Origin: Robertkochia aurantiaca
GTDB taxonomy: Bacteria; Bacteroidota; Bacteroidia; Flavobacteriales; Flavobacteriaceae
Length of the DNA stretch: 64,000 bases
Reading direction: 5' to 3'
NCBI RefSeq assembly: GCF_020166495.1
Contig: NZ_JAINZS010000004.1
Coordinates: forward strand, 62,001-126,000
A model generated the notes under the pieces. The model saw only the letters and a list, made by a program, of their open reading frames with translations, was not told the origin of the DNA and did not search any database. Each line of letters opens with the position of its first letter. Position 1 is the stretch's first letter. This document shows positions 1 through 64,000 of this stretch, piece after piece. A program made the translations under genes and the position numbers.

Positions 1-2156
1 ATGGATCTGTAACCAATACATCGGTTAACGTAACCGGATCTTCAGAAGACGGAAGAACCAATTACAACGTAAACTTCGGTTACCTGAACGACGATAGTTT
101 CGTTCCCGGTAACTCACTCACAAGAACTAACATCTCTATCGGTGGTAGCTCGAGATTATCGAACAAGTTTACAGTAAGCGGTTCCATGAACTACTCAAGA
201 ACTGACTACCGCACACCTCCGGTTGCTGCTTCACGTGGTAACGGTACCTTAGGTCTGTCATTGTTCGCGAACGTATTCTTTACTCCGCGTTCAGTTGACC
301 TGATGGGTCTTCCTTTCCAGAACCCGATCGATGGTTCATCTGTTTACTATCGTAATGGTAACGACATTATCAACCCACGCTGGATTGCTGAAAACGTTAC
401 TTATTCACAGTTGACAAACCGTGTATTCTGGAACGCAGCCATGACTTACGAGTTCAATGATAATCTGAACATCACCTATCGAGGTGGTTTAGACTTCTAT
501 AACGAGCGTAATGAGAACGGTTCAAACAAAGGTGGAGTTGAGTTTTCACAGGCGATCTTCGGTTTTTACGAAACCTATGACAACAACAACACTATCTGGG
601 ATCACTACCTTGCCTTAAATGGTGATTATGATCTTTCTGAAAAGATTGGTATGACCTTTAACGTTGGTGCTACCTCAAGATCAACTATCTATGATCGTCA
701 GGGTGCCAGAAGTAATGGTCAGATCGTTTTTGGTGTGAAAAGACACTTCAACTATGAGAACCAGTTACCAATCCAATTCACGCAAAAGCAAAATATTGCG
801 GGTCTTTTAGGACAGGTAACCGTTGATTTCGACAACATGTTATTCCTTACAGCTTCGACCCGTACAGACTGGGTTTCGAACCTGACCACTGAGAACAACA
901 GTAGAACCTATCCTTCAGTGAGTGCGTCTTTCCTTCCTACTGAGGCCTTCAAAGGCATTCAGTCTCAGGGTGGTCTGAACTACCTGAAGTTAAGAGCCGG
1001 TCTTGGATCTTCTGCATCATTCCCTACTGGTTATCCAACTGTAGCCATTGTTGAGCAGAACACCCAGGTATATGGAGATGGAGGTCAATACACAACCAAC
1101 CAGGTTGCCGGTTTCCGTCCGAATCCTAACCTGAAGCCTGAGCTTCTTACTGAGTACGAATTAGGTTTCGAATCAAGATTCCTGAACAACAGGGTGTCAC
1201 TTGATTTCACGTATTTCGACAGAACGACTACTGACCTGATCGTAAATGAGCCTTTATCTCCTTCAACCGGATTTACTTTTACACAAAGTAACGTTGGTAA
1301 GATCGAAGGTGACGGGGTTGAGATTGATATGGGAATTGACTGGTTCCGCAGTGACTCTAACGGGTTTGCATGGAACACCAGAGCTAACTTCTCTACTTAC
1401 CGACCTGTAGTTACTGAGCAAGAGCAGGATATCATTATCTATGCCGGTAGTTCAACCCTATTCGTAGGTGGTAACGCCGCTATCGAGGGACAACCTCTTG
1501 GTGCAATGGTAGGTACTGCTTTCGGACGTGATGAGAATGGAAACCTGTTGGTTAACGACGGAGGTGACTACGTTATCGTTGAGCAGGATCTTGACGGAAA
1601 TGTTCCGGTAATTGGTAATCCGAACCCTGACTACACTATGAACTTCATCAACACGATGTCGTTCAAGAACTTCAACTTCGGTTTCCAGATCAACCATATC
1701 AAAGGTGGTGACATCATGTCAAGTACAGTTGCTACGCTACTTGGTCGTGGTCTGATCGTTGAAACCTTGAACCGTGAGGATACTTACATCCTTCCTGGTG
1801 TAAGACAATCTACCGGTGAACCAAACAACCTGCAGATCAACAACTCTACGTATTACTTTAACAACATTTTGTTCGGTCCTGCAGAGGCCAAAGTATACGA
1901 TGCGTCTGTAATTCGTTTACAAGAGATCTCATTGGGGTACAATGTTCCTAAGAAGTGGCTTGACAATACACCTTTCGGAGCCTTGTCTTTTACCGCTCAA
2001 GGGTTTAACTTGTGGTACGATGCCTATAACACTCCTGAAGGTGCTAATTTCGACCCTAACGTACAGGGTGCCGGTATTGGTAACGCACAAGGATTTGACT
2101 TCCTGAACGGACCTAGTTCAAGAAGATTTGGATTGAGTGTAAAAGCGTCGTTTTAA
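1..2156 (+). CDS. SusC/RagA-type TonB-linked outer-membrane receptor, C-terminal part
   Basis: The reading frame is open from base 3, so the gene begins before the window; about 717 residues are visible. They are a run of beta-strand-like segments alternating aromatic and polar residues, and the protein ends in Phe after RRFGLSVKASF, the usual C-terminal signal of an outer-membrane barrel. SusC proteins are about 1000 residues, so the signal peptide, the carboxypeptidase-regulatory-like domain and most of the plug are missing. An internal ATG at 186 is not the true start, because homologous-looking barrel sequence continues upstream. A SusD gene follows 24 bases downstream, the standard SusC-SusD arrangement for energy-dependent import of oligomeric nutrients. 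The substrate cannot be read from this part. Confidence 0.93.
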   Translation, partial: GSVTNTSVNVTGSSEDGRTNYNVNFGYLNDDSFVPGNSLTRTNISIGGSSRLSNKFTVSGSMNYSRTDYRTPPVAASRGNGTLGLSLFANVFFTPRSVDLMGLPFQNPIDGSSVYYRNGNDIINPRWIAENVTYSQLTNRVFWNAAMTYEFNDNLNITYRGGLDFYNERNENGSNKGGVEFSQAIFGFYETYDNNNTIWDHYLALNGDYDLSEKIGMTFNVGATSRSTIYDRQGARSNGQIVFGVKRHFNYENQLPIQFTQKQNIAGLLGQVTVDFDNMLFLTASTRTDWVSNLTTENNSRTYPSVSASFLPTEAFKGIQSQGGLNYLKLRAGLGSSASFPTGYPTVAIVEQNTQVYGDGGQYTTNQVAGFRPNPNLKPELLTEYELGFESRFLNNRVSLDFTYFDRTTTDLIVNEPLSPSTGFTFTQSNVGKIEGDGVEIDMGIDWFRSDSNGFAWNTRANFSTYRPVVTEQEQDIIIYAGSSTLFVGGNAAIEGQPLGAMVGTAFGRDENGNLLVNDGGDYVIVEQDLDGNVPVIGNPNPDYTMNFINTMSFKNFNFGFQINHIKGGDIMSSTVATLLGRGLIVETLNREDTYILPGVRQSTGEPNNLQINNSTYYFNNILFGPAEAKVYDASVIRLQEISLGYNVPKKWLDNTPFGALSFTAQGFNLWYDAYNTPEGANFDPNVQGAGIGNAQGFDFLNGPSSRRFGLSVKASF

Positions 2157-2180
2157 TCGAAAAAATATATCATATATATT

Positions 2181-3851
2181 ATGAAGAAACTATATAAATA
2201 TTTAACCGTTGTTTTAGCAGCAGGCGGCCTTTTGACAGCCTGTGAAACAACAGAAATGGAGCTCCTTGTGAGTCCGAATGACCTGGCAGCAGATCAGGCA
2301 GACCCCAACCTCCTGCTGAACTCGATTCAGCTGGCATACGTCTCGAATCTCGAAGAGATCAGTGACATAGGTGCAGAGGTTACCCGTATCGATTATATGT
2401 TCGGTCGGAACTACTTTAACAACTATCCCGGCCAGACGTTCAGCAACTCCTGGGCGAGAACATACAGTAGTGAGTTCAACATTCCGGGTTCAGGTGTTGA
2501 TGTCGGAATCTATTCGAACGTTTCGGCTCTTGAAGCCATTAACGAAGAGTCTGATGTGGATTATTCCTTCCACATTGCAGTAGGTGAAACCCTGAAGGCG
2601 CATATGCTGTTGCTTTTGGTAGATTACCTTGGTGAGGCGGTTTTCACCCAGGCCAACATGGCAGATGAATTCCCAGCCCCAATGCTCGACGACGGAGCCA
2701 CCGTTTACGAAGGTGCTCTTGGGCTTCTTGACAAAGCAGAAGCGCTGTTTGCAGCTTCTCCTGCTACTCAGGGTGCTGAAGACTTTTTCTACGGCGGAGA
2801 TACCGATAAGTGGATCAAACTGGTGAACACCATCAGACTGAAAGCTTACGTTACCACCGGTAATTCAGCAGCTTTCAACTCTATTATAGCCGGCGGAGAG
2901 TACATTGACACTGCTGCAGATGATTTCCAGTTCAACTACGGAAGCAGTGCGTTACAGCCTGATACCCGTCACCCTGACTATGCAGATGATTACACTCCTT
3001 CAGGAGCGAACATCTATCAGTCAAACTGGTTGATGGAGACCATGCTGGAGAAAGATGATCCAAGACGTCGTTATTATTTCTACCGTCAGGTGTCAGCTAC
3101 GCCAGGTGCAGATGCTGAGCCGAACGAAGAGACCCTTGCCTGTTCACTGGCAACGCCACCTCAACACTATATTGATGGCAACTTCACTTACTGTGCTGTT
3201 GGTGAAGGTTACTGGGGTCGTTCACATGGAAACAACGAAGGAACACCTCCTGATAACTTCCTGAGAACTGCCGTTGGGGTTTATCCCGCTGCCGGTAAGT
3301 TTGATGACAGTGACTTCGGTACTGTTGGACTTGGAGAAGGTGGCGGTGGTGCCGGAATTCATCCGATCATCCTTTCATCTTACGTAGAGTTCTGGAAAGG
3401 CCGTATGGCAGGTTCAGATGCTGAAAAAGCCGGATTCCTGAGAGCAGGTCTGGAAGAGTCTATTGCGAAAGTTCAGACATTCGGGTCATTAGATCCAGAT
3501 GCAGATCTTTCTGTTGCTCCTACCGAGGCTGATGTAACTGCATACATTGATGGTGTTGTTGCTGATTATACCGCTGCTGCCGGGGATGCTAAAATGAACA
3601 TCTTCGCAGAGCAGTATTTCATCACCCTCTACGGTGGTGCGCAGGATGCCTACAACTATTACAGGCAAACGGGATTCCCGACTACCTTGTTACCTAACTG
3701 GGAGGCTAATCCGGGACCATTCCCAAGATCGTTCCTGTACCCACAAAACGAGGTGATCACCAACCCGAACCTTACACAGAAGCAAGACCTTACGCAACAG
3801 GTATTCTGGGACAACAACCCGGCCAGCCCGGCTTTCCCTCCTGCTAACTAA
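2181..3851 (+). CDS. SusD/RagB-type nutrient-binding outer-membrane lipoprotein
   Basis: The 556-residue product starts with a lipoprotein signal ending in LLTAC (Cys21), so it should be lipidated and surface exposed. The sequence has the helical TPR-like layout of the SusD superfamily, with a GLLDKAEALF helix and the KWIKLVNTIRLKAY segment near residues 209-225. It looks closest to the SusD-like_2 subgroup. SusD caps the SusC barrel and captures ligand, and the adjacent upstream SusC supports this. No glycoside hydrolase, sulfatase or sugar regulator lies next to the pair, so the ligand could be a glycan, a peptide or something else. The start follows an A/T-rich leader without a Shine-Dalgarno sequence, normal for Bacteroidota. 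Confidence 0.92.
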   Translation: MKKLYKYLTVVLAAGGLLTACETTEMELLVSPNDLAADQADPNLLLNSIQLAYVSNLEEISDIGAEVTRIDYMFGRNYFNNYPGQTFSNSWARTYSSEFNIPGSGVDVGIYSNVSALEAINEESDVDYSFHIAVGETLKAHMLLLLVDYLGEAVFTQANMADEFPAPMLDDGATVYEGALGLLDKAEALFAASPATQGAEDFFYGGDTDKWIKLVNTIRLKAYVTTGNSAAFNSIIAGGEYIDTAADDFQFNYGSSALQPDTRHPDYADDYTPSGANIYQSNWLMETMLEKDDPRRRYYFYRQVSATPGADAEPNEETLACSLATPPQHYIDGNFTYCAVGEGYWGRSHGNNEGTPPDNFLRTAVGVYPAAGKFDDSDFGTVGLGEGGGGAGIHPIILSSYVEFWKGRMAGSDAEKAGFLRAGLEESIAKVQTFGSLDPDADLSVAPTEADVTAYIDGVVADYTAAAGDAKMNIFAEQYFITLYGGAQDAYNYYRQTGFPTTLLPNWEANPGPFPRSFLYPQNEVITNPNLTQKQDLTQQVFWDNNPASPAFPPAN

Positions 3852-3908
3852 GGAAGAACGAGAATGCAAATGCATCTAAGTAAGAATTAAAACTCTAAAA
3901 AATAGTAC

Positions 3909-4781
3909 ATGAGAACAAAATATAAAATTTTAGCAGCACTGGCCGGTCTTCCGTTGTTGTTCACCAGTTGTGATGACGGGGATGCTGTGGTAGATTTCGT
4001 TACCGAAAATACCACCCGGGGAGCTGTTTTAAGAACCATTGAGATCACTGAAAATGTGATCCTGACCGACAATCCTGACGGGGCGTTTTCTGCCACTTTC
4101 GAAGTTCAGGATCAACAAGACGGAGACCTCGTTGAAGAGGTTGAAGTTTATGCTCGCTATGTAGACCAAACATCATCTGATGGTCCTGGCAACAGCGAAG
4201 AAGCCTTCGTTGAAACCATTTCCAGTGATTCGTTTGAAACAGGACCCTTTGGCTTGCCAAGGTTCAGCTACGATATTACTCTTGGACAGATGTTATCGGC
4301 AACCGGAGTATCTCAGGATGCTATTAACGGTACCGACGAATTCAGAATCCGCTTTGAATTGGTATTGTCTGACGGAAGAAGATTCTCTTTTGAAGATAAC
4401 ACCAATACCATCACAGGATCTTTCTTTAGTTCTCCTTTCCAGTACACCGCACTGTTGGCTTGCCCTCCAAGCACACCAACTCCCGGAACCTGGACTATCG
4501 AACTTCAGGATTCATACGGAGACGGATGGAACGGAGCTTCACTTGATGTAACCATCGATGGTGAAACGACCTCTTACACCCTTGCCGACGGAGATGCTGC
4601 CACAGAAACCTTTACCGTTCCTGACGGAGCTGCAGTTATCGCTATCGTTTACCGTTCAGGTGCATGGGATTCAGAGGTAACCTTCCAGGTGATCTCTGCC
4701 AATGGAAATGAAGTACTTGATCTCGGACCTAATCCGCCAGCAGATATACAGCTTCTGGACTACTGTCCTGACAACTTGTAA
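3909..4781 (+). CDS. SusCD-associated lipoprotein with a GDGWNG-type C-terminal domain
   Basis: This 290-residue protein has a lipoprotein signal ending in LLFTSC (Cys21). The N-terminal 170 residues are acidic and beta-rich, with no family I can name. The C-terminal 90 residues begin after a Pro/Thr linker (PPSTPTPGTW) and carry DSYGDGWNGASLDV, a motif that recurs in bacterial and eukaryotic extracellular beta domains. The gene lies 57 bases after susD and is followed by a strong terminator, so it probably closes the susCD transcript. By position it resembles SusE/SusF-like surface binding lipoproteins, but the sequence does not prove ligand binding. The exact function is unknown. Confidence 0.75.
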   Translation: MRTKYKILAALAGLPLLFTSCDDGDAVVDFVTENTTRGAVLRTIEITENVILTDNPDGAFSATFEVQDQQDGDLVEEVEVYARYVDQTSSDGPGNSEEAFVETISSDSFETGPFGLPRFSYDITLGQMLSATGVSQDAINGTDEFRIRFELVLSDGRRFSFEDNTNTITGSFFSSPFQYTALLACPPSTPTPGTWTIELQDSYGDGWNGASLDVTIDGETTSYTLADGDAATETFTVPDGAAVIAIVYRSGAWDSEVTFQVISANGNEVLDLGPNPPADIQLLDYCPDNL

Positions 4782-4802
4782 TCTCAATTTGATTAAGCTT
4801 GG

Positions 4803-4834
4803 AAAGGCCCGGTCTATGACCGGGCTTTTCTTTT
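4803..4834 (+). terminator. Rho-independent terminator after the SusCD cluster
   Basis: An 8-bp GC-rich stem (GCCCGGTC at 4807-4814 pairing with GACCGGGC at 4818-4825) closes a 3-base TAT loop and is followed by TTTTCTTTT. It lies 25 bases after the stop of the GDGWNG lipoprotein, so it likely ends the SusCD transcript. Confidence 0.85.
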
Positions 4835-4924
4835 ATAATCCTGTTTCGATTTTGCATTTTAAGCTTTCAACTCAGGCCTATCTTTTTTATATTGAAGCCG
4901 TTTAAGAACCCTACATTCTTCACT

Positions 4925-7900
4925 ATGTATAAAACGCTTAAATCAACTTTACCGCTGTTGGCAATTCTCTTGATTTCCTGCAATAACAAGGAAGCCGCTA
5001 CCGTAAATAAACCTGAATACGATCCGGTAATTACCGATGAAAAAATATATGACCGTTTAACACCCGAAGAGACCGGTATCGATTTCTCCAATGAAATCAC
5101 TGCCAATCTTTCCACCCTTGAAAACCTGTTTAACTACGACTATTTTTATAACGGTGCAGGCGTGGGGATGGCAGATATCAATAATGACGGCTTACCAGAC
5201 CTTTTCTTCGCAGGCAACCAGGTTAAAAACCGCCTTTATTTGAATAAAGGCAATATGGTTTTTGAAGACATCACTGAAAAAGCAGGTATAAATACCGGAA
5301 AGATATGGTCAAACGGGGTCACCTTTGCCGATATCAACCAGGACGGCTATATCGACATCTATGTAACTCAGGGTGGCCCTCACAAACGTCTGCAGCGTAA
5401 AAACCTGCTCTTCATCAATAACAAAGACAACACTTTTACAGAAATGGCCGAATCCTACGGTCTTGCAGATATGGGAATCAGCACCCAGGCAGTCTTCTTT
5501 GATCACGACAAAGACGGCGATCTCGACTGTTTCATTCTAAACGAAAATGAATTATACGGACTCGATCCCCTCGGCCTCTACAGTGTCCTGAAAGAACAGC
5601 CGGAAGCACTTCAATTTAACACCTGCCGCTTCTATGTAAATAACAACGGCAAGTTTGTGGATTCTACAGAAGAAGCCGGATTATTGCGGCCATTTTTCGG
5701 TCTTGGCCTTACCGTTTCAGACATCAATAATGACAGCTGGCCCGATATCTATGCCGCCAGTGACTATTACCTGCCGGATGCCTTATACATCAACAACCAG
5801 AAAGGAGGCTTTACCGATGAAATAAAGAACTATACCAATCAGATTTCCTTTTATGGCATGGGTATCGATATCGCAGACATCAATAACGATGCCCGGGAAG
5901 ACATCTATGTACTTGATATGGCGGCCAACGACCATGTAAGATCAAAAACCCTGATGGCTTCGATGAGCACCGACCGCTTTGACTTTCTGGTTAATACAGC
6001 AGATTTTCAGTATCAGTACATGTACAATTCCCTCCAGCTGAACCAGGGCAATAACCGGTTTGATAATATAGCCCAGGTGACCAAGACCGCAAGTACTGAC
6101 TGGAGCTGGTCTGTATTGATGTCTGACCTCGATAACAATACCCTCAAAGATATATTCGTCACTAATGGTTACCGTCGTTATGCCCTCGATAACGATACCC
6201 AGCGCCGGGTATTTGAAACCCAGAAAAAGTACAATGGCAATGTGCCCCTGGAGGTAAAACAGCAACTTTATGAAAGTATCCCCTCTGAGAAACTGCCGAA
6301 TTTGATTTTCAGAAATGAAAAAGACCTGCATTTCGAAAACGTGAACGAGGTATGGGGACTGGAAGAAGCCACCTTCAGTAACGGAGCCGTGGTAGGTGAC
6401 CTCGATAATGATGGTGACCTTGACATTGTCATTAACAATATGGACGAAGAAGCCTTTGTCTACCGCAATAATACATCGGAAAAGAAAAGGGCCAATTTCA
6501 TTCGCGTCAAGCCGGAAGGCAAAATATCTGAATCTTTCCCAAAGGTCAGTCTCTATGCCGGCGGCCAACATCAGTATAATGAGGTAAAACGGGTAAGAGG
6601 CTACCGTTCTGCCCAGGAACCGGTTGCCCACTTTGGCTTGGGAAATATCTCCCAAATAGATTCTATCGTTGTAGAATGGCCATCGGGTATGAAAAACCTG
6701 ATTTCAGAACCCCAAATCAATACGGTGGTGAATGTCTCTGAAAAAGATGCAACTAAGCCCGCAGCTCCTGAATTAACAGAAGAAGCCTATTTTGAAAACA
6801 TTCCGGCTACATCGTTGGGCCTGGTATATACCCATAAGGAAAACGATTATGACGATTTCGAACAAGAAATTCTACTTCCTTACAAACAGTCCAATATCGG
6901 ACCTGTCATCAGCCGACATGACGTCGATGGAGACGGAGACGAAGACCTGTTTATAGGAGGTGCCTCAGGACAGGCAGCAAGTCTTTTTATCAGGGAAGAT
7001 GACACCTATATTAAAACAGATCAGCCCGCCTTTGATGATGACCGGAATTACGAAGACATGGAAGCTGCATTTTTTGACCTTGAAGGAGACGGAGATCTCG
7101 ATATCTACATAGTCTCAGGAGGAAATGAATTTGAAGAAAATTCTGAATGGTACGCAGATCGTATATACCTGAATGACGGCAACCAAAAATACACCCGTTG
7201 GGTCAGCCAGGAATTGAACGAACGCAGACACAGCGGAAAAGCTGTACTGGCTACAGATATTGACAACGACGGAGACAGCGACCTGATAGTGGGTAATCGC
7301 ATCAGGCCAAGACATTATCCGCAGCCCTCCCCTGCCATCGTATATCAAAATAACAACGGTGTTCTGGAGGAGGTTACAGAAAGCATTGCTCCCGAATTGT
7401 TGAATTTTGGTATTATCAACGATCTTCAATTGACCGATTTCAACAATGATGGAACAACCGACTTTATTGCCGTTGGTGAATGGACTGAAATAGGCTTCTT
7501 TGAAAACCGGGGAGGTACCTTTAAAAAAGTTCAGAAAGAAGGAATTCCAAAAGAACGAGGCTGGTGGTACTCGGTTCAGGAAACCGATGTTAATAATGAC
7601 GGAATGCCCGATTACCTGGTTGGTAATGTGGGAATGAATATCAAATTCAAGGCATCTGAAGAAAAGCCTTTCAAAGTTTTTGCAACAGATTTTGATGATA
7701 ACGGAAGTAATGACATCGTATTGAGCAAAAAATACAAAGATGAGTATGTCCCGGTCAGGGGCAGAGAGTGTTCTTCGCAACAAATGCCTTTTATCAAAGA
7801 AAAATTTGAGACCTATAACGAATTTGCCAATGCGAAGCTTATCGATATCTACGGTGATAAACTGGAGTCTTCCTACAAGGCCGAGGTAACAGAATTCCAT

Positions 7901-8266
7901 TCGGTATTATTGCTGAACAATGGGGATGGAACATTTAAAAAAGTGGAACTACCGGTCGAGGCGCAATTAATACCCATTATGGCAGCTGTATTCACAGATC
8001 TCAACGGCGATGGCTTTGAAGATGCTATCCTGGGAGGTAATATTTATGAAACCGAAGTGGAAACCCCCCGACTGGATGCCTTATCAGGAATTGTACTGTT
8101 ATCGAATGGAAAAGATGGGTACCAGGCGATATCACATGCGGAGTCGGGATTGTACCTCAACGGAAATATAAAATCAATGACCCTGTTTTCGGTCAATAAC
8201 GACGACTACCTGCTGGCGGCCCAGAATAACGGCCCGATATTTGCCCATAAAATAAAAAAACCTTAA
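4925..8266 (+). CDS. FG-GAP/VCBS-repeat and ASPIC/UnbV lipoprotein (CRTAC1-like)
   Basis: The protein is 1113 residues from ATG 4925; this start places a lipoprotein signal (LLISC, Cys18) at the N-terminus, whereas an upstream in-frame ATG at 4892 would bury it. Calcium-loop motifs of the DxNxDGxxD type recur about fourteen times, for example DINNDGLPDL near residue 84 and DLNGDGFEDA near residue 1025. These mark FG-GAP/VCBS blades of beta propellers. An ASPIC/UnbV-like segment lies near residues 548-600 (RGYRSAQEPVAHFGLG, VVEWPSG). Such proteins commonly accompany SusC/SusD pairs in Flavobacteriia and are probably surface adhesion or ligand-presenting modules. Two long antisense reading frames here are mirror images of the Asp/Asn-rich repeats, not genes. 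Confidence 0.88.
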   Translation: MYKTLKSTLPLLAILLISCNNKEAATVNKPEYDPVITDEKIYDRLTPEETGIDFSNEITANLSTLENLFNYDYFYNGAGVGMADINNDGLPDLFFAGNQVKNRLYLNKGNMVFEDITEKAGINTGKIWSNGVTFADINQDGYIDIYVTQGGPHKRLQRKNLLFINNKDNTFTEMAESYGLADMGISTQAVFFDHDKDGDLDCFILNENELYGLDPLGLYSVLKEQPEALQFNTCRFYVNNNGKFVDSTEEAGLLRPFFGLGLTVSDINNDSWPDIYAASDYYLPDALYINNQKGGFTDEIKNYTNQISFYGMGIDIADINNDAREDIYVLDMAANDHVRSKTLMASMSTDRFDFLVNTADFQYQYMYNSLQLNQGNNRFDNIAQVTKTASTDWSWSVLMSDLDNNTLKDIFVTNGYRRYALDNDTQRRVFETQKKYNGNVPLEVKQQLYESIPSEKLPNLIFRNEKDLHFENVNEVWGLEEATFSNGAVVGDLDNDGDLDIVINNMDEEAFVYRNNTSEKKRANFIRVKPEGKISESFPKVSLYAGGQHQYNEVKRVRGYRSAQEPVAHFGLGNISQIDSIVVEWPSGMKNLISEPQINTVVNVSEKDATKPAAPELTEEAYFENIPATSLGLVYTHKENDYDDFEQEILLPYKQSNIGPVISRHDVDGDGDEDLFIGGASGQAASLFIREDDTYIKTDQPAFDDDRNYEDMEAAFFDLEGDGDLDIYIVSGGNEFEENSEWYADRIYLNDGNQKYTRWVSQELNERRHSGKAVLATDIDNDGDSDLIVGNRIRPRHYPQPSPAIVYQNNNGVLEEVTESIAPELLNFGIINDLQLTDFNNDGTTDFIAVGEWTEIGFFENRGGTFKKVQKEGIPKERGWWYSVQETDVNNDGMPDYLVGNVGMNIKFKASEEKPFKVFATDFDDNGSNDIVLSKKYKDEYVPVRGRECSSQQMPFIKEKFETYNEFANAKLIDIYGDKLESSYKAEVTEFHSVLLLNNGDGTFKKVELPVEAQLIPIMAAVFTDLNGDGFEDAILGGNIYETEVETPRLDALSGIVLLSNGKDGYQAISHAESGLYLNGNIKSMTLFSVNNDDYLLAAQNNGPIFAHKIKKP

Positions 8267-8294
8267 TATTTGTAAATCAAAAACATAGCAATCA

Positions 8295-9047
8295 ATGAGA
8301 ACATTTTTAACAACCTTATTTATAACCCTTTTAACAGGAGGAGTCGCCAACGCACAATACGCCGGTCAGGCACTTGCAACCGGAGGTTCCGGTGCCGGGG
8401 GACAGTCTAATGCCAGTGCTGCAGCCATAGCCACCCTCGTGAGAGATTCAGATCCTACAGCTAAAAAGTTTGATTATAAGTCTGACGATTTTGCAGGCTC
8501 ACCCTATACCAACAATAATTTCATACCTACCGAGATTTATTACGAAGATGAGAAAATGGGAGATTTCTTCTACAGATATAACGCCCTTAACCAGGAAGTG
8601 GAATTAAAAAAGACCGGGAGCGAAGAAGAGCCTGTTCAGGCACTTCAGACCGACAAGAAGATCACTATCAAAGTTGAGGGAAAGGATATGTCTTTTAAAA
8701 CCTTCACAGATCAAAAAGACAATACCCTAAACGGATATCTAATCAAGCTTTATGACGGAGATACCTATGATCTGTATAAGAGAATCAAGGTAAAGTTTTC
8801 TGAAGGTTCGCCTGCCCAGAACTCTTTTGTAGCAGCCACACCCAACCGATTCACGCATTTCACAGAATATTATTTTCAGAAAGACGGCGTAAATCGTATT
8901 GATGAGATCCCTTCCAGAGACAGAAAGTTTCTGAAAATGCTAAGCGAAGAAGAAAAACAGGAGGTAAAAACCATCCTGAAAGAAAAAGGATATAGCTTAA
9001 AAGAAGAGCAAGAACTGATCGGATTGTTCCGAAACATGAACATGTAA
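8295..9047 (+). CDS. Secreted protein of unknown function
   Basis: The product is 250 residues with a cleavable signal peptide ending in GGVANAQ. The mature part begins with a Gly/Ala/Ser-rich stretch (residues about 25-48) and continues with mixed alpha/beta sequence. The last 40 residues are highly charged and helical (LSEEEKQEVKTILKEKGYSLKEEQELI). No catalytic motif or named domain is recognised. It lies 28 bases after the CRTAC1-like gene and before a perfect terminator, so it may be cotranscribed with it and act in the periplasm or at the outer membrane. Confidence 0.7.
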   Translation: MRTFLTTLFITLLTGGVANAQYAGQALATGGSGAGGQSNASAAAIATLVRDSDPTAKKFDYKSDDFAGSPYTNNNFIPTEIYYEDEKMGDFFYRYNALNQEVELKKTGSEEEPVQALQTDKKITIKVEGKDMSFKTFTDQKDNTLNGYLIKLYDGDTYDLYKRIKVKFSEGSPAQNSFVAATPNRFTHFTEYYFQKDGVNRIDEIPSRDRKFLKMLSEEEKQEVKTILKEKGYSLKEEQELIGLFRNMNM

Positions 9048-9072
9048 CCGATAAGTTCATATTGATTACAAG

Positions 9073-9099
9073 ACCACCTCTTCCAGAGGTGGTTTTTTT
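9073..9099 (+). terminator. Rho-independent terminator
   Basis: ACCACCTC (9073-9080) pairs perfectly with GAGGTGGT (9086-9093) around a 5-base loop, followed by a run of seven T. It ends the transcript from the secreted-protein gene. The -7 box of rlmB begins two bases after the T run. Confidence 0.88.
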
Positions 9100-9100
9100 A

Positions 9101-9108
9101 TACTTTTG
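9101..9108 (+). promoter_or_regulatory. Bacteroidota -7 box of rlmB
   Basis: TACTTTTG matches the TAnnTTTG -7 consensus exactly and ends four bases before the rlmB ATG. No TTG -33 element lies at the usual 17-23 base spacing, so support rests on the box, its position after a terminator and the gene start. Confidence 0.45.
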
Positions 9109-9112
9109 TCAT

Positions 9113-9859
9113 ATGAAAGATACCACTCAGATATTCGGCATCAGAACCGTTATAGAAGCCATCGATGCAGGCAAAACCATTGATAAGATCTTTATTCAAA
9201 AAGGGCTCCAGGGAAATCTGATCGATGAATTGAGAGACAAGATCAGAGAAAATGAAATCCAGGCAGCTGTGGTTCCCGTGGAAAAGTTAAACCGTTTCAC
9301 CAAGAAGAATCACCAGGGCGTCATTGCCTCATTATCTCCGGTAGACTTTCATTCTCTTGAAGATCTGGTGCTTTCGGTGACCGAATCGGGTGAAACACCC
9401 TTGTTCCTATTGCTCGATCAACTCTCTGATGTCAGAAACCTGGGCGCTATTATCCGTACTGCGGCTTGTACAGGGGTACATGGAATTATTATTCCAAAGA
9501 AAGGCAGCGCTCCCATTACAGCAGATACCGTCAAGACTTCAGCCGGAGCGATCTTCAAGGTTCCAATCGTGAAGGTCGATCACATCAAAGATGCTATGTT
9601 CTATTTACAGGGTTCCGGTATACAGGTGGTGGCTGCTACAGAAAAGACAGAGAAGACGCTGTATGAATGCGATCTCAGCATCCCCACAGCCATAATCATG
9701 GGCTCTGAAGAGAAAGGTGTTTCTGCTTCAGTATTGAAACTTGTTGATCAGAAATTGCAACTACCCATGAGCGGAAGTATCGGCTCATTGAATGTATCTG
9801 TTGCCTGTGGGGCATTTCTCTATGAATGTATCAGACAACGGAGGTACAGCGACTCATAA
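9113..9859 (+). CDS. rlmB: TrmH/SpoU-family 23S rRNA (guanosine-2'-O-)-methyltransferase, RlmB type
   Basis: The 248-residue protein carries the three SPOUT motifs: SDVRNLGAIIRTA near residue 108, IIMGSEEKGVS near 196 and SIGSLNVSVACG near 224, which form the trefoil knot that binds S-adenosylmethionine. An N-terminal L30e-like RNA-binding domain precedes them (IFGIRTVIEAIDAGKTIDKI). RlmB methylates the ribose of G2251 in 23S rRNA. The ATG at 9113 is chosen over an in-frame TTG at 9062, because that upstream stretch would run through the terminator and promoter. Its start codon sits four bases after a TAnnTTTG box. It is convergent with the rhomboid gene. Confidence 0.9.
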   Translation: MKDTTQIFGIRTVIEAIDAGKTIDKIFIQKGLQGNLIDELRDKIRENEIQAAVVPVEKLNRFTKKNHQGVIASLSPVDFHSLEDLVLSVTESGETPLFLLLDQLSDVRNLGAIIRTAACTGVHGIIIPKKGSAPITADTVKTSAGAIFKVPIVKVDHIKDAMFYLQGSGIQVVAATEKTEKTLYECDLSIPTAIIMGSEEKGVSASVLKLVDQKLQLPMSGSIGSLNVSVACGAFLYECIRQRRYSDS

Positions 9860-9881
9860 CAGACACTTATAATACCGGAAT

Positions 9882-10631
9882 TCAATCCTCTTTTTCCCGG
9901 TAATGATATTTGATGCGTAAATGGCCTTTGGGTTTGGCAATATTGTCATCGTCTGACTTTTCTCCTTCACCGGTTCCTATGAAATTCCCGTCTTCATCGA
10001 ATTGCTGCAGAAAGGGATCTGATTCTTCGTTATAATCTTCCCGTTCCCATTGGTATCTGTAAGGTTGAAGCACCTGCGTGCGGTAAACAAAGGCCAGAAA
10101 TAAGCCGGCAAGGGCTCCGCTTAAATGCCCCTCCCAGGATATCTCATCATTGACTGGAATTACGTACCAAATCATACTTCCGTATAAGAACACTACCAGT
10201 AAGGAAAGTGCTATAAGGCGATAATTCCCCGCCATGATACCCTTAAAGAAAATAAAACTCACCAGGGTGTAGATCATTCCACTTGCTCCAATATGATAGG
10301 CCTGCCTCCCGATAAGCCAGGTTAACATCCCGCTTATAAGCAACCCATAGATCAGCACCTTCCAGCTGATTTTGCGATAAAAATAAAAAAGCGCGCTGCT
10401 CAAAATGATAAGTGGCAGCGTATTATTCCATAAATGCTCGAGGGAACTATGAATAAAAGGGCTCAATATAATCCCCGGGACACCCGATAGCTTTCGCGGC
10501 ATGATTCCCAAACGTGTAAGATCTTCTCCGGTCAGCAATTCCATCCAGTATACCGACCATATGATTATGGCGAAAAACAGTGGATAAATAACCACCAGCA
10601 GGCTGAATTCCAACTCCCTTTCCTGTTTCAT
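9882..10631 (-). CDS. Rhomboid-family intramembrane serine protease
   Basis: The protein has about six hydrophobic helices, with the catalytic serine in HIGASGMIY (about Ser117) and the catalytic histidine in WEGHLSGALAG (about His169). It also has the HSSLEHLWNN histidine segment typical of rhomboids, so the active site looks intact. A cytosolic acidic and charged tail of about 60 residues follows the last membrane helix. Rhomboids cleave membrane-anchored substrates within the bilayer; the substrate here is unknown. The start is set at ATG 10631; a TTG seven codons upstream (10652) is possible. It is divergent from rarA. Confidence 0.88.
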   Translation of the reverse strand: MKQERELEFSLLVVIYPLFFAIIIWSVYWMELLTGEDLTRLGIMPRKLSGVPGIILSPFIHSSLEHLWNNTLPLIILSSALFYFYRKISWKVLIYGLLISGMLTWLIGRQAYHIGASGMIYTLVSFIFFKGIMAGNYRLIALSLLVVFLYGSMIWYVIPVNDEISWEGHLSGALAGLFLAFVYRTQVLQPYRYQWEREDYNEESDPFLQQFDEDGNFIGTGEGEKSDDDNIAKPKGHLRIKYHYREKED

Positions 10632-10723
10632 CTCCCGGATATTGATAATCAATTCCTAAAATAACCGTTTTCCTGATCCCTGCAAAACACCCGGGATATA
10701 AAAACGTATTCGCTGAGAGTTCG

Positions 10724-10731
10724 TATTTTTG
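10724..10731 (+). promoter_or_regulatory. Bacteroidota -7 box of rarA
   Basis: TATTTTTG matches TAnnTTTG exactly and ends four bases before the rarA ATG, the same geometry as at rlmB. No clear -33 TTG is present. Confidence 0.42.
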
Positions 10732-10735
10732 AATC

Positions 10736-12013
10736 ATGAGCAAACCTTTAGCAGAGCGTGTACGCCCTAAAATACTCGAAGACTATCTAAGTCAGCAACA
10801 CCTGGTCGGACCGGAAGGCAGTCTGACCCGGCAGATCAAGAAAGGAATAATTCCTTCTCTGATCCTATGGGGCCCACCGGGAACAGGAAAAACCACCCTG
10901 GCACAGATCATCGCCGAAGAAAGCGGAAGACCATTTTTCGTGCTAAGCGCTATTAACAGTGGAGTTAAAGATGTGCGAGAGGTCATCGAAAAAGCCAAAA
11001 AAAGCGAGGGACTTTTTACCACCAAAAATCCTATTTTATTTATAGACGAGATTCATCGTTTCAGTAAATCACAACAAGACTCTCTTTTAGGTGCCGTAGA
11101 AAAAGGGTGGGTCACCCTTATTGGAGCGACGACTGAAAACCCCAGTTTTGAGGTCATCCCTGCTTTACTCTCCCGATGCCAGGTCTACACGCTGGAGCCT
11201 TTCGGCAAGGAAGAACTGCTCCAATTACTGGAACGCGCCATAAAGGTCGACCCCGAACTTGCTAAAAAACAGATCGTACTAAAGGAAACAGAAGCCCTCA
11301 TGCGATTTTCAGGAGGAGATGCCCGCAAACTCCTTAATATATTTGAATTACTGGTTAACGCCTCAGAGACCGAGAATATAGAGATTACCAATGCCATGGT
11401 AATGTCGCAGGTACAGGAATTCACTACACGTTATGATAAAACCGGCGAACAACACTACGATATCATTTCGGCTTTTATAAAATCGATCAGGGGCAGTGAT
11501 CCCAATGCAGCGGTGTATTGGCTGGCCAGAATGATCGAAGGTGGTGAAGATGTGAAATTTATCGCCCGCAGGATGTTGATACTGGCATCTGAAGATATCG
11601 GTAATGCTAATCCTACCGCCCTGGTAATCGCCAATAATGCCTTTCAGGCGGTAACAACAATTGGTTATCCGGAAGCCCGCATCATTCTCAGCCAGTGTGC
11701 AGTGTATCTCGCAACATCACCCAAAAGCAATGCCAGTTACATGGCCATCAACAAAGCGATCAGTATGGTCAGGCAGCAAGGTGACCTTCCGGTTCCCTTA
11801 CACCTGAGAAATGCTCCTACAAAATTGATGAAAGACCTTGGGTACGGAGACTCTTACAAGTACTCCCATGATTACGAGATGAATTTTGCAGATCAGGAGT
11901 ACCTTCCCGAATCCATTTCAGGAACACGCTTTTTTGATCCGGGCGCCAACAGCAGAGAACAGTCACAGCGGGAATTTCTGAAAAAAAGGTGGAAGGACAA
12001 GTACGGGTATTAA
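10736..12013 (+). CDS. rarA: Replication-associated recombination ATPase RarA (MgsA)
   Basis: The 425-residue protein has the AAA+ core: Walker A GPPGTGKT at residues 46-53, Walker [10 protein letters not shown] near 101-109, and sensor sequence [11 protein letters not shown]. The C-terminal half carries the MgsA-type tetramerisation region ([34 protein letters not shown]). RarA acts at stalled replication forks with SSB. The N-terminal [11 protein letters not shown] is the conserved beginning of the family, fixing the ATG at 10736. Its stop codon overlaps that of the convergent downstream gene by four bases (12010-12013). Length and motifs are normal. Confidence 0.95.
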
Positions 12014-12810
12014 AACTCCACCTTCCATGTTTCTTTGACTAATTGTCCATCTTTATAATATTCAGCCACCCAGTATTCACCTTCCTTATAAAACATCCCA
12101 CTGTAATTGGTAATAATAAAACGTTCGGGATCTGAGGTCTTCCTGAGCTTGAATACCAATTTCGGTCTGGTATCTACCAATTGATACCCGTCGGCTAATT
12201 TCTGGGCATACAAGATATCCGGATCGGGCAACTCAGTATCTTTCATGATCTGTTCACCGGTTTTCGTTGACATGATCTCTACAGTAGCCTGTTCCTTCAT
12301 GATCTCTGCCGACCCTTGTGGGGTAGACAATTCTTCTCCCCTTTTCTGACCGGAACTCAATTCGAGTGCCAAATCAGGATCATATTGGTAGTTAAGCTTT
12401 TTTATATCTTTAAAAGCCTTATCGAAAGCCTCCCGGTATGCCGGTTCATATTCTTTTATCTTGGTGCTGCCTTCCTCAGAGATAAAAACCATTTGATTTT
12501 TACAATTGATAAGACGCAATAAAAGCTTGGTGGTCAACATCCCTGAAACATTTTCAACCTCAGCACGCAGACCCATACAAGGGTTTTCTATCAGTTCGTC
12601 AGGCCGCGTATCACTGTAGTAAACATCAAATCCTGCATTTTCAAACTTATACTTCACATAGGTATTAAAGCGGTATTGGTTCGCGTCTTTCTGCCATTCG
12701 TACTTTACGGGCACAACGACATAACGATAAGCGTTCAGTGGCTTAGTTTCCTGGGCGTTTATAAGATTGACAAACAAGAATAAAAGAAGTAAATGCGTAT
12801 ATTTTTTCAT
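12010..12810 (-). CDS. Secreted protein of unknown function
   Basis: The product is 266 residues with a signal peptide (LLLLFLFVNLINAQ). No named domain is recognised. The N-terminal region (YRYVVVPVKYEW, NTYVKYKFENAGFDVYYSD) resembles a small alpha/beta fold that could bind a partner. The C-terminal end ([23 protein letters not shown]) is beta-rich. It starts four bases after the DUF5723-type gene and is the last gene of the minus-strand run beginning at radC. An envelope role is likely from the signal peptide and operon partners, but the function is unknown. Confidence 0.7.
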   Translation of the reverse strand: MKKYTHLLLLFLFVNLINAQETKPLNAYRYVVVPVKYEWQKDANQYRFNTYVKYKFENAGFDVYYSDTRPDELIENPCMGLRAEVENVSGMLTTKLLLRLINCKNQMVFISEEGSTKIKEYEPAYREAFDKAFKDIKKLNYQYDPDLALELSSGQKRGEELSTPQGSAEIMKEQATVEIMSTKTGEQIMKDTELPDPDILYAQKLADGYQLVDTRPKLVFKLRKTSDPERFIITNYSGMFYKEGEYWVAEYYKDGQLVKETWKVEF

Positions 12811-12814
12811 AACA

Positions 12815-14230
12815 TTATCGATAAGACCGGTCAGGTAAAATGAAATTTAGTCCCAATTGAACCGAAGCGTAATTGGCGTCTGAAATATTTCCATACTCCA
12901 AGAAATTATCGGCCAGCAAGTAGAAGTTAAAATTAGAAAAATGTGTGGAAACCCCAAGGCCTAAATTCGTCTTTGTATACTTATCGGCTGTATAACTCAG
13001 TTTCATTCTCAAAAAATCGAAAACCCGTCTGTAATAAAAAGCCGTAAGGGCCGTATTGATACCTCTTGGTCTCTTTATCGCATATAATTGTACTCCAACT
13101 GAATTCTCATAACCCGTATCCTCTATTTTACAGCCGCATTTCTTCTTTCGATAGAGCATATTGCCGAAATTATGCATCATGGCAGCATTAAATTTAACAG
13201 GTCTCCAGCTGACATAGTTTTGTGATATGGTGTCTAATGGCAATTGTTCCTCCAGGTCCTCTTTGATCTGCTCCCAATAATCATCCAGAAAATCATCGTC
13301 TGTCGCTTCACCGAACTCGAATTCGATTCCCTCTAACTGATAGGCACCGTTCAATCGGTAAGATTCAATATCTGTTGTGTGCAAAATCATCCCGATATCC
13401 TGTATACTGGCTGTATAGGTCCAGGCCTCTGTTGGCGTATAGGTCAAACCCAGATCAAGTCCAAGTCCGTAATTCCCGCTGAAAAGAGCCCTGGAAAGCA
13501 ACCGCCCGGTACCGGGAGAATCATCTCTGATTGAGGCATAGCCCGAGGTTCTTAGCGCCATGTCGGCAACCACATTATGCGAATAAATATTGTTTTCACC
13601 CGGTACACTCACAAAATCACCCTTGTTGTTTGCAGTAGAGAAATTGATCATGCTCGAATAGAATTTACCCCGGAAACCCCAGCTAAAATCTTCGCTTTCC
13701 TTAAAATTAATACCAAAATGAAAAGTGGTAAGTACTTCCCCCTGGGCATTAAGATGGCCCAGGTCATATACCCGGTTCACATTCCCGGCATTACCTTCAT
13801 AAGCCAACAAGGCGATATCCTGTGGAAAATAATTATAGGCATTCAATTCCTGGTAGATCCCCATAGAGTAAAAGCGGTTCGACCGGTAATCTTCGGGGCG
13901 AAACCCAAGGTAGATCAATTCCAGTTGCTGATTTACTTCTATGACATCACTGCTGTTCAGGCGATAGATAACCTCTTCTACCTTTTGCGTAAAATCCCTT
14001 CCGTCATCAGCGAAAATATCATACACTGTAAAACCACTTGTGCCTGACTGCACATATACCCCCGATAAAAGGGGAAAGCCCAGAAAACCCTTCTGTAGCA
14101 CTTTACCACCGGGATTAACGAGCAAGCTTTGTGGAATTTCACGAAAATTATACAGGAGCTGCTTGTTCTGTGCATAGGATCCTACCCACAGAAAGAGACT
14201 GGTAAGCGTAATGGCGCAACTCTTAATCAT
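12815..14230 (-). CDS. DUF5723-type outer-membrane beta-barrel protein
   Basis: The 471-residue product has a signal peptide ending in GSYAQ, followed by the NPGGKV/LPLLSGVYVQSG-type opening seen in flavobacterial DUF5723 proteins. Amphipathic strands then continue to the C-terminus (VQLGLNFILPDRSYR). The closest functional cousins are PorP/SprF-like and other flavobacterial barrels, but transport or secretion roles are not shown by the sequence. A CGCKIE segment preceded by KK lies near residue 365. Its start overlaps the end of the upstream lipoprotein gene by eight bases, so the two are likely translated together. Confidence 0.75.
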   Translation of the reverse strand: MIKSCAITLTSLFLWVGSYAQNKQLLYNFREIPQSLLVNPGGKVLQKGFLGFPLLSGVYVQSGTSGFTVYDIFADDGRDFTQKVEEVIYRLNSSDVIEVNQQLELIYLGFRPEDYRSNRFYSMGIYQELNAYNYFPQDIALLAYEGNAGNVNRVYDLGHLNAQGEVLTTFHFGINFKESEDFSWGFRGKFYSSMINFSTANNKGDFVSVPGENNIYSHNVVADMALRTSGYASIRDDSPGTGRLLSRALFSGNYGLGLDLGLTYTPTEAWTYTASIQDIGMILHTTDIESYRLNGAYQLEGIEFEFGEATDDDFLDDYWEQIKEDLEEQLPLDTISQNYVSWRPVKFNAAMMHNFGNMLYRKKKCGCKIEDTGYENSVGVQLYAIKRPRGINTALTAFYYRRVFDFLRMKLSYTADKYTKTNLGLGVSTHFSNFNFYLLADNFLEYGNISDANYASVQLGLNFILPDRSYR

Positions 14231-14783
14231 TAAATCTCATATAATAGGTACCACTGGACTCAAAGAGCAGGCTTCCTTCAGACTGGGGGGTCAGTACCGG
14301 GCTTCCCGCCTCCAGAACTATTTCTGCCGTCACCAGGTTTGTTTCTTTAAGCAGGTAGATATTCGATTCATCAAAATATGCCGTTGCGGTTACCACCACC
14401 GGAGTTCCGTTATAAGGGGGAATGCTCACCGGAATGGTGTAGACCACTTCGTTATTCGAGTTATAAAAATCGATTTGGGTGGTAAAGCTTCTGGGTATTG
14501 TATTGGTGTATCTGAGAAAAAACTCTGCTTCTTTCAGGTTATCATCAAAAAATTCCTGGGAGAACAGGTCTGCAGTTGTCGAATCGACATACACCGTTCT
14601 GCCTCCCAAATCATCTTCTCCGAAATCAGCTGCCAGGTAATCATAATAAGCCAAACTTAGCTCAATTACAGGCTCGTATCTAAAATCATCAACCTGGTCG
14701 AAGTCTAACTCCTCTGTGCATGAACCACAAATAAGAGCCAATACAAAACACCCCAAAAACACCCTCAACATACTCATTTTCAT
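14223..14783 (-). CDS. Lipoprotein of unknown function
   Basis: From ATG 14783 this is a 186-residue lipoprotein with signal LALICGSC. The mature part begins with an acidic stretch (EELDFDQVDDF) and then has beta-strand-like segments (EFFLRYTNTIPRSFTTQIDFY), suggesting an immunoglobulin-like fold. A TTG six codons upstream also opens the frame, but the ATG gives a better signal peptide. It overlaps the DUF5723 barrel gene by eight bases, so a barrel-lipoprotein partnership in the outer membrane is a reasonable guess. No family name can be given. Confidence 0.7.
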   Translation of the reverse strand: MKMSMLRVFLGCFVLALICGSCTEELDFDQVDDFRYEPVIELSLAYYDYLAADFGEDDLGGRTVYVDSTTADLFSQEFFDDNLKEAEFFLRYTNTIPRSFTTQIDFYNSNNEVVYTIPVSIPPYNGTPVVVTATAYFDESNIYLLKETNLVTAEIVLEAGSPVLTPQSEGSLLFESSGTYYMRFND

Positions 14784-14820
14784 TATATTAATTAAACGCA
14801 AATATGATTCCCCTATTGCT

Positions 14821-15516
14821 TCAGAGGATGGTTTTAATGTCGGTCAGGCGTTTAATTTCTATAATTCCGTCCGGGGCTGTTTCATTTTTTGAATTGTAGT
14901 AAACTGCTTGCATTCCGACCGATAAGGCGCCGAGAACATCAGCTTCGAGACTGTCCCCGATCATCACGGCACTTTCGGGCCTTACAGCTGCCTTTTTGAG
15001 CGCGAGATGAAAGATGTAGGGATTCGGTTTTTTAACTCCGGCCATCTCAGAATTCACCACTATATCAAAGAAATGATCGATTCCTGAATTGATCAGTTTA
15101 CCTTTCTGTACGGCGGCAAAACCATTGGTTATTATATGCAGCCGATAGGTTTCTTTAAGATAATTTAAAATCTCTTCAGCATCTGAAAAAAGATGATTAA
15201 AAGTCGGTAAATACGTTAAGTAGTCGTTGGCAATTTTTTTGATCTTCCGGTTATCGATCTTATAATTAAGTTTATCAAATACGGTCTTCAGTCTTATATG
15301 ACGCAGTTCATCCTTGGTGATACGATCCTCGCGAAACATTCTCCAGAACTTCAGATTAGCAGGAACATATTCCCTGAGAAAAATCTCTAATTCCAGCTCA
15401 ATCGCGTTCTCAGGAAGAATACGGGCAAAGGTCAGTGCCGAATTCCGTTCGAAATCCCACAAGGTGTGGTCAAGATCGAAAAACACATCGGTTACCTTTC
15501 CCCTTTCTTTGATCAT
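14821..15516 (-). CDS. HAD-superfamily phosphatase, YjjG/noncanonical nucleotidase type
   Basis: The 231-residue protein has HAD motif I FFDLDHTLWDF (nucleophile Asp14 and Asp16), motif II in HIITNG, motif III Lys in GVKKPNPYIF and motif IV MIGDSLEADVLGA. The layout matches YjjG-type HAD enzymes, which dephosphorylate nucleoside monophosphates including non-canonical pyrimidines. Substrate preference cannot be decided from sequence. Its ATG overlaps the TGA of the upstream deacetylase-like gene (ATGA, 15513-15516), indicating translational coupling within the radC operon. Confidence 0.85.
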   Translation of the reverse strand: MIKERGKVTDVFFDLDHTLWDFERNSALTFARILPENAIELELEIFLREYVPANLKFWRMFREDRITKDELRHIRLKTVFDKLNYKIDNRKIKKIANDYLTYLPTFNHLFSDAEEILNYLKETYRLHIITNGFAAVQKGKLINSGIDHFFDIVVNSEMAGVKKPNPYIFHLALKKAAVRPESAVMIGDSLEADVLGALSVGMQAVYYNSKNETAPDGIIEIKRLTDIKTIL

Positions 15517-16805
15517 ACTTCCTCTGAAATAAGTTTTTTATAAAGGTCTGTCCATTTATTGGGCTCATCAAAATGCAGCACTTCATTCGAGAACACCATA
15601 TTAAAATGCCCATTCACCTTTTGAACTTCGGCTTTGCATTTTTCGATGGTGCCAAGTGCCTTTTTAAAATTAACGAACTTGTAGAGGGCAGTATATTGTA
15701 CACAAAAAGGATTCACTCTTATGGGCAATAACTCTTCAAAACTGATATCATAAAAGTAGAATGGCGTACAGGTTCCCGCCCTGAAACCCGCCTCATAAGA
15801 ATACCCCATCGTGTAATCTTCATTGAACTCTGCCTCCACTGATTTGCGGTAAGTGTCTGGTATATTAATCCTGTTAAAACGATGGCGAATACGCTTTACA
15901 GGCCTGTTGATAAAATTTATAAGACGCTTTCGCTCCATCTTCAGCCGCCTGGTATCTTTAAAAGACTGGTAGGAGGCCATAAGTGAAACAATGCTGTAAT
16001 CAGCCACCTCTTTTACCTTAGCTCTGAAATTCTTGTTATGATAGGAAATGCTTTTATCATATGTGGCATAATCTCCGATAAGGAAGAAGAATATGGCCGG
16101 AACCTTGCTGTTACGGTGTAAGCTCGTTAATTCGTCGAATACATCAAAAGGGTCCTGCCTGAAACCCGTCAGCGTAAGAAATCGACGTAACAGATTTCTG
16201 AACTTCAGACCGGTCAGATCGACGGCACTGCCTCCCAGCGTTCTGATGATACCTCTTTTTTTATATCGATAAATAACAGGTATATCTATGATCATAGTCT
16301 GCTGAAATTCACGGTTCCCGAAAGTGATATCAGGAAACTTTTCCTGCAGCGCCTCCTTAAGCTTCTGCACCCAGATATCAACTACCGGCTTTTGAAGGAA
16401 CTCATTTTTAAAAGCCAGACTTTCCTTTACCGGAAAGCGACCGTGTTCGTCTTTTACATGGGGCAGGTATTCTTCATAACGGCTTATTAAATAAAACGAA
16501 GCGGCAAACACATCAAAGGGAATGGCACTTTTCTCTGAGGTGGCAAAAAAAGCCGGAACGTCATCCCATATCTGAATACCGATCTCATGATCAGAGATGC
16601 CTTGTTCAAATAGTAACTCATGGCTTTTTATAAAGAATTCATTTTGTAAAGGCTGTTTGGTATAGGTGATCTTGGGGCCCTCATGTGCTATGAAGTCTTC
16701 AACCTTGGTGGTTAGCTCAACCTCGATCTGCAGCATCGTATTGAATACGTGCTTCATGATATAGGTCAGTCTGGGAGTTATTTTATAGGTGTAAACTAAT
16801 AGCAT
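15513..16805 (-). CDS. Polysaccharide deacetylase-like protein of the flavobacterial radC locus
   Basis: The 430-residue protein begins MLLVYTYKITPRLTYIMKHV, the conserved opening of a Bacteroidota family usually annotated as polysaccharide deacetylase-like. The central region contains DIPVIYRYKKRG and PAIFFFLIGDYATYDK, matching the strand order of NodB-like folds. A full set of metal-binding His/Asp residues is not obvious, so it may be a divergent member. No signal peptide is seen. The gene begins one base after radC ends and overlaps the HAD gene by four bases, so all three are one transcript. An envelope polysaccharide role is an inference from the fold only. Confidence 0.65.
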   Translation of the reverse strand: MLLVYTYKITPRLTYIMKHVFNTMLQIEVELTTKVEDFIAHEGPKITYTKQPLQNEFFIKSHELLFEQGISDHEIGIQIWDDVPAFFATSEKSAIPFDVFAASFYLISRYEEYLPHVKDEHGRFPVKESLAFKNEFLQKPVVDIWVQKLKEALQEKFPDITFGNREFQQTMIIDIPVIYRYKKRGIIRTLGGSAVDLTGLKFRNLLRRFLTLTGFRQDPFDVFDELTSLHRNSKVPAIFFFLIGDYATYDKSISYHNKNFRAKVKEVADYSIVSLMASYQSFKDTRRLKMERKRLINFINRPVKRIRHRFNRINIPDTYRKSVEAEFNEDYTMGYSYEAGFRAGTCTPFYFYDISFEELLPIRVNPFCVQYTALYKFVNFKKALGTIEKCKAEVQKVNGHFNMVFSNEVLHFDEPNKWTDLYKKLISEEV

Positions 16806-16806
16806 A

Positions 16807-17505
16807 TCAAATCAATCCTTCATCTGCAAAGCTAAAGTAGTTTTTTTCAGTCACAATAAGATGATCTAATAATTTGATATCTATGCTTTCAGCTGCCCGT
16901 TTCATCTTGCTGGTCAATTGCTTATCGGTCTCACTTGGCACCAAGGTACCCGAAGGATGATTATGACCGAGTATCATGGCCGTGGCATTTATCTCAAGGG
17001 CCTTCTTCAAAGCCAGACGTACATCTACCAGCGTACCGGTGATACCTCCCTTGCTGAGCTGAGTAAGGGTTATAACCTTATTCGAATTATTGAGATACAT
17101 GATCCAGAACTCTTCATGAGCGAGATCTGCCATACCAGGAAGAAAACAGAGGTAAGCCGATTCGCTGTTTACGATACGATGCCTCTCAAGTTCAACTCCG
17201 TTCCCTCTTCTTCGCCCCAGTTCCAGGGCAGCCGTAATGGCAACCGCCTTCGCTTCTCCCACACCATGAAACTGCATCAGTTGAGCAATGCTCAAACGAC
17301 CGAGTTCCTGTAAATTATTGCTGGCAGATGCGAGTATACGTTTTGATAATTGCACCGCACTCTCCGATCGACTTCCGCTGCTTAAGAGAATAGCGATCAA
17401 TTCAGCATCACTGAGAGCTGCTTTCCCTTTCTGAAGGAGCTTCTCACGAGGCCGATCATCTATATTCCAGTTTTTAATCGAAAAAGATGAGGGTTTTTCT
17501 TTCAT
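16807..17505 (-). CDS. radC: RadC family JAB/MPN-domain protein
   Basis: The 232-residue protein has an N-terminal helix-hairpin-helix-like part (FHGVGEAKAVAITAALELGRR) and a C-terminal JAB domain with the JAMM metal site: EEF near residue 131, HNHPSG at 181-186 and Asp194. RadC was named for DNA repair, but its biochemical role remains unsettled. Length and motifs are normal. It is the first gene of a minus-strand run to about 12.0 kb and is divergent from the DUF1569 gene. Confidence 0.93.
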   Translation of the reverse strand: MKEKPSSFSIKNWNIDDRPREKLLQKGKAALSDAELIAILLSSGSRSESAVQLSKRILASASNNLQELGRLSIAQLMQFHGVGEAKAVAITAALELGRRRGNGVELERHRIVNSESAYLCFLPGMADLAHEEFWIMYLNNSNKVITLTQLSKGGITGTLVDVRLALKKALEINATAMILGHNHPSGTLVPSETDKQLTSKMKRAAESIDIKLLDHLIVTEKNYFSFADEGLI

Positions 17506-17567
17506 AGACTAAATATAGTAAACATTCGAAATAATGTTGTATTTTGAATGCTAATAAAGCCAGACAC

Positions 17568-18017
17568 GTGAAATCTCTTTTCAATAATACCCATTACCAG
17601 GAAATTCTTGATCGCATCGAAAAATTATCCCCTGACACCGAAGCAAAGTGGGGGAAAATGAGCGTTTCGCAAATGCTGCATCATTGTCAGGCGCCTCTGA
17701 AGATCGCTCTGGAAAAACAGGAGGTCGAACCGCCCGGATGGATACAAAAAACAGTAGCGAAGTTATTTAAATCAAAACTTTACAATGATTCGCCCTGGCA
17801 AAAAAGCCTGCCTACTCTTCCCGAATTCAAGGTAAGAGAGGAAAAGGACTTCGAGCACGAAAAATTCCTGCTACTACAGAACATCACTGATTTTCACCAC
17901 CGAAAGGATAAAGAGGAATGGCCACCTCATCCGGTGTTTGGTCATTTCAACAAGGAACAGTGGGGCAAGATGCAATACAAACATCTTGACCACCATCTCA
18001 CCCAGTTCGGCGTTTAG
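17568..18017 (+). CDS. DUF1569 (DinB-like) protein
   Basis: The small protein (149 residues from GTG 17568) has the DUF1569 pattern: KMSVSQMLHHCQAPLKIAL near residues 31-49 and a His/Asp-rich C-terminal segment (HFNKEQWGKMQYKHLDHHLTQFG). The fold is a DinB-like four-helix bundle with potential metal-binding histidines. Function is unknown; DinB relatives include thiol-dependent transferases. A TTG at 17544 could add eight residues, but GTG followed by KSLF fits the family start better. The TATTTTG sequence at 17540-17546 may be a weak -7 box, which would favour the GTG start. Confidence 0.75.
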   Translation: MKSLFNNTHYQEILDRIEKLSPDTEAKWGKMSVSQMLHHCQAPLKIALEKQEVEPPGWIQKTVAKLFKSKLYNDSPWQKSLPTLPEFKVREEKDFEHEKFLLLQNITDFHHRKDKEEWPPHPVFGHFNKEQWGKMQYKHLDHHLTQFGV

Positions 18018-18029
18018 CTATATCTACCT

Positions 18030-19385
18030 TCAGGCGATAGCATTCTCAAGCCTATTGAAATCAAGCCCCCCATAATCTCCGCTGCTCATCAACAACAGGG
18101 AGCTGTTTTGAAAATCAAGGCCGTACAGGTAGGAACGAAGTTTTTCCGGATCGGTAAACACCTTCAGGTCTTTGCGTCGAAAAGCCTTGCTGATCTGTTC
18201 TTCGGTTAGTTTTTCCAGTTTTTTAATCTTCAGTGCCTCCGGTGAAAAGAATACAAGGGCTTCATCTGCACTATCAAGCGAACCGGCGTATTGGTCTATA
18301 AATTCAGCGTTCAGACTACTATAGGTATGGAGCTCCAGACACGCGATCAATTTTCTTTCCGGATACTGCTCTTTTACTGCTGTAGTAGTAGCCTTAACCT
18401 TACTGGGAGCATGCGCAAAATCTTTGAAAACAGCTGCGTCATCTGATTCTGCAAGAACTTCCAGTCTTTTTGAAGCTCCTTTAAATGAAGCGATCGCCTC
18501 ATAGAAATCTTCCTCATCAACGCCCATATGCTGACAAATCCATTTTGCTCCTGAAAGATTATTCAGGTTATGCCTTCCAAAAACCTCGACAGGCATTTCC
18601 CCTTCGGGTGTCTCTATTAAAGTAACGCCGTCTTCAACGGTAAATTCATGGGTGTAATAAGGTATTTTTCGAATTGGATTCTCTACATCATTTACCAGGT
18701 CTTTCAAGACCTCATCTTCTGCATTATAGGTCAGGCTTCCCCCTTCTACTATGGTATCTGCGAAAAGTCTGAATTGTTCCACATAATTTTCAAAGGTCGG
18801 GAACACGTTTATATGATCCCAGGCGATACCACTAAGGAGCGCGATATTTGGTTTATAAAGATGAAATTTTGGTCGTCTGTCAACAGGAGATGACAGGTAT
18901 TCGTCACCCTCAAGAACAATAAAATCATTTTCATCGGTAAGGCGTACCATGGTATCAAAACCCTCCAGTTGAGCTCCTACCATATAATCGACCGAAATAT
19001 CATGATATTTCAAAACGTGAAGTATCATTGAGGTAATGGTGGTTTTCCCATGACTTCCACCGATCACCACGCGGGTTTTATCTTTAGATTGCTCATAAAT
19101 AAACTCCGGGTAGGAATATATCTTCAGGCCTAACTGCTGGGCCTTTTGTAATTCAGGATTATCTGGTTTGGCATGCATACCCAGTATCACGGCGTCAAGA
19201 TCTTCAGTGATCTTTTCGGGAAACCACCCGAACTCATCGGGCAACAGACCTTTCGCTTCCAACCGGGTTTTTGAAGGTTCAAAAATAACATCGTCGCTCC
19301 CGCTTATGCTGTACCCTTTCTCCGAGAGGGCAATGGCAAGATTATGCATGGCACTTCCGCCTATTGCGATAAAATGGATATTCAC
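18030..19385 (-). CDS. mpl: UDP-N-acetylmuramate:L-Ala-gamma-D-Glu-meso-DAP ligase (Mpl), peptidoglycan recycling
   Basis: The 451-residue Mur-ligase-family protein starts at GTG 19385 with the NAD(P)-like N-terminal fold FIAIGGSAMHNLAIAL. It has the ATP site GGSHGKTT at residues 109-116, EGDEYLSSP near 159, and GRHNLNNLSGA in the substrate region, the combination typical of Mpl rather than MurC. Mpl reattaches the recycled tripeptide to UDP-MurNAc in the cytosol. The gene lies 42 bases after the TPR gene. It ends 12 bases from the convergent DUF1569 stop, with no obvious terminator between them. Confidence 0.88.
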   Translation of the reverse strand: MNIHFIAIGGSAMHNLAIALSEKGYSISGSDDVIFEPSKTRLEAKGLLPDEFGWFPEKITEDLDAVILGMHAKPDNPELQKAQQLGLKIYSYPEFIYEQSKDKTRVVIGGSHGKTTITSMILHVLKYHDISVDYMVGAQLEGFDTMVRLTDENDFIVLEGDEYLSSPVDRRPKFHLYKPNIALLSGIAWDHINVFPTFENYVEQFRLFADTIVEGGSLTYNAEDEVLKDLVNDVENPIRKIPYYTHEFTVEDGVTLIETPEGEMPVEVFGRHNLNNLSGAKWICQHMGVDEEDFYEAIASFKGASKRLEVLAESDDAAVFKDFAHAPSKVKATTTAVKEQYPERKLIACLELHTYSSLNAEFIDQYAGSLDSADEALVFFSPEALKIKKLEKLTEEQISKAFRRKDLKVFTDPEKLRSYLYGLDFQNSSLLLMSSGDYGGLDFNRLENAIA

Positions 19386-19427
19386 GAAAATAACTTTAAG
19401 ATTACTGAGGTCAAAGGTAAGAAATAT

Positions 19428-20315
19428 TCAACGCGCCAACAGCTCCTTTTCGGCAGTAGCTTCAGCAAAATCAGGGTCTTCGGCAAGGGCCATGTCAATA
19501 TATTTTGCCGCGATACCTTCCTGTCCTTTATGCCGGTATATCCGGGCCAGGTGATAGTAAACCCATTTGAGCTTAACCCGACTTCCCGGTTCATATCTGT
19601 CTTTGAAAGCATTCAAATGCCAGATCCCTGCATCCAGCTCCGTCTGATATCTCGATGCGATCTTCCCAAGCTGATAATGCACATTGACTCTGGGATAGTT
19701 CTCCCCTACCGTCTCCCTATACTCCATGGCCGTCTTATATAACTCTTCTGCCTTCTGTTCATTATTGCGGTATTCTTCTATATATCCCCTGGCAAGCCAT
19801 TCTTCAATTTCTGAAATATCACCGAGACCATCTGCCACCTCGTATGCCTTATTATAGCTACCGCCCAATACTCCCGGTACTTTCAGGTAATATTCTATCA
19901 AGGCCCACCTGCTGTCTCTGTGCTTTGGATCCAGAGCTGCAGCCCTTTTGAACCGGTCTTCGATCCTGCTTATTAGGGGAAGCGCCTTTAGCTTATTCTG
20001 CATGGCAATCATGGCCATTATACCCCCCAACCGATATTGATATTCTGCATTCAGGGGGTGCTCTTCAACCAGTATTTCATAATATTCCTGAGATTTTTCC
20101 CATTGGTCAATGGTGGCATAGAAGTCTCCCAATTCCCTCATGGTAAACTCCGTGCTGTCATTTTTATGCCATTGAAGAAGTTTCTGCCTTGCGCGGTCGT
20201 AATCCTGACTGAGAAGTAAAGAGTCGATTTCCGGCCTACGGTCTGCCTGGGCCCATAAACCCGAACAAAGTGCAGAGTAACAAAGAATAAAGCAAAAGAT
20301 TCGGTGCAGGTTCAT
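19428..20315 (-). CDS. Secreted TPR-repeat protein
   Basis: The product is 295 residues from ATG 20315, with a signal peptide ending in SGLWAQ. At least four TPR-like helix pairs follow (ELGDFYATIDQWEKSQEYY, YQYRLGGIMAMI, ARGYIEEYRNNEQKAEELY, YHLARIYRHKGQEGIAAKY). TPR domains bind protein partners. The upstream in-frame codons to 20351 would put charged residues before the signal and are not used. Neighbours are mpl downstream and a DUF4136 lipoprotein upstream, so a periplasmic or cell-wall scaffold role is plausible but unproven. Confidence 0.78.
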   Translation of the reverse strand: MNLHRIFCFILCYSALCSGLWAQADRRPEIDSLLLSQDYDRARQKLLQWHKNDSTEFTMRELGDFYATIDQWEKSQEYYEILVEEHPLNAEYQYRLGGIMAMIAMQNKLKALPLISRIEDRFKRAAALDPKHRDSRWALIEYYLKVPGVLGGSYNKAYEVADGLGDISEIEEWLARGYIEEYRNNEQKAEELYKTAMEYRETVGENYPRVNVHYQLGKIASRYQTELDAGIWHLNAFKDRYEPGSRVKLKWVYYHLARIYRHKGQEGIAAKYIDMALAEDPDFAEATAEKELLAR

Positions 20316-20398
20316 CACGGTATTACATTTTAATGAATATACAAAAAGCACATCAGAAAAAGGACAGACCGCAGCGTAGTCATGGCCGGTATTTTCAG

Positions 20399-20923
20399 CT
20401 ACTTCCTTTCAGGAGGGAAGTTGGAAAACACCTGATCTACCACTTTCTGGAGTTTCTCTTCCCGCTTTAAGGGAGTAGTACTCTCTTTATAGGCCGTTTC
20501 AGATACCGCCTGCCAGATAAGTTCATCTTTTTTCACATCGACAACATCGAAAACGATCTCTCTCCTTTCTGAATAGTCACCTCCTACAGGAACGGCCATT
20601 CCAAGACCTCCTCCCACATTACCCCCTGTACCTCCCATGCCGATGGAAATACTGCTGCTCTGTGGCTTGGCATAAATACGGGAATAAATATTGACATACA
20701 GATCTGGAGTCTCACTTCTATTAAAACCTTTAGACTCCATTTTTTCAGCAAGAATATTTAGTAGCCGCTTCTCATTTAGCGGACTCAAACCGGTAACCAT
20801 CTGTGGAAAGTACCCAAAGGACGAATACGCTGCATAATCAGCATCCCTGTCGTAATCATAATTCACCTTTACCGAACTACATGCCGCTAAAAGCAGAATA
20901 CCAATAACCCACATCTTTCTCAT
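20399..20923 (-). CDS. DUF4136 lipoprotein
   Basis: The 174-residue lipoprotein has a signal ending in LLLAAC (Cys15). The mature protein starts NYDYDRDADYAAYSSFGYFP, the typical opening of DUF4136, and has a Gly-rich loop (SIGMGGTGGNVGGGLGM) before FDVVDVKKDELIWQAVSET. DUF4136 proteins are envelope lipoproteins of unknown function. A second member occurs at 51759-52397. The gene follows obg by 43 bases on the same strand. Confidence 0.85.
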   Translation of the reverse strand: MRKMWVIGILLLAACSSVKVNYDYDRDADYAAYSSFGYFPQMVTGLSPLNEKRLLNILAEKMESKGFNRSETPDLYVNIYSRIYAKPQSSSISIGMGGTGGNVGGGLGMAVPVGGDYSERREIVFDVVDVKKDELIWQAVSETAYKESTTPLKREEKLQKVVDQVFSNFPPERK

Positions 20924-20966
20924 ACATTTAAATGTAGGGAATTAAAACCGGTTTTAAAAGGGTATG

Positions 20967-22007
20967 TCAGGAGTCGGTCGACCCGGTAGAAACAGGATCA
21001 GGTTCCTGCCTGTCAATGATCTTCCAGAGCCTGTCTTTCAGCTCTTGAATATTCATTTGAGCTACCGAAGAAATAAACATATACTCTGTATCACCAAATG
21101 CTTTATCCAGTTCAATACGCATTTCAGCCTTCAGTTCTTCATCCAGCATATCGGCTTTCGAAATGGCTATAAGGCGATCTTTATCCAGTAATTCCGGATT
21201 ATATTTTCGAAGTTCATTAAGTAAAACTTCGTACTCTTCAGCAATATCCTTACTATCGGCAGGTATGAGAAATAACAGGGTCGCATTTCGCTCTATATGC
21301 CTCAGAAAGTAATGCCCAAGGCCTTTTCCTTCTGCAGCACCCTCAATGATCCCCGGAATATCAGCCATGACAAATGACTGAAAATCACGGTATTGAACAA
21401 TACCCAGATTCGGTTTCAGAGTAGTGAATTCGTAATCAGCTATCTTAGGCTTGGCAGAAGTTATGACAGACAGAAGTGTGGATTTTCCGGCGTTGGGAAA
21501 GCCAACCAGACCTACGTCGGCCAGCACTTTCAGTTCGAGCGTGATATCGCGCTCCTGTCCGGGAATACCCGGTTGTGCATATCGGGGAGTCTGATTGGTC
21601 GAAGACTTAAAATGCCAGTTTCCTCTTCCTCCCATTCCTCCTTCAAGCACCACCTTTTCCTGCCCGTCTTCTGTAATCTCAAAGAGGACCTCACCGGTAT
21701 CGGTATCTTTTACAACGGTACCCAACGGCACTTCCATTACAGCATCAGTGCCATCGGCTCCTGTACTGCGGTTGCTTCCGCCGTGCTCTCCGTGTCCGGC
21801 CTTAAAATGCTTCTTAAATTTGAAGTGGAAAAGAGTCCACAGGTTCTTATTCCCCCTGATGATCACGTGACCTCCACGACCGCCGTCTCCACCGTCAGGA
21901 CCGCCTTTCGCGACATATTTTTCCCTGTGCAGGTGAGACGAGCCTTTACCGCCATTACCTGAGGATATATGAAGTTTCACATAATCTACAAAATTCCCTT
22001 CCGTCAT
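20967..22007 (-). CDS. obg: GTPase Obg/CgtA
   Basis: The 346-residue protein has the glycine-rich Obg fold (residues 1-160, for example [15 protein letters not shown]) and a G domain with G1 GFPNAGKST at 169-177, G3 DIPGI and G4 SKAD. It couples ribosome assembly to growth and stress signalling. A short Asp/Ser/Thr tail replaces the longer C-terminal domain found in some phyla. It follows hpt-adk by 36 bases, likely the same transcript, an arrangement common in Flavobacteriaceae. Confidence 0.95.
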
Positions 22008-22043
22008 TACTTCTTATTTAAGATTTATGGTCAGAGCGCTGTC

Positions 22044-23168
22044 TCAGACACTCTGATTCTGATGTATGGAGTCGATCACCCCTGTAAGGCGTTTCGTAAT
22101 ATCTTCGATCTCTCCAACCCCGTTTACGCGGTGCAGTTTTCCCTGCTCTTCGTAGTAAGAAAGAACAGGAGCTGTTTTCTCGTTGTATTCAGCAAAACGC
22201 TTCTTGATCTTTTCCTTGTCCTGATCATCGCTTCTTCCGCTTACTTTCCCGCGCTCAAGCAGTCGTTCGATAAGCACTTCGTCATCGGCTTCAAGAGCGA
22301 TGGTAGCGTGAATCTTCATTCCTTTAGACTCCATCAGGTCATCAAGGGCTTTGGCCTGAGCTTTGGTTCGTGGGAAACCGTCAAAGATAAAGCCTTCTGC
22401 CTCTGTTGAATTCTCAACCTCAGCATTAAGCATTTTAATAGTCACCTCATCGGGAACGAGCTCTCCCTTATCGATGTATGATTTCGCCAATGTACCCAGT
22501 TCGGTTCCGTTTTTAATATTGTAACGAAAAACATCTCCGGTTGAAATATGCTTAAGATTATACTTCTCCTTGAGAAAGTTAGCCTGTGTTCCTTTTCCTG
22601 CACCCGGCTTCCCGAACAGTACTAAATTGATCATATCCTTTTCTTTTATTTGATAAACTTCTGGTAAATTTCTTCCCAATTCATCATAATCCAGACCATA
22701 ACCTACGATAAACCGATTCGGTATCTTGATCCCCACATAATCGATATTATATTCCCCACTATAAACATCGGGTTTATAAAACATCGAAGCGATCTTAAAC
22801 TGCTTCACCTTAAACTCAGAAAACATGGCTACCAACTCCTTCACCGTGTTACCGGTATCGATTATATCTTCGAGTATGATCACGCTTTTCCCTTCGATAT
22901 CTTCGGGTGGATCAAGCAAGGTTTCCACTATTCCGGTGGAAGAAAACCCACGGTAAGAACTGAGCTTCACAAAGCTGACCTCGCAAGGCTGATCGTATCG
23001 CTTGAGAAAATCGGAAGCGAACATAAAAGCCCCGTTCAGCACACAGATAAATATGGGAGTCTCATCTTTAAAATCGGCCTTAACCTCTTCAACCATGCGC
23101 CCGACGGCCTCTTCGATCTCAGAAGCGGCTATAAACGGCTCAAACAGTTTGTCGTGAAGTCTGATCAA
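22044..23168 (-). CDS. adk: Fused hypoxanthine phosphoribosyltransferase / adenylate kinase
   Basis: The 374-residue protein joins two enzymes. Residues 1-178 form a purine phosphoribosyltransferase with the PRPP loop VIILEDIIDTGNT near 96-108. Residues 179-374 form adenylate kinase with P-loop GKPGAGKGTQ at 186-195, FDGFPRT and the short-lid form ERGKVSGRSDD. It would link purine salvage with AMP/ADP balance in the cytosol. The start is placed at TTG 23168 (MIRLHDK...), the usual beginning of the HPT domain. The 26 upstream in-frame codons run through a TATCTTTG -7 box and are very hydrophobic and basic, so they are unlikely to be translated. Confidence 0.9.
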   Translation of the reverse strand: MIRLHDKLFEPFIAASEIEEAVGRMVEEVKADFKDETPIFICVLNGAFMFASDFLKRYDQPCEVSFVKLSSYRGFSSTGIVETLLDPPEDIEGKSVIILEDIIDTGNTVKELVAMFSEFKVKQFKIASMFYKPDVYSGEYNIDYVGIKIPNRFIVGYGLDYDELGRNLPEVYQIKEKDMINLVLFGKPGAGKGTQANFLKEKYNLKHISTGDVFRYNIKNGTELGTLAKSYIDKGELVPDEVTIKMLNAEVENSTEAEGFIFDGFPRTKAQAKALDDLMESKGMKIHATIALEADDEVLIERLLERGKVSGRSDDQDKEKIKKRFAEYNEKTAPVLSYYEEQGKLHRVNGVGEIEDITKRLTGVIDSIHQNQSV

Positions 23169-23189
23169 GGTTTTTGAATTATAGAAAAG

Positions 23190-23197
23190 CAAAGATA
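23190..23197 (-). promoter_or_regulatory. adk: -7 box upstream of the hpt-adk fusion
   Basis: On the minus strand TATCTTTG matches TAnnTTTG exactly, 21 bases before the proposed TTG start. It lies inside the longest possible reading frame, which supports the shorter start. A good -33 TTG is not visible. Confidence 0.45.
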
Positions 23198-23260
23198 ATA
23201 TAATGAAAATTCTTTTGCGGGGAAATAGCCTGATTTCCGACCTCATTTAAGAATTAACTG

Positions 23261-23268
23261 TATTTTTG
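23261..23268 (+). promoter_or_regulatory. purK: -7 box upstream of purK
   Basis: TATTTTTG matches TAnnTTTG, 45 bases before the purK ATG. It sits back to back with the hpt-adk promoter in the divergent gap. No -33 TTG at 17-23 bases is seen. Confidence 0.45.
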
Positions 23269-23313
23269 TGCTGCTACCGGAAACGTTTTATCTATCTATT
23301 AAATGATCATTTT

Positions 23314-24483
23314 ATGAACTACTTTTCCTCTGGATTTAAGCTCGGTATACTTGGTGGCGGACAATTGGGAAAAATGCTGTTGTATGAAACCCGAAAGTTC
23401 GACATACACACACTGGTGATGGATCCCAGCGAAGATGCACCCTGCCGAATGAGCTGCAATGAGTTCTTCACGGGCGATCTGATGAATTTCGACCAGGTCT
23501 ATGAATTTGGCAAAAAAGCAGACCTGCTTACAATCGAGATCGAGAATGTCAATGTTGATGCCCTCGAAAAACTGGAGAAAGAAGGCACTCCCGTATACCC
23601 TTCTTCGAAAACTCTGCGAACCATTCAAAACAAAGCGAAACAAAAACTTTTCTATACCGACCACAACATCCCGACGGCTCCTTACTCACGATTCGCATAT
23701 CCTGAAGAACTTTTAAGTGCAGTTAAAAACAACAGCCTTGAATTTCCATTCGTATGGAAAAGTGCCCGATTCGGATATGACGGTCAGGGAGTGAAGATCA
23801 TTCGCACGTATTCTGACCTCGAAGGCCTTCCGGATCAGGAATGTATAGCTGAAAAACTCATTCCTTTTAAGAATGAACTGGCAGTAATCGTAGCACGAAA
23901 CGTATCTGGAGAGGTAAAAACCTACCCCGTGGTGGAAATGGAATTTCACCCTGAGGCTAATCAGGTGGAATACGTACTCTGCCCCGCCCGGATCCCCGAT
24001 TCGGTGGCGAAGAAAGCGCAATACGTAGCACTTAAGGTTTCTCAGGCTTTTGAACATGTGGGACTACTCGCAGTTGAAATGTTCCAGACCAAAGACGACG
24101 AGATTCTGGTAAACGAGGTAGCGCCCAGACCTCACAACAGCGGACATTACAGTATCGAAGCCAGTTACACCAATCAATTTGAACAACATATCAGAGCTAT
24201 CTTAGATCTTCCCCTAGGAAGAACCGATAGCAAAGTTGCAGGTATTATGGTCAATCTGGTTGGCGAAGAAGGCTACAAAGGCCCCGTAAACTACGAGAAC
24301 ATTGATGCCATTATGAAAATGGATGGAGTGACGCCTCATATCTACGGAAAGAAGGAAACCCGCCCCTTCAGAAAAATGGGTCATGTCACCATAGTCGACC
24401 CCGATATCGATAAAGCCAGAACAGTAGCCGGACTCGTAAAAAAGACCATTAAAGTAACCAGCAACCAACATATAAAAGAATAA
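23314..24483 (+). CDS. purK: N5-carboxyaminoimidazole ribonucleotide synthase
   Basis: The 389-residue ATP-grasp enzyme begins FKLGILGGGQLGKMLLYET (PurK nucleotide-binding motif) and contains KSARFGYDGQGV and EVAPRPHNSGHYSIEASYTNQFEQH, both diagnostic. It carboxylates AIR with ATP and bicarbonate in de novo purine synthesis. The ATG at 23314 directly precedes the conserved start; an upstream TTG (23266) overlaps the -7 box. purE follows four bases later, so both steps of the two-enzyme route are encoded in one operon. Confidence 0.95.
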   Translation: MNYFSSGFKLGILGGGQLGKMLLYETRKFDIHTLVMDPSEDAPCRMSCNEFFTGDLMNFDQVYEFGKKADLLTIEIENVNVDALEKLEKEGTPVYPSSKTLRTIQNKAKQKLFYTDHNIPTAPYSRFAYPEELLSAVKNNSLEFPFVWKSARFGYDGQGVKIIRTYSDLEGLPDQECIAEKLIPFKNELAVIVARNVSGEVKTYPVVEMEFHPEANQVEYVLCPARIPDSVAKKAQYVALKVSQAFEHVGLLAVEMFQTKDDEILVNEVAPRPHNSGHYSIEASYTNQFEQHIRAILDLPLGRTDSKVAGIMVNLVGEEGYKGPVNYENIDAIMKMDGVTPHIYGKKETRPFRKMGHVTIVDPDIDKARTVAGLVKKTIKVTSNQHIKE

Positions 24484-24487
24484 TATC

Positions 24488-24976
24488 ATGGGAAAAGTTG
24501 CCATTATCATGGGAAGCACCAGCGATCTGCCTGTTATGCAGGAAGCTGTTGACATTCTTCGTTCATTTGGGATAGAAACAGAAGTCGATATCGTATCGGC
24601 TCACAGAACCCCGGAAAAACTTTATGACTTCAGCAAGAATGCTCATAAACGCGGCATCAGTGTCATCATTGCAGGAGCCGGCGGAGCCGCTCACCTGCCC
24701 GGCATGGTGGCCTCCATGTCTCCGCTTCCGGTGATCGGAGTGCCGGTGAAGAGCAGAAATTCTATAGACGGCTGGGATTCTGTATTATCTATCCTCCAGA
24801 TGCCCGGAGGAGTACCTGTAGCCACAGTAGCCCTTGATGGTGCAAAAAACGCAGGTATTCTTGCAGCTCAGATTCTGGGTAGCAGTGATCACAGCATTCT
24901 GGAAAAGATTGAAGCATACAAAGAAAGTTTAAAGGAAAAGGTGATCAAAGGTGCCCAGGAGGTAAAGAACCACTAG
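24488..24976 (+). CDS. purE: N5-carboxyaminoimidazole ribonucleotide mutase
   Basis: The 162-residue protein has the PurE fingerprint: IIMGSTSDLPVM at the N-terminus, VSAHRTPEKL and AGAGGAAHLPGMVAS, which line the active site. It converts N5-CAIR to CAIR directly after PurK, and the class I sequence matches the presence of purK. It starts four bases after purK. The gap to the M3 peptidase (59 bases) shows no terminator, so read-through is possible. Confidence 0.96.
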   Translation: MGKVAIIMGSTSDLPVMQEAVDILRSFGIETEVDIVSAHRTPEKLYDFSKNAHKRGISVIIAGAGGAAHLPGMVASMSPLPVIGVPVKSRNSIDGWDSVLSILQMPGGVPVATVALDGAKNAGILAAQILGSSDHSILEKIEAYKESLKEKVIKGAQEVKNH

Positions 24977-25035
24977 AGATTCTGAAAAGGAAATCACTCA
25001 GAGCAGATGTAAAAATGATAATTTGAAAAATTGAA

Positions 25036-27075
25036 ATGCATATGGAAAACATCCTGAATAAACCCTTTCATACCAAACACCATACTGTGCCGTTCTCACA
25101 GATCGGAAACGATCACTTCTTACCGGCTATCAAGGAGGCTATCGAAGATACACGGAAAGAGATCAGTGCGATCACTGAAAATCCGGAACCGCCGACCTTC
25201 TCCAATACTATCGAGGCACTTGAATTTGCAGGAGAGCAACTGGACAGGATCACTTCGGTGTTCTTCAATCTGAACAGCGCCGAGACCAATGAAACCATTC
25301 AAAAAACAGCCCAGGAGGTATCTCCCCTTTTATCTGAATTCGCCAACGACATCACCCTGAACGAAAAGCTTTTTGAACGGGTTAAGAAGGTGTATGAAGA
25401 AAGAGAACAATTACAACTCAACAGAGAACAGGAACAGCTGCTCGACAAAAAATATAAAAGTTTTGCCCGCAACGGCGCAAACCTTCCGGAAAACAAAAAG
25501 GAAGAGCTTAGAAAGATAGACAAAGAGCTATCTACCCTGAGCCTTAGATTTGGCGAAAACGTACTTGCAGAAACCAATCGCTACGAACTTCACTTAACCG
25601 ATCAAAATGACCTTAAGGGACTTCCTGAAGGAGTTGTCGAAGCAGCCAAAGAAGAGGCGGAGAATCGCGATAAAGAAGGCTGGGTCTTCACCTTAAACTA
25701 CCCTAGCTACATACCATTCATGACCTATGCAGAAAACCGCGAGAAAAGAAGGGAACTGCATTTGGCTTTTGGCAGCAAATGCATCAAGGGAGATGAATAC
25801 GACAACCGCGAAACCATAAAGCGCATCATAAGCCTGAGACACCAAAGGGCGAAGCTCCTGGGGTATCCTTCTCATGCTGCCTTCATACTTGAAGAGCGAA
25901 TGGCAGAAGCCCCTGAGAAGGTGATGGATTTCCTGCAGGAGCTATTGCAAAAGGCAAAACCTGCCGCTAAGAGAGAATTCGATCAACTTTCAAGTTTCGC
26001 TGGAGAAAAAGATGACCTCCCCCAACTGCAAAAGTGGGATGGCGCTTATTACACCGAGAAACTCAAACAGGAACTATTCGATCTTGACGATGAAAAACTA
26101 AAGCCCTATTTTAAGCTGGATAACGTTGTGTCGGGTGTGTTCACCATCGCCGAAAGACTTTACGGCCTGCACTTTAACGAAACAACAGAGATCGACCGAT
26201 ACCACAAAGAGGTCAAAACCTATGAAGTGCTTAACGAGAAGGGCGAACTGGTGGCTGTATTCTATGCCGATTTTCATCCGCGTCCCGGAAAAAGAAACGG
26301 AGCCTGGATGACGGTTTATAAGCCTCAGTATGTCAAAAACGGTCAGGATTCCCGACCGCATATATCGATCGTATGCAATTTCACCAGGCCAACAGCGACC
26401 AAGCCATCTTTATTAACCTTTAATGAAGTAACCACCCTTTTTCATGAATTCGGCCACGCTCTTCACGGCATGCTGGCTCAAACCACCTATCCGAGTCTGA
26501 GCGGAACAAGTGTATACTGGGATTTTGTAGAACTACCGAGCCAGGTTATGGAAAACTGGTGCTATGAAAAGGAGGCTCTCGAACTGTTTGCAAAACACTA
26601 CCAGACGGGAGAGACCCTTCCTATGTCTTATATCGAAAAGATTAAAGAATCAGCCACGTTTATGGAAGGGATGCAAACCCTGCGTCAACTGAGTTTTGGC
26701 CTGCTTGACATGAGCTACCACTCCGGTAACCCTACAGAGATTGAAGACATTAAAAAGCATGAACAATCGGTTTTTTCTCAAACAGATCTCTACCCTGATG
26801 TGAACCAAACCTGCATGAGCACCTCTTTTTCTCATATTTTCCAGGGAGGTTATTCAGCGGGTTACTACAGCTATAAATGGGCCGAAGTGCTCGACGCAGA
26901 CGCTTTCGAACTTTTTAAAGAAAAAGGCATTTTTAACCGCGAGGTATCTGAACTGTTCAGGGAACACATATTATCTAAGGGTGGCACAGAAAACCCTATG
27001 GACCTTTACATTAAATTCAGAGGAAAAAAGCCCGCACCGGAGGCCCTGCTCAGAAGAGCCGGATTGTTAAAATAA
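25036..27075 (+). CDS. M3-family oligopeptidase (Dcp type)
   Basis: The 679-residue metallopeptidase has the zinc motif HEFGHALHG with HExxH at 470-474 and the usual downstream region MENWCYEKEAL. No signal peptide is present, so it probably acts in the cytosol on short peptides, like dipeptidyl carboxypeptidase or oligopeptidase A. The N-terminal FHTKHHTVPFSQIGNDHF and the C-terminal YSYKWAEVLDADAF are typical of the family. A second ATG two codons in (25042) is equally possible as start. It ends in a hairpin terminator. Confidence 0.92.
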   Translation: MHMENILNKPFHTKHHTVPFSQIGNDHFLPAIKEAIEDTRKEISAITENPEPPTFSNTIEALEFAGEQLDRITSVFFNLNSAETNETIQKTAQEVSPLLSEFANDITLNEKLFERVKKVYEEREQLQLNREQEQLLDKKYKSFARNGANLPENKKEELRKIDKELSTLSLRFGENVLAETNRYELHLTDQNDLKGLPEGVVEAAKEEAENRDKEGWVFTLNYPSYIPFMTYAENREKRRELHLAFGSKCIKGDEYDNRETIKRIISLRHQRAKLLGYPSHAAFILEERMAEAPEKVMDFLQELLQKAKPAAKREFDQLSSFAGEKDDLPQLQKWDGAYYTEKLKQELFDLDDEKLKPYFKLDNVVSGVFTIAERLYGLHFNETTEIDRYHKEVKTYEVLNEKGELVAVFYADFHPRPGKRNGAWMTVYKPQYVKNGQDSRPHISIVCNFTRPTATKPSLLTFNEVTTLFHEFGHALHGMLAQTTYPSLSGTSVYWDFVELPSQVMENWCYEKEALELFAKHYQTGETLPMSYIEKIKESATFMEGMQTLRQLSFGLLDMSYHSGNPTEIEDIKKHEQSVFSQTDLYPDVNQTCMSTSFSHIFQGGYSAGYYSYKWAEVLDADAFELFKEKGIFNREVSELFREHILSKGGTENPMDLYIKFRGKKPAPEALLRRAGLLK

Positions 27076-27104
27076 TGCATCAGACGATAATTAGATCCCG
27101 ACAG

Positions 27105-27137
27105 GCCCGTATATCACATACGGGCTTATTGTTTTTT
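27105..27137 (+). terminator. Terminator after the M3 peptidase gene
   Basis: GCCCGTAT (27105-27112) pairs with ATACGGGC (27118-27125) around a 5-base loop, followed by TTATTGTTTTTT. The T-rich tail overlaps the 3' end of the convergent rhodanese gene. Confidence 0.75.
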
Positions 27138-27503
27138 ATTCTTCTCGCTCCAGGCCGCGTAGCCTCCGTCAAGATTATAGATTTTCCTAAAACCAAGAGA
27201 ATCGAGTTTTGCCGACGCCTGAGCACTACGGTTACCCGATCGGCAGTACAACAGAACCGGGTCTCCTGCATTATCTCTGATTACCTCCATCACCTCTTTC
27301 AGGAAGGCATCACTGTACCAATCGATGTTTATCGCCTCAGGAAGGTGACCTTCCTGATATTCCTCAGGGGTTCTAACATCGATCAACACCCCTTTCTCTT
27401 TCAAATCATCAGGAACCTTATTAATATCTAAAGTATTCACCTGAGCTGTGAGTGAAACCAATCCGGTAAAGATCAGCATCACAATTAAATAAATGGTTTT
27501 CAT
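27126..27503 (-). CDS. Exported single-domain rhodanese
   Basis: The 125-residue protein has a signal peptide ending in LVSLTAQ and one rhodanese domain with the active-site loop CRSGNRS (Cys87), preceded by DVRTPEEYQEGHLPEAINI. Rhodaneses transfer sulfane sulfur or act in thiol chemistry; the signal peptide puts this one in the periplasm. It is divergent from the ECF sigma gene with 77 bases between them. Confidence 0.88.
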   Translation of the reverse strand: MKTIYLIVMLIFTGLVSLTAQVNTLDINKVPDDLKEKGVLIDVRTPEEYQEGHLPEAINIDWYSDAFLKEVMEVIRDNAGDPVLLYCRSGNRSAQASAKLDSLGFRKIYNLDGGYAAWSEKNKKQ

Positions 27504-27580
27504 ACGTATTGGTCTTTAACCATAAAATTACAAAAAGATTAATTCAACTTTTAACCTTAACTTTATACTAAAATTCTAAC

Positions 27581-28138
27581 ATGCCTGAACGCAAACTTGA
27601 CCCGGCACAATGGGTAGACCGCTACGCAGACTACCTCTTTAACTATACCATAGTGAGGGTTAACGATCGGATCATCGCAGAAGACCTGGTTCAGGAGACT
27701 TTTTTAGCTGCTCTGAAATCTGCCAAAAGTTTTAAGGGAAAGGCCAGCGAACGAACCTGGCTCATTTCGATCTTAAAAAGGAAGATCATCGATTACTATC
27801 GCAAGAACAATTCTGCCAAAGGCAAAGCCGAGGTCAAAATCAATTATAACGATACAGATGAGCAAAATGGTGAATGGCTGGAAGAACAGGTTGCCGATGC
27901 CTTCGATATTAATGCCGAAGACGCTATGCAAAACGAAGAGCTGGGCCTGGCTATTCAGCAGTGCATTTCCCGGCTTCCTGAAAAGCAAGCCGAGGTCTTC
28001 ACCAAAAAGACGATCGAAGGAATGGAAACAGAAGATATTTGTAAAGAATTGAATATCACTCCGTCTAATCTTTGGGTAATCATCCACAGAGCACGGACCT
28101 CACTGATCGAATGTCTGGAAAAAAACTGGTTTAAATAA
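27581..28138 (+). CDS. ECF-type RNA polymerase sigma factor
   Basis: The 185-residue protein has sigma region 2 (EDLVQETFLAALKSAKSFKG, TWLISILKRKIIDYYRK) and region 4 (LPEKQAEVFTKKTIEGMETEDICKELNITPSNLWVIIHRAR) but no regions 1 and 3, as in ECF sigma factors. It should redirect RNA polymerase in response to a signal held back by the product of the next gene, 13 bases downstream. Neither the signal nor the targets can be read here. The linker between regions 2 and 4 is acidic (DTDEQNGEWLEEQVADAFD). Confidence 0.92.
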   Translation: MPERKLDPAQWVDRYADYLFNYTIVRVNDRIIAEDLVQETFLAALKSAKSFKGKASERTWLISILKRKIIDYYRKNNSAKGKAEVKINYNDTDEQNGEWLEEQVADAFDINAEDAMQNEELGLAIQQCISRLPEKQAEVFTKKTIEGMETEDICKELNITPSNLWVIIHRARTSLIECLEKNWFK

Positions 28139-28151
28139 CAACTATCCCGAT

Positions 28152-28403
28152 ATGCTGATAATTAACTGTAAAGAAGCTGCCAATATCTGTGATAAGGCTC
28201 AATATAATGAGGCTAAATCTCTGGAAAAGCTACAACTAAGACTTCACATTCTTTATTGCGGAATTTGCCGAAGCCACAGCAGAAAAAATGCCGAACTCAC
28301 TAAATTATGTTCTAAGGCTAAACTGGAAGTGATGAACAAAGAGTCAAAAGATCGTCTGAAGAAGGAGATCGACACTTATTCAAAGATCGAACAGCAACAA
28401 TAA
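28152..28403 (+). CDS. Small ZAS-type zinc-finger protein, likely anti-sigma factor
   Basis: The 83-residue protein has Cys6 and Cys13 near the N-terminus and a HxxxCxxC motif (His32, Cys36, Cys39), the pattern of the zinc-binding anti-sigma (ZAS) domain. There is no transmembrane helix, so it would be a soluble cytosolic regulator. It starts 13 bases after the ECF sigma gene and is surely cotranscribed. I recall similar small proteins sometimes carrying a misplaced glycine dehydrogenase label, perhaps because gcvP lies nearby; nothing in the sequence supports that name. It overlaps the convergent prenyltransferase gene by 24 bases. Confidence 0.8.
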   Translation: MLIINCKEAANICDKAQYNEAKSLEKLQLRLHILYCGICRSHSRKNAELTKLCSKAKLEVMNKESKDRLKKEIDTYSKIEQQQ

Positions 28404-29204
28404 CAGCCACCAGAACAGGGGAACACTTTCTACCAGCAGCGACTCGTAATAAGGAACTTGGTTCTTCTTGCTGCCTAACAACAAAATCGCCATTACCACC
28501 GCTACCACACCTTCAACCCTCAGGCTCATTTCACTCCCCTCAAAACCCTGTTTAACAAATGTCATCGAAAGAAAGATCAACAATAGCATAAGCCCGATCT
28601 TTTTGGCTCCTTTGAGTCCGAATTGCTGGGGTAAGGTAGCAAGTCGCGGATCGTCTTTCTGCAGATCACGAATCTCAAAAGGAATGGTCAGAATCACCAC
28701 CATCATAAATCTTTGAACAGACTCGGTCAGCATAAGCACTATTTCACCTTCCTTTGCTATGGACCAGGGCAAAACCACAGTACATAAAGTCCAGGCCAGA
28801 GCTACCAGGTATATTTTGATACCTTTGAAATTTCGCAAATTGGTTTGAAAACTTCTGAGAGGCACACTATATAACAACACCAGCAAAAGCACCGCAATAA
28901 ACCAGCCGTAAGGCATCTGATCTATTTTAAAAAAGAACCACAGGCCGGCAGCGAAGCATAAGAAACTGAACACCTGTATCGCCCTTACATAACTCCCCCT
29001 AACATAAATATACTTTTCAGCCTCGGTAGCGTACTTGATGAAATTATAACTGACTATGGTTCCGAAAAACAATGCCCAACTGTAATTCGGGTCTGCCTCA
29101 AACCCCAAATTCAACCCGGTCACCTGCACCAGGGCAAACACTGCAAAGGCAACATGAATGCTGGCATCGAGATAGAAGTTTACTATTTTCCGCAAGAAGA
29201 ACAC
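28380..29204 (-). CDS. UbiA-like prenyltransferase-family membrane protein
   Basis: The 274-residue protein has about eight hydrophobic helices. A segment NFIKYATEAEKY near residue 54 and EIRDLQKDDPRLATLPQQFG near 177 resemble the two Asp-rich loops of UbiA prenyltransferases, although the first loop is degenerate (no DxxxD). It may be a divergent prenyltransferase or an inactive relative. The start is GTG 29204. It converges with the anti-sigma gene and shares its last 24 bases. Substrate is unknown. Confidence 0.65.
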   Translation of the reverse strand: MFFLRKIVNFYLDASIHVAFAVFALVQVTGLNLGFEADPNYSWALFFGTIVSYNFIKYATEAEKYIYVRGSYVRAIQVFSFLCFAAGLWFFFKIDQMPYGWFIAVLLLVLLYSVPLRSFQTNLRNFKGIKIYLVALAWTLCTVVLPWSIAKEGEIVLMLTESVQRFMMVVILTIPFEIRDLQKDDPRLATLPQQFGLKGAKKIGLMLLLIFLSMTFVKQGFEGSEMSLRVEGVVAVVMAILLLGSKKNQVPYYESLLVESVPLFWWLLLLLFDL

Positions 29205-29299
29205 AGATTGAAATTACACAATTTTTAATTCACTCGGCCAGGGAGTTTCCGATTTGTTAAAGGCTATGGAAAAACGCTTTCTAATCACAAGATTATACG

Positions 29300-29307
29300 T
29301 ATTTTTG
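29300..29307 (+). promoter_or_regulatory. gcvP: -7 box upstream of gcvP
   Basis: TATTTTTG matches TAnnTTTG, 35 bases before the gcvP ATG. A -33 TTG at normal spacing is not seen. No glycine riboswitch-like folding is evident in the 138-base gap. Confidence 0.42.
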
Positions 29308-29342
29308 CGCCAAAATCAAGTCACACAGATTAGTACAGTGCT

Positions 29343-32192
29343 ATGAGAACAGACGCTTTTGTCAACAGACATTTGGGGCCCAGAAAAAAAGACCTCAATA
29401 AAATGCTTAACACGGTTGGAGTTTCTGACATCGAAGAGCTGATATACGAGACCTTTCCTGATGGAATTCGACTCAAATCAGAACTCGAACTCCCTGAAGC
29501 CTTGTCTGAGTATGAATTTTTAAGACATATCGAAGAGCTGGCAGATAAAAACCAGGTATTCAGATCATTTATTGGTTTAGGGTACCACGAATCTGTAACT
29601 CCTTCGGTGATCAAAAGAAATATTTTTGAAAACCCGGGATGGTATACAGCCTACACCCCTTACCAGGCAGAGATAGCTCAGGGGCGACTGGAAGCCTTAC
29701 TCAACTTTCAGACCATGGTATGTGACCTTACCGGAATGGAGATTGCCAATGCTTCCCTATTAGATGAGAGCACAGCTGCAGCAGAAGCCATGACCATGCT
29801 ATTCGCTGTACGTACCCGTGAACAAAAAAAGAACAACAGCGTCAAATTCTTTGTGTCTGAAGAAATTTTACCACAAACACTTGCCGTGCTGAAAACCCGT
29901 GCTCTGCCATTGGAGATCGAACTGGTGATCGGTGATCACAGGGAATTTAATTTTGGTGATGATTTCTACGGAGCCCTGCTTCAATACCCCGCAAAGCATG
30001 GTGAGGTTTTCGATTACCGTGACTTCACAGCCAAGGCCAATGAAAAGGACATCAAGGTTGCCGTTGCGGCAGATATACTTAGCCTGGTAAGCCTCACTCC
30101 TCCCGGAGAATTTGGAGCCGAGGTCGTGGTGGGAACCACGCAACGTTTTGGTATTCCTATGGGATACGGTGGGCCTCACGCTGCATTTTTCGCTACCAAA
30201 GAAGCACATAAACGAAATCTTCCAGGCCGTATCATCGGCGTATCGAAAGATATGGATGGTAATTATGCGCTGCGTATGGCTCTTCAAACCCGGGAACAGC
30301 ATATCAAACGCGATAAGGCTACCTCCAATATTTGTACGGCACAGGTTCTGCTGGCTGTAATGGCCGGTATGTATTCCGTATATCACGGTCCGGAAGGACT
30401 CAAATACATCGCCAACAAGGTCCATCAATCAGCCGTTACCCTGGCCGATGCCGTTGAAAAAATGGGGCTTGAACAACTGAACGCACATTATTTCGACACC
30501 CTGAAGATCAAGGTCAATGCCAAAGCCGTCAAGACCGTGGCAGAGAAAAATAATATGAACTTCCTTTATATCGATGATGAAACCATCGGTATTTCTCTGA
30601 ACGAAACCGTCTCGGCAGCCGACCTGAACACCATAGTTAAAATCCTGGCAGAGGCTACCGGTAAAGAAATCCCTGAAGGCCTTCAGATGATTGCCGGACG
30701 CAACGCTCTAAACGGACTTTCACGTACCTCTGAGTTTTTACAGAACGAGGTGTTCAACAGCTATCATTCAGAAACCGAGCTAATGCGTTATATCAAAAAG
30801 CTCGAAAGAAAAGACCTTTCATTAAATCACTCGATGATCTCACTCGGTTCCTGCACCATGAAGCTCAATGCTGCTTCTGAAATGCTGCCGCTGAGTTCAG
30901 CAAAGTGGGGAAATATTCACCCCTTCGTTCCAACCGAGCAAGCTGCCGGCTACCAGGAGGTGCTTAGGGAACTTGAGCATCAACTTAATGTGATCACCGG
31001 GTTTGCAGGGACTTCATTGCAACCTAATTCAGGAGCACAAGGAGAATACGCCGGACTGATGGTTATTCGCTCCTATCACGAATCAAAAGGCGAATCGCAC
31101 AGAAACATCTGTCTGATCCCTGCCTCGGCACACGGTACCAACCCTGCCTCGGCAGTAATGGCCGGTATGAAGGTGGTGGTCACCAAAACAGATGATAAGG
31201 GAAATATCGACATGGAAGACCTGAAGAATAAGGCCGAAAAACACAGCAGTGAATTGGCCGCTCTAATGGTAACTTACCCTTCCACCCATGGAGTTTTCGA
31301 ATCTTCTATCAAAGAAATCACAGCCATCATTCACGAACACGGCGGACAGGTATATATGGACGGCGCCAATATGAATGCCCAGGTTGGATTGACCAATCCT
31401 GCAACCATCGGGGCCGATGTATGCCACCTGAACCTGCATAAAACCTTTGCCATTCCTCATGGAGGCGGAGGACCCGGAGTAGGACCTATCTGTGTTGCTG
31501 AACATCTTGTGCCATTCCTGCCTTCAAATCCTGTGATCCATACAGGAGGGGCAGATGCCATCGATGCCATCTCAGCTGCACCGTGGGGAAGCGCCTCAGT
31601 ATGCCTGATCTCATACGCCTATATCAAAATGCTTGGCAGCCGCGGATTGCGAATGGCTACAGAAACAGCCATACTCAATGCAAACTATATCAAGGAAAGG
31701 TTAAGCGGCCACTATGAAGTCTTATATACAGGAGAAAGAGGAAGAGCCGCACACGAAATGATTCTTGACTGCAGACCTTTTAAAAACAAAGGCATCGAAG
31801 TATCTGATATTGCAAAACGTCTTATCGACTATGGTTTTCACGCGCCGACCGTTTCGTTCCCTGTTGCCGGAACAGTGATGATCGAGCCGACCGAAAGTGA
31901 GAGCCTTGCCGAACTGGACCGATTCTGTGATACCCTAATTTCGATCAGAAAAGAAATAGAAGAGCTGGAACCAGGAGACACCAATAATGTACTGAAAAAC
32001 GCTCCTCACACTCAACAAATGCTTACAGCCTCAGAGTGGAACCTGCCTTACAGCAGGGAAAAAGCAGCATACCCGCTGGAGCACCTTTATGAGAACAAAT
32101 TCTGGCCATCGGTCAGAAGGGTTGACGACGCCTATGGTGATCGTAATCTCATGTGCACCTGCGCACCCATAGAAGAGTACGCAGAGGCCTGA
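29343..32192 (+). CDS. gcvP: Glycine dehydrogenase (decarboxylating), glycine cleavage P-protein
   Basis: The 949-residue protein is the full-length one-chain P-protein. It starts [17 protein letters not shown], has [20 protein letters not shown] in the first half, and the pyridoxal-phosphate lysine in [17 protein letters not shown] (Lys700). It decarboxylates glycine and transfers the aminomethyl group to the H-protein lipoyl arm. The H and T genes are not in the window, which is common in Bacteroidota. A single-gene transcript is suggested by its own -7 box and the terminator that follows. Confidence 0.96.
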
Positions 32193-32212
32193 TTAGACTA
32201 GTATTTAATATA

Positions 32213-32248
32213 AAAGCCTCCCTCCTGTTAAAGGTTGGGAGGCTTTTT
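32213..32248 (+). terminator. Terminator after gcvP
   Basis: AAAGCCTCCC (32213-32222) pairs with GGGAGGCTTT (32237-32246) and is followed by a T run. The 14-base loop includes a possible further CC/GG pairing. Confidence 0.82.
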
Positions 32249-32352
32249 CAGTTCAGAACCTGCTGTAATTCATATTTTGGGCATCGTAATTATTAGCTCA
32301 ATCGCTTTTGCGGTTACGTCCTATTTATTAGTTTAACGACAAAAAAGGAATT

Positions 32353-33417
32353 ATGTCGATACACATCACAGGCACAGGAAGCTATATCCCTTCAGTGGTA
32401 GAAAAGAATGTACAGTTCGAACATCACAACTTTCTTAACACAGACGGAACTTCTATTGAACATCCCAATCAAGTGATCATTGAAAAATTCAAGTCTATCA
32501 CGGGAATAGAAGAAAGAAGATATGCTGCCGAACATATCAGCACTTCCGACATGGCCTTTTATGCCGCCGAAAAAGCTCTGGAAAATGCCGGCACTGATCC
32601 GGAAACTCTTGATTATATCATCGTGGCGCACAACTTTGGAGACATTAAATCAGGTACTAATCAAAGCGACATGCTTCCCAGTCTGGCGGCCAGAGTAAAA
32701 CACAACCTGCGTATAAAGAACACTTCCTGTGTTGCCTACGATCTGATATTCGGGTGTCCCGGCTGGCTTGAGGGAATGATACAAGGCTATGCCTTTATTC
32801 AGGCAGGACTTGCGAAAAAGTGTCTCGTTATAGGAGCAGAAACACTTTCAAGAGTGGTTGATCCGCATGACCGCGACAGCATGATCTATGCAGACGGGGC
32901 AGGCGCCACTGTTATCGAAGCCCTGGAGAATCAGGAAAGCAAAGGTATCATCACCTCTGAATCAGCAAGTTTTACCCTTGACGAAGCACAGCTGCTTTTC
33001 TATGGAAAATCAAACAACCCTGAAGATGTCACCGCAGCCAGATACATTAAAATGTACGGACGTAAAATATACGAGTTTGCGGTCACCCATGTACCCCAGG
33101 CCATGAAATCATGCCTTGACAAGAGTGGGTATCCGATCGAGAAGCTTCGGAAGGTATTTATACACCAGGCGAATGAAAAAATGGATGAAGCCATCATAAA
33201 AAGATTTTACCGTCTTTACAACATGAAGGTTCCCGCCGACGTTATGCCGATGAACATCAACAAAATGGGCAACAGCTCAGTGGCCACTATCCCCACCCTG
33301 TTCGATATGGTTAAAAAAGGAGACCTGAAAGGCCATGAGGTCAAAAAAGGAGATCTCATCATGTTTGCCAGCGTCGGGGCCGGAATGAATATCAATGCCA
33401 TGATCTATGAGGTCTGA
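32353..33417 (+). CDS. 3-oxoacyl-ACP synthase III family protein (KAS III-like)
   Basis: The 354-residue thiolase-fold protein keeps the full KAS III triad: Cys135 in DLIFGCPGWL, His271 in FIHQANEKM and Asn307 in NKMGNSSVATIPTL. It could start fatty-acid chains or make a specialised acyl product. A long insertion near residues 22-50 (HHNFLNTDGTSIEHPNQVII) sets it apart from housekeeping FabH, suggesting a secondary role. It is preceded by an AAGGA-like sequence nine bases before ATG and followed by a methyltransferase and a glycosyltransferase on the same strand. Confidence 0.88.
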   Translation: MSIHITGTGSYIPSVVEKNVQFEHHNFLNTDGTSIEHPNQVIIEKFKSITGIEERRYAAEHISTSDMAFYAAEKALENAGTDPETLDYIIVAHNFGDIKSGTNQSDMLPSLAARVKHNLRIKNTSCVAYDLIFGCPGWLEGMIQGYAFIQAGLAKKCLVIGAETLSRVVDPHDRDSMIYADGAGATVIEALENQESKGIITSESASFTLDEAQLLFYGKSNNPEDVTAARYIKMYGRKIYEFAVTHVPQAMKSCLDKSGYPIEKLRKVFIHQANEKMDEAIIKRFYRLYNMKVPADVMPMNINKMGNSSVATIPTLFDMVKKGDLKGHEVKKGDLIMFASVGAGMNINAMIYEV

Positions 33418-33456
33418 TCTTCACGAGCAGCAATCCACATAAATGACAGAACTTTA

Positions 33457-33464
33457 TATATTTG
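33457..33464 (+). promoter_or_regulatory. -7 box upstream of the methyltransferase-like gene
   Basis: TATATTTG matches TAnnTTTG, 16 bases before ATG 33481. No -33 TTG at standard spacing. It suggests the methyltransferase-glycosyltransferase pair has its own promoter. Confidence 0.4.
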
Positions 33465-33480
33465 CCGGGTAAACTTATCT

Positions 33481-34002
33481 ATGTACGAGAACAGTTACCC
33501 TCAGAAAAGGTTTGAAAAAACCATGAATTTCCTCAAAGATGTTGTAGAACCGGGCACTTCGATCCTTGATCTTGGCGTTGCAAATCCTTTGTCTGAAATC
33601 ATGCAAGCCGAAGGCTATCAGGTGGAGAACACCAAAGGAGAAGACCTCGATCACGATTTCAGCAGTGTCGTTCAATCAAAAGTCGAAGTCGTTACTGCTT
33701 TCGAGATCTTTGAACATCTTCTGGCACCCTACAATGTATTGAGGGAAATCACAGCCAACCGCCTGGTTGCATCAGTACCTCTGAAATTATGGTTCGCCCC
33801 TGCTTATCGCAGTAAAACCGACATGTGGGACCGTCACTACCATGAGTTCGAGCCCTGGCAGTTTGACTGGCTGCTTGAAAAAAGTGGCTGGGAAATCAAA
33901 AAATCCGCTAAATGGACCCATCCGGTGAACCGGCTTGGCCTGCGCCCCATTCTGAGACGTTTTACACCCCGATACTACATCATTTATGCAGAACGAAAGT
34001 GA
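33481..34002 (+). CDS. Small SAM-dependent methyltransferase-like protein
   Basis: The 173-residue protein has class I methyltransferase features: motif I SILDLGVANPLSE (residues 28-40) and VVTAFEIFEHLLAPYNVLREI, as in the methyltransferase_11 group. Motif I lacks the GxGxG pattern (GVANP), so cofactor binding may be altered, and the protein is shorter than most members. The C-terminal RFTPRYYIIYAERK is the final strand of the fold. It lies just upstream of a glycosyltransferase and probably modifies the same product. Confidence 0.7.
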   Translation: MYENSYPQKRFEKTMNFLKDVVEPGTSILDLGVANPLSEIMQAEGYQVENTKGEDLDHDFSSVVQSKVEVVTAFEIFEHLLAPYNVLREITANRLVASVPLKLWFAPAYRSKTDMWDRHYHEFEPWQFDWLLEKSGWEIKKSAKWTHPVNRLGLRPILRRFTPRYYIIYAERK

Positions 34003-34009
34003 CGGTGAT

Positions 34010-34873
34010 ATGCGCTACTATGTGATCATACCGGCTCATAATGAAGAAAAACACCTCTCAGAGACTCTCGATTCTCTGACAAAACAAACACTACCACCGG
34101 CCATGGTGGTTATCGTCAATGATCATTCGACCGACCGAACTGAGGAGATCATCGACAGCTACTGCGGTTCTCACTCTTTCTTTAAAAAGGTCAATAAAAC
34201 TTCAGACAGCGCTCACTTACCGGGAGGCAAGGTAGTAGCCACTTTTAATAAGGGACTCGAACTACTCGATGATACTTATGATTTCCTGGTAAAGCTCGAT
34301 GCTGACCTGATACTGCCTGATCATTATTTCGAAAAGATCGCTGAAACATTTTCAGAGAATCCTCATTGCGGTATTGCCGGAGGATTCGCATACGAATTGG
34401 AAAATGACACCTGGACTCTCAACCACCCCATGAAGAAAGACCATGTGAGAGGAGCTTTTAAAGCCTATCGTAAAAATTGTTTTACAGACATCGGCGGACT
34501 GCGAGTTTCCATAGGATGGGATACCGCAGACGAATTACTTGCCCGCTACTACGGTTATTCGATCATCACCGATCCGCATCTCAGAGTAAAACATCTTCGC
34601 CCTACCGGGAAGGGATACAACAAAAAAGCCCGGCTTATGCAGGGGGAAGCCATGTACCGCATGCGATATGGCTTCCCGATAACACTCATAGCGTCCATTA
34701 AAATGGCTCTGAAACAAAAAAGAACTTCAGTGGTCGCAGACAATCTACGGGGTTATTTTCATGCCATGCAGGAGCGAAAGTCCAAAATAGTCACCTCCAA
34801 ACAAGGAAGGTTTATACGGCGTTTCCGCTGGAAAGGTATTACCAATCAGTTGTTTTCGTCAGCTAAGGATTAA
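34010..34873 (+). CDS. Family 2 glycosyltransferase
   Basis: The 287-residue GT-A protein begins YYVIIPAHNEEKHLSETLDSL, has the sugar-nucleotide aspartates in VIVNDHSTD and the metal-binding DxD in LVKLDADLIL (Asp97, Asp99). It has no clear membrane helices, so it would act on the cytosolic face. The ATG at 34010 is used; an ATG at 33986 would overlap the methyltransferase gene by 17 bases. Its stop region overlaps the convergent phosphatase gene by 11 bases. Donor and acceptor are unknown. Confidence 0.85.
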   Translation: MRYYVIIPAHNEEKHLSETLDSLTKQTLPPAMVVIVNDHSTDRTEEIIDSYCGSHSFFKKVNKTSDSAHLPGGKVVATFNKGLELLDDTYDFLVKLDADLILPDHYFEKIAETFSENPHCGIAGGFAYELENDTWTLNHPMKKDHVRGAFKAYRKNCFTDIGGLRVSIGWDTADELLARYYGYSIITDPHLRVKHLRPTGKGYNKKARLMQGEAMYRMRYGFPITLIASIKMALKQKRTSVVADNLRGYFHAMQERKSKIVTSKQGRFIRRFRWKGITNQLFSSAKD

Positions 34874-36521
34874 CGACCTCATTAAGAATATTTCCGGTGG
34901 TACCATTGGGAAATGGAATACCCAGCAATGCACTTATTGTAGGGGCAATGTCAGGTATAACTGTTTTCCTGCTGCTCGAGCCATGTGATATTCCCTTTCC
35001 GTAGAAGATCAATGGCACATGGGTATCATAGATGAAGGGGGTACCATGAGAGGTTCCACCATTTTTATATCCGCTGCTCAGATAGGCCGGCTTGAAGACC
35101 ACGAACAGATCTCCTGACCCCTTATGATTAAAACCATTTTGAATGGCATGCGCCATTCCTGCCCGGTATTCATTTCTCGCCAATTGGTCTGAGGTAAATA
35201 CACGCTCCACACCATCCAGTGTCATGGCAAAGGAAGCTAATCGCTCCCTGACCTCAGAAACCACCCATCCGTTCTCCCGGATAAGGGCATGATCAAGAAA
35301 TATCTGACCATAAGCATTACTCAGCACCAAGGCATCACTGCCATAGGTTTCACTTAAAAACACGTTGACCGCTTCCCGAAATTCATCTCCCTCAAGATAA
35401 CCGGCAGGGATCTTATGATCGTGTAAGTATGCCGGAACATAGGCTGCACCGTGATCTGCTGTTAAAAATACCGTGTAATTCCCCTTACCCACCTTCTCAT
35501 CAAGGGTGGTTAACAGGCGCTTCAATTCGCTGTCCAGCCTGAGGTAGGTATCTTCAGTCTCCACAGCTTTGACCCCAAAACGGTGACCCACATAATCTGT
35601 ACTCGAATAGCTCACCGCCAAAAAATCGGTATGAGCATCCCTCCCAAGTGCCTCTCCTTCTATAGCTGCCAGAGCAAAGTCGGTAGTGAGGGCGTTTCCG
35701 AAAGGAGTGGCCTTGATCATATCAAAACCTCCGTTTTTCTTCCACAGCTTCTTCAGGTCGTATGGAAATACCGCTTTCTTTTTTCCTTCGAAAAGGGCTT
35801 CATAAGGCGTATCATCAGGATTGCTTTCCACATAGGTAGATAATTCATACAATGGCTCCCATGTGCGTTTATAGCTTTCGGCTGTACCCGATTCATTAAA
35901 ATCTTCTACCCAGCCGGGCAGACTTTCCATATAGTAGGTGCTGCTCACCCATTTACCTTCGTCTTTTCCGTGAAACCAATAGGCTGTTCCTGTAAAGCCC
36001 GCCGGCAGGACCGCTCCGCGATCTTTCATAGCTAAGGCGATACTTTTCCCCTTATAATTACCGGCCACCCGCAATTCATCTGTAATGGTCGTATTCAATA
36101 AACGATGAGGTGACATCTGCCCTGCTTCGTCTTTCGTACCAACCCCCTCAAAACGTTCATCCTCGACACAGTAGACCACAGCATCCCGGTATTTATCATA
36201 CCAGCTGTTTCCCAGAATTCCATGATTGGCAGGTGTGGTCCCCGTATATACTGAAGCATGCCCGGGAGCGGTAGCTGTCGGCACATAATTGAAGTGATTG
36301 TTCTTAAACAAATATCCTTCGTTGACCAGTCTCTTGAAGCCTCCTTCCTGATAGCGATCCCAAAACCTGGTGAGGTAGTCATAGCGCATCTGATCGACGA
36401 CGATGCCCACTACCAGTTTCGGACGCGAGAATGGTTCGTCTCCGGTTGTCATGTTCTGAGCCCGGGCTTCCAGATTAAAAGCAAAACTTATAAGAAGTGT
36501 AAAAGCAAAATAATGTTTCAT
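34863..36521 (-). CDS. PafA-type periplasmic alkaline phosphatase
   Basis: The 552-residue protein has a signal peptide (FAFNLEARAQ) and the alkaline-phosphatase-superfamily fold. Residues matching the PafA monoesterase set are visible: Asp43, nucleophile Thr84 in PTATAPGHAS, Asn105 in HGILGNSWYD, and Lys166/Arg168 in AMKDRGAVLPAG. Further metal ligands lie in SYSSTDYVGHRFG, LTADHGA and GTSHGTP. PafA hydrolyses phosphomonoesters in the periplasm without phosphate repression in its best-known relative. Nucleotide pyrophosphatase activity is the alternative, but the Lys-x-Arg pair favours monoesterase. The gene is divergent from the MlaE-type permease. Confidence 0.88.
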   Translation of the reverse strand: MKHYFAFTLLISFAFNLEARAQNMTTGDEPFSRPKLVVGIVVDQMRYDYLTRFWDRYQEGGFKRLVNEGYLFKNNHFNYVPTATAPGHASVYTGTTPANHGILGNSWYDKYRDAVVYCVEDERFEGVGTKDEAGQMSPHRLLNTTITDELRVAGNYKGKSIALAMKDRGAVLPAGFTGTAYWFHGKDEGKWVSSTYYMESLPGWVEDFNESGTAESYKRTWEPLYELSTYVESNPDDTPYEALFEGKKKAVFPYDLKKLWKKNGGFDMIKATPFGNALTTDFALAAIEGEALGRDAHTDFLAVSYSSTDYVGHRFGVKAVETEDTYLRLDSELKRLLTTLDEKVGKGNYTVFLTADHGAAYVPAYLHDHKIPAGYLEGDEFREAVNVFLSETYGSDALVLSNAYGQIFLDHALIRENGWVVSEVRERLASFAMTLDGVERVFTSDQLARNEYRAGMAHAIQNGFNHKGSGDLFVVFKPAYLSSGYKNGGTSHGTPFIYDTHVPLIFYGKGISHGSSSRKTVIPDIAPTISALLGIPFPNGTTGNILNEVVNP

Positions 36522-36633
36522 TTGATTTAAGTAATTGAGGGATAAAATTAATATTATTAAGGCATTTATTATAAAGTAAACGTTAAACCGGAGTATTTAA
36601 TTTTTCATACTTTAGCTACTCGATTCACTATTT

Positions 36634-37371
36634 ATGCTATATCTTGAAAATATTGGTAGATATTTTTTGATGATAAAAGAGGTATTTCGTAAGCCGACCA
36701 AATGGGGCATTATGAAAAACCTTATTCTAAAGGAGATCGATGATCTGATCTACGGATCACTGGGGATCATCATCTTTATCTCATTCTTTATCGGTGGAGT
36801 TGTTGCCATTCAAACAGCTTTGAATATCGACAACCCGCTTATTCCTAAATATCTGATCGGTTTTACCACCAGACAATCTGTTATCCTGGAGTTCGCACCC
36901 ACTTTTTGCTCCATTATAATGGCCGGAAAAGTCGGTTCCTATATCACTTCAAGCATCGGAACCATGAGAGTAACCGAGCAGATAGATGCCTTAGAGGTAA
37001 TGGGTGTCAATTCGTTAAATTACCTCGTATTCCCAAAGATCATCGCCTTGCTGCTATACCCTTTTGTTATTGCCATTTCAATGTATCTGGGAATACTCGG
37101 AGGTTGGATCGCAGCAGTATTCGGCGATTATACCACCAACGCAGAATTCATCAAGGGACTACAGATCGACTTCAATCCGTTTCATGTATTCTACGCCTTT
37201 TTTAAAACGTTCGTTTTTGCTTTTATCCTGGCGACCATTCCTTCCTTTTATGGCTATTACATGAAAGGAGGTGCCCTGGAAGTAGGTAAGGCCAGTACTA
37301 CCTCATTTGTTTGGACCAGCGTGGTGATTATTATCGTAAATTATCTTATAACTCAAATGCTTTTAGGTTAA
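36634..37371 (+). CDS. MlaE/YrbE-family ABC transporter permease
   Basis: The 245-residue protein has about five membrane helices and the MlaE signature (SIGTMRVTEQIDALEVMGVNSLNYLVFPKIIA), which contacts the ATPase. It should move phospholipids or related lipids between the membranes. The ATPase gene overlaps its stop codon by one base. An MCE-domain substrate-binding subunit (MlaD-like) is not in the window and must be encoded elsewhere, if present. Length is normal. Confidence 0.9.
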   Translation: MLYLENIGRYFLMIKEVFRKPTKWGIMKNLILKEIDDLIYGSLGIIIFISFFIGGVVAIQTALNIDNPLIPKYLIGFTTRQSVILEFAPTFCSIIMAGKVGSYITSSIGTMRVTEQIDALEVMGVNSLNYLVFPKIIALLLYPFVIAISMYLGILGGWIAAVFGDYTTNAEFIKGLQIDFNPFHVFYAFFKTFVFAFILATIPSFYGYYMKGGALEVGKASTTSFVWTSVVIIIVNYLITQMLLG

Positions 37372-38138
37372 TGATCACAGTTGAAAACATACATAAATCA
37401 TTTGGAGAAACTCATGTTCTAAAGGGCATTTCAACTGTTTTTGACAAAGGAAAGACCAACCTGATCATCGGGCAGAGCGGTTCGGGAAAGACTGTTTTCA
37501 TAAAAACACTGCTGGGACTACACAAGCCGGACTCAGGGAGAATCATTTACAACGACCGTGTGTATTCTGAACTATCTGAAGACCAGAAGAGGCTACTGAG
37601 ACAGGAGATGGGAATGGTATTTCAGGGGAGTGCACTTTTCGATTCCATGACGGTCGAACAAAATGTAATGTTCCCTCTTAAGATGTTCTCAAGTATGCCG
37701 CAGGAAGAAATGCAGGAACGGGTTGATTTTGTATTGCAACGGGTAAACCTGGTCAATGCCCACCAGAAATTACCGGCAGAACTATCAGGCGGAATGCAGA
37801 AAAGAGTGGCTATTGCTAGAGCTATTGTTAACAGGCCTAAATACCTGTTTTGCGACGAACCTAATTCAGGACTGGATCCAAAAACGGCTATCCTGATCGA
37901 TAATCTCATTCAGGAGATCACACAGGAATATGATATCACTACAGTGATCAACACCCACGACATGAACTCAGTTATGGAGATTGGCGAAAAGATCGTCTTC
38001 CTGAAGAATGGGTTGAAAGAATGGGAAGGAACCAATAAAGAAATATTCAAAACCGATAACGAAGCTGTCACCAATTTCGTTTACTCTTCGGACCTCTTTA
38101 AAAAGGTTCGCCAAATGTATATTGAAGAGCGAAATTAA
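37371..38138 (+). CDS. MlaF-type ABC transporter ATP-binding protein
   Basis: The 255-residue ATPase has Walker A IGQSGSGKT at residues 33-41, Q-loop Gln85, signature LSGGMQKR at 138-145 and Walker B YLFCDEP near 158-164, followed by NSGLDP. It pairs with the MlaE-type permease in lipid transport across the envelope. ATG 37371 overlaps the permease stop (TAATG), indicating translational coupling; an upstream in-frame ATG (37311) lies inside the permease gene. It ends two bases before the convergent DUF389 stop. Confidence 0.92.
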   Translation: MITVENIHKSFGETHVLKGISTVFDKGKTNLIIGQSGSGKTVFIKTLLGLHKPDSGRIIYNDRVYSELSEDQKRLLRQEMGMVFQGSALFDSMTVEQNVMFPLKMFSSMPQEEMQERVDFVLQRVNLVNAHQKLPAELSGGMQKRVAIARAIVNRPKYLFCDEPNSGLDPKTAILIDNLIQEITQEYDITTVINTHDMNSVMEIGEKIVFLKNGLKEWEGTNKEIFKTDNEAVTNFVYSSDLFKKVRQMYIEERN

Positions 38139-38140
38139 GG

Positions 38141-39622
38141 TCAGTTAAACGCCCTTGTACGTATACTGTCATTCTTGGTACGCACTTTAAGCCAGGCCGC
38201 CAGTTTTTCCATATCAGCCTTTTTTTGCTTGTTACTCACGTTACCTTTCCACTTGACGAAAAATACCGGTATGGTATCGGTTTTGGCAAAGTTGGTAACG
38301 ATCTCATTGGCAAACCCCAGTTCAGAGATCCGATCGAAATTGATCTTGATCTCTTGGCTTATATCTTCGAAAGGCACGTCATTATAAGCATATCTGCGCA
38401 AACGCTCGACTTCCTGCTCAAGCACAGCGATCTGCTGTTCCTTATTGGCAATCTCCTGCTTCTTCGTTTCATAGAGCTCGTTGACATACTGAAATTTGTC
38501 TTCGGTATCTCCGTCATCACCGCCCTTAATGATCAGGTCAGTATTCTTGAGAGCGGGATAATTCTCCATTTGAGACCGCCATGTTTCAACGACATTATCA
38601 GGAATCTGTTCTCCCATATATACCAATTCCAACCTGGGATCAACTCCTTTATTGTAATCAATGGTCACATAGTTTTCCAGAAAAAAACCATTACCTGAAA
38701 ATTTATAGGGTCGCACATTTTCAGTCAAAAAGTCCTTGGCCTGTTTTTGAAAAACCGACTCCTGCCATACGTTAAAAAAAGTATAGGTTGCCGGAATCAT
38801 TACAAGTATGGCAACCACAGACGCGATCTGGCCTATACGCTTTCTTTTCTTCGAGTTGGCATAACGCACCATTGGAAAGCGCAATATCTTTATAATAACG
38901 AAGGTCGCAAGGGCTATGAATATCGCATTGATGATGAAAAGGTACATGGCTCCTCCCGCATATTCAAAATTAGCAATCGCCAGACCGAAACCTACCGTAC
39001 ACAAAGGTGGCATCAGGGCTGTGGCAATCGCCACACCAAATATAACACTGGCAATGGTACCTTTTCTTGCTCGGGCGATCACCAATGCCATTCCGCCGAA
39101 AAAGGCAATGAGAACATCCCTGATATCGGGAGCGGTTCTTGCCAGCAATTCAGATGATTCATCCTGAATGGGGAATATGGCGAAAAACACATAGGCGGTG
39201 AGAATACTCAAAACCACCATGACAGCAAAGTTTTTAAGCGACCTCCTCAACAAGTCCACGTCATTAATAGCCACCGACATCCCCACACCGAGAATCGGTC
39301 CCATCAAGGGGGATATAAGCATCGCACCGATCACAACGGCCGTAGAGTTCGCGTTAAGACCTATCGAACAGATAAAGATAGAACAGATGAGAATCCATGA
39401 CGTATGCCCTTTGAAAGGAATATCATTTACGATACTCTGCTTGGTATTCTCTTCGTCTGTATTTTCACGTATATCGAGCAATTCCACCAGGAAAGCCCTG
39501 AAACTTCCCATAAAGCCGGAAAAGTCTCTTTTCGCTTTAGCGCCCTTATCATCAGATGATGGCTCAGGTTTTTGGGTTGGGGTAATATTATCCTGGTTTA
39601 ATTTATTTTTTTCTTCTTCCAT
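38141..39622 (-). CDS. DUF389 membrane protein
   Basis: The 493-residue protein has a Pro/Ser/Lys-rich cytosolic N-terminus (about 60 residues), a cluster of about eight hydrophobic helices with the DUF389 core SIGLNANSTAVVIGAMLISPLMG and FGVAIATALMPPLCTVG, and a long soluble C-terminal part. That part includes a coiled coil (VNELYETKKQEIANKEQQIAV...) and an alpha/beta end (IPVFFVKWKG). DUF389 function is unknown; the helix pattern hints at a transport or sensor role. It is followed by manC on the same strand ten bases away, so the two are probably cotranscribed. Confidence 0.85.
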   Translation of the reverse strand: MEEEKNKLNQDNITPTQKPEPSSDDKGAKAKRDFSGFMGSFRAFLVELLDIRENTDEENTKQSIVNDIPFKGHTSWILICSIFICSIGLNANSTAVVIGAMLISPLMGPILGVGMSVAINDVDLLRRSLKNFAVMVVLSILTAYVFFAIFPIQDESSELLARTAPDIRDVLIAFFGGMALVIARARKGTIASVIFGVAIATALMPPLCTVGFGLAIANFEYAGGAMYLFIINAIFIALATFVIIKILRFPMVRYANSKKRKRIGQIASVVAILVMIPATYTFFNVWQESVFQKQAKDFLTENVRPYKFSGNGFFLENYVTIDYNKGVDPRLELVYMGEQIPDNVVETWRSQMENYPALKNTDLIIKGGDDGDTEDKFQYVNELYETKKQEIANKEQQIAVLEQEVERLRRYAYNDVPFEDISQEIKINFDRISELGFANEIVTNFAKTDTIPVFFVKWKGNVSNKQKKADMEKLAAWLKVRTKNDSIRTRAFN

Positions 39623-39631
39623 AACTAATAA

Positions 39632-40699
39632 TTATTCGCCAAACCTGGATTTGACTTCGGCCGCGACAGCCTTGATCTGTTGCTCTTCAGCTTTGGGGTA
39701 AATTAATAACACATCTTTGCGGTCGACAACGATATAATCGTTCAGACCTTCGATCACCACCAGCTTTCCCTTCTCGGTACTTACCATATTTCCTTTCCCG
39801 TTCCTGATAAGGGCACGGGCATTGATCACTGCATTACCTGCCTCATCCTTGGCGACCTCGTTATAAAGAGACCCCCAGGTACCCAGATCGTTCCAGTCAA
39901 AATGAGCAGGCAGGACAAATATGTTCGATGCGGGTTCCATAATGGCATAATCGACAGAAATATTTTCAGCCTCCGGGTATTTTTCTTTGAGAAAAGCATC
40001 CTCATTTTCAGTATTCAGTTGATCCATTCCCTGTTTAAAATGATCGTAATGGGAAGGACTATACTTTTCAAAGGCTTTCAGGACAGATTCCACACTCCAG
40101 ATAAATATACCCGCATTCCATAGAAAATTACCCTTTTCAAGGAACTTCCTGGCCGTTTGATAATCGGGTTTTTCCCTGAACTGTATAACTTTTCGAACAG
40201 GCTCATCTCCCGGTTCATATTCAATATACCCGTAGCCTGTATTGGGAAAATCTGGTTTAATTCCGAGGGTCATCAGGATATCTTCCCCGGCACAGCGCTC
40301 GAGGCAGATCGAAATATCGTTCTGAAAGGCAGCCTCATCTTCGATCCAATGATCACTGGGAGCAACTACCATCACCGCATCAGGATCCATTTTACTGATC
40401 TTCAGGGATGACAGCAAGATACAAGGAGCCGTATTGCGCATGGCCGGCTCAGGTATGACCTGTTCCCGTGCTATCTGTGGCAACTGTTCAAGCACCAGAT
40501 CCGTATACCGCTCATTGGTAAGAATATAAATATTTCGTACAGGTATGGTTTGAGCAAACCGTTGAAACGTCTTCTGAAGCAACGAAACACCTGCACCCAG
40601 CATATCGTGAAATTGTTTCGGATATTCCGGGGTACTTTGGGGCCAGAAACGGGATCCAACTCCTCCGGCCATGATGAGAACATAATGATGTTTATTCAT
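39632..40699 (-). CDS. manC: Mannose-1-phosphate guanylyltransferase
   Basis: The 355-residue nucleotidyltransferase has the GDP-mannose pyrophosphorylase motif LIMAGGVGSRFWPQS followed by PKQF, plus NTGYGYIEYE and FLWNAGIFIW of the active site. It makes GDP-mannose from GTP and mannose-1-phosphate, feeding fucose and mannose sugars for surface glycans. It lacks the C-terminal phosphomannose isomerase domain of the bifunctional form, so it is monofunctional. It lies between DUF389 (10 bases downstream) and the SprT-like gene (11 bases upstream). Confidence 0.92.
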   Translation of the reverse strand: MNKHHYVLIMAGGVGSRFWPQSTPEYPKQFHDMLGAGVSLLQKTFQRFAQTIPVRNIYILTNERYTDLVLEQLPQIAREQVIPEPAMRNTAPCILLSSLKISKMDPDAVMVVAPSDHWIEDEAAFQNDISICLERCAGEDILMTLGIKPDFPNTGYGYIEYEPGDEPVRKVIQFREKPDYQTARKFLEKGNFLWNAGIFIWSVESVLKAFEKYSPSHYDHFKQGMDQLNTENEDAFLKEKYPEAENISVDYAIMEPASNIFVLPAHFDWNDLGTWGSLYNEVAKDEAGNAVINARALIRNGKGNMVSTEKGKLVVIEGLNDYIVVDRKDVLLIYPKAEEQQIKAVAAEVKSRFGE

Positions 40700-40710
40700 A
40701 GGAAGGAGTA

Positions 40711-41310
40711 TTAGGTGGAAAGGAGTTCCACTTCAGCATTGGGCTGAAAAAGATATATTTTCCCCGTATCAACTTCGATACATTCATAGCGTTTGACGCG
40801 TTTGTTTCCTTTTTTAAAAACCTTTCCATTATAAATTCTGAAAAGGGCCCCGTAAGGCAGCTCAAAGATATAATTTTTATCGTTTTGAGGATCAAATTGT
40901 TTGAGCGCCAGTGACAGGTTAGCATCGGTATCACTACTTGCCCGGGGATTTCTGAAGTGAGCTGCTATAACAGGTAACAAAGAAGACGGAAAGACAGCCG
41001 GGTTGATGAACGGCAGCATAAGAGTCTGAAAGGTCCTCTTCCACTCAACACCGTGAGGCTTGATCCGGAAGCCATATTTTGTAAAGGCTACCAGATGAGC
41101 TATTTCATGAACAAGGGTTATAAGAAACCGGTATTTGTTAAGGTTCGCATTGACAGTGATCTGGTGACTTCCATCGGGCAACCTCCGGTAATCCCCGTGC
41201 CTGGTGACCCTTTCATTGACCACCTTTAAATGAACATGGTGCGCCCGAATCATTTCAAAACAAGGCGTGACAGCCTGTTCAGGAAGATATTTCCGCAAAA
41301 CCTCACTCAT
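40711..41310 (-). CDS. SprT-like zinc metalloprotein
   Basis: The 199-residue protein has the zinc motif LVHEIAHLVAF (His68, Glu69, His72) and a third ligand candidate His86 in PHGVEW, which matches the SprT-like domain. Members relate to SprT/Spartan-type proteases but bacterial function is unclear. The C-terminal part (YIFELPYGALFRIYNGKVFKKGNKR) resembles a zinc-ribbon region without cysteines. It is in a tight minus-strand run with SDR upstream and manC downstream. Confidence 0.82.
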   Translation of the reverse strand: MSEVLRKYLPEQAVTPCFEMIRAHHVHLKVVNERVTRHGDYRRLPDGSHQITVNANLNKYRFLITLVHEIAHLVAFTKYGFRIKPHGVEWKRTFQTLMLPFINPAVFPSSLLPVIAAHFRNPRASSDTDANLSLALKQFDPQNDKNYIFELPYGALFRIYNGKVFKKGNKRVKRYECIEVDTGKIYLFQPNAEVELLST

Positions 41311-41322
41311 AGATCACTGCAG

Positions 41323-42003
41323 CTAGGGGGTGGTACTGCTTACCTGCAGCAATTTACCGTTGTAATAGCGATTTCCTTTTAAGGCAAAATCTGCAATATA
41401 TTCTGCCATTTCAGCCGCACTTACAGGAGCTTTCATTCCAGGAAAGGCCGCTTCCAGCATTTCAGTCTGCACGGCCCCAAGTGCCAGCACATTAAATGCG
41501 ATACCCGACTCTTTATATTCTTCAGCCAGCAGTTCGGTCAAAGTGATGAGAGCACCCTTAGACGAGCTGTAAGCCGAAAGCCCCGGGAACTTCACGCTAC
41601 CCTGAACGCCACCCATACTACTGATGTTTATCACATGAGCACCTTCCTGCATAAAAGGAAGAATGCGCTGGGTGATCGCGGCAACTCCTATCACATTAAC
41701 TTCAAACACCTTTCTGAATTCCTCAGAGGTGATTTGCTCAAAGGATTTATGAAGAAAACTGCCGGCGTTATTTATAAGAATGTCAGCAGCTCCCCATTGA
41801 TTTGTAAGGAAACCGTCGAGTTCTTCCAGGTCTGACTGACTTGAAAGATCGAATGAAAAAGCAGTCACTTCGGGCAAGTTCAACTCTTTAACCGGCTTAT
41901 CATTTCTTGAAAGCGCAAGGATCTGATGGCCTTGAGAAGCTAAATGCTTTACCAGTTCAAAACCAATCCCACGGCTGGTACCTGTAATTATAATCTTCTT
42001 CAT
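41323..42003 (-). CDS. Short-chain dehydrogenase/reductase
   Basis: The 226-residue protein has the SDR cofactor motif TGTSRGIGFEL, the NNAG segment (residues 78-81), catalytic Ser129 and the YxxxK pair Tyr145/Lys149 in SAYSSSKG. It should reduce a carbonyl or oxidise an alcohol with NAD(P)H. The substrate cannot be read from sequence. It is the middle of the minus-strand run M28 peptidase-SDR-SprT-like-manC, with 27 bases to the peptidase gene. Confidence 0.88.
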   Translation of the reverse strand: MKKIIITGTSRGIGFELVKHLASQGHQILALSRNDKPVKELNLPEVTAFSFDLSSQSDLEELDGFLTNQWGAADILINNAGSFLHKSFEQITSEEFRKVFEVNVIGVAAITQRILPFMQEGAHVINISSMGGVQGSVKFPGLSAYSSSKGALITLTELLAEEYKESGIAFNVLALGAVQTEMLEAAFPGMKAPVSAAEMAEYIADFALKGNRYYNGKLLQVSSTTP

Positions 42004-42030
42004 CGTTCAGCTTTTATTAATAAATTCCAT

Positions 42031-43026
42031 TCACTCTGCCTCCGTTTCGCTCCATTGTAACTCCCGCGAAGCACTGTTTGAAAATCCTTCAACAACGGGT
42101 ACCAGTTTTTTTATGAATGAGGTCATGTGAGGAACATCCATAAGCTGCGCCTCATCACCTACCTTATGATAAAATTCAAAATTGGTAAAATCGAAGGTGG
42201 AAAGAGTTTGAGCAGGAACCCCCATGATCTCGTAAAAGGCATAATTATCTGAACGCCTGAAAAGATTATATTCTCTAGCCTGGGGTAAAAAACCGGTCAA
42301 TTCACTTCCGGCATAATTATTTATGAGTTCACCCATGTTCGATCTCTCAAAACCTGTCAGGTAACTGGTGCATTCCCTTTGCATGGGTACGCCGATCATC
42401 TCCAGATTCAGAACCATATAAATATCTGTTCCCTGCTGCTTTAATTTTTCAGCCAGATGCTTCGCCCCTTTAAGACCATTCTCTTCAGCAGCGAACAAGG
42501 CAAAAATGACACTCCTTTTATTCCCGGCTCTGGAGCCGAAATACTTGGCCAGTTCCATTACCGCCACTGAACCTGAGGCATTATCATTGGCTCCATTGGC
42601 AATACTATCACCTGCCTGAGGTTCAATGACACCAATGTGATCATAATGTGCCCCCACCAAAACGTATTCATCCTTCAATTCGGGATGGATTCCGGGCACC
42701 ACACCCACCACATTGTATGCTACCTGATCGAAATTGTTAAGGGTGTCCAGGTATGATTCAAAAAAAGGCTTCACGCCGTGCTTTTCAAAAGCCTGTACTG
42801 CATATTCAGCCGCCATTCCCAGTCCGGGTTCGCCCGAGGCCCTTCCTTTCAGCTCATCACTGGCCAGATAAGAAAGAGAAGCGCGCACCTCTTCAGAAGC
42901 TATTTCGTATTTATTTCCCGTAGCCGAACGACTTGCTGTATTTTCAGTGGAATTATTATCGCCTCCGGCACTTTTACAAGCAAAAACCGTAAAGGCCAGG
43001 ATGGATAAAAAGAAGATCTTGTTCAT
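42031..43026 (-). CDS. M28-family aminopeptidase lipoprotein
   Basis: The product is 331 residues from ATG 43026, with a lipoprotein signal TVFACKS (Cys16). Metal-binding M28 motifs are present: GAHYDHIG, GANDNASGSVAVMELA and AAEENGLKGAKHL, with the catalytic Glu pair in EEN. It should be a zinc exopeptidase anchored to the outer or inner membrane, facing the periplasm or the exterior. Upstream in-frame codons to 43092 would remove the signal peptide and cross a terminator, so they are not used. It follows the pdhC terminator. Confidence 0.9.
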   Translation of the reverse strand: MNKIFFLSILAFTVFACKSAGGDNNSTENTASRSATGNKYEIASEEVRASLSYLASDELKGRASGEPGLGMAAEYAVQAFEKHGVKPFFESYLDTLNNFDQVAYNVVGVVPGIHPELKDEYVLVGAHYDHIGVIEPQAGDSIANGANDNASGSVAVMELAKYFGSRAGNKRSVIFALFAAEENGLKGAKHLAEKLKQQGTDIYMVLNLEMIGVPMQRECTSYLTGFERSNMGELINNYAGSELTGFLPQAREYNLFRRSDNYAFYEIMGVPAQTLSTFDFTNFEFYHKVGDEAQLMDVPHMTSFIKKLVPVVEGFSNSASRELQWSETEAE

Positions 43027-43050
43027 AGGTTTCAATTTGATTTTAAATAT

Positions 43051-43080
43051 ATTAAAAAATCCCGCCGTTGGCGGGATTTG
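43051..43080 (-). terminator. Terminator after pdhC (minus strand)
   Basis: Read on the minus strand, AAATCCCGCC (43079-43070) pairs with GGCGGGATTT (43066-43057) around a 3-base AAC loop and runs into TTTTTTAAT. This 10-bp stem should end pdhA-pdhC transcription. Confidence 0.88.
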
Positions 43081-43099
43081 TTCGTATCTCATTTCAGGC

Positions 43100-44779
43100 T
43101 TAAGCCAGCATGGTTACAGGATTTTCGAGATAAGCCTTAAGTGTCTGTAAGAACTGAGCCCCTGTCGCTCCATCGACCGTTCTGTGATCACAGGCGAGGG
43201 TTACCTTCATCGTATTACCCACAACGATTTCGCCGTTTCTTACCACCGGCTTCTCCACAATCGCCCCTACAGAAAGAATGGCAGAATTCGGTTGATTGAT
43301 GATGGAGGTAAATTCCTGAATTCCAAACATCCCCAGGTTAGAAACGGTAAAGGTACTACCTTCCATTTCCTGCGGAGTAAGCTTCTTATTTCTTGCTTTA
43401 CCGGCCAGTTCCTTAACCTTACCACCTATTTGTGTCAGGCTCATCTGATCGGTAAATTCCAGAACAGGCACCACCAGGCCTTCGTCAACGGCTACAGCCA
43501 CCCCTATATGAACATGATGATTATAAACAGTTACATCATCTTTCCAGCTGGTATTCACCTGAGGGTGTTTTTTAAGAGCCATGGCACAGGCTTTCACCAC
43601 CATATCATTGAAAGAAACCTTGGTGTCGGGTAACTCATTAATATGAGCACGCGACTGCATGGCATTCTTCATATCCACCTCAATAGTCAGATAGTAATGT
43701 GGTGCGCTAAACTTGGATTCTGCAAGGCGTCGGGCAATGGTTTTGCGCATCTGAGAATTTTTAACCTCCTCTGTGCGTTCTTCACCTGCCGGAACGAATG
43801 CCAGCGCTTCAGGAGCACCTTCCTGCTTACCGGCCGCCTGAGGAACTGTTTTTTCTTCAGCGGCTTTAGCAGAAGCTTTTGGCTTGAAGTTCTCTATATC
43901 TTTCTTAACGATTCGTCCGTTTTCACCGGAGCCTTCCACCTGAGCAAGGTCAATACCCTTCTCTTCAGCCATTCGTCTGGCCAATGGGGATGCAAAAACG
44001 CGTCCTCCGGATGCTGTTTCAGGAGCCTCAGTAGCTTCAGCCACTTCCTGAGAAGCCTTATCCTGGCTTGCAGAGGAGGCCTCTTTTTGTTTTTCATCTG
44101 AAGCAGAGGAAGAACTGCCCCCCGATGAAAGCGCCTTCAGAACCTGATCAACATCGGTACCTTCCGGCCCGATTATGGCCAATACGTCATCTACCGGAGC
44201 ACTCTTTCCTTCTTCAATACCGATATGCAACAAAGTTCCTTCATGAAAGGATTCAAATTCCATAGTTGCCTTATCGGTTTCAATTTCGGCCAGTATGTCT
44301 CCTTCCTCCACTTTATCACCAACGTTTTTAAGCCAGGTAGCAACGGTTCCCTCTTCCATGGTATCGCTTAGTCGCGGCATGGTAACAACCTCAACGCCTT
44401 CAGGCATTTCAGCTCCTGAATCTTTCTGATCTGAATCGGTTTCACCGGAAGCCGATTTATCTTCATCCTGTGATTTTTCAGAACTCTTATCGTCTGAACC
44501 TGATTCAGACTCACCATTGAGTAGCGAAGAAATATCTTCTCCCTCTTCACCGATTATGGCAAGTAAAGAATCTACCGGAGCACCTTCTCCTTCTTCGATA
44601 CCTATATGCAATAAGGTCCCTTCATGGAAAGATTCAAACTCCATAGTGGCCTTATCTGTTTCGATTTCGGCCAGTATATCGCCTTCTTCAACTTTATCAC
44701 CTACCTGTTTCAGCCACTTTGCGACGGTCCCTTCTTCCATGGTGTCACTCAGACGAGGCATTTTAATTACTTCAGCCAT
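43100..44779 (-). CDS. pdhC: Pyruvate dehydrogenase E2, dihydrolipoyl acetyltransferase
   Basis: The 559-residue protein carries two N-terminal lipoyl domains with lipoyl-lysines in ETDKATME (Lys43 and Lys170), joined and followed by Ser/Glu/Lys-rich linkers. A peripheral-subunit-binding domain lies near 262-298 (ASPLARRMAEEKGIDLAQV), and the catalytic domain ends ACDHRTVDGATGAQ. It transfers acetyl to CoA. The two lipoyl domains are nearly identical repeats, a possible site of recombination. The gene follows pdhA by six bases; E1-beta and E3 are elsewhere. Confidence 0.94.
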   Translation of the reverse strand: MAEVIKMPRLSDTMEEGTVAKWLKQVGDKVEEGDILAEIETDKATMEFESFHEGTLLHIGIEEGEGAPVDSLLAIIGEEGEDISSLLNGESESGSDDKSSEKSQDEDKSASGETDSDQKDSGAEMPEGVEVVTMPRLSDTMEEGTVATWLKNVGDKVEEGDILAEIETDKATMEFESFHEGTLLHIGIEEGKSAPVDDVLAIIGPEGTDVDQVLKALSSGGSSSSASDEKQKEASSASQDKASQEVAEATEAPETASGGRVFASPLARRMAEEKGIDLAQVEGSGENGRIVKKDIENFKPKASAKAAEEKTVPQAAGKQEGAPEALAFVPAGEERTEEVKNSQMRKTIARRLAESKFSAPHYYLTIEVDMKNAMQSRAHINELPDTKVSFNDMVVKACAMALKKHPQVNTSWKDDVTVYNHHVHIGVAVAVDEGLVVPVLEFTDQMSLTQIGGKVKELAGKARNKKLTPQEMEGSTFTVSNLGMFGIQEFTSIINQPNSAILSVGAIVEKPVVRNGEIVVGNTMKVTLACDHRTVDGATGAQFLQTLKAYLENPVTMLA

Positions 44780-44785
44780 GCTTAA

Positions 44786-45784
44786 TTATAATTTATGTGG
44801 TAAAAAAGGATAATCCTCTTGTTCATATACCGAGTCGTACATCACATTTTTCTCAGGGAAATCTGACTCTTCAGCAAATTTCTCACACTCCTTCACCATC
44901 TGCTTCACTTTCTTATCGATCTCCTCCAGCTGGCTTTCGTCAGCATATTTCTTTTCAAGTATTATTTCGCGTACCTGAGAGATCGGATCTATCTTCTTAT
45001 ACTCTTCCACTTCTTCTTTGGTTCGGTAGTGCTGAGCATCAGACATGGAGTGACCGCGGTAACGATAGGTTTTCATTTCAAGGAAAGTAGGACCTCCACC
45101 TTTTCTGGCTCTCTCCACGGCTTCACTTACCGCCTCGGCCACTTTCACGGGATTCATTCCGTCAACAGGACCGCAAGGCATGTCATAACCAAGCCCGAGT
45201 TTCCAGATCTCCTGTTCTCTTGAAGTTCTGGCAACTGAGGTACCCATAGCGTAACCATTGTTCTCACAAATGAACACTACCGGAAGATCCCACAACATAG
45301 CCAGGTTAAAAGATTCGTGTAAAGAACCCTGACGTACCGCTCCGTCACCCATATAACAAAGGGTTACAGAGTCACGCTTGAAATATTTATCTGCAAATGC
45401 AAGCCCGGCACCCAAGGGGATCTGACCTCCCACGATACCATGACCACCATAGAAATTATGTTCTTTTGAAAAGATGTGCATCGAACCACCCAATCCCTGA
45501 GAAGTTCCGGTGCCCTTTCCGTAAAGTTCAGCCATAACCCTTTTAGGATCCACTCCCATACCGATGGGCTGCACATGGTTACGATAGGCGGTGATCAATC
45601 GGTCTTTTTCAATGTCGATGGCATGTAAAGACCCGGCTAGTACCGCTTCCTGACCGTTATACAGGTGAAGGAAACCCCGCACCTTCTGTTGAATATAAAC
45701 GGCCGCCAGTTTATCTTCGAACTTCCTCCAAAACAGCATGTCTTCATACCATTTCAGATATACTTTCTTAGTAACTTTCTTCAT
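44786..45784 (-). CDS. pdhA: Pyruvate dehydrogenase E1, alpha subunit
   Basis: The 332-residue thiamine-diphosphate enzyme has the cofactor motif GDGAVRQGSLHESFNLAMLW...ENN and the phosphorylation-loop region YRYRGHSMSDAQHYRT. It decarboxylates pyruvate together with a beta subunit, which is not in the window. In Bacteroidota the alpha subunit is often next to E2, with beta separate, so no gene is missing by that standard. Start ATG 45784; a -7 box lies about 94 bases upstream, giving a leader of roughly 90 bases. Confidence 0.94.
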   Translation of the reverse strand: MKKVTKKVYLKWYEDMLFWRKFEDKLAAVYIQQKVRGFLHLYNGQEAVLAGSLHAIDIEKDRLITAYRNHVQPIGMGVDPKRVMAELYGKGTGTSQGLGGSMHIFSKEHNFYGGHGIVGGQIPLGAGLAFADKYFKRDSVTLCYMGDGAVRQGSLHESFNLAMLWDLPVVFICENNGYAMGTSVARTSREQEIWKLGLGYDMPCGPVDGMNPVKVAEAVSEAVERARKGGGPTFLEMKTYRYRGHSMSDAQHYRTKEEVEEYKKIDPISQVREIILEKKYADESQLEEIDKKVKQMVKECEKFAEESDFPEKNVMYDSVYEQEDYPFLPHKL

Positions 45785-45877
45785 GTAAATTTATTTAATG
45801 CTAAAACCTGCAGGGAGCGATGCTGATTGTACCGCTATCAATTCCTTACATTTCTGTTCCATTTGCAAAAAGCAATA

Positions 45878-45885
45878 CAAAAGTA
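45878..45885 (-). promoter_or_regulatory. pdhA: -7 box upstream of pdhA
   Basis: On the minus strand TACTTTTG matches TAnnTTTG and lies between the end of cdd and pdhA. The -33 TTG is not evident. It suggests pdhA-pdhC have their own promoter. Confidence 0.42.
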
Positions 45886-45940
45886 GCACTTTAAAGAAAA
45901 GTGGAAAAATGAAAAACGGTCTTTTATGCCACATTTTCGC

Positions 45941-46432
45941 TCACAGCTCATCAAGCGATTTCCTGTTAAAAACCAGGGGCAGGATTGATTGCAGATCCGG
46001 GGTCATCATCACCTCTCCGGTTTCACCGGTAAAATAGATACGAATGGGTGATCCCTGCTTAGATTCATATTCGGCTATAGCCTGGCGACAGGCACCGCAT
46101 GGAGGAACGGGCTGAGACACGATTCTCAGTTCAGACCTGGCAGCTATGGCTATGGCCTCTATCGGATCATCGGGATATTGCGCTCCGGCCTGGTAAACAG
46201 CGACCCTTTCAGCGCACAGACCGGAAGGATACGATGCATTTTCCTGGTTGCTCCCTACAACGACCGCTCCTGAAGCTGTTCGAAGGGCAGCTCCAACCTT
46301 AAAGCGAGAATAAGGAGCATAGGCACTGTCTCTGACCGTCATGGCCCTGACAATAAGTTCCCGGTCTTGCTGAGGAACTTCTTCAACTGACCCAAAAACG
46401 GTCAGTTCGGATGTAATAGTAATTTTTTTCAA
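45941..46432 (-). CDS. cdd: Cytidine deaminase
   Basis: The 163-residue zinc enzyme has the catalytic CAE (Cys73-Glu75) in PSGLCAERVAV and PPCGACRQ with Cys112 and Cys115. It deaminates cytidine and deoxycytidine. The start is TTG 46432, preceded by an AGGAG-like sequence about twelve bases upstream; no ATG lies near, and the family begins with MKK, which fits. It sits between porV and pdhA, a conserved flavobacterial neighbourhood. Confidence 0.93.
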   Translation of the reverse strand: MKKITITSELTVFGSVEEVPQQDRELIVRAMTVRDSAYAPYSRFKVGAALRTASGAVVVGSNQENASYPSGLCAERVAVYQAGAQYPDDPIEAIAIAARSELRIVSQPVPPCGACRQAIAEYESKQGSPIRIYFTGETGEVMMTPDLQSILPLVFNRKSLDEL

Positions 46433-46535
46433 TTCCCTGATTTCTCCTGTTAGGATGAAGTTACTAAAAAAATACCAGCCTCCACGGTAGAATAAACAGC
46501 CGAGTTCACTAACGAGCTTCAGAAGCTATGTCTGA

Positions 46536-47690
46536 TCAGAGGTTATTATACTCACCTCCCAAATTAAAGGTAAGGGAAAAACGAAGTGTATTTTCAAGTG
46601 GGTTTCTCACCCTGGAAGTGGAAAAAAGATAGGAAAGGTCTATGGTCGTCGATTTGAAACCAAAACCTGCGCCCAGGGTAAAAAACTGCCGGGCCCCCTT
46701 CTCTTCATTTTCGTGAAAATAACCCGTTCTTACGGCAAAGGCTTCTCTGAACATATATTCAGCTCCCAGCGCATAGGTGATTTCCTTCAATTCTTCACTA
46801 AAGCCATCTGGGGCATCGCTGAAAGAAGAAAACATCCCGCTGAAAAACGATTCGTTGTAATAGTCATCTTGCGAGTCTATACGTCCATCACCATTCGAAT
46901 CGCTAGGTGTGGGTACCAGCAATTTATTGAATTCAAGATTAACACCCAACCTATTATCCTGGTCAAAAATAAAATCAAACCCTCCTCCCAGCTTCAGATT
47001 GGTCGGCAAAAATGTCTCCCGACCTTCTTCATCGTATTTTATTTTTGGCCCCACGTTGGAGATATTAAAACCGCCTTTCCATCTTCCGTTAAAGCTACTG
47101 TATGCAATTTCAGCAGATTGAAAATAACCTGCTACGTCTACAGCAAAAGAGCTTGCAGCACTGGCATCGATACCCTCTTCAGGAATCTTAAGGTTCGAAC
47201 GAAGGTATCTCCCGGCTACAGCCATTGAGAAAGTCTCACTAAGCTTCAACGAATAGGAAGCATCGACAGCCAACTCGTTAGGGCGCTGAATAATGGGAGT
47301 AAGACCTTGCAAAGCCTCGTCTTCAGTAATAAACTCAATATCTCCCAAACTGAAATATTTAAAACTGGCCGCCCATGCACTTCGCTCATTAATACGATTA
47401 TACACGGTACCATTGAGCAAGGCTATATCATTGACCAATTGACTCAGGTAAGGCGTATAACTGATCCCGATGCCGATCTGCCTGGATGCAAAAGCATATT
47501 TAGCCGGATTCCACTGCTGAGAATAGGCATCGGGGGTCGTACTGGCCCCTAACTCACCCATTCCGCCGGCCCTTGCATCTGCGGTTATCAAAAGAAACGG
47601 AACTCCCGTTGTAATCACCCTGGACTCTTCCTGAGCCCTGAGTCCACACCCCAAAAAAAGTATGATCAGAAATACGTAATAGTTCTTCAT
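46536..47690 (-). CDS. porV: Type IX secretion outer-membrane protein PorV (LptO)
   Basis: The 384-residue protein starts at ATG 47690 with a signal peptide (FLGCGLRAQ), followed by the PorV opening VITTGVPFLLITADARAGGMGELGAST. FadL-like beta strands continue to the C-terminus. PorV shuttles type IX secretion substrates from the translocon to the attachment complex with PorU. An in-frame TTG at 47738 lies in the promoter and is not used. porU normally lies directly upstream of porV, but here the upstream gene is gldJ and no porU is present. Confidence 0.92.
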   Translation of the reverse strand: MKNYYVFLIILFLGCGLRAQEESRVITTGVPFLLITADARAGGMGELGASTTPDAYSQQWNPAKYAFASRQIGIGISYTPYLSQLVNDIALLNGTVYNRINERSAWAASFKYFSLGDIEFITEDEALQGLTPIIQRPNELAVDASYSLKLSETFSMAVAGRYLRSNLKIPEEGIDASAASSFAVDVAGYFQSAEIAYSSFNGRWKGGFNISNVGPKIKYDEEGRETFLPTNLKLGGGFDFIFDQDNRLGVNLEFNKLLVPTPSDSNGDGRIDSQDDYYNESFFSGMFSSFSDAPDGFSEELKEITYALGAEYMFREAFAVRTGYFHENEEKGARQFFTLGAGFGFKSTTIDLSYLFSTSRVRNPLENTLRFSLTFNLGGEYNNL

Positions 47691-47708
47691 GTCAGGGATT
47701 ATTTTCAA

Positions 47709-47738
47709 CAAATATAAAGTATTATGTACGTGCGGCAA
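47709..47738 (-). promoter_or_regulatory. porV: Canonical Bacteroidota promoter of porV
   Basis: On the minus strand TTG (47738-47736), a 19-base spacer and TATATTTG (47716-47709) match the TTG-N17-23-TAnnTTTG consensus exactly. The start codon at 47690 is 18 bases after the -7 box. This is the best promoter match in the window. Confidence 0.72.
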
Positions 47739-47959
47739 GCTTTACCGATTTACAGCACGTTCATAGGATTAACGAATATAGAACTCATTTCATATGTAGT
47801 ACCTCATATTTTTAAGGGATATACCCCCCTATTCGATAAAACCAAAACTATCTTCGCTCAAGCACAGGCCCTCTGATTAAAGCTGCCTCAATTCAGAGCC
47901 TTCCAAGGGCTGAAAACTTCATTTTCAGCAGGGAAAAAAGAATCAGGCACATAATAAAA

Positions 47960-48005
47960 AAACGTTTTTTTCGTTTTGACAACAACATGGAAACGTTTGA
48001 CAACA
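47960..48005 (+). repeat. Paired AAACGTTT and CGTTTTGACAACA repeats upstream of gldJ
   Basis: The palindrome AAACGTTT occurs at 47960-47967 and 47991-47998. A near-identical direct repeat, CGTTTTGACAACA at 47972-47984 and CGTTTGACAACA at 47994-48005, is offset by 22 bases, about two helical turns. The arrangement suggests a regulator-binding site upstream of the gldJ promoter. Confidence 0.6.
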
Positions 48006-48032
48006 TTAACGGCCTTATTTCAATGAAAAAAA

Positions 48033-48061
48033 TTGAATTGAAACACTTAATTGCTATATTG
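48033..48061 (+). promoter_or_regulatory. gldJ: Likely promoter of gldJ
   Basis: TTG (48033-48035), a 19-base spacer and TATATTG (48055-48061) resemble the TTG-N17-23-TAnnTTTG consensus with one missing T. The predicted leader is about 25 bases. Confidence 0.45.
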
Positions 48062-48093
48062 CAAGCCTATTTAAGACAACTCAAATCTTAATT

Positions 48094-49743
48094 ATGAGAA
48101 AGTATCTATTTAACGCATGCCTACTGTGCGCAGTGGCCTTGACGGGTTTTACCAGCTGTAAGAACAGCGGGTCTAAAAACGTCTCCAGAGCTACCGGGTG
48201 GCAGATCAATTCCAAAGAAGGAGGCTTTCAGTACAATACAAGCTTTAAGGAGCAGGAAACAGCACCAGGGCTCGTATTTCTCGAAGGTGGGACCTTCACC
48301 CGCGGAAGGGTGCAAGATGACATCATGCACGACTGGAACAACAGCCCAAGCCAACAACACGTTCAGTCATTCTATATGGATGAAACCGAGGTAACCAACA
48401 AAATGTACATGGAATACCTCGATTACCTGAAAAGTGTATATCCACCTGACAATCCTGCATATGCCGATATCTATAAAGGCGCCCTGCCAGATACCCTGGT
48501 ATGGAGAAACAGGTTGGGATACAACGAGGTGATGACCAATAATTACCTCAGACACCCGGCTTATGCCGAGTATCCTGTAGTCGGTGTTAACTGGGTACAG
48601 GCGGTACAGTTTTCTGAATGGAGAACAGACCGTGTAAACGAACACATACTAGAAAGAGAAGGGTACCTTGCCCGAAACACAAAATATGCCGTTACCCAGG
48701 GAGATGTAAACGGGACCTTCAGCACTGAAACCTACCTGAACAGTCCTTCAAACATCTATGGTGGTGAGATCGACTCACTGCAGGGAAAGGCACAAAGAGA
48801 TTCTACAAACGTATTTGCCAAGCGTTCAAGCGGAGTAATCATGCCCGCTTACAGACTGCCTACAGAGACAGAATGGGAGTATGCCGCTCAGGCTATCGTA
48901 AGTACCCGGGAGTATAACAACTACCGCGGACGTAAAAAATATCCTTGGGAAGGTCAGTACACCCGATCTGGAAAAAGAAGAACCCGTGGTGATCAATTGG
49001 CCAACTTCAAACAAGGAAAAGGGGATTACGGTGGAATCGCCGGATGGTCTGATGACAGTGCTGATATCACGGCCCAGGTAAAATCATATCCTCCAAACGA
49101 CTGGGGACTTTATGACATGGCCGGAAACGTGGCCGAGTGGGTAGCTGATGTATACCGCCCTATTGTAGACGATGAAGCGAACGACTTCAATTATTATCGT
49201 GGAAACGTCTACATGAAAACAGCCATCGATAATCAGGGGAAAGTTGAGATCGTTACACAGGAGAACATGCGCTATGATACGCTTCCGAATGGAAAGGTCG
49301 TGGCAAGAGATCTCCCCGGAGAAATCGCCATGGTTCCTGTGGATGAAAACGACACTTATCTCAGAACCAATTTCGACAAGAGTGACAATCGTGATTACCG
49401 CGATGGTGACCCGGGCTCTACCCGTTACTTTGATATGTTTAACGGTGAGGAAGACGAAAATGATCCCAAAAAGAGAATGTACAATGCACCTACGCATACC
49501 ATTAAAAGAGACTCTGCCGGAAACATTATTAAACAATACGACACCTCCAACAGCCGTACTACCCTGATCAACGACGAAGTAAGGGTGTACAAAGGAGGTT
49601 CATGGAGAGATCGCGCCTACTGGCTCGACCCGGCCCAAAGAAGGTACCTGCCTCAGTATATGGCAACCGACTATATCGGCTTCCGTTGCGCCATGTCAAG
49701 AGTAGGTTCAAAAGCCAAAGAGAAAAAGACTCCAAGACATTAA
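48094..49743 (+). CDS. gldJ: Gliding motility lipoprotein GldJ
   Basis: The 549-residue lipoprotein has signal ALTGFTSC (Cys22) and the GldJ opening SRATGWQINSKEGGFQYN. A formylglycine-generating-enzyme-like fold follows (GLVFLEGGTFTRGRVQDD, DETEVTNKMYMEY, RLPTETEWEYAAQ, YDMAGNVAEWVADVY, VYKGGSWRDRAYW). GldJ is a structural component of the gliding and type IX secretion machinery at the outer membrane, not an enzyme in the known cases. It differs from the similar GldK by its N-terminus. murF follows after a terminator, as in other flavobacteria. Confidence 0.94.
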   Translation: MRKYLFNACLLCAVALTGFTSCKNSGSKNVSRATGWQINSKEGGFQYNTSFKEQETAPGLVFLEGGTFTRGRVQDDIMHDWNNSPSQQHVQSFYMDETEVTNKMYMEYLDYLKSVYPPDNPAYADIYKGALPDTLVWRNRLGYNEVMTNNYLRHPAYAEYPVVGVNWVQAVQFSEWRTDRVNEHILEREGYLARNTKYAVTQGDVNGTFSTETYLNSPSNIYGGEIDSLQGKAQRDSTNVFAKRSSGVIMPAYRLPTETEWEYAAQAIVSTREYNNYRGRKKYPWEGQYTRSGKRRTRGDQLANFKQGKGDYGGIAGWSDDSADITAQVKSYPPNDWGLYDMAGNVAEWVADVYRPIVDDEANDFNYYRGNVYMKTAIDNQGKVEIVTQENMRYDTLPNGKVVARDLPGEIAMVPVDENDTYLRTNFDKSDNRDYRDGDPGSTRYFDMFNGEEDENDPKKRMYNAPTHTIKRDSAGNIIKQYDTSNSRTTLINDEVRVYKGGSWRDRAYWLDPAQRRYLPQYMATDYIGFRCAMSRVGSKAKEKKTPRH

Positions 49744-49765
49744 ATAGATTGTTTTCTTTATAGAG

Positions 49766-49792
49766 AGCCCTGAAGAAATTCAGGGCTTTTTT
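49766..49792 (+). terminator. Terminator after gldJ
   Basis: AGCCCTGAA (49766-49774) pairs with TTCAGGGCT (49779-49787) around a GAAA tetraloop and is followed by six T. The possible murF -7 box starts four bases after the T run. Confidence 0.88.
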
Positions 49793-49795
49793 ATT

Positions 49796-49803
49796 TACAT
49801 TTA
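49796..49803 (+). promoter_or_regulatory. murF: Possible -7 box of murF
   Basis: TACATTTA matches TAnnTTTG except the last base and ends four bases before the murF ATG, the same spacing as at rlmB and rarA. Confidence 0.3.
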
Positions 49804-49807
49804 CCCT

Positions 49808-51085
49808 ATGAAAATTGAAGCTATACACGAACTTTTTCTGAATTCTGCAGGCATCACCACAGATACCCGCAGCATTAAACCGAATACCATATTTGTCGCT
49901 CTGAAAGGAGAGCGCTTCAACGGAAATGATTTTGCACTTGAGTCTCTGAAACAGGGCGCTTCCTATGCTATAGTCGACGAAAACATCGACCATGCAAATG
50001 TTCGGCTGATCAGAGTTGAAAACACCCTGAAGACCCTTCAGGATCTCGCCACCTTTCATCGCCAAACTTTAAAACTGCCGGTCATCGCTCTTACCGGTAG
50101 CAACGGAAAAACCACAACCAAGGAACTGATACATGCGATACTTGCAAAAAGGTACCGCACCGTTGCCACCCGTGGTAACCTGAATAACCACATAGGAGTT
50201 CCCCTCACCCTCCTCTCCTTTGACGAGGACACGGAGATCGGAATAGTTGAAATGGGAGCCAACCACCAGAAAGAGATCGAAATGCTTTGCAACATTGCTT
50301 ATCCTGATTTCGGCTGTATCACTAATTACGGAAAGGCCCACCTTGAAGGTTTTGGCGGGGTCGAAGGAGTGATCAAGGGAAAATCTGAAATGTATGAGCA
50401 TCTTATGGCTCATGATAAGGTGATCTTCTTCAATTATCACGACCCGGTCCAACAGAAAAAACTGAAGGGGTATGACAAAACCTATAGTTTTGGTGATGCT
50501 GAAGAAACCAACCTCTATTGCAGAATGATCGGAAGCAAACCATTTGTGAAACTCATCATCAATCACACCGAGATCGATTCGCAGCTTATCGGAGCCTATA
50601 ACTATAACAATATAGCCCTGGCATCGGCCATTGGCCAGTATTTCGGTGTTTCAGATGAACAGATCAAAGAAGCCGTTGAGGCCTATGTACCTCAGAACAA
50701 TCGTTCGCAAATAATCGAAAAGAACGGCAAACGGATCGTACTGGACGCCTATAACGCCAATCCAAGCTCTATGCTTGCAGCCCTGGAAAACTTTGCCGAT
50801 ACTGCGGTTAATTCTGACCGGCTCGCTATTTTAGGTGACATGTTTGAATTAGGTGAGAGCGCCAGAGAAGAACACCAGATGATCGCAGACCGTTGCAGAG
50901 AGCTCGAAATGGAAAAGGTCTACCTGGTGGGTATGAACTTCTTTGGTATCAACACCAGCTACCAACAGTTCAGAACCTATGAGGACCTGCAGATATATCT
51001 GCAGCAACACCCACCATCAGAATCTTCACTTCTCATAAAAGGATCCCGGGGCATGGCTCTGGAAAGAATATTGAACACTTTATAA
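49808..51085 (+). CDS. murF: UDP-N-acetylmuramoyl-tripeptide--D-alanyl-D-alanine ligase
   Basis: The 425-residue Mur ligase has the N-terminal domain ITTDTRSIKPNTIFVALKGERFNG, ATP loop GSNGKTTTKE at residues 97-106, and the MurF features RGNLNNHIGVPLTLL, VEMGANHQKEI and LDAYNANPSSM. It adds D-Ala-D-Ala to UDP-MurNAc-tripeptide in the cytosol. The start ATG 49808 follows the gldJ terminator by 15 bases. It is the last gene before the short gap that leads to the convergent barrel gene. Confidence 0.95.
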   Translation: MKIEAIHELFLNSAGITTDTRSIKPNTIFVALKGERFNGNDFALESLKQGASYAIVDENIDHANVRLIRVENTLKTLQDLATFHRQTLKLPVIALTGSNGKTTTKELIHAILAKRYRTVATRGNLNNHIGVPLTLLSFDEDTEIGIVEMGANHQKEIEMLCNIAYPDFGCITNYGKAHLEGFGGVEGVIKGKSEMYEHLMAHDKVIFFNYHDPVQQKKLKGYDKTYSFGDAEETNLYCRMIGSKPFVKLIINHTEIDSQLIGAYNYNNIALASAIGQYFGVSDEQIKEAVEAYVPQNNRSQIIEKNGKRIVLDAYNANPSSMLAALENFADTAVNSDRLAILGDMFELGESAREEHQMIADRCRELEMEKVYLVGMNFFGINTSYQQFRTYEDLQIYLQQHPPSESSLLIKGSRGMALERILNTL

Positions 51086-51159
51086 TCTTATTAAAAATTA
51101 ACTTACGTTAATCAAAAGAAACAGAAAATCAATTCTTTTTAAAATCTCATCTCATTCTA

Positions 51160-51762
51160 TCAGAAGAAGAACACCCAGCCTAAATCAAGAGTGGCATACG
51201 ACAACGCATCCAGAACATCTGTATCAAAGGTTTTTAAGTATCTCCCGGTAAACTTAATTCCATTGTGATCATTAACCATGAAGATAAGCCCTAGTTCCGG
51301 TTTAATTACGAAGAACCAAACGTCATCTGAAGCTACAAACAAGCCAAATTCAGTCTCCCGATCAGTATACATAGTCCCCACACCAAGACCGGCAAATGCT
51401 TTGAATTTATCGCTAAAATCAAAATAGTAATCGGCCGTAAGCGTAATCGGCAAACTGAAAATCTTGCGATTCTGGAGTCCCGTTATAGAAACGGTTCCCT
51501 CGGTGTAGGTATCATAAGGAAGCTCTTCGTAAAAATTATTAAACCCAATATCAAATCCGAGAGCAAGATGTGACGCGATTTCTCTACGAAATTCAAAGGA
51601 AGCTCCTCCCCATCCTGTTTCAGACAGGTAATCGCTCATCCCGTCTGCGGGAATACCCACAGAGTAGTTGAAACCATAATATCCCTCCTGTGCCCTGAGA
51701 TGGGAAAGAGTCATTAAGATCAAAAAGACCGGGATCACAATTATTTTAATTATACTTTTCAT
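51160..51762 (-). CDS. Small outer-membrane beta-barrel protein
   Basis: The 200-residue protein has a signal peptide (LSHLRAQ) and about eight amphipathic strands, ending YATLDLGWVFFF with an aromatic terminus, as in OmpA/OmpX-like outer-membrane barrels. Its ATG overlaps the stop of the aromatic-rich DUF4136 lipoprotein gene (ATGA, 51759-51762), so the two are translated together. With the helical protein upstream, it forms a three-gene envelope operon of unknown role. It converges with murF across 74 bases without a clear terminator. Confidence 0.8.
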   Translation of the reverse strand: MKSIIKIIVIPVFLILMTLSHLRAQEGYYGFNYSVGIPADGMSDYLSETGWGGASFEFRREIASHLALGFDIGFNNFYEELPYDTYTEGTVSITGLQNRKIFSLPITLTADYYFDFSDKFKAFAGLGVGTMYTDRETEFGLFVASDDVWFFVIKPELGLIFMVNDHNGIKFTGRYLKTFDTDVLDALSYATLDLGWVFFF

Positions 51763-52397
51763 TGTACCAAATATGGTGATTGAACAAAACTCTGATCGAC
51801 CGTATTCCTCAATCGTTCAGCAATGGATTCACTACTTCCTTCAAGCAACCCGTTAATAACCGCAGTCCATAACACGGGAATGTTCTCATTTACACCGATA
51901 CCATCAGGCCAGGTCATCTGAATCAGTACACTGCCTGATCTGTAACCAGTGACTACGGGAGGGAAATACCCGGGGTACCACCAGCCCCATCCAGGCCCGT
52001 AACCGGGATAGCCCCACCAATTCCAATACCCCCAATCATAATAATAGAAAAGATTCGTAGTGGTAGTTGCCGATACCAGTAAAACAAGATCAGGATCATT
52101 TTCTTTATCGACTTCTGTATAACCATAATCGTTCATGTTTTGACGAATCTGGGCCAATATAGCCTCGGAATACTCATCATCTATAAATTCCGGATCTTCT
52201 CCATCAAAGTCACTGTCGTCGACCTCAATAACTCTTTCAGGCAACGTGTAAGTTCCAACCGTTGCGAAGTCAAAGTCAGGAGAATAATTGGTATATACAA
52301 TATCCAGTTCGTCAGCATAACGTACCGACTCGCTATAACATGAAGTCAGCAATATCAGTAGCAAAAAGCCGGAAATTCTGAAAGCATTTATTTTCAT
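51759..52397 (-). CDS. DUF4136 lipoprotein with an aromatic/Gly/Pro-rich insertion
   Basis: The product is 212 residues from ATG 52397, with lipoprotein signal LLILLTSC (Cys20). The mature part has DUF4136-like openings (YTNYSPDFDFATVGTYTLP). Residues 117-147 are almost wholly Tyr, Trp, Phe, Gly and Pro (29 of 31), for example NWWGYPGYGPGWGWW. The C-terminus (MTWPDGIGVNENIPVLWTA) resumes ordinary fold sequence. The insertion may mediate interaction with the cell wall, glycans or a partner barrel. A TTG at 52421 would precede the signal and is not used. It sits between a helical protein and a beta barrel. Confidence 0.8.
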   Translation of the reverse strand: MKINAFRISGFLLLILLTSCYSESVRYADELDIVYTNYSPDFDFATVGTYTLPERVIEVDDSDFDGEDPEFIDDEYSEAILAQIRQNMNDYGYTEVDKENDPDLVLLVSATTTTNLFYYYDWGYWNWWGYPGYGPGWGWWYPGYFPPVVTGYRSGSVLIQMTWPDGIGVNENIPVLWTAVINGLLEGSSESIAERLRNTVDQSFVQSPYLVQ

Positions 52398-52417
52398 GTG
52401 AATAATTTTTACCCCGA

Positions 52418-52912
52418 TCAATTCATTTTTGAGAATTCACCTATAAAAGGAATATTACTCTGGAGGTCTGTACGAAGCACTGACTCTATATACTTTTCAC
52501 CTTGAAAGAACTGACTTGCAAGCAACGGAGAAAGCTCCTTACGCATCTTTTTGTAATGCTTGAGCTGAAGTTTCTCGATCTCCATGTTATTTTTAAATAA
52601 TCTTATGGTCAGATCATCTGCCTGCTCATCTGAAATGTCAGGATAGTTCTCTGCATAATCTTTCAGAATTCCAAAACGCTCAGCACTCAACTTCTGCTTA
52701 TCCGACATGTAGGTTTCATACAAAGGCCAAAAGACCTCGCTATCCTGGTCAGAGAGATCCATGAATTCGGCTATCATCTGTTTTTTTTCCAGACCCCAGG
52801 CATCTTTGATCAGCTCAAGTTCAGATGTGCTCATTTGGGCTGAGATTAAAGAGGGCAAAAGAAATATAAAAATCAAGACCAGGGTGCCGTAAAACTTTTT
52901 GAAAGATTTCAT
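52418..52912 (-). CDS. Secreted helical protein, possibly Spy/CpxP-like
   Basis: The 164-residue protein has a signal peptide ending in LPSLISAQM. The mature part is predicted to be all helical (DQDSEVFWPLYETYMSDKQKLSAERFGILKDYAENYP, MEIEKLQLKHYKKMRKELSPLLASQFFQGEKYIESVL), resembling periplasmic chaperones or sensors of the Spy/CpxP/LTXXQ group. That resemblance is in style only, because no exact motif is present. It is the first gene of a three-gene operon with the DUF4136 lipoprotein 20 bases downstream. Confidence 0.65.
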   Translation of the reverse strand: MKSFKKFYGTLVLIFIFLLPSLISAQMSTSELELIKDAWGLEKKQMIAEFMDLSDQDSEVFWPLYETYMSDKQKLSAERFGILKDYAENYPDISDEQADDLTIRLFKNNMEIEKLQLKHYKKMRKELSPLLASQFFQGEKYIESVLRTDLQSNIPFIGEFSKMN

Positions 52913-53094
52913 ACAATTTTCTTTTTACAAGGTAAGCCAGAGTTTGTTTTGGGATCATTCAAATCTAAAAAAGAATTCCCACTATAAACCATCTAATTAT
53001 TTGAATTTCTACTAATTACACAAATCTCAGTTCAAACGCCATAAAAACACCATCAATTACACTTTTCTTTATATTTATCTTAAAAACCAGCCAT

Positions 53095-54294
53095 ATGTCT
53101 TTACTTCTTAAAAGAGAATTCATCCTGATCTCAGCTACAGCCTTAACGGTTTTCCATATCCTTACAGGTTGTGGAAGACAGGCTGAGAACACACCTGAAA
53201 GTTCCTTTACAGAGAGGGGCTCCGGCAAATATTACCCAGAAAAAACCAACACCTCCTTTTATTTTGGCGCAGATCTGTCGTATGTAAATGAAATGGAAGA
53301 TTGCGGAGCAATCTATTACGATCACGGAGGTAACCGAACAGACCCCTACCAATTGTTTTCAGAATCAGGTGCCAATCTGGTAAGGCTCAGGCTATGGCAC
53401 TCTCCCCTGTGGACTGATTACAGCACCTTAACAGATGTCAAAAAAAGTATAAGACGGGCAAAGAAAAACGGCATGAGGGTCATACTGGATTTTCATTATT
53501 CAGATGACTGGGCCGACCCCAAAAAGCAGGAAATTCCTGCAGCATGGAAGAATCAACTCAACAACACAGAATCACTGGGATACCTGTTATATCAATACAC
53601 CTTTGACACTCTTGAAGATCTGAAAAAAGACCGGCTTTTACCAGATATAGTACAGATAGGAAATGAAATTAACGGCCCAATTTTAAGAGAGGGCGAGGCA
53701 TATGACTCAATCAATTGGACAAGAAACAGTTTTTTATTGAACAGAGGTATTCAGGCCGTCAGAGACTTTAAAAAAAAATCCGGCAGGAACATCGAGATCA
53801 TGCTGCATATCGCCCAGCCCGAGAATGCCTTAAATTGGTTTGCAAAAGCTCATCAAAACAAGGTGACAGATTATGACTGGATTGGGGTTTCTTACTATCC
53901 GATATGGTCTGAATATTCACTTGACAATCTGAATAAACCTTTGGAGGAGCTCCGCTCCAAGTACCGTAAAAAATTAATGATCGTTGAAACCGCCTATCCC
54001 TTTACTTTAGAAAACGCAGATCAGGCCGATAACATTCTTGGTAAAAAGGCCCTGATCGAGAAATACCCGGCCACACAGGAAGGTCAGTTAAACTATCTGT
54101 TGAGGCTTACAGAGATCATCCGAAAATCAGGAGGCAGCGGACTGGTCTACTGGGAGCCCGCATGGGTCTCAACGGCTTGTAAAACACGCTGGGGAACAGG
54201 ATCTCACTGGGATAACGCCACCCTTTTTGATCACGAGAACAAACCCACCCTTGGATTAAGTTTCTATTATAATTCCCTGAACAATCAACACTAA
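53095..54294 (+). CDS. GH53 endo-beta-1,4-galactanase, lipoprotein
   Basis: The 399-residue protein has a lipoprotein signal ending in HILTGC (Cys26) and one glycoside hydrolase family 53 domain. The acid/base glutamate is in IGNEING (Glu191) and the nucleophile in IVETAYP (Glu298), with DLSYVNEME near the start of the barrel. It should cut beta-1,4-galactan side chains of pectin or arabinogalactan at the cell surface. It is the only clear glycoside hydrolase in the window. Its stop overlaps that of the convergent response-regulator gene by four bases (54291-54294). No galactan uptake pair is adjacent. Confidence 0.92.
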   Translation: MSLLLKREFILISATALTVFHILTGCGRQAENTPESSFTERGSGKYYPEKTNTSFYFGADLSYVNEMEDCGAIYYDHGGNRTDPYQLFSESGANLVRLRLWHSPLWTDYSTLTDVKKSIRRAKKNGMRVILDFHYSDDWADPKKQEIPAAWKNQLNNTESLGYLLYQYTFDTLEDLKKDRLLPDIVQIGNEINGPILREGEAYDSINWTRNSFLLNRGIQAVRDFKKKSGRNIEIMLHIAQPENALNWFAKAHQNKVTDYDWIGVSYYPIWSEYSLDNLNKPLEELRSKYRKKLMIVETAYPFTLENADQADNILGKKALIEKYPATQEGQLNYLLRLTEIIRKSGGSGLVYWEPAWVSTACKTRWGTGSHWDNATLFDHENKPTLGLSFYYNSLNNQH

Positions 54295-55064
54295 AAATCC
54301 ATCCAGGATTTAAAATCACCCGCATTTTTATTGCTTACCAATACATCTTCTCCCGGCTCAGGGTTAAGGGATACCTTTAGTCTTCCTTTAAAATAAGGCC
54401 GCACCTCGCTGACCGAGTTTATATGTACCAGAAACTGACGGTTCGCCCTGAAAAAGTCTGAAACATATAATTCATCACTCAAGGCATCAAGGGTCTTATC
54501 GATCAAAAATCTTTTCCCCTGTCGGGTCACCAGAAACACCTCTCCCCTTGCTGCCATAAAATAAGCTACCTCGTCATAATTGACAGTTTTAAATGCATGT
54601 CCTTCTTTCACCATAAAACGACTCCTGCGCCCCTGACCAACCTCAACTGTTTGCTGCTGTAACATGGTTTTCATGTTGTTCAGGTAATCTTTAAGTTGAT
54701 TGTTTTGCAAATTTTCGTACTGCTTAATGGCAACCTCCAGCTTGGTATTATCAACAGGCTTCAGCAGGTAATCAATACTATTTAGCTTAAAAGCCTTCAG
54801 GGCATATTCATCATAAGCGGTAAGAAAAATAACAGGAGTCAACACCTCTACAGCATCGAAAATCTCAAAGCTGTTGCCATCGGCAAGGTGAATGTCTGAA
54901 ATGATAAGATCAGGAGCCTCATTGGACCGCAGCCAATCAATGCCCTCTTCTACCGTTTCGATGCTTTCAAGAATTTCTGTCTGAGGCCGTATTTTAGTTA
55001 TAGCTTCTGCCAATGCCTCTGCAGCATATGCTTCGTCTTCAATGATCAGAATCTTCATATTCAT
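54291..55064 (-). CDS. LytTR-family response regulator
   Basis: The 257-residue protein has a receiver domain with phospho-acceptor Asp57 (DLIISDIHL) and the KPVD loop, then a LytTR DNA-binding domain (VKEGHAFKTVNYDEVAYFMA, FFRANRQFLVHINSVSEV). It should bind direct repeats near target genes after phosphorylation by the adjacent LytS-like kinase. Its ATG overlaps the kinase TGA (55061-55064). Target genes are not evident; the nearby TonB-dependent barrel is a candidate by position. Confidence 0.92.
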   Translation of the reverse strand: MNMKILIIEDEAYAAEALAEAITKIRPQTEILESIETVEEGIDWLRSNEAPDLIISDIHLADGNSFEIFDAVEVLTPVIFLTAYDEYALKAFKLNSIDYLLKPVDNTKLEVAIKQYENLQNNQLKDYLNNMKTMLQQQTVEVGQGRRSRFMVKEGHAFKTVNYDEVAYFMAARGEVFLVTRQGKRFLIDKTLDALSDELYVSDFFRANRQFLVHINSVSEVRPYFKGRLKVSLNPEPGEDVLVSNKNAGDFKSWMDF

Positions 55065-56143
55065 GATGGATCTAATAGCGGGAGTTCAACACCAAACTCC
55101 TCATCATTACTGTAAATCTTAATTTCTTTATCTGCCAAATGCTGATAGCGAGAACTGATATTTGATAATCCGGTCCTGGTAGAGACTACCTTTTCCTTTC
55201 TCAGCTGCAGATTATTAAGCACTTTCAGGTTTTCTGAATCTGCAGTAATACTAACTTCTAAGGGCCTCTTTTTGGTCGCTATGTTATGCTTTAAGGCGTT
55301 TTCCACTAAAAGCTGAAGGGAACCCGCAGGAATCTTCCTGTTCATCGCAGATTCGGGAATATCAAAAGAAAAATGCACTGTGTTCCCAAACCGGGTTTCC
55401 AGGAGAAATATATAATCTTTCACCAGTTTGAGCTCCTCTTTTACGGTAATCAATGGATTTCTATCAAAAGTCAAAAAAGATCGATACAGCTCCGAAAGCT
55501 TGTTGACAAATAACTCAGCCTTATCTGAGTCACGTTTGATCAAGGTTGACAATACATTGAGACTATTAAAGAGAAAATGTGGCTTCACATTGTTTTTAAG
55601 ATTCTGTAATTCGGTACGAATCTGCTCTCTTTGCAACCGGGCATTTCGCAATAATTCCTTCTCCAGTAATTTCTGCTGTCTTTGCTTTTCTATGAAATAA
55701 TAAAAGAATAATGAAAGTGCAGAACAGGACACATAGGCAATTCTTATGTTGATATCCGGAAATTCAAAACCGGGTAAAAGCAAGGCCGCCGGCAGAACCA
55801 TCGTGAGCCAACTCAGAAATAAGGTCCCGGTAAAAAGCAATAAAAATTCAAGTGTAATTCGAATCCATGACTTTAACAGCTGAAACGTTTTACTATGAAC
55901 GAATCGGGTGAGTGCCGCCTGATATAAAAAGAGAGCCAGAACAAAGATCATGCTCATCGACATATCTTTATAGATCAGAACATTATCCAGATTCGAAACA
56001 AATCTTACAAAACCTTCCACCCCATGATTCAGGTAAATGAGTATCGAGTAAAGCAATAGACCTGTAGCCAGAGCAAAGCCGATCCGTTTCAAAATTTCCT
56101 TTACCGTTATGTTTTCAGGTTTATAATTTCTTTGAGTCTCCAT
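55061..56143 (-). CDS. LytS/YehU-type sensor histidine kinase
   Basis: The 360-residue kinase has four transmembrane helices in residues 20-150, a short coiled linker (IEKQRQQKLLEKELLRNARLQREQIRTELQNLK), and the His_kinase box KPHFLFNSLNVLSTL with phospho-His189. A HATPase segment follows with SLQLLVENALKHN and GLSNISSRYQ. There is no large external sensory domain, so the signal would be sensed in the membrane. It is cotranscribed with the LytTR regulator. Confidence 0.9.
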   Translation of the reverse strand: METQRNYKPENITVKEILKRIGFALATGLLLYSILIYLNHGVEGFVRFVSNLDNVLIYKDMSMSMIFVLALFLYQAALTRFVHSKTFQLLKSWIRITLEFLLLFTGTLFLSWLTMVLPAALLLPGFEFPDINIRIAYVSCSALSLFFYYFIEKQRQQKLLEKELLRNARLQREQIRTELQNLKNNVKPHFLFNSLNVLSTLIKRDSDKAELFVNKLSELYRSFLTFDRNPLITVKEELKLVKDYIFLLETRFGNTVHFSFDIPESAMNRKIPAGSLQLLVENALKHNIATKKRPLEVSITADSENLKVLNNLQLRKEKVVSTRTGLSNISSRYQHLADKEIKIYSNDEEFGVELPLLDPS

Positions 56144-56362
56144 TCATCACAGCTTAAGCAGGCAATTTTCAAACGAATATAACGATTAATCACAATCTGC
56201 AACTCTTTGATCTTTTCCCTCTAAAAACTTCATCAGTCTGAAATCCTATTTCATTCCTCTCTGATCCCATTTCACCTCAAACGCATTGCCGGGGCAGGCA
56301 ATATCAGGCAGTTTTGTCCTGTCAGCTGATCAAAAAACATTTTTAAAATTAAAAACAACGTG

Positions 56363-58789
56363 ATGGAAACTTTAATGAAAACAGCCTTATTAATACTCCT
56401 GCTATTGCTTGCCCAATTGGGTCTCGCACAAAGCAACGAACTCAACGGCCTGGTGGTCGATGATCAACAACAGTCTATTCCCTTTGCTAACATTTCGGTG
56501 TTGCAAGCCAGCGACTCTACCATGGTTACTGGCGGAACCACCGACATGGACGGAAAGTTCCGCATTCCTCTCAAGACAGAAGGAAAATTCATTTTACAAT
56601 GCAGTACCATAGGTTTCAGCACGGCCTATTCCCAGGCATTCATTCTGGATCAGCATTCAGGGCCCAAAGATTTCGGGGTTATTGCTCTGAAACCTGAATC
56701 TTATCAGCTTGATGAGGTCACCCTTACCGGGTCAAGACCCAATGTGGTTATGAAAGCCGATAAAATGGTCGTAAGGGTCGAAGGAACAGCCATGGCTGCC
56801 GGAACCTCTGCCTTAGAAGTAGTGGCCAAATCACCAGGCGTATGGATCGACCAGGAAGGGAATTTTCAAATAAACGGACGGAAAGGTGCAGAAGTTATGA
56901 TCGACGGTCGCCTTACCTATCTTTCTGCACAGGAACTTACCACCTTATTAGAGGGGATGCCTGCTGAAAACATCGAAGATATCGAGATCATCGCTAATCC
57001 TTCTGCTAAATATGATGCTGAAGGTACTGCCGGAATTCTCAATATTAACCTGAAAGAGAACACCCTCAGTGGTTTCAACGGAAGCGCCTATGCGGGATAC
57101 CAGTATAATGGGATCAACGTGTACAATACGGGAGTCACTCTGAACCATAAAAAAGGTAAATGGAATTCCTTTTTAAGTGCTGATATGGCCGGCAGAAATC
57201 GCTACAGAACAAACGAAACCTTCCGCAGCTTTAACGAAAACGGCGAAACAGCCATCATCAATCAGGACGGACGGGAAGACCGCAAACGCTTTGTTCCATC
57301 GATCAGAATCGGTACAGACTACAGCGTTAACGACAAGCATACCATCGGCGTGATGGCCAATATACTTTATCAAAACGGACATACCGATTGGAACAGCGAC
57401 CTGACACTTGATGATTTTGACGGAAGCACCACCCAGATCGAAGCCAGAAACAGAATGGATGATGAATTCGACAATTCAACGGTTAACCTTCACTACGAAG
57501 GAAAGCTGGATACCCTGGGAACGACCCTCTCTTCGGAGTTCGATTACGTAAGACTCAATAAACAGGTAGACTCCAGATTTACCAACACCTATACTTTCCC
57601 CGACAATTCCACAGATCAGGAAATCTTTGTTTCAGACAATGCTTCTGCATATGATATCCTGGCCGGACGTGCTGATCTTAGCCTGCCGTTAAGAAAAGGA
57701 GGGCTAATAGAAACAGGGGTGAAATTCAGCCGGGTGGAATCGGGCAGTGACCTCTATTTCTTCGAGCGCATAGGAGACAATAATGTAATCGATCCGGAAC
57801 GAAGCAATGAATTTTTATATGTCGAAGACATATTTGCAGCTTATGCGAGTTACAGCATGCGATTCAACGAGACGTGGAATCTTAAGGCAGGGCTGAGAGC
57901 TGAAAAAACCAAGGCACAAGGAACCTCACTGACCCTGGAGCAGGTTACAGACAGAGACTATCTGAATCTTTTCCCCAGTTTATTTCTGCAGCAGAATGTC
58001 TCTGAAAATTACTCGATCACCTATAATTACAGTCGCAGGATCATAAGACCGGATTATGACAGATTAAATCCTTTCATATTCTATATCGACCCTTTTACAT
58101 ACATCGAGGGAGATCCGAACCTGAGACCACAGTATTCTCACTCGTTCCAGCTAACACAGACACTGTTCAAGAAGTATAATATTATACTGGGAGCAGAGAA
58201 AGCCACCGATTATATTCTTGAGGTACCTGTACAGATGGAGGAAAGCAAGCAAACCGCCTATGCCGTAAGAAATATGGATAACTTCTATAATTACAGTGCA
58301 ACCCTTGTATTTCCCGTGAAGGTCACCTCCTTCTGGTCGATGAACAACAACGTGGTCGCTGCACAGCAGGAATATAATACCCAGACAGAAAACGGTTATC
58401 TTGAAAACAAACAATTCTTTTTCATGGCCCAATCGAACAATGTCATGAACCTGCCGGGAAATACCAGGTTCGAGGTGAACGCCGCCTACCAGGGTCCCAT
58501 GGCCTACGGAGTATATGAAGTCGGCAGTCAATGGTGGATCGATGCCGGAATAAAAAAGAGTTTTATGAACGATAAACTGGATCTGAGCCTGAGCGTCACC
58601 GATATTTTCAGAACAGCGGTATTAGATGTGACCACCACCATAAACAACAATGTGGCAGCCATGAGTCAGTATTTCGGTAACCGGTCTCTACGGGTTAATT
58701 TGAGGTACAACTTCAGTAAAGGGAAAGATTTTAAGAGCAGCGAACGAAAATCTGACCTGGAGGAGTTGAAGCGAGCAGGAGGCAAATAA
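56363..58789 (+). CDS. TonB-dependent outer-membrane receptor (outer-membrane beta-barrel family)
   Basis: The 808-residue protein has a signal peptide (LLLAQLGLAQ), a carboxypeptidase-regulatory-like domain (LNGLVVDDQQQSIPFANISV, DMDGKFRIPL), a plug (TLTGSRPNVVMKADKMVV, INGRKGAEVMIDG, IEIIANPSAKYDAEGTAGILNI) and a 22-strand-type barrel. This subgroup is not SusC-like and has no SusD partner. The ligand is unknown; metal-chelate or small-molecule uptake are possible. ATG 56363 is chosen over GTG 56360. It is divergent from the LytTR two-component genes, and a terminator follows. Confidence 0.88.
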   Translation: METLMKTALLILLLLLAQLGLAQSNELNGLVVDDQQQSIPFANISVLQASDSTMVTGGTTDMDGKFRIPLKTEGKFILQCSTIGFSTAYSQAFILDQHSGPKDFGVIALKPESYQLDEVTLTGSRPNVVMKADKMVVRVEGTAMAAGTSALEVVAKSPGVWIDQEGNFQINGRKGAEVMIDGRLTYLSAQELTTLLEGMPAENIEDIEIIANPSAKYDAEGTAGILNINLKENTLSGFNGSAYAGYQYNGINVYNTGVTLNHKKGKWNSFLSADMAGRNRYRTNETFRSFNENGETAIINQDGREDRKRFVPSIRIGTDYSVNDKHTIGVMANILYQNGHTDWNSDLTLDDFDGSTTQIEARNRMDDEFDNSTVNLHYEGKLDTLGTTLSSEFDYVRLNKQVDSRFTNTYTFPDNSTDQEIFVSDNASAYDILAGRADLSLPLRKGGLIETGVKFSRVESGSDLYFFERIGDNNVIDPERSNEFLYVEDIFAAYASYSMRFNETWNLKAGLRAEKTKAQGTSLTLEQVTDRDYLNLFPSLFLQQNVSENYSITYNYSRRIIRPDYDRLNPFIFYIDPFTYIEGDPNLRPQYSHSFQLTQTLFKKYNIILGAEKATDYILEVPVQMEESKQTAYAVRNMDNFYNYSATLVFPVKVTSFWSMNNNVVAAQQEYNTQTENGYLENKQFFFMAQSNNVMNLPGNTRFEVNAAYQGPMAYGVYEVGSQWWIDAGIKKSFMNDKLDLSLSVTDIFRTAVLDVTTTINNNVAAMSQYFGNRSLRVNLRYNFSKGKDFKSSERKSDLEELKRAGGK

Positions 58790-58813
58790 GCTGTTTTTAT
58801 GTCTCCCATCACG

Positions 58814-58838
58814 CCCCCGGCTATGCCGGGGGTTTTGG
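58814..58838 (+). terminator. Terminator after the TonB-dependent receptor
   Basis: CCCCCGGC (58814-58821) pairs with GCCGGGGG (58825-58832) around a TAT loop and is followed by TTTTGG. A short T run makes it moderate in strength. Confidence 0.7.
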
Positions 58839-58878
58839 TATTTACTAAAAGTGAGGTACTTGCTAACCCCCTTCTCAC

Positions 58879-60084
58879 TCAGAAAGAAATATCCCATTGA
58901 ACACGCACCCGCACTTCATCTGTAACCGGAAAGGTAGGGCCCTCCAGTTCAAACCAGGTAACTTCGGCGGTAAGCTTATTGCGATGACCGGCAAAGAACC
59001 AATTTAAACCGAAACCAAGTTCCTTATGAAGATTATCTATTATACGTTCTTCAGGAGTATACCATGCATAACGGGCCGCTATCTCAAGAGGCTCAGGGAT
59101 AAACCCCCAGGCCTGATGCAAAAAATACCCAGCCTGCAAATAACTTCCCTCTAATACCGTGGTCTGACCAAGCACCCGATCCTGAATTTCTTTATAGTGG
59201 GACTCATGCTGCCAGGAAAAGCCACGGTACATAAAAGCAGTTTCAAGCATTAGCTGGTTCACCCTGTACTGACCTTCGACCCCATCTTCAAATCCGACTA
59301 ATTGTCCGCCTCCTGACGTGGAGAACCGAGTATAAGGACTTCGGTTGGTCACCCCTGCAAAAGCTATGATACCTTCCGGCTTTTTTGTAATGGATAGATC
59401 AGATCCTGTAAAACCCAACTCCCTGCCAAAAACATTCCACTGCAACCTTCCCACGTACATAAGGTGCTCATCGTCATTAGAAGAATTCCCCCTTCCCGTC
59501 CCGGTAAGAACTGAGATATTATAACTCAGGTCAAACAAGCGCTCCGGAAAGATTCTGCCATAAACCTCCACCCCCTGCTGCCGGTCAACCGTAAAGGGTC
59601 TGTTGATAATCGATCGGTCAACCAGCTGTTGTTTCCCCGAAGAGATCACACGTTCTCTTGTGAAGTATGTCTTCCACTGCCCTACCTTAAATTTTAAGAA
59701 ATCCCATTTCTCGATCATCACCCGAAAATCGAGCAGATTTCCTCCCACCACATCATATTCCCAGTAGTATTTCAACCAGGGTTTGTAGGCGTGTCCGCCG
59801 ATCTTCAAACGGGCCCTGTTCACTTCAAAAACATGGGTTTGAGTGTCCTGAAAATCTTCAAAGGTGATCGGATCCTGATCCTGGGGGTAAGCATATCTGA
59901 ATTGTAATCGCGATTCGATTTGCAGCAGAAACCGGTCATCAGCAGACCTGAATTGAAATCCCTTATTGGTATATTGAAACTGCCGGTCGGCTGATTCCTG
60001 TGCTGACAAGTGACAATCCAGGAGCCCTAAGGCAAAGACCAGGCAGAAACAAAAAGACTGTTGTATGGCAAGCCTGAAAATCAT
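58879..60084 (-). CDS. OprP/OprO-like porin
   Basis: The 401-residue protein has a signal peptide (LLDCHLSAQ) and about 16 amphipathic strands of the phosphate-selective porin O/P family (FEVNRARLKIGGHAYKPWLKYYWEYD, GVEVYGRI, ARYAWYTPEERIIDN). It ends in an aromatic (VRVQWDISF). Members are anion-selective. It lies 62 bases downstream of a formate/nitrite transporter, so the two may form an uptake route for small anions. ATG 60084 is used over an in-frame TTG two codons upstream. Confidence 0.86.
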   Translation of the reverse strand: MIFRLAIQQSFCFCLVFALGLLDCHLSAQESADRQFQYTNKGFQFRSADDRFLLQIESRLQFRYAYPQDQDPITFEDFQDTQTHVFEVNRARLKIGGHAYKPWLKYYWEYDVVGGNLLDFRVMIEKWDFLKFKVGQWKTYFTRERVISSGKQQLVDRSIINRPFTVDRQQGVEVYGRIFPERLFDLSYNISVLTGTGRGNSSNDDEHLMYVGRLQWNVFGRELGFTGSDLSITKKPEGIIAFAGVTNRSPYTRFSTSGGGQLVGFEDGVEGQYRVNQLMLETAFMYRGFSWQHESHYKEIQDRVLGQTTVLEGSYLQAGYFLHQAWGFIPEPLEIAARYAWYTPEERIIDNLHKELGFGLNWFFAGHRNKLTAEVTWFELEGPTFPVTDEVRVRVQWDISF

Positions 60085-60146
60085 TTTCAAGTTATATCAA
60101 TTAAATATTTCCATGGGTTTTGAGATATGGGGGCCGGAAACCGGCA

Positions 60147-60971
60147 TTAAAACCTTGGAGCAGACACGTCTCTCTTATTAGCTACAAAGGTGCCGTATTT
60201 CAATATGCCAACAAAAACCACTCCTCCCACTGCGTTTCCTGTTAGAGCCACGGCAAGAAAGACCAGATAGTTTAAGAAACTGATCCCGGGCACTTTTAAA
60301 AAGCCGACAAACATTTCAATATTCCCTACTATACTGTGATGCAGCCCGGCAATACTGATAATGAATGTGATGATATAAATCACCATGATCTTACCGAAAA
60401 TATTGGAAGTAGAGGTCGTGATCCAGGACAATAATCCCATTAGCCAACCTGCCAGCACGGCACTACCCAGGATCACCCAATAACTGTAATGCGAAACATG
60501 CAGGACCAACCCCTTTATACCTTCGTGTGAAATTACACCCAGTGAAATGCCAAGGTTAGACAACGCCCATCCTATAAAGCATCCGCCGACTATGTTCCCT
60601 GATATGACTATACCCCACAATTTGGCAAGTTCAGAAAGCGGTCTCTTTCCACTTAAAACAGGCAATGATAAAATAGAGGTCTGTTCGGTAAAAAGAAGGG
60701 ATTTAGCGAGAATCACCAGTATAAACCCAAAAGGGTATAAAAAGGCTGTTAAATAAGGTACGATCTCCTCCGGAAAGTATTTATGGAAGATCGTAAAGCC
60801 AATGACGACCATAAAAAAGGTAAAGCCAATTTCCAGACCTGCCATTAAAGCACTCAGAAAAGATGATACATTGTTTTTCCTGAAAGTTTCAAGGCCTTCG
60901 TATAACTGCCCGAGAAAAATATCATCATGATCCGGCTCTTCTTTCTCCTTTGGTTTTGACTCTTCACTCAT
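60147..60971 (-). CDS. Formate/nitrite transporter family channel
   Basis: The 274-residue protein has a charged cytosolic N-terminus (SEESKPKEKEEPDHDD) and six membrane helices with the FNT features AKSLLFTEQTSI, LWGIVISGNIVGG and LTGNAVGGVVFVG, including the conserved NxxGG repeats. It would transport small monovalent anions such as formate or nitrite at the inner membrane. The ATG at 60971 starts a family-like protein; a TTG four codons upstream is also in frame. Between it and the porin is a short GCCGG-AAA-CCGGC hairpin without a T run. Confidence 0.85.
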   Translation of the reverse strand: MSEESKPKEKEEPDHDDIFLGQLYEGLETFRKNNVSSFLSALMAGLEIGFTFFMVVIGFTIFHKYFPEEIVPYLTAFLYPFGFILVILAKSLLFTEQTSILSLPVLSGKRPLSELAKLWGIVISGNIVGGCFIGWALSNLGISLGVISHEGIKGLVLHVSHYSYWVILGSAVLAGWLMGLLSWITTSTSNIFGKIMVIYIITFIISIAGLHHSIVGNIEMFVGFLKVPGISFLNYLVFLAVALTGNAVGGVVFVGILKYGTFVANKRDVSAPRF

Positions 60972-61197
60972 CGGTTCAGGCAAGGTTTTAATTTTTATAA
61001 GTTAGGAGAATAAATGCGTTTCATCTAAATATGTCGATAATAATCGTCAAAATACACGATCACTACTAACCTCTCCTTTCGGCAAAATCCTTCAATGAAA
61101 ATGCCTGAAAGAAAAAAGGGACTAACCTTTTCACCCTCAGGGTTTCACAAAAGAATGACGTTCTCCGGAAAAGCAGAATCATTTTATTCAGCCTCTG

Positions 61198-62940
61198 CTA
61201 CGGAATCATCGCTATTCGCCCATCTCTTCGGTAAACCGTTTCCCCTTCCTTGATCGTCTCTATCACCTTAATATCTTTGAGGGCCATAGGCTCTACCTTA
61301 AGCGGGTTATTATCGAGTATGACGAGGTCAGCAAGCTTCCCTTTCGTAAGCGTACCTTTACGTTCTTCTTCAAAATGTTGCCAGGCACTCCATGCAGTGA
61401 TCGCTTTCAGGGCCTGATAAGGTGTAAGACTTTCGTCAGCACCGATTACATCTCCGCTTCTTGAGACCCTGTTCACTGTGGTGTGCATGACCATCATAAG
61501 GTTTGGCAAGGCAACCGGAGCATCGGTATGACTGGTGACAGGCACCCCTTTCTCGATGGCTGATCTAATCGGACTGATCTGCTGAGCCTTTTCCGGGCCG
61601 ATAATCTCCTTGTACCAGTCACCCCAGTAAAAAGTATGCATAGGGAAGAAAGAGGCTACCATATCGTATTTCTTCAAACTGTCTAACTGATCCATCCGCA
61701 CCAACTGCCCGTGTATCATGACCGTTCTGCGATCATCATTGCCATACTTTCCACCGGAGGCTCGTACGGCACGGATTAATTGATCGAGAGCCGCATCACC
61801 GTTGGTATGAGCCAGTAATTGCCAGTTATTGGCAAAGGCCGAATCAACAATGGCCTGCACCTTTTCGTCTTCCGGTATGGCGGGATATCCTTTATAACCC
61901 TGTTGCTGCCCGTCTGGCGGGAGGATGTAGGGTTCGGTTCTCCAGGCCGTTCGCCCTTGTGGTGAACCATCAAGGGTAAGTTTGACACCCCCTATTCGGT
62001 AATGATTTTTATACTTGTCACTATTCCATTCTGATCGCATGTACTGCGGAAAAGCGTAATCGATATAAGAGACCACATCCAGTTTAAGTTTACCCCGATC
62101 TGCATAATCTGCCAGTTGCTCATGATTTTGCATAGACCTCCCATCCTGAGCGGTGGTATATCCATAACTGAACGCCATTTCCTGTCCTTTATCAAGGTAG
62201 TAATCCACCCAATTTTGCTCTTTCGGACTCAATGCCACTATCATGGCAGGTATGGCGGCTAGTTCTTCCAATACACCATTCGGCTCTTCTGATTGTGCCA
62301 TCCTTCTGATAACCCCTCCTTCCGGGTTCTTACTGGAAGCATCATAACCGATGATTTCCAGACCTTTTGAATTGACCGCACAAAAATGACCGCTTATATG
62401 AGTGGCCATCACCGGTATTTCGCCTGAAACCTTATCGAGGTCTTCCCTGGTGGGATGGCGACCCTCTTTAAGAACAGCATCGTCATAACCCATTCCTATG
62501 ATCCAGCCATTGGTTTTATCAGTTCCATTTTCTTCGTGCCATTTTTTCAGCGTAGTGATCAGATCGTCTATGGTGTTTACACTCCCGTCGGGCTCGGCCA
62601 GTAAGTTAGCCACCACGGCCTGAGTGCCAAAATTTGAAAAATGCGCATGCCCGTCAATAAAACCAGGTAACAATGTCTGGCCTTGCAGGTCGACCCGGGT
62701 GGCATTTTCAAATTCATCCGGCACACTCTCCTCTGAACCTACATAAGCAATCGTATCCCTGTATGTGATAAGCACCTCTGCATATTGAGGTTCTTCTCCC
62801 TCCATGGTAATGATATCACCCCCGTGGTACAAAGTAGCTGTACCGGCCCCTGAACCATTGTTTGCAGAGGTCGACATAGCCTTTTTACAGGAATAGGAAA
62901 CCAGTAGTAATCCGATAAAAAAACTCCAGAATAATTTCAT
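61198..62940 (-). CDS. Amidohydrolase lipoprotein (YtcJ-like)
   Basis: The 580-residue protein has a lipoprotein signal VSYSC (Cys18), then an amidohydrolase barrel with metal-binding HxH in GFIDGHAHFSNFG (His98, His100). Further ligands lie in KLTLDGSPQG, LLAHTNGDAA, VMIHGQLVR and SHTDAPVALPN, all positions of YtcJ-like metal-dependent hydrolases. It likely acts in the periplasm on an amide or similar bond; the substrate is unknown. It is divergent from the exported aminotransferase gene. Confidence 0.85.
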   Translation of the reverse strand: MKLFWSFFIGLLLVSYSCKKAMSTSANNGSGAGTATLYHGGDIITMEGEEPQYAEVLITYRDTIAYVGSEESVPDEFENATRVDLQGQTLLPGFIDGHAHFSNFGTQAVVANLLAEPDGSVNTIDDLITTLKKWHEENGTDKTNGWIIGMGYDDAVLKEGRHPTREDLDKVSGEIPVMATHISGHFCAVNSKGLEIIGYDASSKNPEGGVIRRMAQSEEPNGVLEELAAIPAMIVALSPKEQNWVDYYLDKGQEMAFSYGYTTAQDGRSMQNHEQLADYADRGKLKLDVVSYIDYAFPQYMRSEWNSDKYKNHYRIGGVKLTLDGSPQGRTAWRTEPYILPPDGQQQGYKGYPAIPEDEKVQAIVDSAFANNWQLLAHTNGDAALDQLIRAVRASGGKYGNDDRRTVMIHGQLVRMDQLDSLKKYDMVASFFPMHTFYWGDWYKEIIGPEKAQQISPIRSAIEKGVPVTSHTDAPVALPNLMMVMHTTVNRVSRSGDVIGADESLTPYQALKAITAWSAWQHFEEERKGTLTKGKLADLVILDNNPLKVEPMALKDIKVIETIKEGETVYRRDGRIAMIP

Positions 62941-63080
62941 ATTTACAATTTATGCTTTATTCATCTTACCTGCAGCCAATTCGCCGAGGCAGAAACTAAT
63001 TTACTTATAATCATAACTTTAAAACTCCGGCATCGATAAAAGCATGCTGTTTTACGTTCAGAGGAGATAATGGGTTAGGG

Positions 63081-63107
63081 GATTAGTTATTGGAGATTAG
63101 TTATTGG
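63081..63107 (+). repeat. Duplicated GATTAGTTATTGG word
   Basis: GATTAGTTATTGG occurs at 63081-63093 and again at 63095-63107, separated by one A, giving a 14-base period. A decayed third copy (GGGTTGTTATTATT) may follow. Confidence 0.75.
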
Positions 63108-63198
63108 GGGTTGTTATTATTCCCCTAAAGTCGACTTCCCATAACCGAAAGCTTCATTTTCAAAGTTTCCATATTTCATCCCGCCATACCCTTATACC

Positions 63199-63230
63199 CT
63201 CATCACCTCATCACCTCATCACCTCATAAC
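63199..63230 (+). repeat. 8-base tandem repeat CTCATCAC x4
   Basis: CTCATCAC is repeated three times exactly (63199-63222) and once with one change (CTCATAAC, 63223-63230). Length variation by slippage is likely between strains. Confidence 0.8.
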
Positions 63231-63264
63231 TTGCCCGAAAGGATCATAGATTCTTTTTAAAATA

Positions 63265-63291
63265 TTGATATTCAATTATTTACTACCTTTA
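63265..63291 (+). promoter_or_regulatory. Possible promoter of the aminotransferase gene
   Basis: TTG (63265-63267), a 16-base spacer and TACCTTTA (63284-63291) resemble the Bacteroidota consensus with one mismatch and a spacer one base short. The start codon is 31 bases downstream. Confidence 0.3.
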
Positions 63292-63322
63292 TCAGATCAG
63301 CAACCGCTTAACCACAAAAACG

Positions 63323-64000
63323 ATGGACCGACGAAAATTTATCAACGCCTCAGGATTAACCCTGGGAGCAGCAACAATTCTTCCTTCCCTCCTGACGGGA
63401 AAAGAAACAGCCTACGCTAAGAATCCTGGCAACCCTTCACAGCTCTCTGAATCCGCTACCTGGTCCTGGGTACGGGAGCAATTTGAGCTGGATCACAGCC
63501 AAATTCAGATGGCCCAGATGTTACTGGCCTCACATCCGAAGCCGGTAAACGACGCCATAGAGAAGCATCGAAAGGCTTATAATCGGAGTCCGGCCATGTA
63601 CTGGGAAGAACATTTTATGACCGCAGAAAAGGTAGTGACTAAGGCTGCAGGAGCCTATATGAATGTTGATCCGGAAGAGATCGCGTTGACCGATAGCACC
63701 ACCATGGGAACCTCCCTTCTTTTTAACGGGATGAAGCTAAAGCCCGGAGACGAGGTCATACAGACCACACACGACCATTATGTCACCGATAAATCGGTGG
63801 AATTCGCTTGCGAAAAAAGCGGAGCCAGCTTTAAGCGTGTCGAGGAATATACCGATCCCCGCACGGTATCAGCCGAAGAGGTGACAGAAAAGCTCAGGTC
63901 AGCCATAACAGATAATACCAGGGTGGTTATGGTTACCTGGGTTCACAGCTGTACAGGAGTCAAGCTGCCTATAAGAGATATCGCTGAGATGATCGCTGAA
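63323..64000 (+). CDS. Class V aminotransferase with Tat-type signal, N-terminal part
   Basis: The gene begins at ATG 63323 and runs off the window; 226 residues are visible. It opens MDRRKFINASGLTLGAATIL, a twin-arginine signal (RRKF) with a hydrophobic stretch, so it should be exported folded. The mature part has the PLP fold-type I start (ALTDSTTMGTSLLFNGMKLKPGDEVI, DHYVTDKSVEF, VVMVTWVHSCTGVKLPI) typical of isopenicillin-N-epimerase-like class V aminotransferases. The PLP lysine lies beyond the edge. Its substrate is unknown. Confidence 0.85.
   Translation, partial: MDRRKFINASGLTLGAATILPSLLTGKETAYAKNPGNPSQLSESATWSWVREQFELDHSQIQMAQMLLASHPKPVNDAIEKHRKAYNRSPAMYWEEHFMTAEKVVTKAAGAYMNVDPEEIALTDSTTMGTSLLFNGMKLKPGDEVIQTTHDHYVTDKSVEFACEKSGASFKRVEEYTDPRTVSAEEVTEKLRSAITDNTRVVMVTWVHSCTGVKLPIRDIAEMIAE

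Follow-up and report, generated by a model that had tools for sequence, protein, structure and literature searches.

Cleavage by PorU is described as the step that processes type A cargo of the type IX secretion system (T9SS) and frees that cargo from PorV. The gldJ-porV locus of Robertkochia aurantiaca has no porU and raises the question of what became of this gene and of the cargo that it would serve. The window (the whole 64,000-nucleotide stretch analyzed) contains the following features at this locus:

46536 to 47690, minus strand: porV, the type A cargo shuttle of the outer membrane; 384 aa (NF033710, 541.7 bits; cut-off 250)
47691 to 48093, no strand: porV-gldJ intergenic gap, the porU position in PorU-bearing relatives; no ORF of at least 80 aa entirely inside, no PorU remnant
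47972 to 48063, plus strand: conserved block upstream of gldJ, with CGTTTTGACAACA (47972-47984), CGTTTGACAACA (47994-48005) and TTAATTGCTATATTGCA (48047-48063), from alignment with genomes G002, G034 and partly G025
48094 to 49743, plus strand: gldJ, gliding lipoprotein, 549 aa (TIGR03524, 913.2 bits; cut-off 458.2)

The porU position between porV and gldJ is empty

The sequence-only reading of this locus placed the starts of porV and gldJ at 47690 and 48094, with about 400 noncoding bases between them, and held that the porU position is empty in an order otherwise like that of F. johnsoniae. Both points were borne out: porV and gldJ are divergent, their ATG start codons are separated by 403 bases (ORF listing and sequence), no listed ORF of at least 80 aa lies entirely within 47691-48093, and F. 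johnsoniae has the gldJ-porV neighborhood in common with the window (gene order from PMC7440613, excerpt). A TTG-started form of porV extends 48 bases into the gap. The conserved block at 47972-48063 is probably a gldJ control region. A porU remnant was sought as well, and tblastn with 45 PorU proteins detected no relic in 28 porV-gldJ gaps, comprising that of the window and those of 27 named loci (best E value 0.21). The named gaps measure 186 to 683 bases in 26 of 27 cases; the other, in UBA6721, is 1309 bases long and contains a transposase-like ORF (ORFs were listed for four gaps).

PorU is absent from the genome, its congeners and a wider clade

The empty position had been taken to mean that porU is elsewhere, replaced or lost. 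A profile search of the whole genome (3.43 Mb, rated 100% complete) with NF033707 gave no PorU match over the cut-off, the sole match (19.7 bits) being the C-terminal sorting domain of another protein. The same search found PorU over the cut-off in 34 of 60 genomes, and in one more as two contig-end pieces, indicating that the method works; a PF01364 search of the genome was also empty, but its controls were equally silent, so it carries little weight and NF033707 was used instead. Of the three, the evidence favors loss, and it speaks against relocation. A sortase dissimilar to PorU is beyond the reach of these searches, which we count against our best reading.

PorU is likewise absent from all four congeners searched (4/4, NF033707 profile search) and from a clade of 15 genomes. 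The loss thus appears older than the genus, and the initial view of the absence as a feature of a single strain did not hold. Across 107 distinct Flavobacteriales genomes (a set of 60 and a set of 50 from named loci, with three common to both), PorU is present in 55 and absent from 52, a split that is no estimate of prevalence because the second set was chosen partly for a porU-less locus and comes with no completeness ratings. When the gldJ-porV neighborhood was compared across 80 named loci, porU was beside gldJ in 48 and missing from 29 in which the gldJ upstream side was covered (in L166, L182 and L187 the sequence stops short of the porU position). Genome searches covered 50 of the 80 loci, namely all 29 porU-less ones and 21 of the 48 showing PorU, and 28 of the 29 lie in genomes with no PorU anywhere; the exception, a MAG (G100), has three PorU genes elsewhere. 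An assembly gap or a relocation in this strain is scarcely credible: the assembly is in 11 contigs and sequence is possibly missing, but completeness is 100%, porV and gldJ are contiguous, and the PorU-less state is common to the congeners and to those 28 of 29 named genomes.

PorQ, PorZ and apparently PorV2 are missing together with PorU

The sequence-only reading placed PorU and PorV in one attachment complex and overlooked that PorQ, PorZ and apparently PorV2 are also gone. No PorZ (PF21544) match was found in this genome at E 0.001, and the only match to the PorQ model NF033711 was PorV itself (47.1 bits; cut-off 220). PorZ presence matches PorU presence in 107 of 107 genomes at a 70-bit line, which was fixed after viewing the scores (true matches at least 74, all others at most 36), and in 105 of 107 at Pfam's own cut-off. 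At or above 70 bits, PorZ occurs in exactly the 35 PorU-bearing members of the set of 60 and exactly the 22 of the 50 named-locus genomes; the calls added at the Pfam cut-off, in PorU-less G002 (32.4 bits) and G063 (29.9 bits), we take for other propellers. PorQ presence agrees with that of PorU in 105 of 107 genomes, passing its cut-off in 33/35 and 22/22 PorU-bearing genomes of the two sets and in none of the PorU-less ones. PorV2 (NF052325) is present in all 18 PorU-bearing genomes of the family, though one of them yields just a cropped 209-aa fragment (296 bits versus 325). None was seen in the window's genome, where cross-matches of the PorQ model yield a single PorV-family protein, PorV, and PorV2 loss seems to accompany PorU loss. 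We have very little doubt that PorU, PorQ and PorZ were lost, and lost together; the entire attachment complex around PorU is gone, not just a single component. Deletions of porU and porZ share a colonization phenotype in F. johnsoniae (PMC10936215, excerpt).

The translocon, GldKLMN and PorV are retained

The SprA/Sov translocon is kept (TIGR04189, 2856.8 bits, positions 2-2319 of 2319), as are GldK, GldL, GldM and GldN (612.2, 235.5, 458.3 and 269.2 bits, all over cut-off), whose genes are consecutive in L275. PorV is conserved as well: of the 119 columns conserved in 50 PorVs from PorU-bearing genomes, 104 have changed in at most two of ten loss groups (11 divergent rows excluded). A PorV loop that is shorter in most PorU-less PorVs was considered as a PorU docking mark and rejected by exceptions both ways, since the short loop also occurs in PorU-bearing Altibacter, Aequorivita aquimaris and Marinirhabdus and PorU-less F. 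granuli retains a longer one.

PorU has changed state repeatedly

By parsimony, the PorU label changes at least six times on a tree built from the SprA proteins of 56 genomes (G007, G039, G045 and G051, which lack a SprA match, being left out of the 60) and ten times on a PorV tree, where paralogue rows L240-L242, labelled PorU-less, may contribute up to two. Such counts carry no direction and would also suit ancestral absence, in which this lineage never had PorU and its PorU-bearing relatives gained it. We consider that reading very improbable because porU stands beside gldJ in the 48 named loci, from Flavobacterium to Owenweeksia, with porV next after it in 42 (the other six end before porV), and because PorU-less genomes are nested among PorU bearers: on the PorV tree, F. 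granuli and UBA6721 lie within PorU-bearing Flavobacterium and T. aiptasiae adjoins PorU-bearing Polaribacter. The porU and porV genes of P. gingivalis are neighbors too, a further point against ancestral absence.

Cargo persists in the PorU-less genome

The genome contains ten type A matches to TIGR04183 at E 0.001 or better and 12 at E 0.05; seven of the nine proteins scanned (L133, L135 and L136 were outside the Pfam scan) pass the PF18962 cut-off, giving seven clear type A CTD proteins. L136 is, by eye, a type B protein. One type A protein is an alpha-amylase within a Sus-like locus (neighbors read by eye). There are nine type B matches; type B tails use other shuttles and are probably uncleaved (PMC10202324).

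Within the family, PorU-less genomes have a median of 12 type A matches versus 47 in PorU-bearing genomes (among matches listed, best 80 per genome), counts that include weak tails and, in PorU-bearing genomes, possibly those of PorU and PorZ. The drop is strong when kinship is ignored, with one genus supplying five of the family's 19 PorU-less members; in independent pairs, 3.8 of 6 go in the same direction and none in the opposite one (p 0.125, not significant), and we therefore rejected it as proof of a consequence of PorU loss. Type A matches still number around 30 in some PorU-less genomes (G005, 33; G030, 33; G038, 30). Type B numbers are equal within the family (9 versus 10.5, p 0.90), lower outside it (median 1 in six PorU-less genomes versus 15, p 0.001) and slightly lower over all 60 genomes (8 versus 12, p 0.047), suggesting that part of the effect may be a general reduction. 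Expansion of type B cargo as compensation was not seen in these 60 genomes.

The attachment module was probably lost as a unit

The explanation we prefer, and judge probable, is a T9SS that has lost its cargo attachment (sorting) module as a unit and retained the translocon and PorV. In an ancestor older than the genus, porU would have disappeared from the gldJ-porV position; porQ, porZ and apparently porV2, encoded at other sites, would have gone too, while SprA, GldK/L/M/N and PorV, as shuttle for type A cargo, stayed. Type A cargo would still be exported via SprA onto PorV, would be neither cut by a C25 sortase nor linked to A-LPS, and, its CTD uncleaved, may be held on the surface by PorV or depart at a slow rate or through proteolysis of another kind.

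The cargo of P. gingivalis porU mutants is exported, retains its CTD and builds up on PorV (PMC5562754, excerpt). By analogy, cargo in the PorU-less clade probably keeps its CTD and either stays PorV-bound or is shed uncut; for the first of these outcomes, type A cargo remaining on PorV, we put the chances at even. Uncleavable cargo in P. gingivalis also occupies PorV, other cargo waiting in the periplasm, such that a natural PorU-less system might require a release step (PMC5562754, excerpt). Nor is the loss plainly harmless, as loss of porU reduces surface colonization in F. johnsoniae (PMC10936215, excerpt).

Two other accounts of the cargo were weighed. An unrelated protease or sortase could cut, and perhaps attach, type A cargo in this clade, an alternative also named for Sphingobacteriia (PMC7323717, excerpt) and suggested by the persistence of type A cargo with ordinary CTDs, including the alpha-amylase. 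We tentatively think such replacement unlikely, as the porU spot holds no sortase-sized gene, either in the 403 bases of the window or in the 26 of 27 short named gaps, and PorQ and PorZ, which would still be useful for attachment, are gone too. Release of cargo with its CTD on, PorV being an exit helper only and nothing being anchored, fits the lower type A and equal type B numbers within the family; we regard it as quite unlikely, given that uncut cargo stays on PorV in P. gingivalis (PMC5562754, excerpt) and that type B is likewise reduced outside the family.

Some PorU-less genomes have a second PorV beside a giant gene

In three PorU-less genomes, a second porV gene (porV') stands beside a gene for a giant protein. 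In G001 and G002 this is a subtilase of 2527-2529 aa that ends in a type A tail; in Salegentibacter sediminis (G035) it is a lectin-type protein of 2732 aa whose tail is unclassified. These second PorVs were found via cross-matches of the PorQ model alone, and several PorU-bearing genomes outside the family (e.g., G039, G042, G049 and G055) also have extra PorV-family matches, so the pairing may not be confined to PorU-less genomes. No dedicated PorV lies beside cargo in the window's genome, judging from its one PorV-family match and the flanks of seven cargo genes. We propose, tentatively and with more doubt than conviction, that in PorU-less flavobacteria PorV is no longer recycled as a shuttle but serves as the final anchor of uncleaved type A cargo at the cell surface, some lineages having a second, dedicated PorV beside one giant surface protein. 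SprF/PorP with type B cargo is the model for a shuttle as surface anchor and its gene pairing resembles that of porV'; here, in contrast, the shuttle is of the PorV family, and the tail in G001 and G002 is type A (PMC9143113 and PMC12618676, excerpts).

Relation to known systems and significance

The system shares SprA/Sov, GldKLMN/PorKLMN, PorV and cargo with type A and type B CTDs with the PorU-PorV-PorQ-PorZ systems of F. johnsoniae and P. gingivalis, and differs in being without PorU, PorQ, PorZ and, as far as seen, PorV2. Part of this pattern is already in print. Sphingobacteriia show the same PorQ, PorU and PorZ absences with Sov/SprA and PorV kept, and uncleaved cargo bound to PorV was proposed for them; they are another class, and the excerpt of that class-level survey gives no locus comparison or cargo counts (PeerJ 2020, PMC7323717). 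Two marine Flavobacteriaceae, Aa_F7 (closest match Flagellimonas) and DN50, also lack PorU at the gldJ locus and lack PorQ, and both spread on agar; hypothetical genes directly adjoin their gldJ, whereas the neighbor here is porV, and the excerpt, on these two strains only, does not mention PorZ (BMC Genomics 2020, PMC7440613). We did not find in the literature the all-or-none coupling of PorU, PorQ and PorZ with nested losses in Flavobacteriaceae, nor the pairing of an additional PorV gene with a giant protein seen in the three PorU-less genomes.

The joint removal of PorU, PorQ and PorZ, several times over, from genomes that keep the translocon, PorV and part of their type A cargo indicates that the attachment module is separable and near all-or-none. 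The clade includes flavobacteria known to degrade algal polysaccharides (Maribacter, Arenibacter, Flagellimonas), so the manner in which they hold surface enzymes matters; in this bacterium and its relatives, some other route probably serves to retain or release surface proteins. PorU-less species are natural test beds for PorV function without the sortase.

porU is absent from the porV-gldJ locus and from the genome

Flavobacterium johnsoniae is reported to carry porU (Fjoh_1556) between gldJ (Fjoh_1557) and porV (Fjoh_1555) (PMC7440613), as the sequence-only reading had stated when it proposed that porU is missing from this site in the window and must be elsewhere, replaced or lost. The two flanking genes are:

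46536-47690, minus strand: porV, 541.7 bits to the PorV model, well above cut-off
48094-49743, plus strand: gldJ, 913.2 bits to the GldJ model, well above cut-off

The ORF listing and sequence of the window place these genes in divergent orientation with start codons separated by 403 bases, and the gap holds no ORF of 80 aa lying wholly inside it and no detectable trace of PorU, confirming the absence. Upstream of gldJ, positions 47972-48063 contain two near-identical motifs, CGTTTTGACAACA and CGTTTGACAACA, plus TTAATTGCTATATTGCA. All three are kept in a congener (G002) and in a further genome, G034, in an upstream alignment in which three other rows are incomplete, and the segment is a candidate control region.

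We searched 60 genomes from this order, including R. aurantiaca itself, with the NCBI PorU model NF033707. The R. aurantiaca assembly (11 contigs totalling 3.43 Mb, completeness rated at 100%) yielded no PorU in this whole-genome search, its sole match (19.7 bits) being a different protein that aligns to the model's sorting-domain end; the suggestion that porU resides elsewhere in the genome was thus not borne out. PorU was likewise absent from four of four congeners, one of which, G002, has a second GldJ above cut-off (C2:35527-37119, 843.2 bits). PorU passed the cut-off in 34 of the 60 genomes, and G019, where it is represented by two contig-end pieces, brings the number counted as PorU-bearing to 35. 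SprA was matched in 22 of the 25 PorU-less genomes and PorV in all 22 of these, adjoining gldJ in 17 and lying elsewhere in 5.

A second set comprised 80 loci from named genome contigs, gathered via GldJ alignment, and the whole genomes of 50 loci were searched: PorU was present in 22, and PorU, PorZ and PorQ were all missing from 28. Three genomes with identical coordinates occur in both sets (G077=G016, G078=G031, G086=G035), leaving 107 distinct genomes, 55 with PorU and 52 without. The exception to the rule that absence at the locus means absence from the genome is an Ichthyobacteriaceae MAG (G100) with three PorU genes elsewhere; these lie in tandem (G100:C45:21531-32657; 1048.7-1127.4 bits).

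PorZ and PorQ are missing together with PorU

PorU is not lost alone, as PorZ and PorQ are missing with it. Within the 60 genomes, PorZ scored 74-144 bits in the 35 genomes with PorU and in no others, and PorQ passed its cut-off in 33 of these and in none of the 25 PorU-less genomes; in the second set, PorZ (74.7-117.5 bits) and PorQ above cut-off occurred in the same 22 genomes as PorU. Overall, PorZ agrees with PorU in 107 of 107 genomes at a 70-bit line that was set after the fact and in 105 of 107 when the cut-off set by Pfam is applied, G002 and G063 being the two that deviate. PorQ agrees in 105 of 107, G041 and G046 having PorU and PorZ with PorQ below cut-off. Weak PorZ matches in PorU-less G002 (24.7 and 26.1 bits; 32.4 with neighbours) and G038 (23.4 bits), and likewise in G063 (26.8 bits; 29.9 with neighbours), G069 (21.8) and G104 (20.7) of the second set, were taken for other propellers.

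PorV2 (NF052325, named by NCBI a putative type IX sorting system protein) was present in all 18 PorU-bearing genomes of the family, in G016 as a cropped piece below cut-off. None was seen in the 19 PorU-less family genomes, as judged only by cross-matches to the PorQ model, one of which is a 23-bit match in G030. Second PorQ-model matches in G001, G002 and G035 proved to be second PorVs.

PorU has probably been lost repeatedly

Mapped onto a SprA tree of 56 genomes, PorU presence or absence has to change six times at a minimum, and starred branches force each of these six changes. The clade into which the window's genus falls holds 15 genomes, none of them with PorU. Named genomes without PorU include Pelagihabitans, Pareuzebyella, Maribacter, Flagellimonas/Muricauda, Arenibacter, Croceivirga, Salegentibacter, Gillisia and Arcticimaribacter, and further Flavobacterium granuli, the Flavobacterium MAG UBA6721, Tenacibaculum aiptasiae, an uncultured Aquimarina and Capnocytophaga gingivalis, the last with no PorQ/PorV-family match at E 0.001. 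The PorV tree nests F. granuli and UBA6721 within PorU-bearing Flavobacterium and places T. aiptasiae next to PorU-bearing Polaribacter; it needs 10 changes, 7 of them forced, of which paralogue rows may cause up to two. In 48 named loci porU adjoins gldJ, and in 42 of these porV follows, so the change is most naturally read as loss. In UBA6721, the porV-gldJ gap measures 1309 bases and contains a 219-aa ORF that is transposase-like as read by eye (L190:6692-8000).

The remaining T9SS and its cargo

The R. aurantiaca genome has GldK, GldL, GldM and GldN in a row, all above cut-off, and matches the SprA model along its full length. It encodes ten type A tails (matched by TIGR04183) at E 0.001 or better and nine type B tails, which belong to cargo of other shuttles. 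Nine type A candidates were scanned with Pfam, and seven passed the PF18962 cut-off:

140 aa, hardly more than a signal peptide and tail
1259 aa, reprolysin-like protease
1123 aa, alpha-amylase
3412 and 3744 aa, two giants with malectin, PKD and kelch domains
947 aa, Ig-domain protein
1623 aa, SprB-repeat protein

The 140-aa protein (L276:7804-8223) is the genome's best TIGR04183 match, and similar short frames (115-157 aa) are among the matches listed for G005, G011, G015, G017 and G025. Since the alpha-amylase gene lies between SusC/SusD-like genes, as read by eye (L278:1292-16354), the sortase-less T9SS seems to serve a starch locus.

Within the family, the median number of type A tails is 12 in PorU-less (n=19) versus 47 in PorU-bearing genomes (n=18; p 1e-6, kinship ignored), and that of type B tails 9 versus 10.5 (p 0.90). 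The six PorU-less genomes outside the family have few of either type (type B median 1 versus 15, p 0.001), and across the full set of 60 genomes the type B difference is slight (8 versus 12, p 0.047). In kinship-independent pairs, type A differed in the same direction in 3.8 of 6 and never in the opposite one (p 0.125), and type B in both directions. By its sequence, PorV is conserved in PorU-less lineages; among 119 columns conserved across 50 rows from PorU-bearing genomes, 15 are altered in at least three of ten loss groups.

In Porphyromonas gingivalis, porU mutants are reported to export cargo that keeps its CTD and accumulates on PorV, the temporary anchor (PMC5562754), and according to a review cargo travels on PorV to PorQUZ, the station where it is processed and attached (PMC10202324). 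From these reports we infer that a lineage without PorU, PorQ and PorZ would be permanently in a porU-mutant-like state, with type A cargo exported uncut and then PorV-bound or shed. PorV that cleavage does not free would be consumed by its cargo, consistent with the smaller set of type A proteins. Type B cargo, carried by PorP/SprF shuttles, should be unaffected, in agreement with the counts within the family but not outside it. The same colonization loss described for F. johnsoniae porU and porZ deletions (PMC10936215) fits a single module and equally reveals a cost; gliding is reported, from earlier work, to be unaffected (PMC7440613). Alternatively, a replacement protease may act instead of PorU.

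A second PorV beside a giant gene

Three of the genomes without PorU carry an additional PorV gene (porV') immediately next to a giant gene:

Congeners G001 and G002 (L255:6931-17440, L254:820-11235): three consecutive genes, for a TPR/LuxR-like regulator (by eye), porV' (scoring 380 and 377 bits against PorV) and an S8 subtilase that has ~2,500 residues (2527 or 2529 aa) and a type A tail
Salegentibacter sediminis, G035 (L256:17-9411): 2732 aa DUF285/SUEL-lectin protein, then porV' (344 bits)

No T9SS model fits the tail of the G035 protein, gene order is not the same between pairs, and the PorV tree does not group the porV' of G001/G002 with that of G035, whose branch is long and unsure. The pairs resemble SprF-SprB, in which the shuttle is paired with type B cargo and may hold it (PMC9143113; PMC12618676); type A tails are described as all using the one PorV (PMC12618676). 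R. aurantiaca itself has no porV'-cargo pair among its genome-wide PorQ/PorV-family matches and the flanks of seven of its cargo genes.

The absence of porU at gldJ-porV is thus real, ordinary for the clade and partly known. PMC7440613 reports two marine strains that spread, one of them closest to Flagellimonas, in which PorU and PorQ were not found, and PMC7323717 describes Sphingobacteriia without PorQ, PorU and PorZ and suggests that cargo stays uncleaved on PorV. We found no paper in the open-licence literature on all-or-none PorQUZ coupling in Flavobacteriaceae, nested losses or PorV2 as a part, and earlier notice is possible. The system in the window is best regarded as a further example of a T9SS that lacks the attachment module, and the coupling of PorU, PorQ and PorZ and the porV'-giant pairs are the points worth following.
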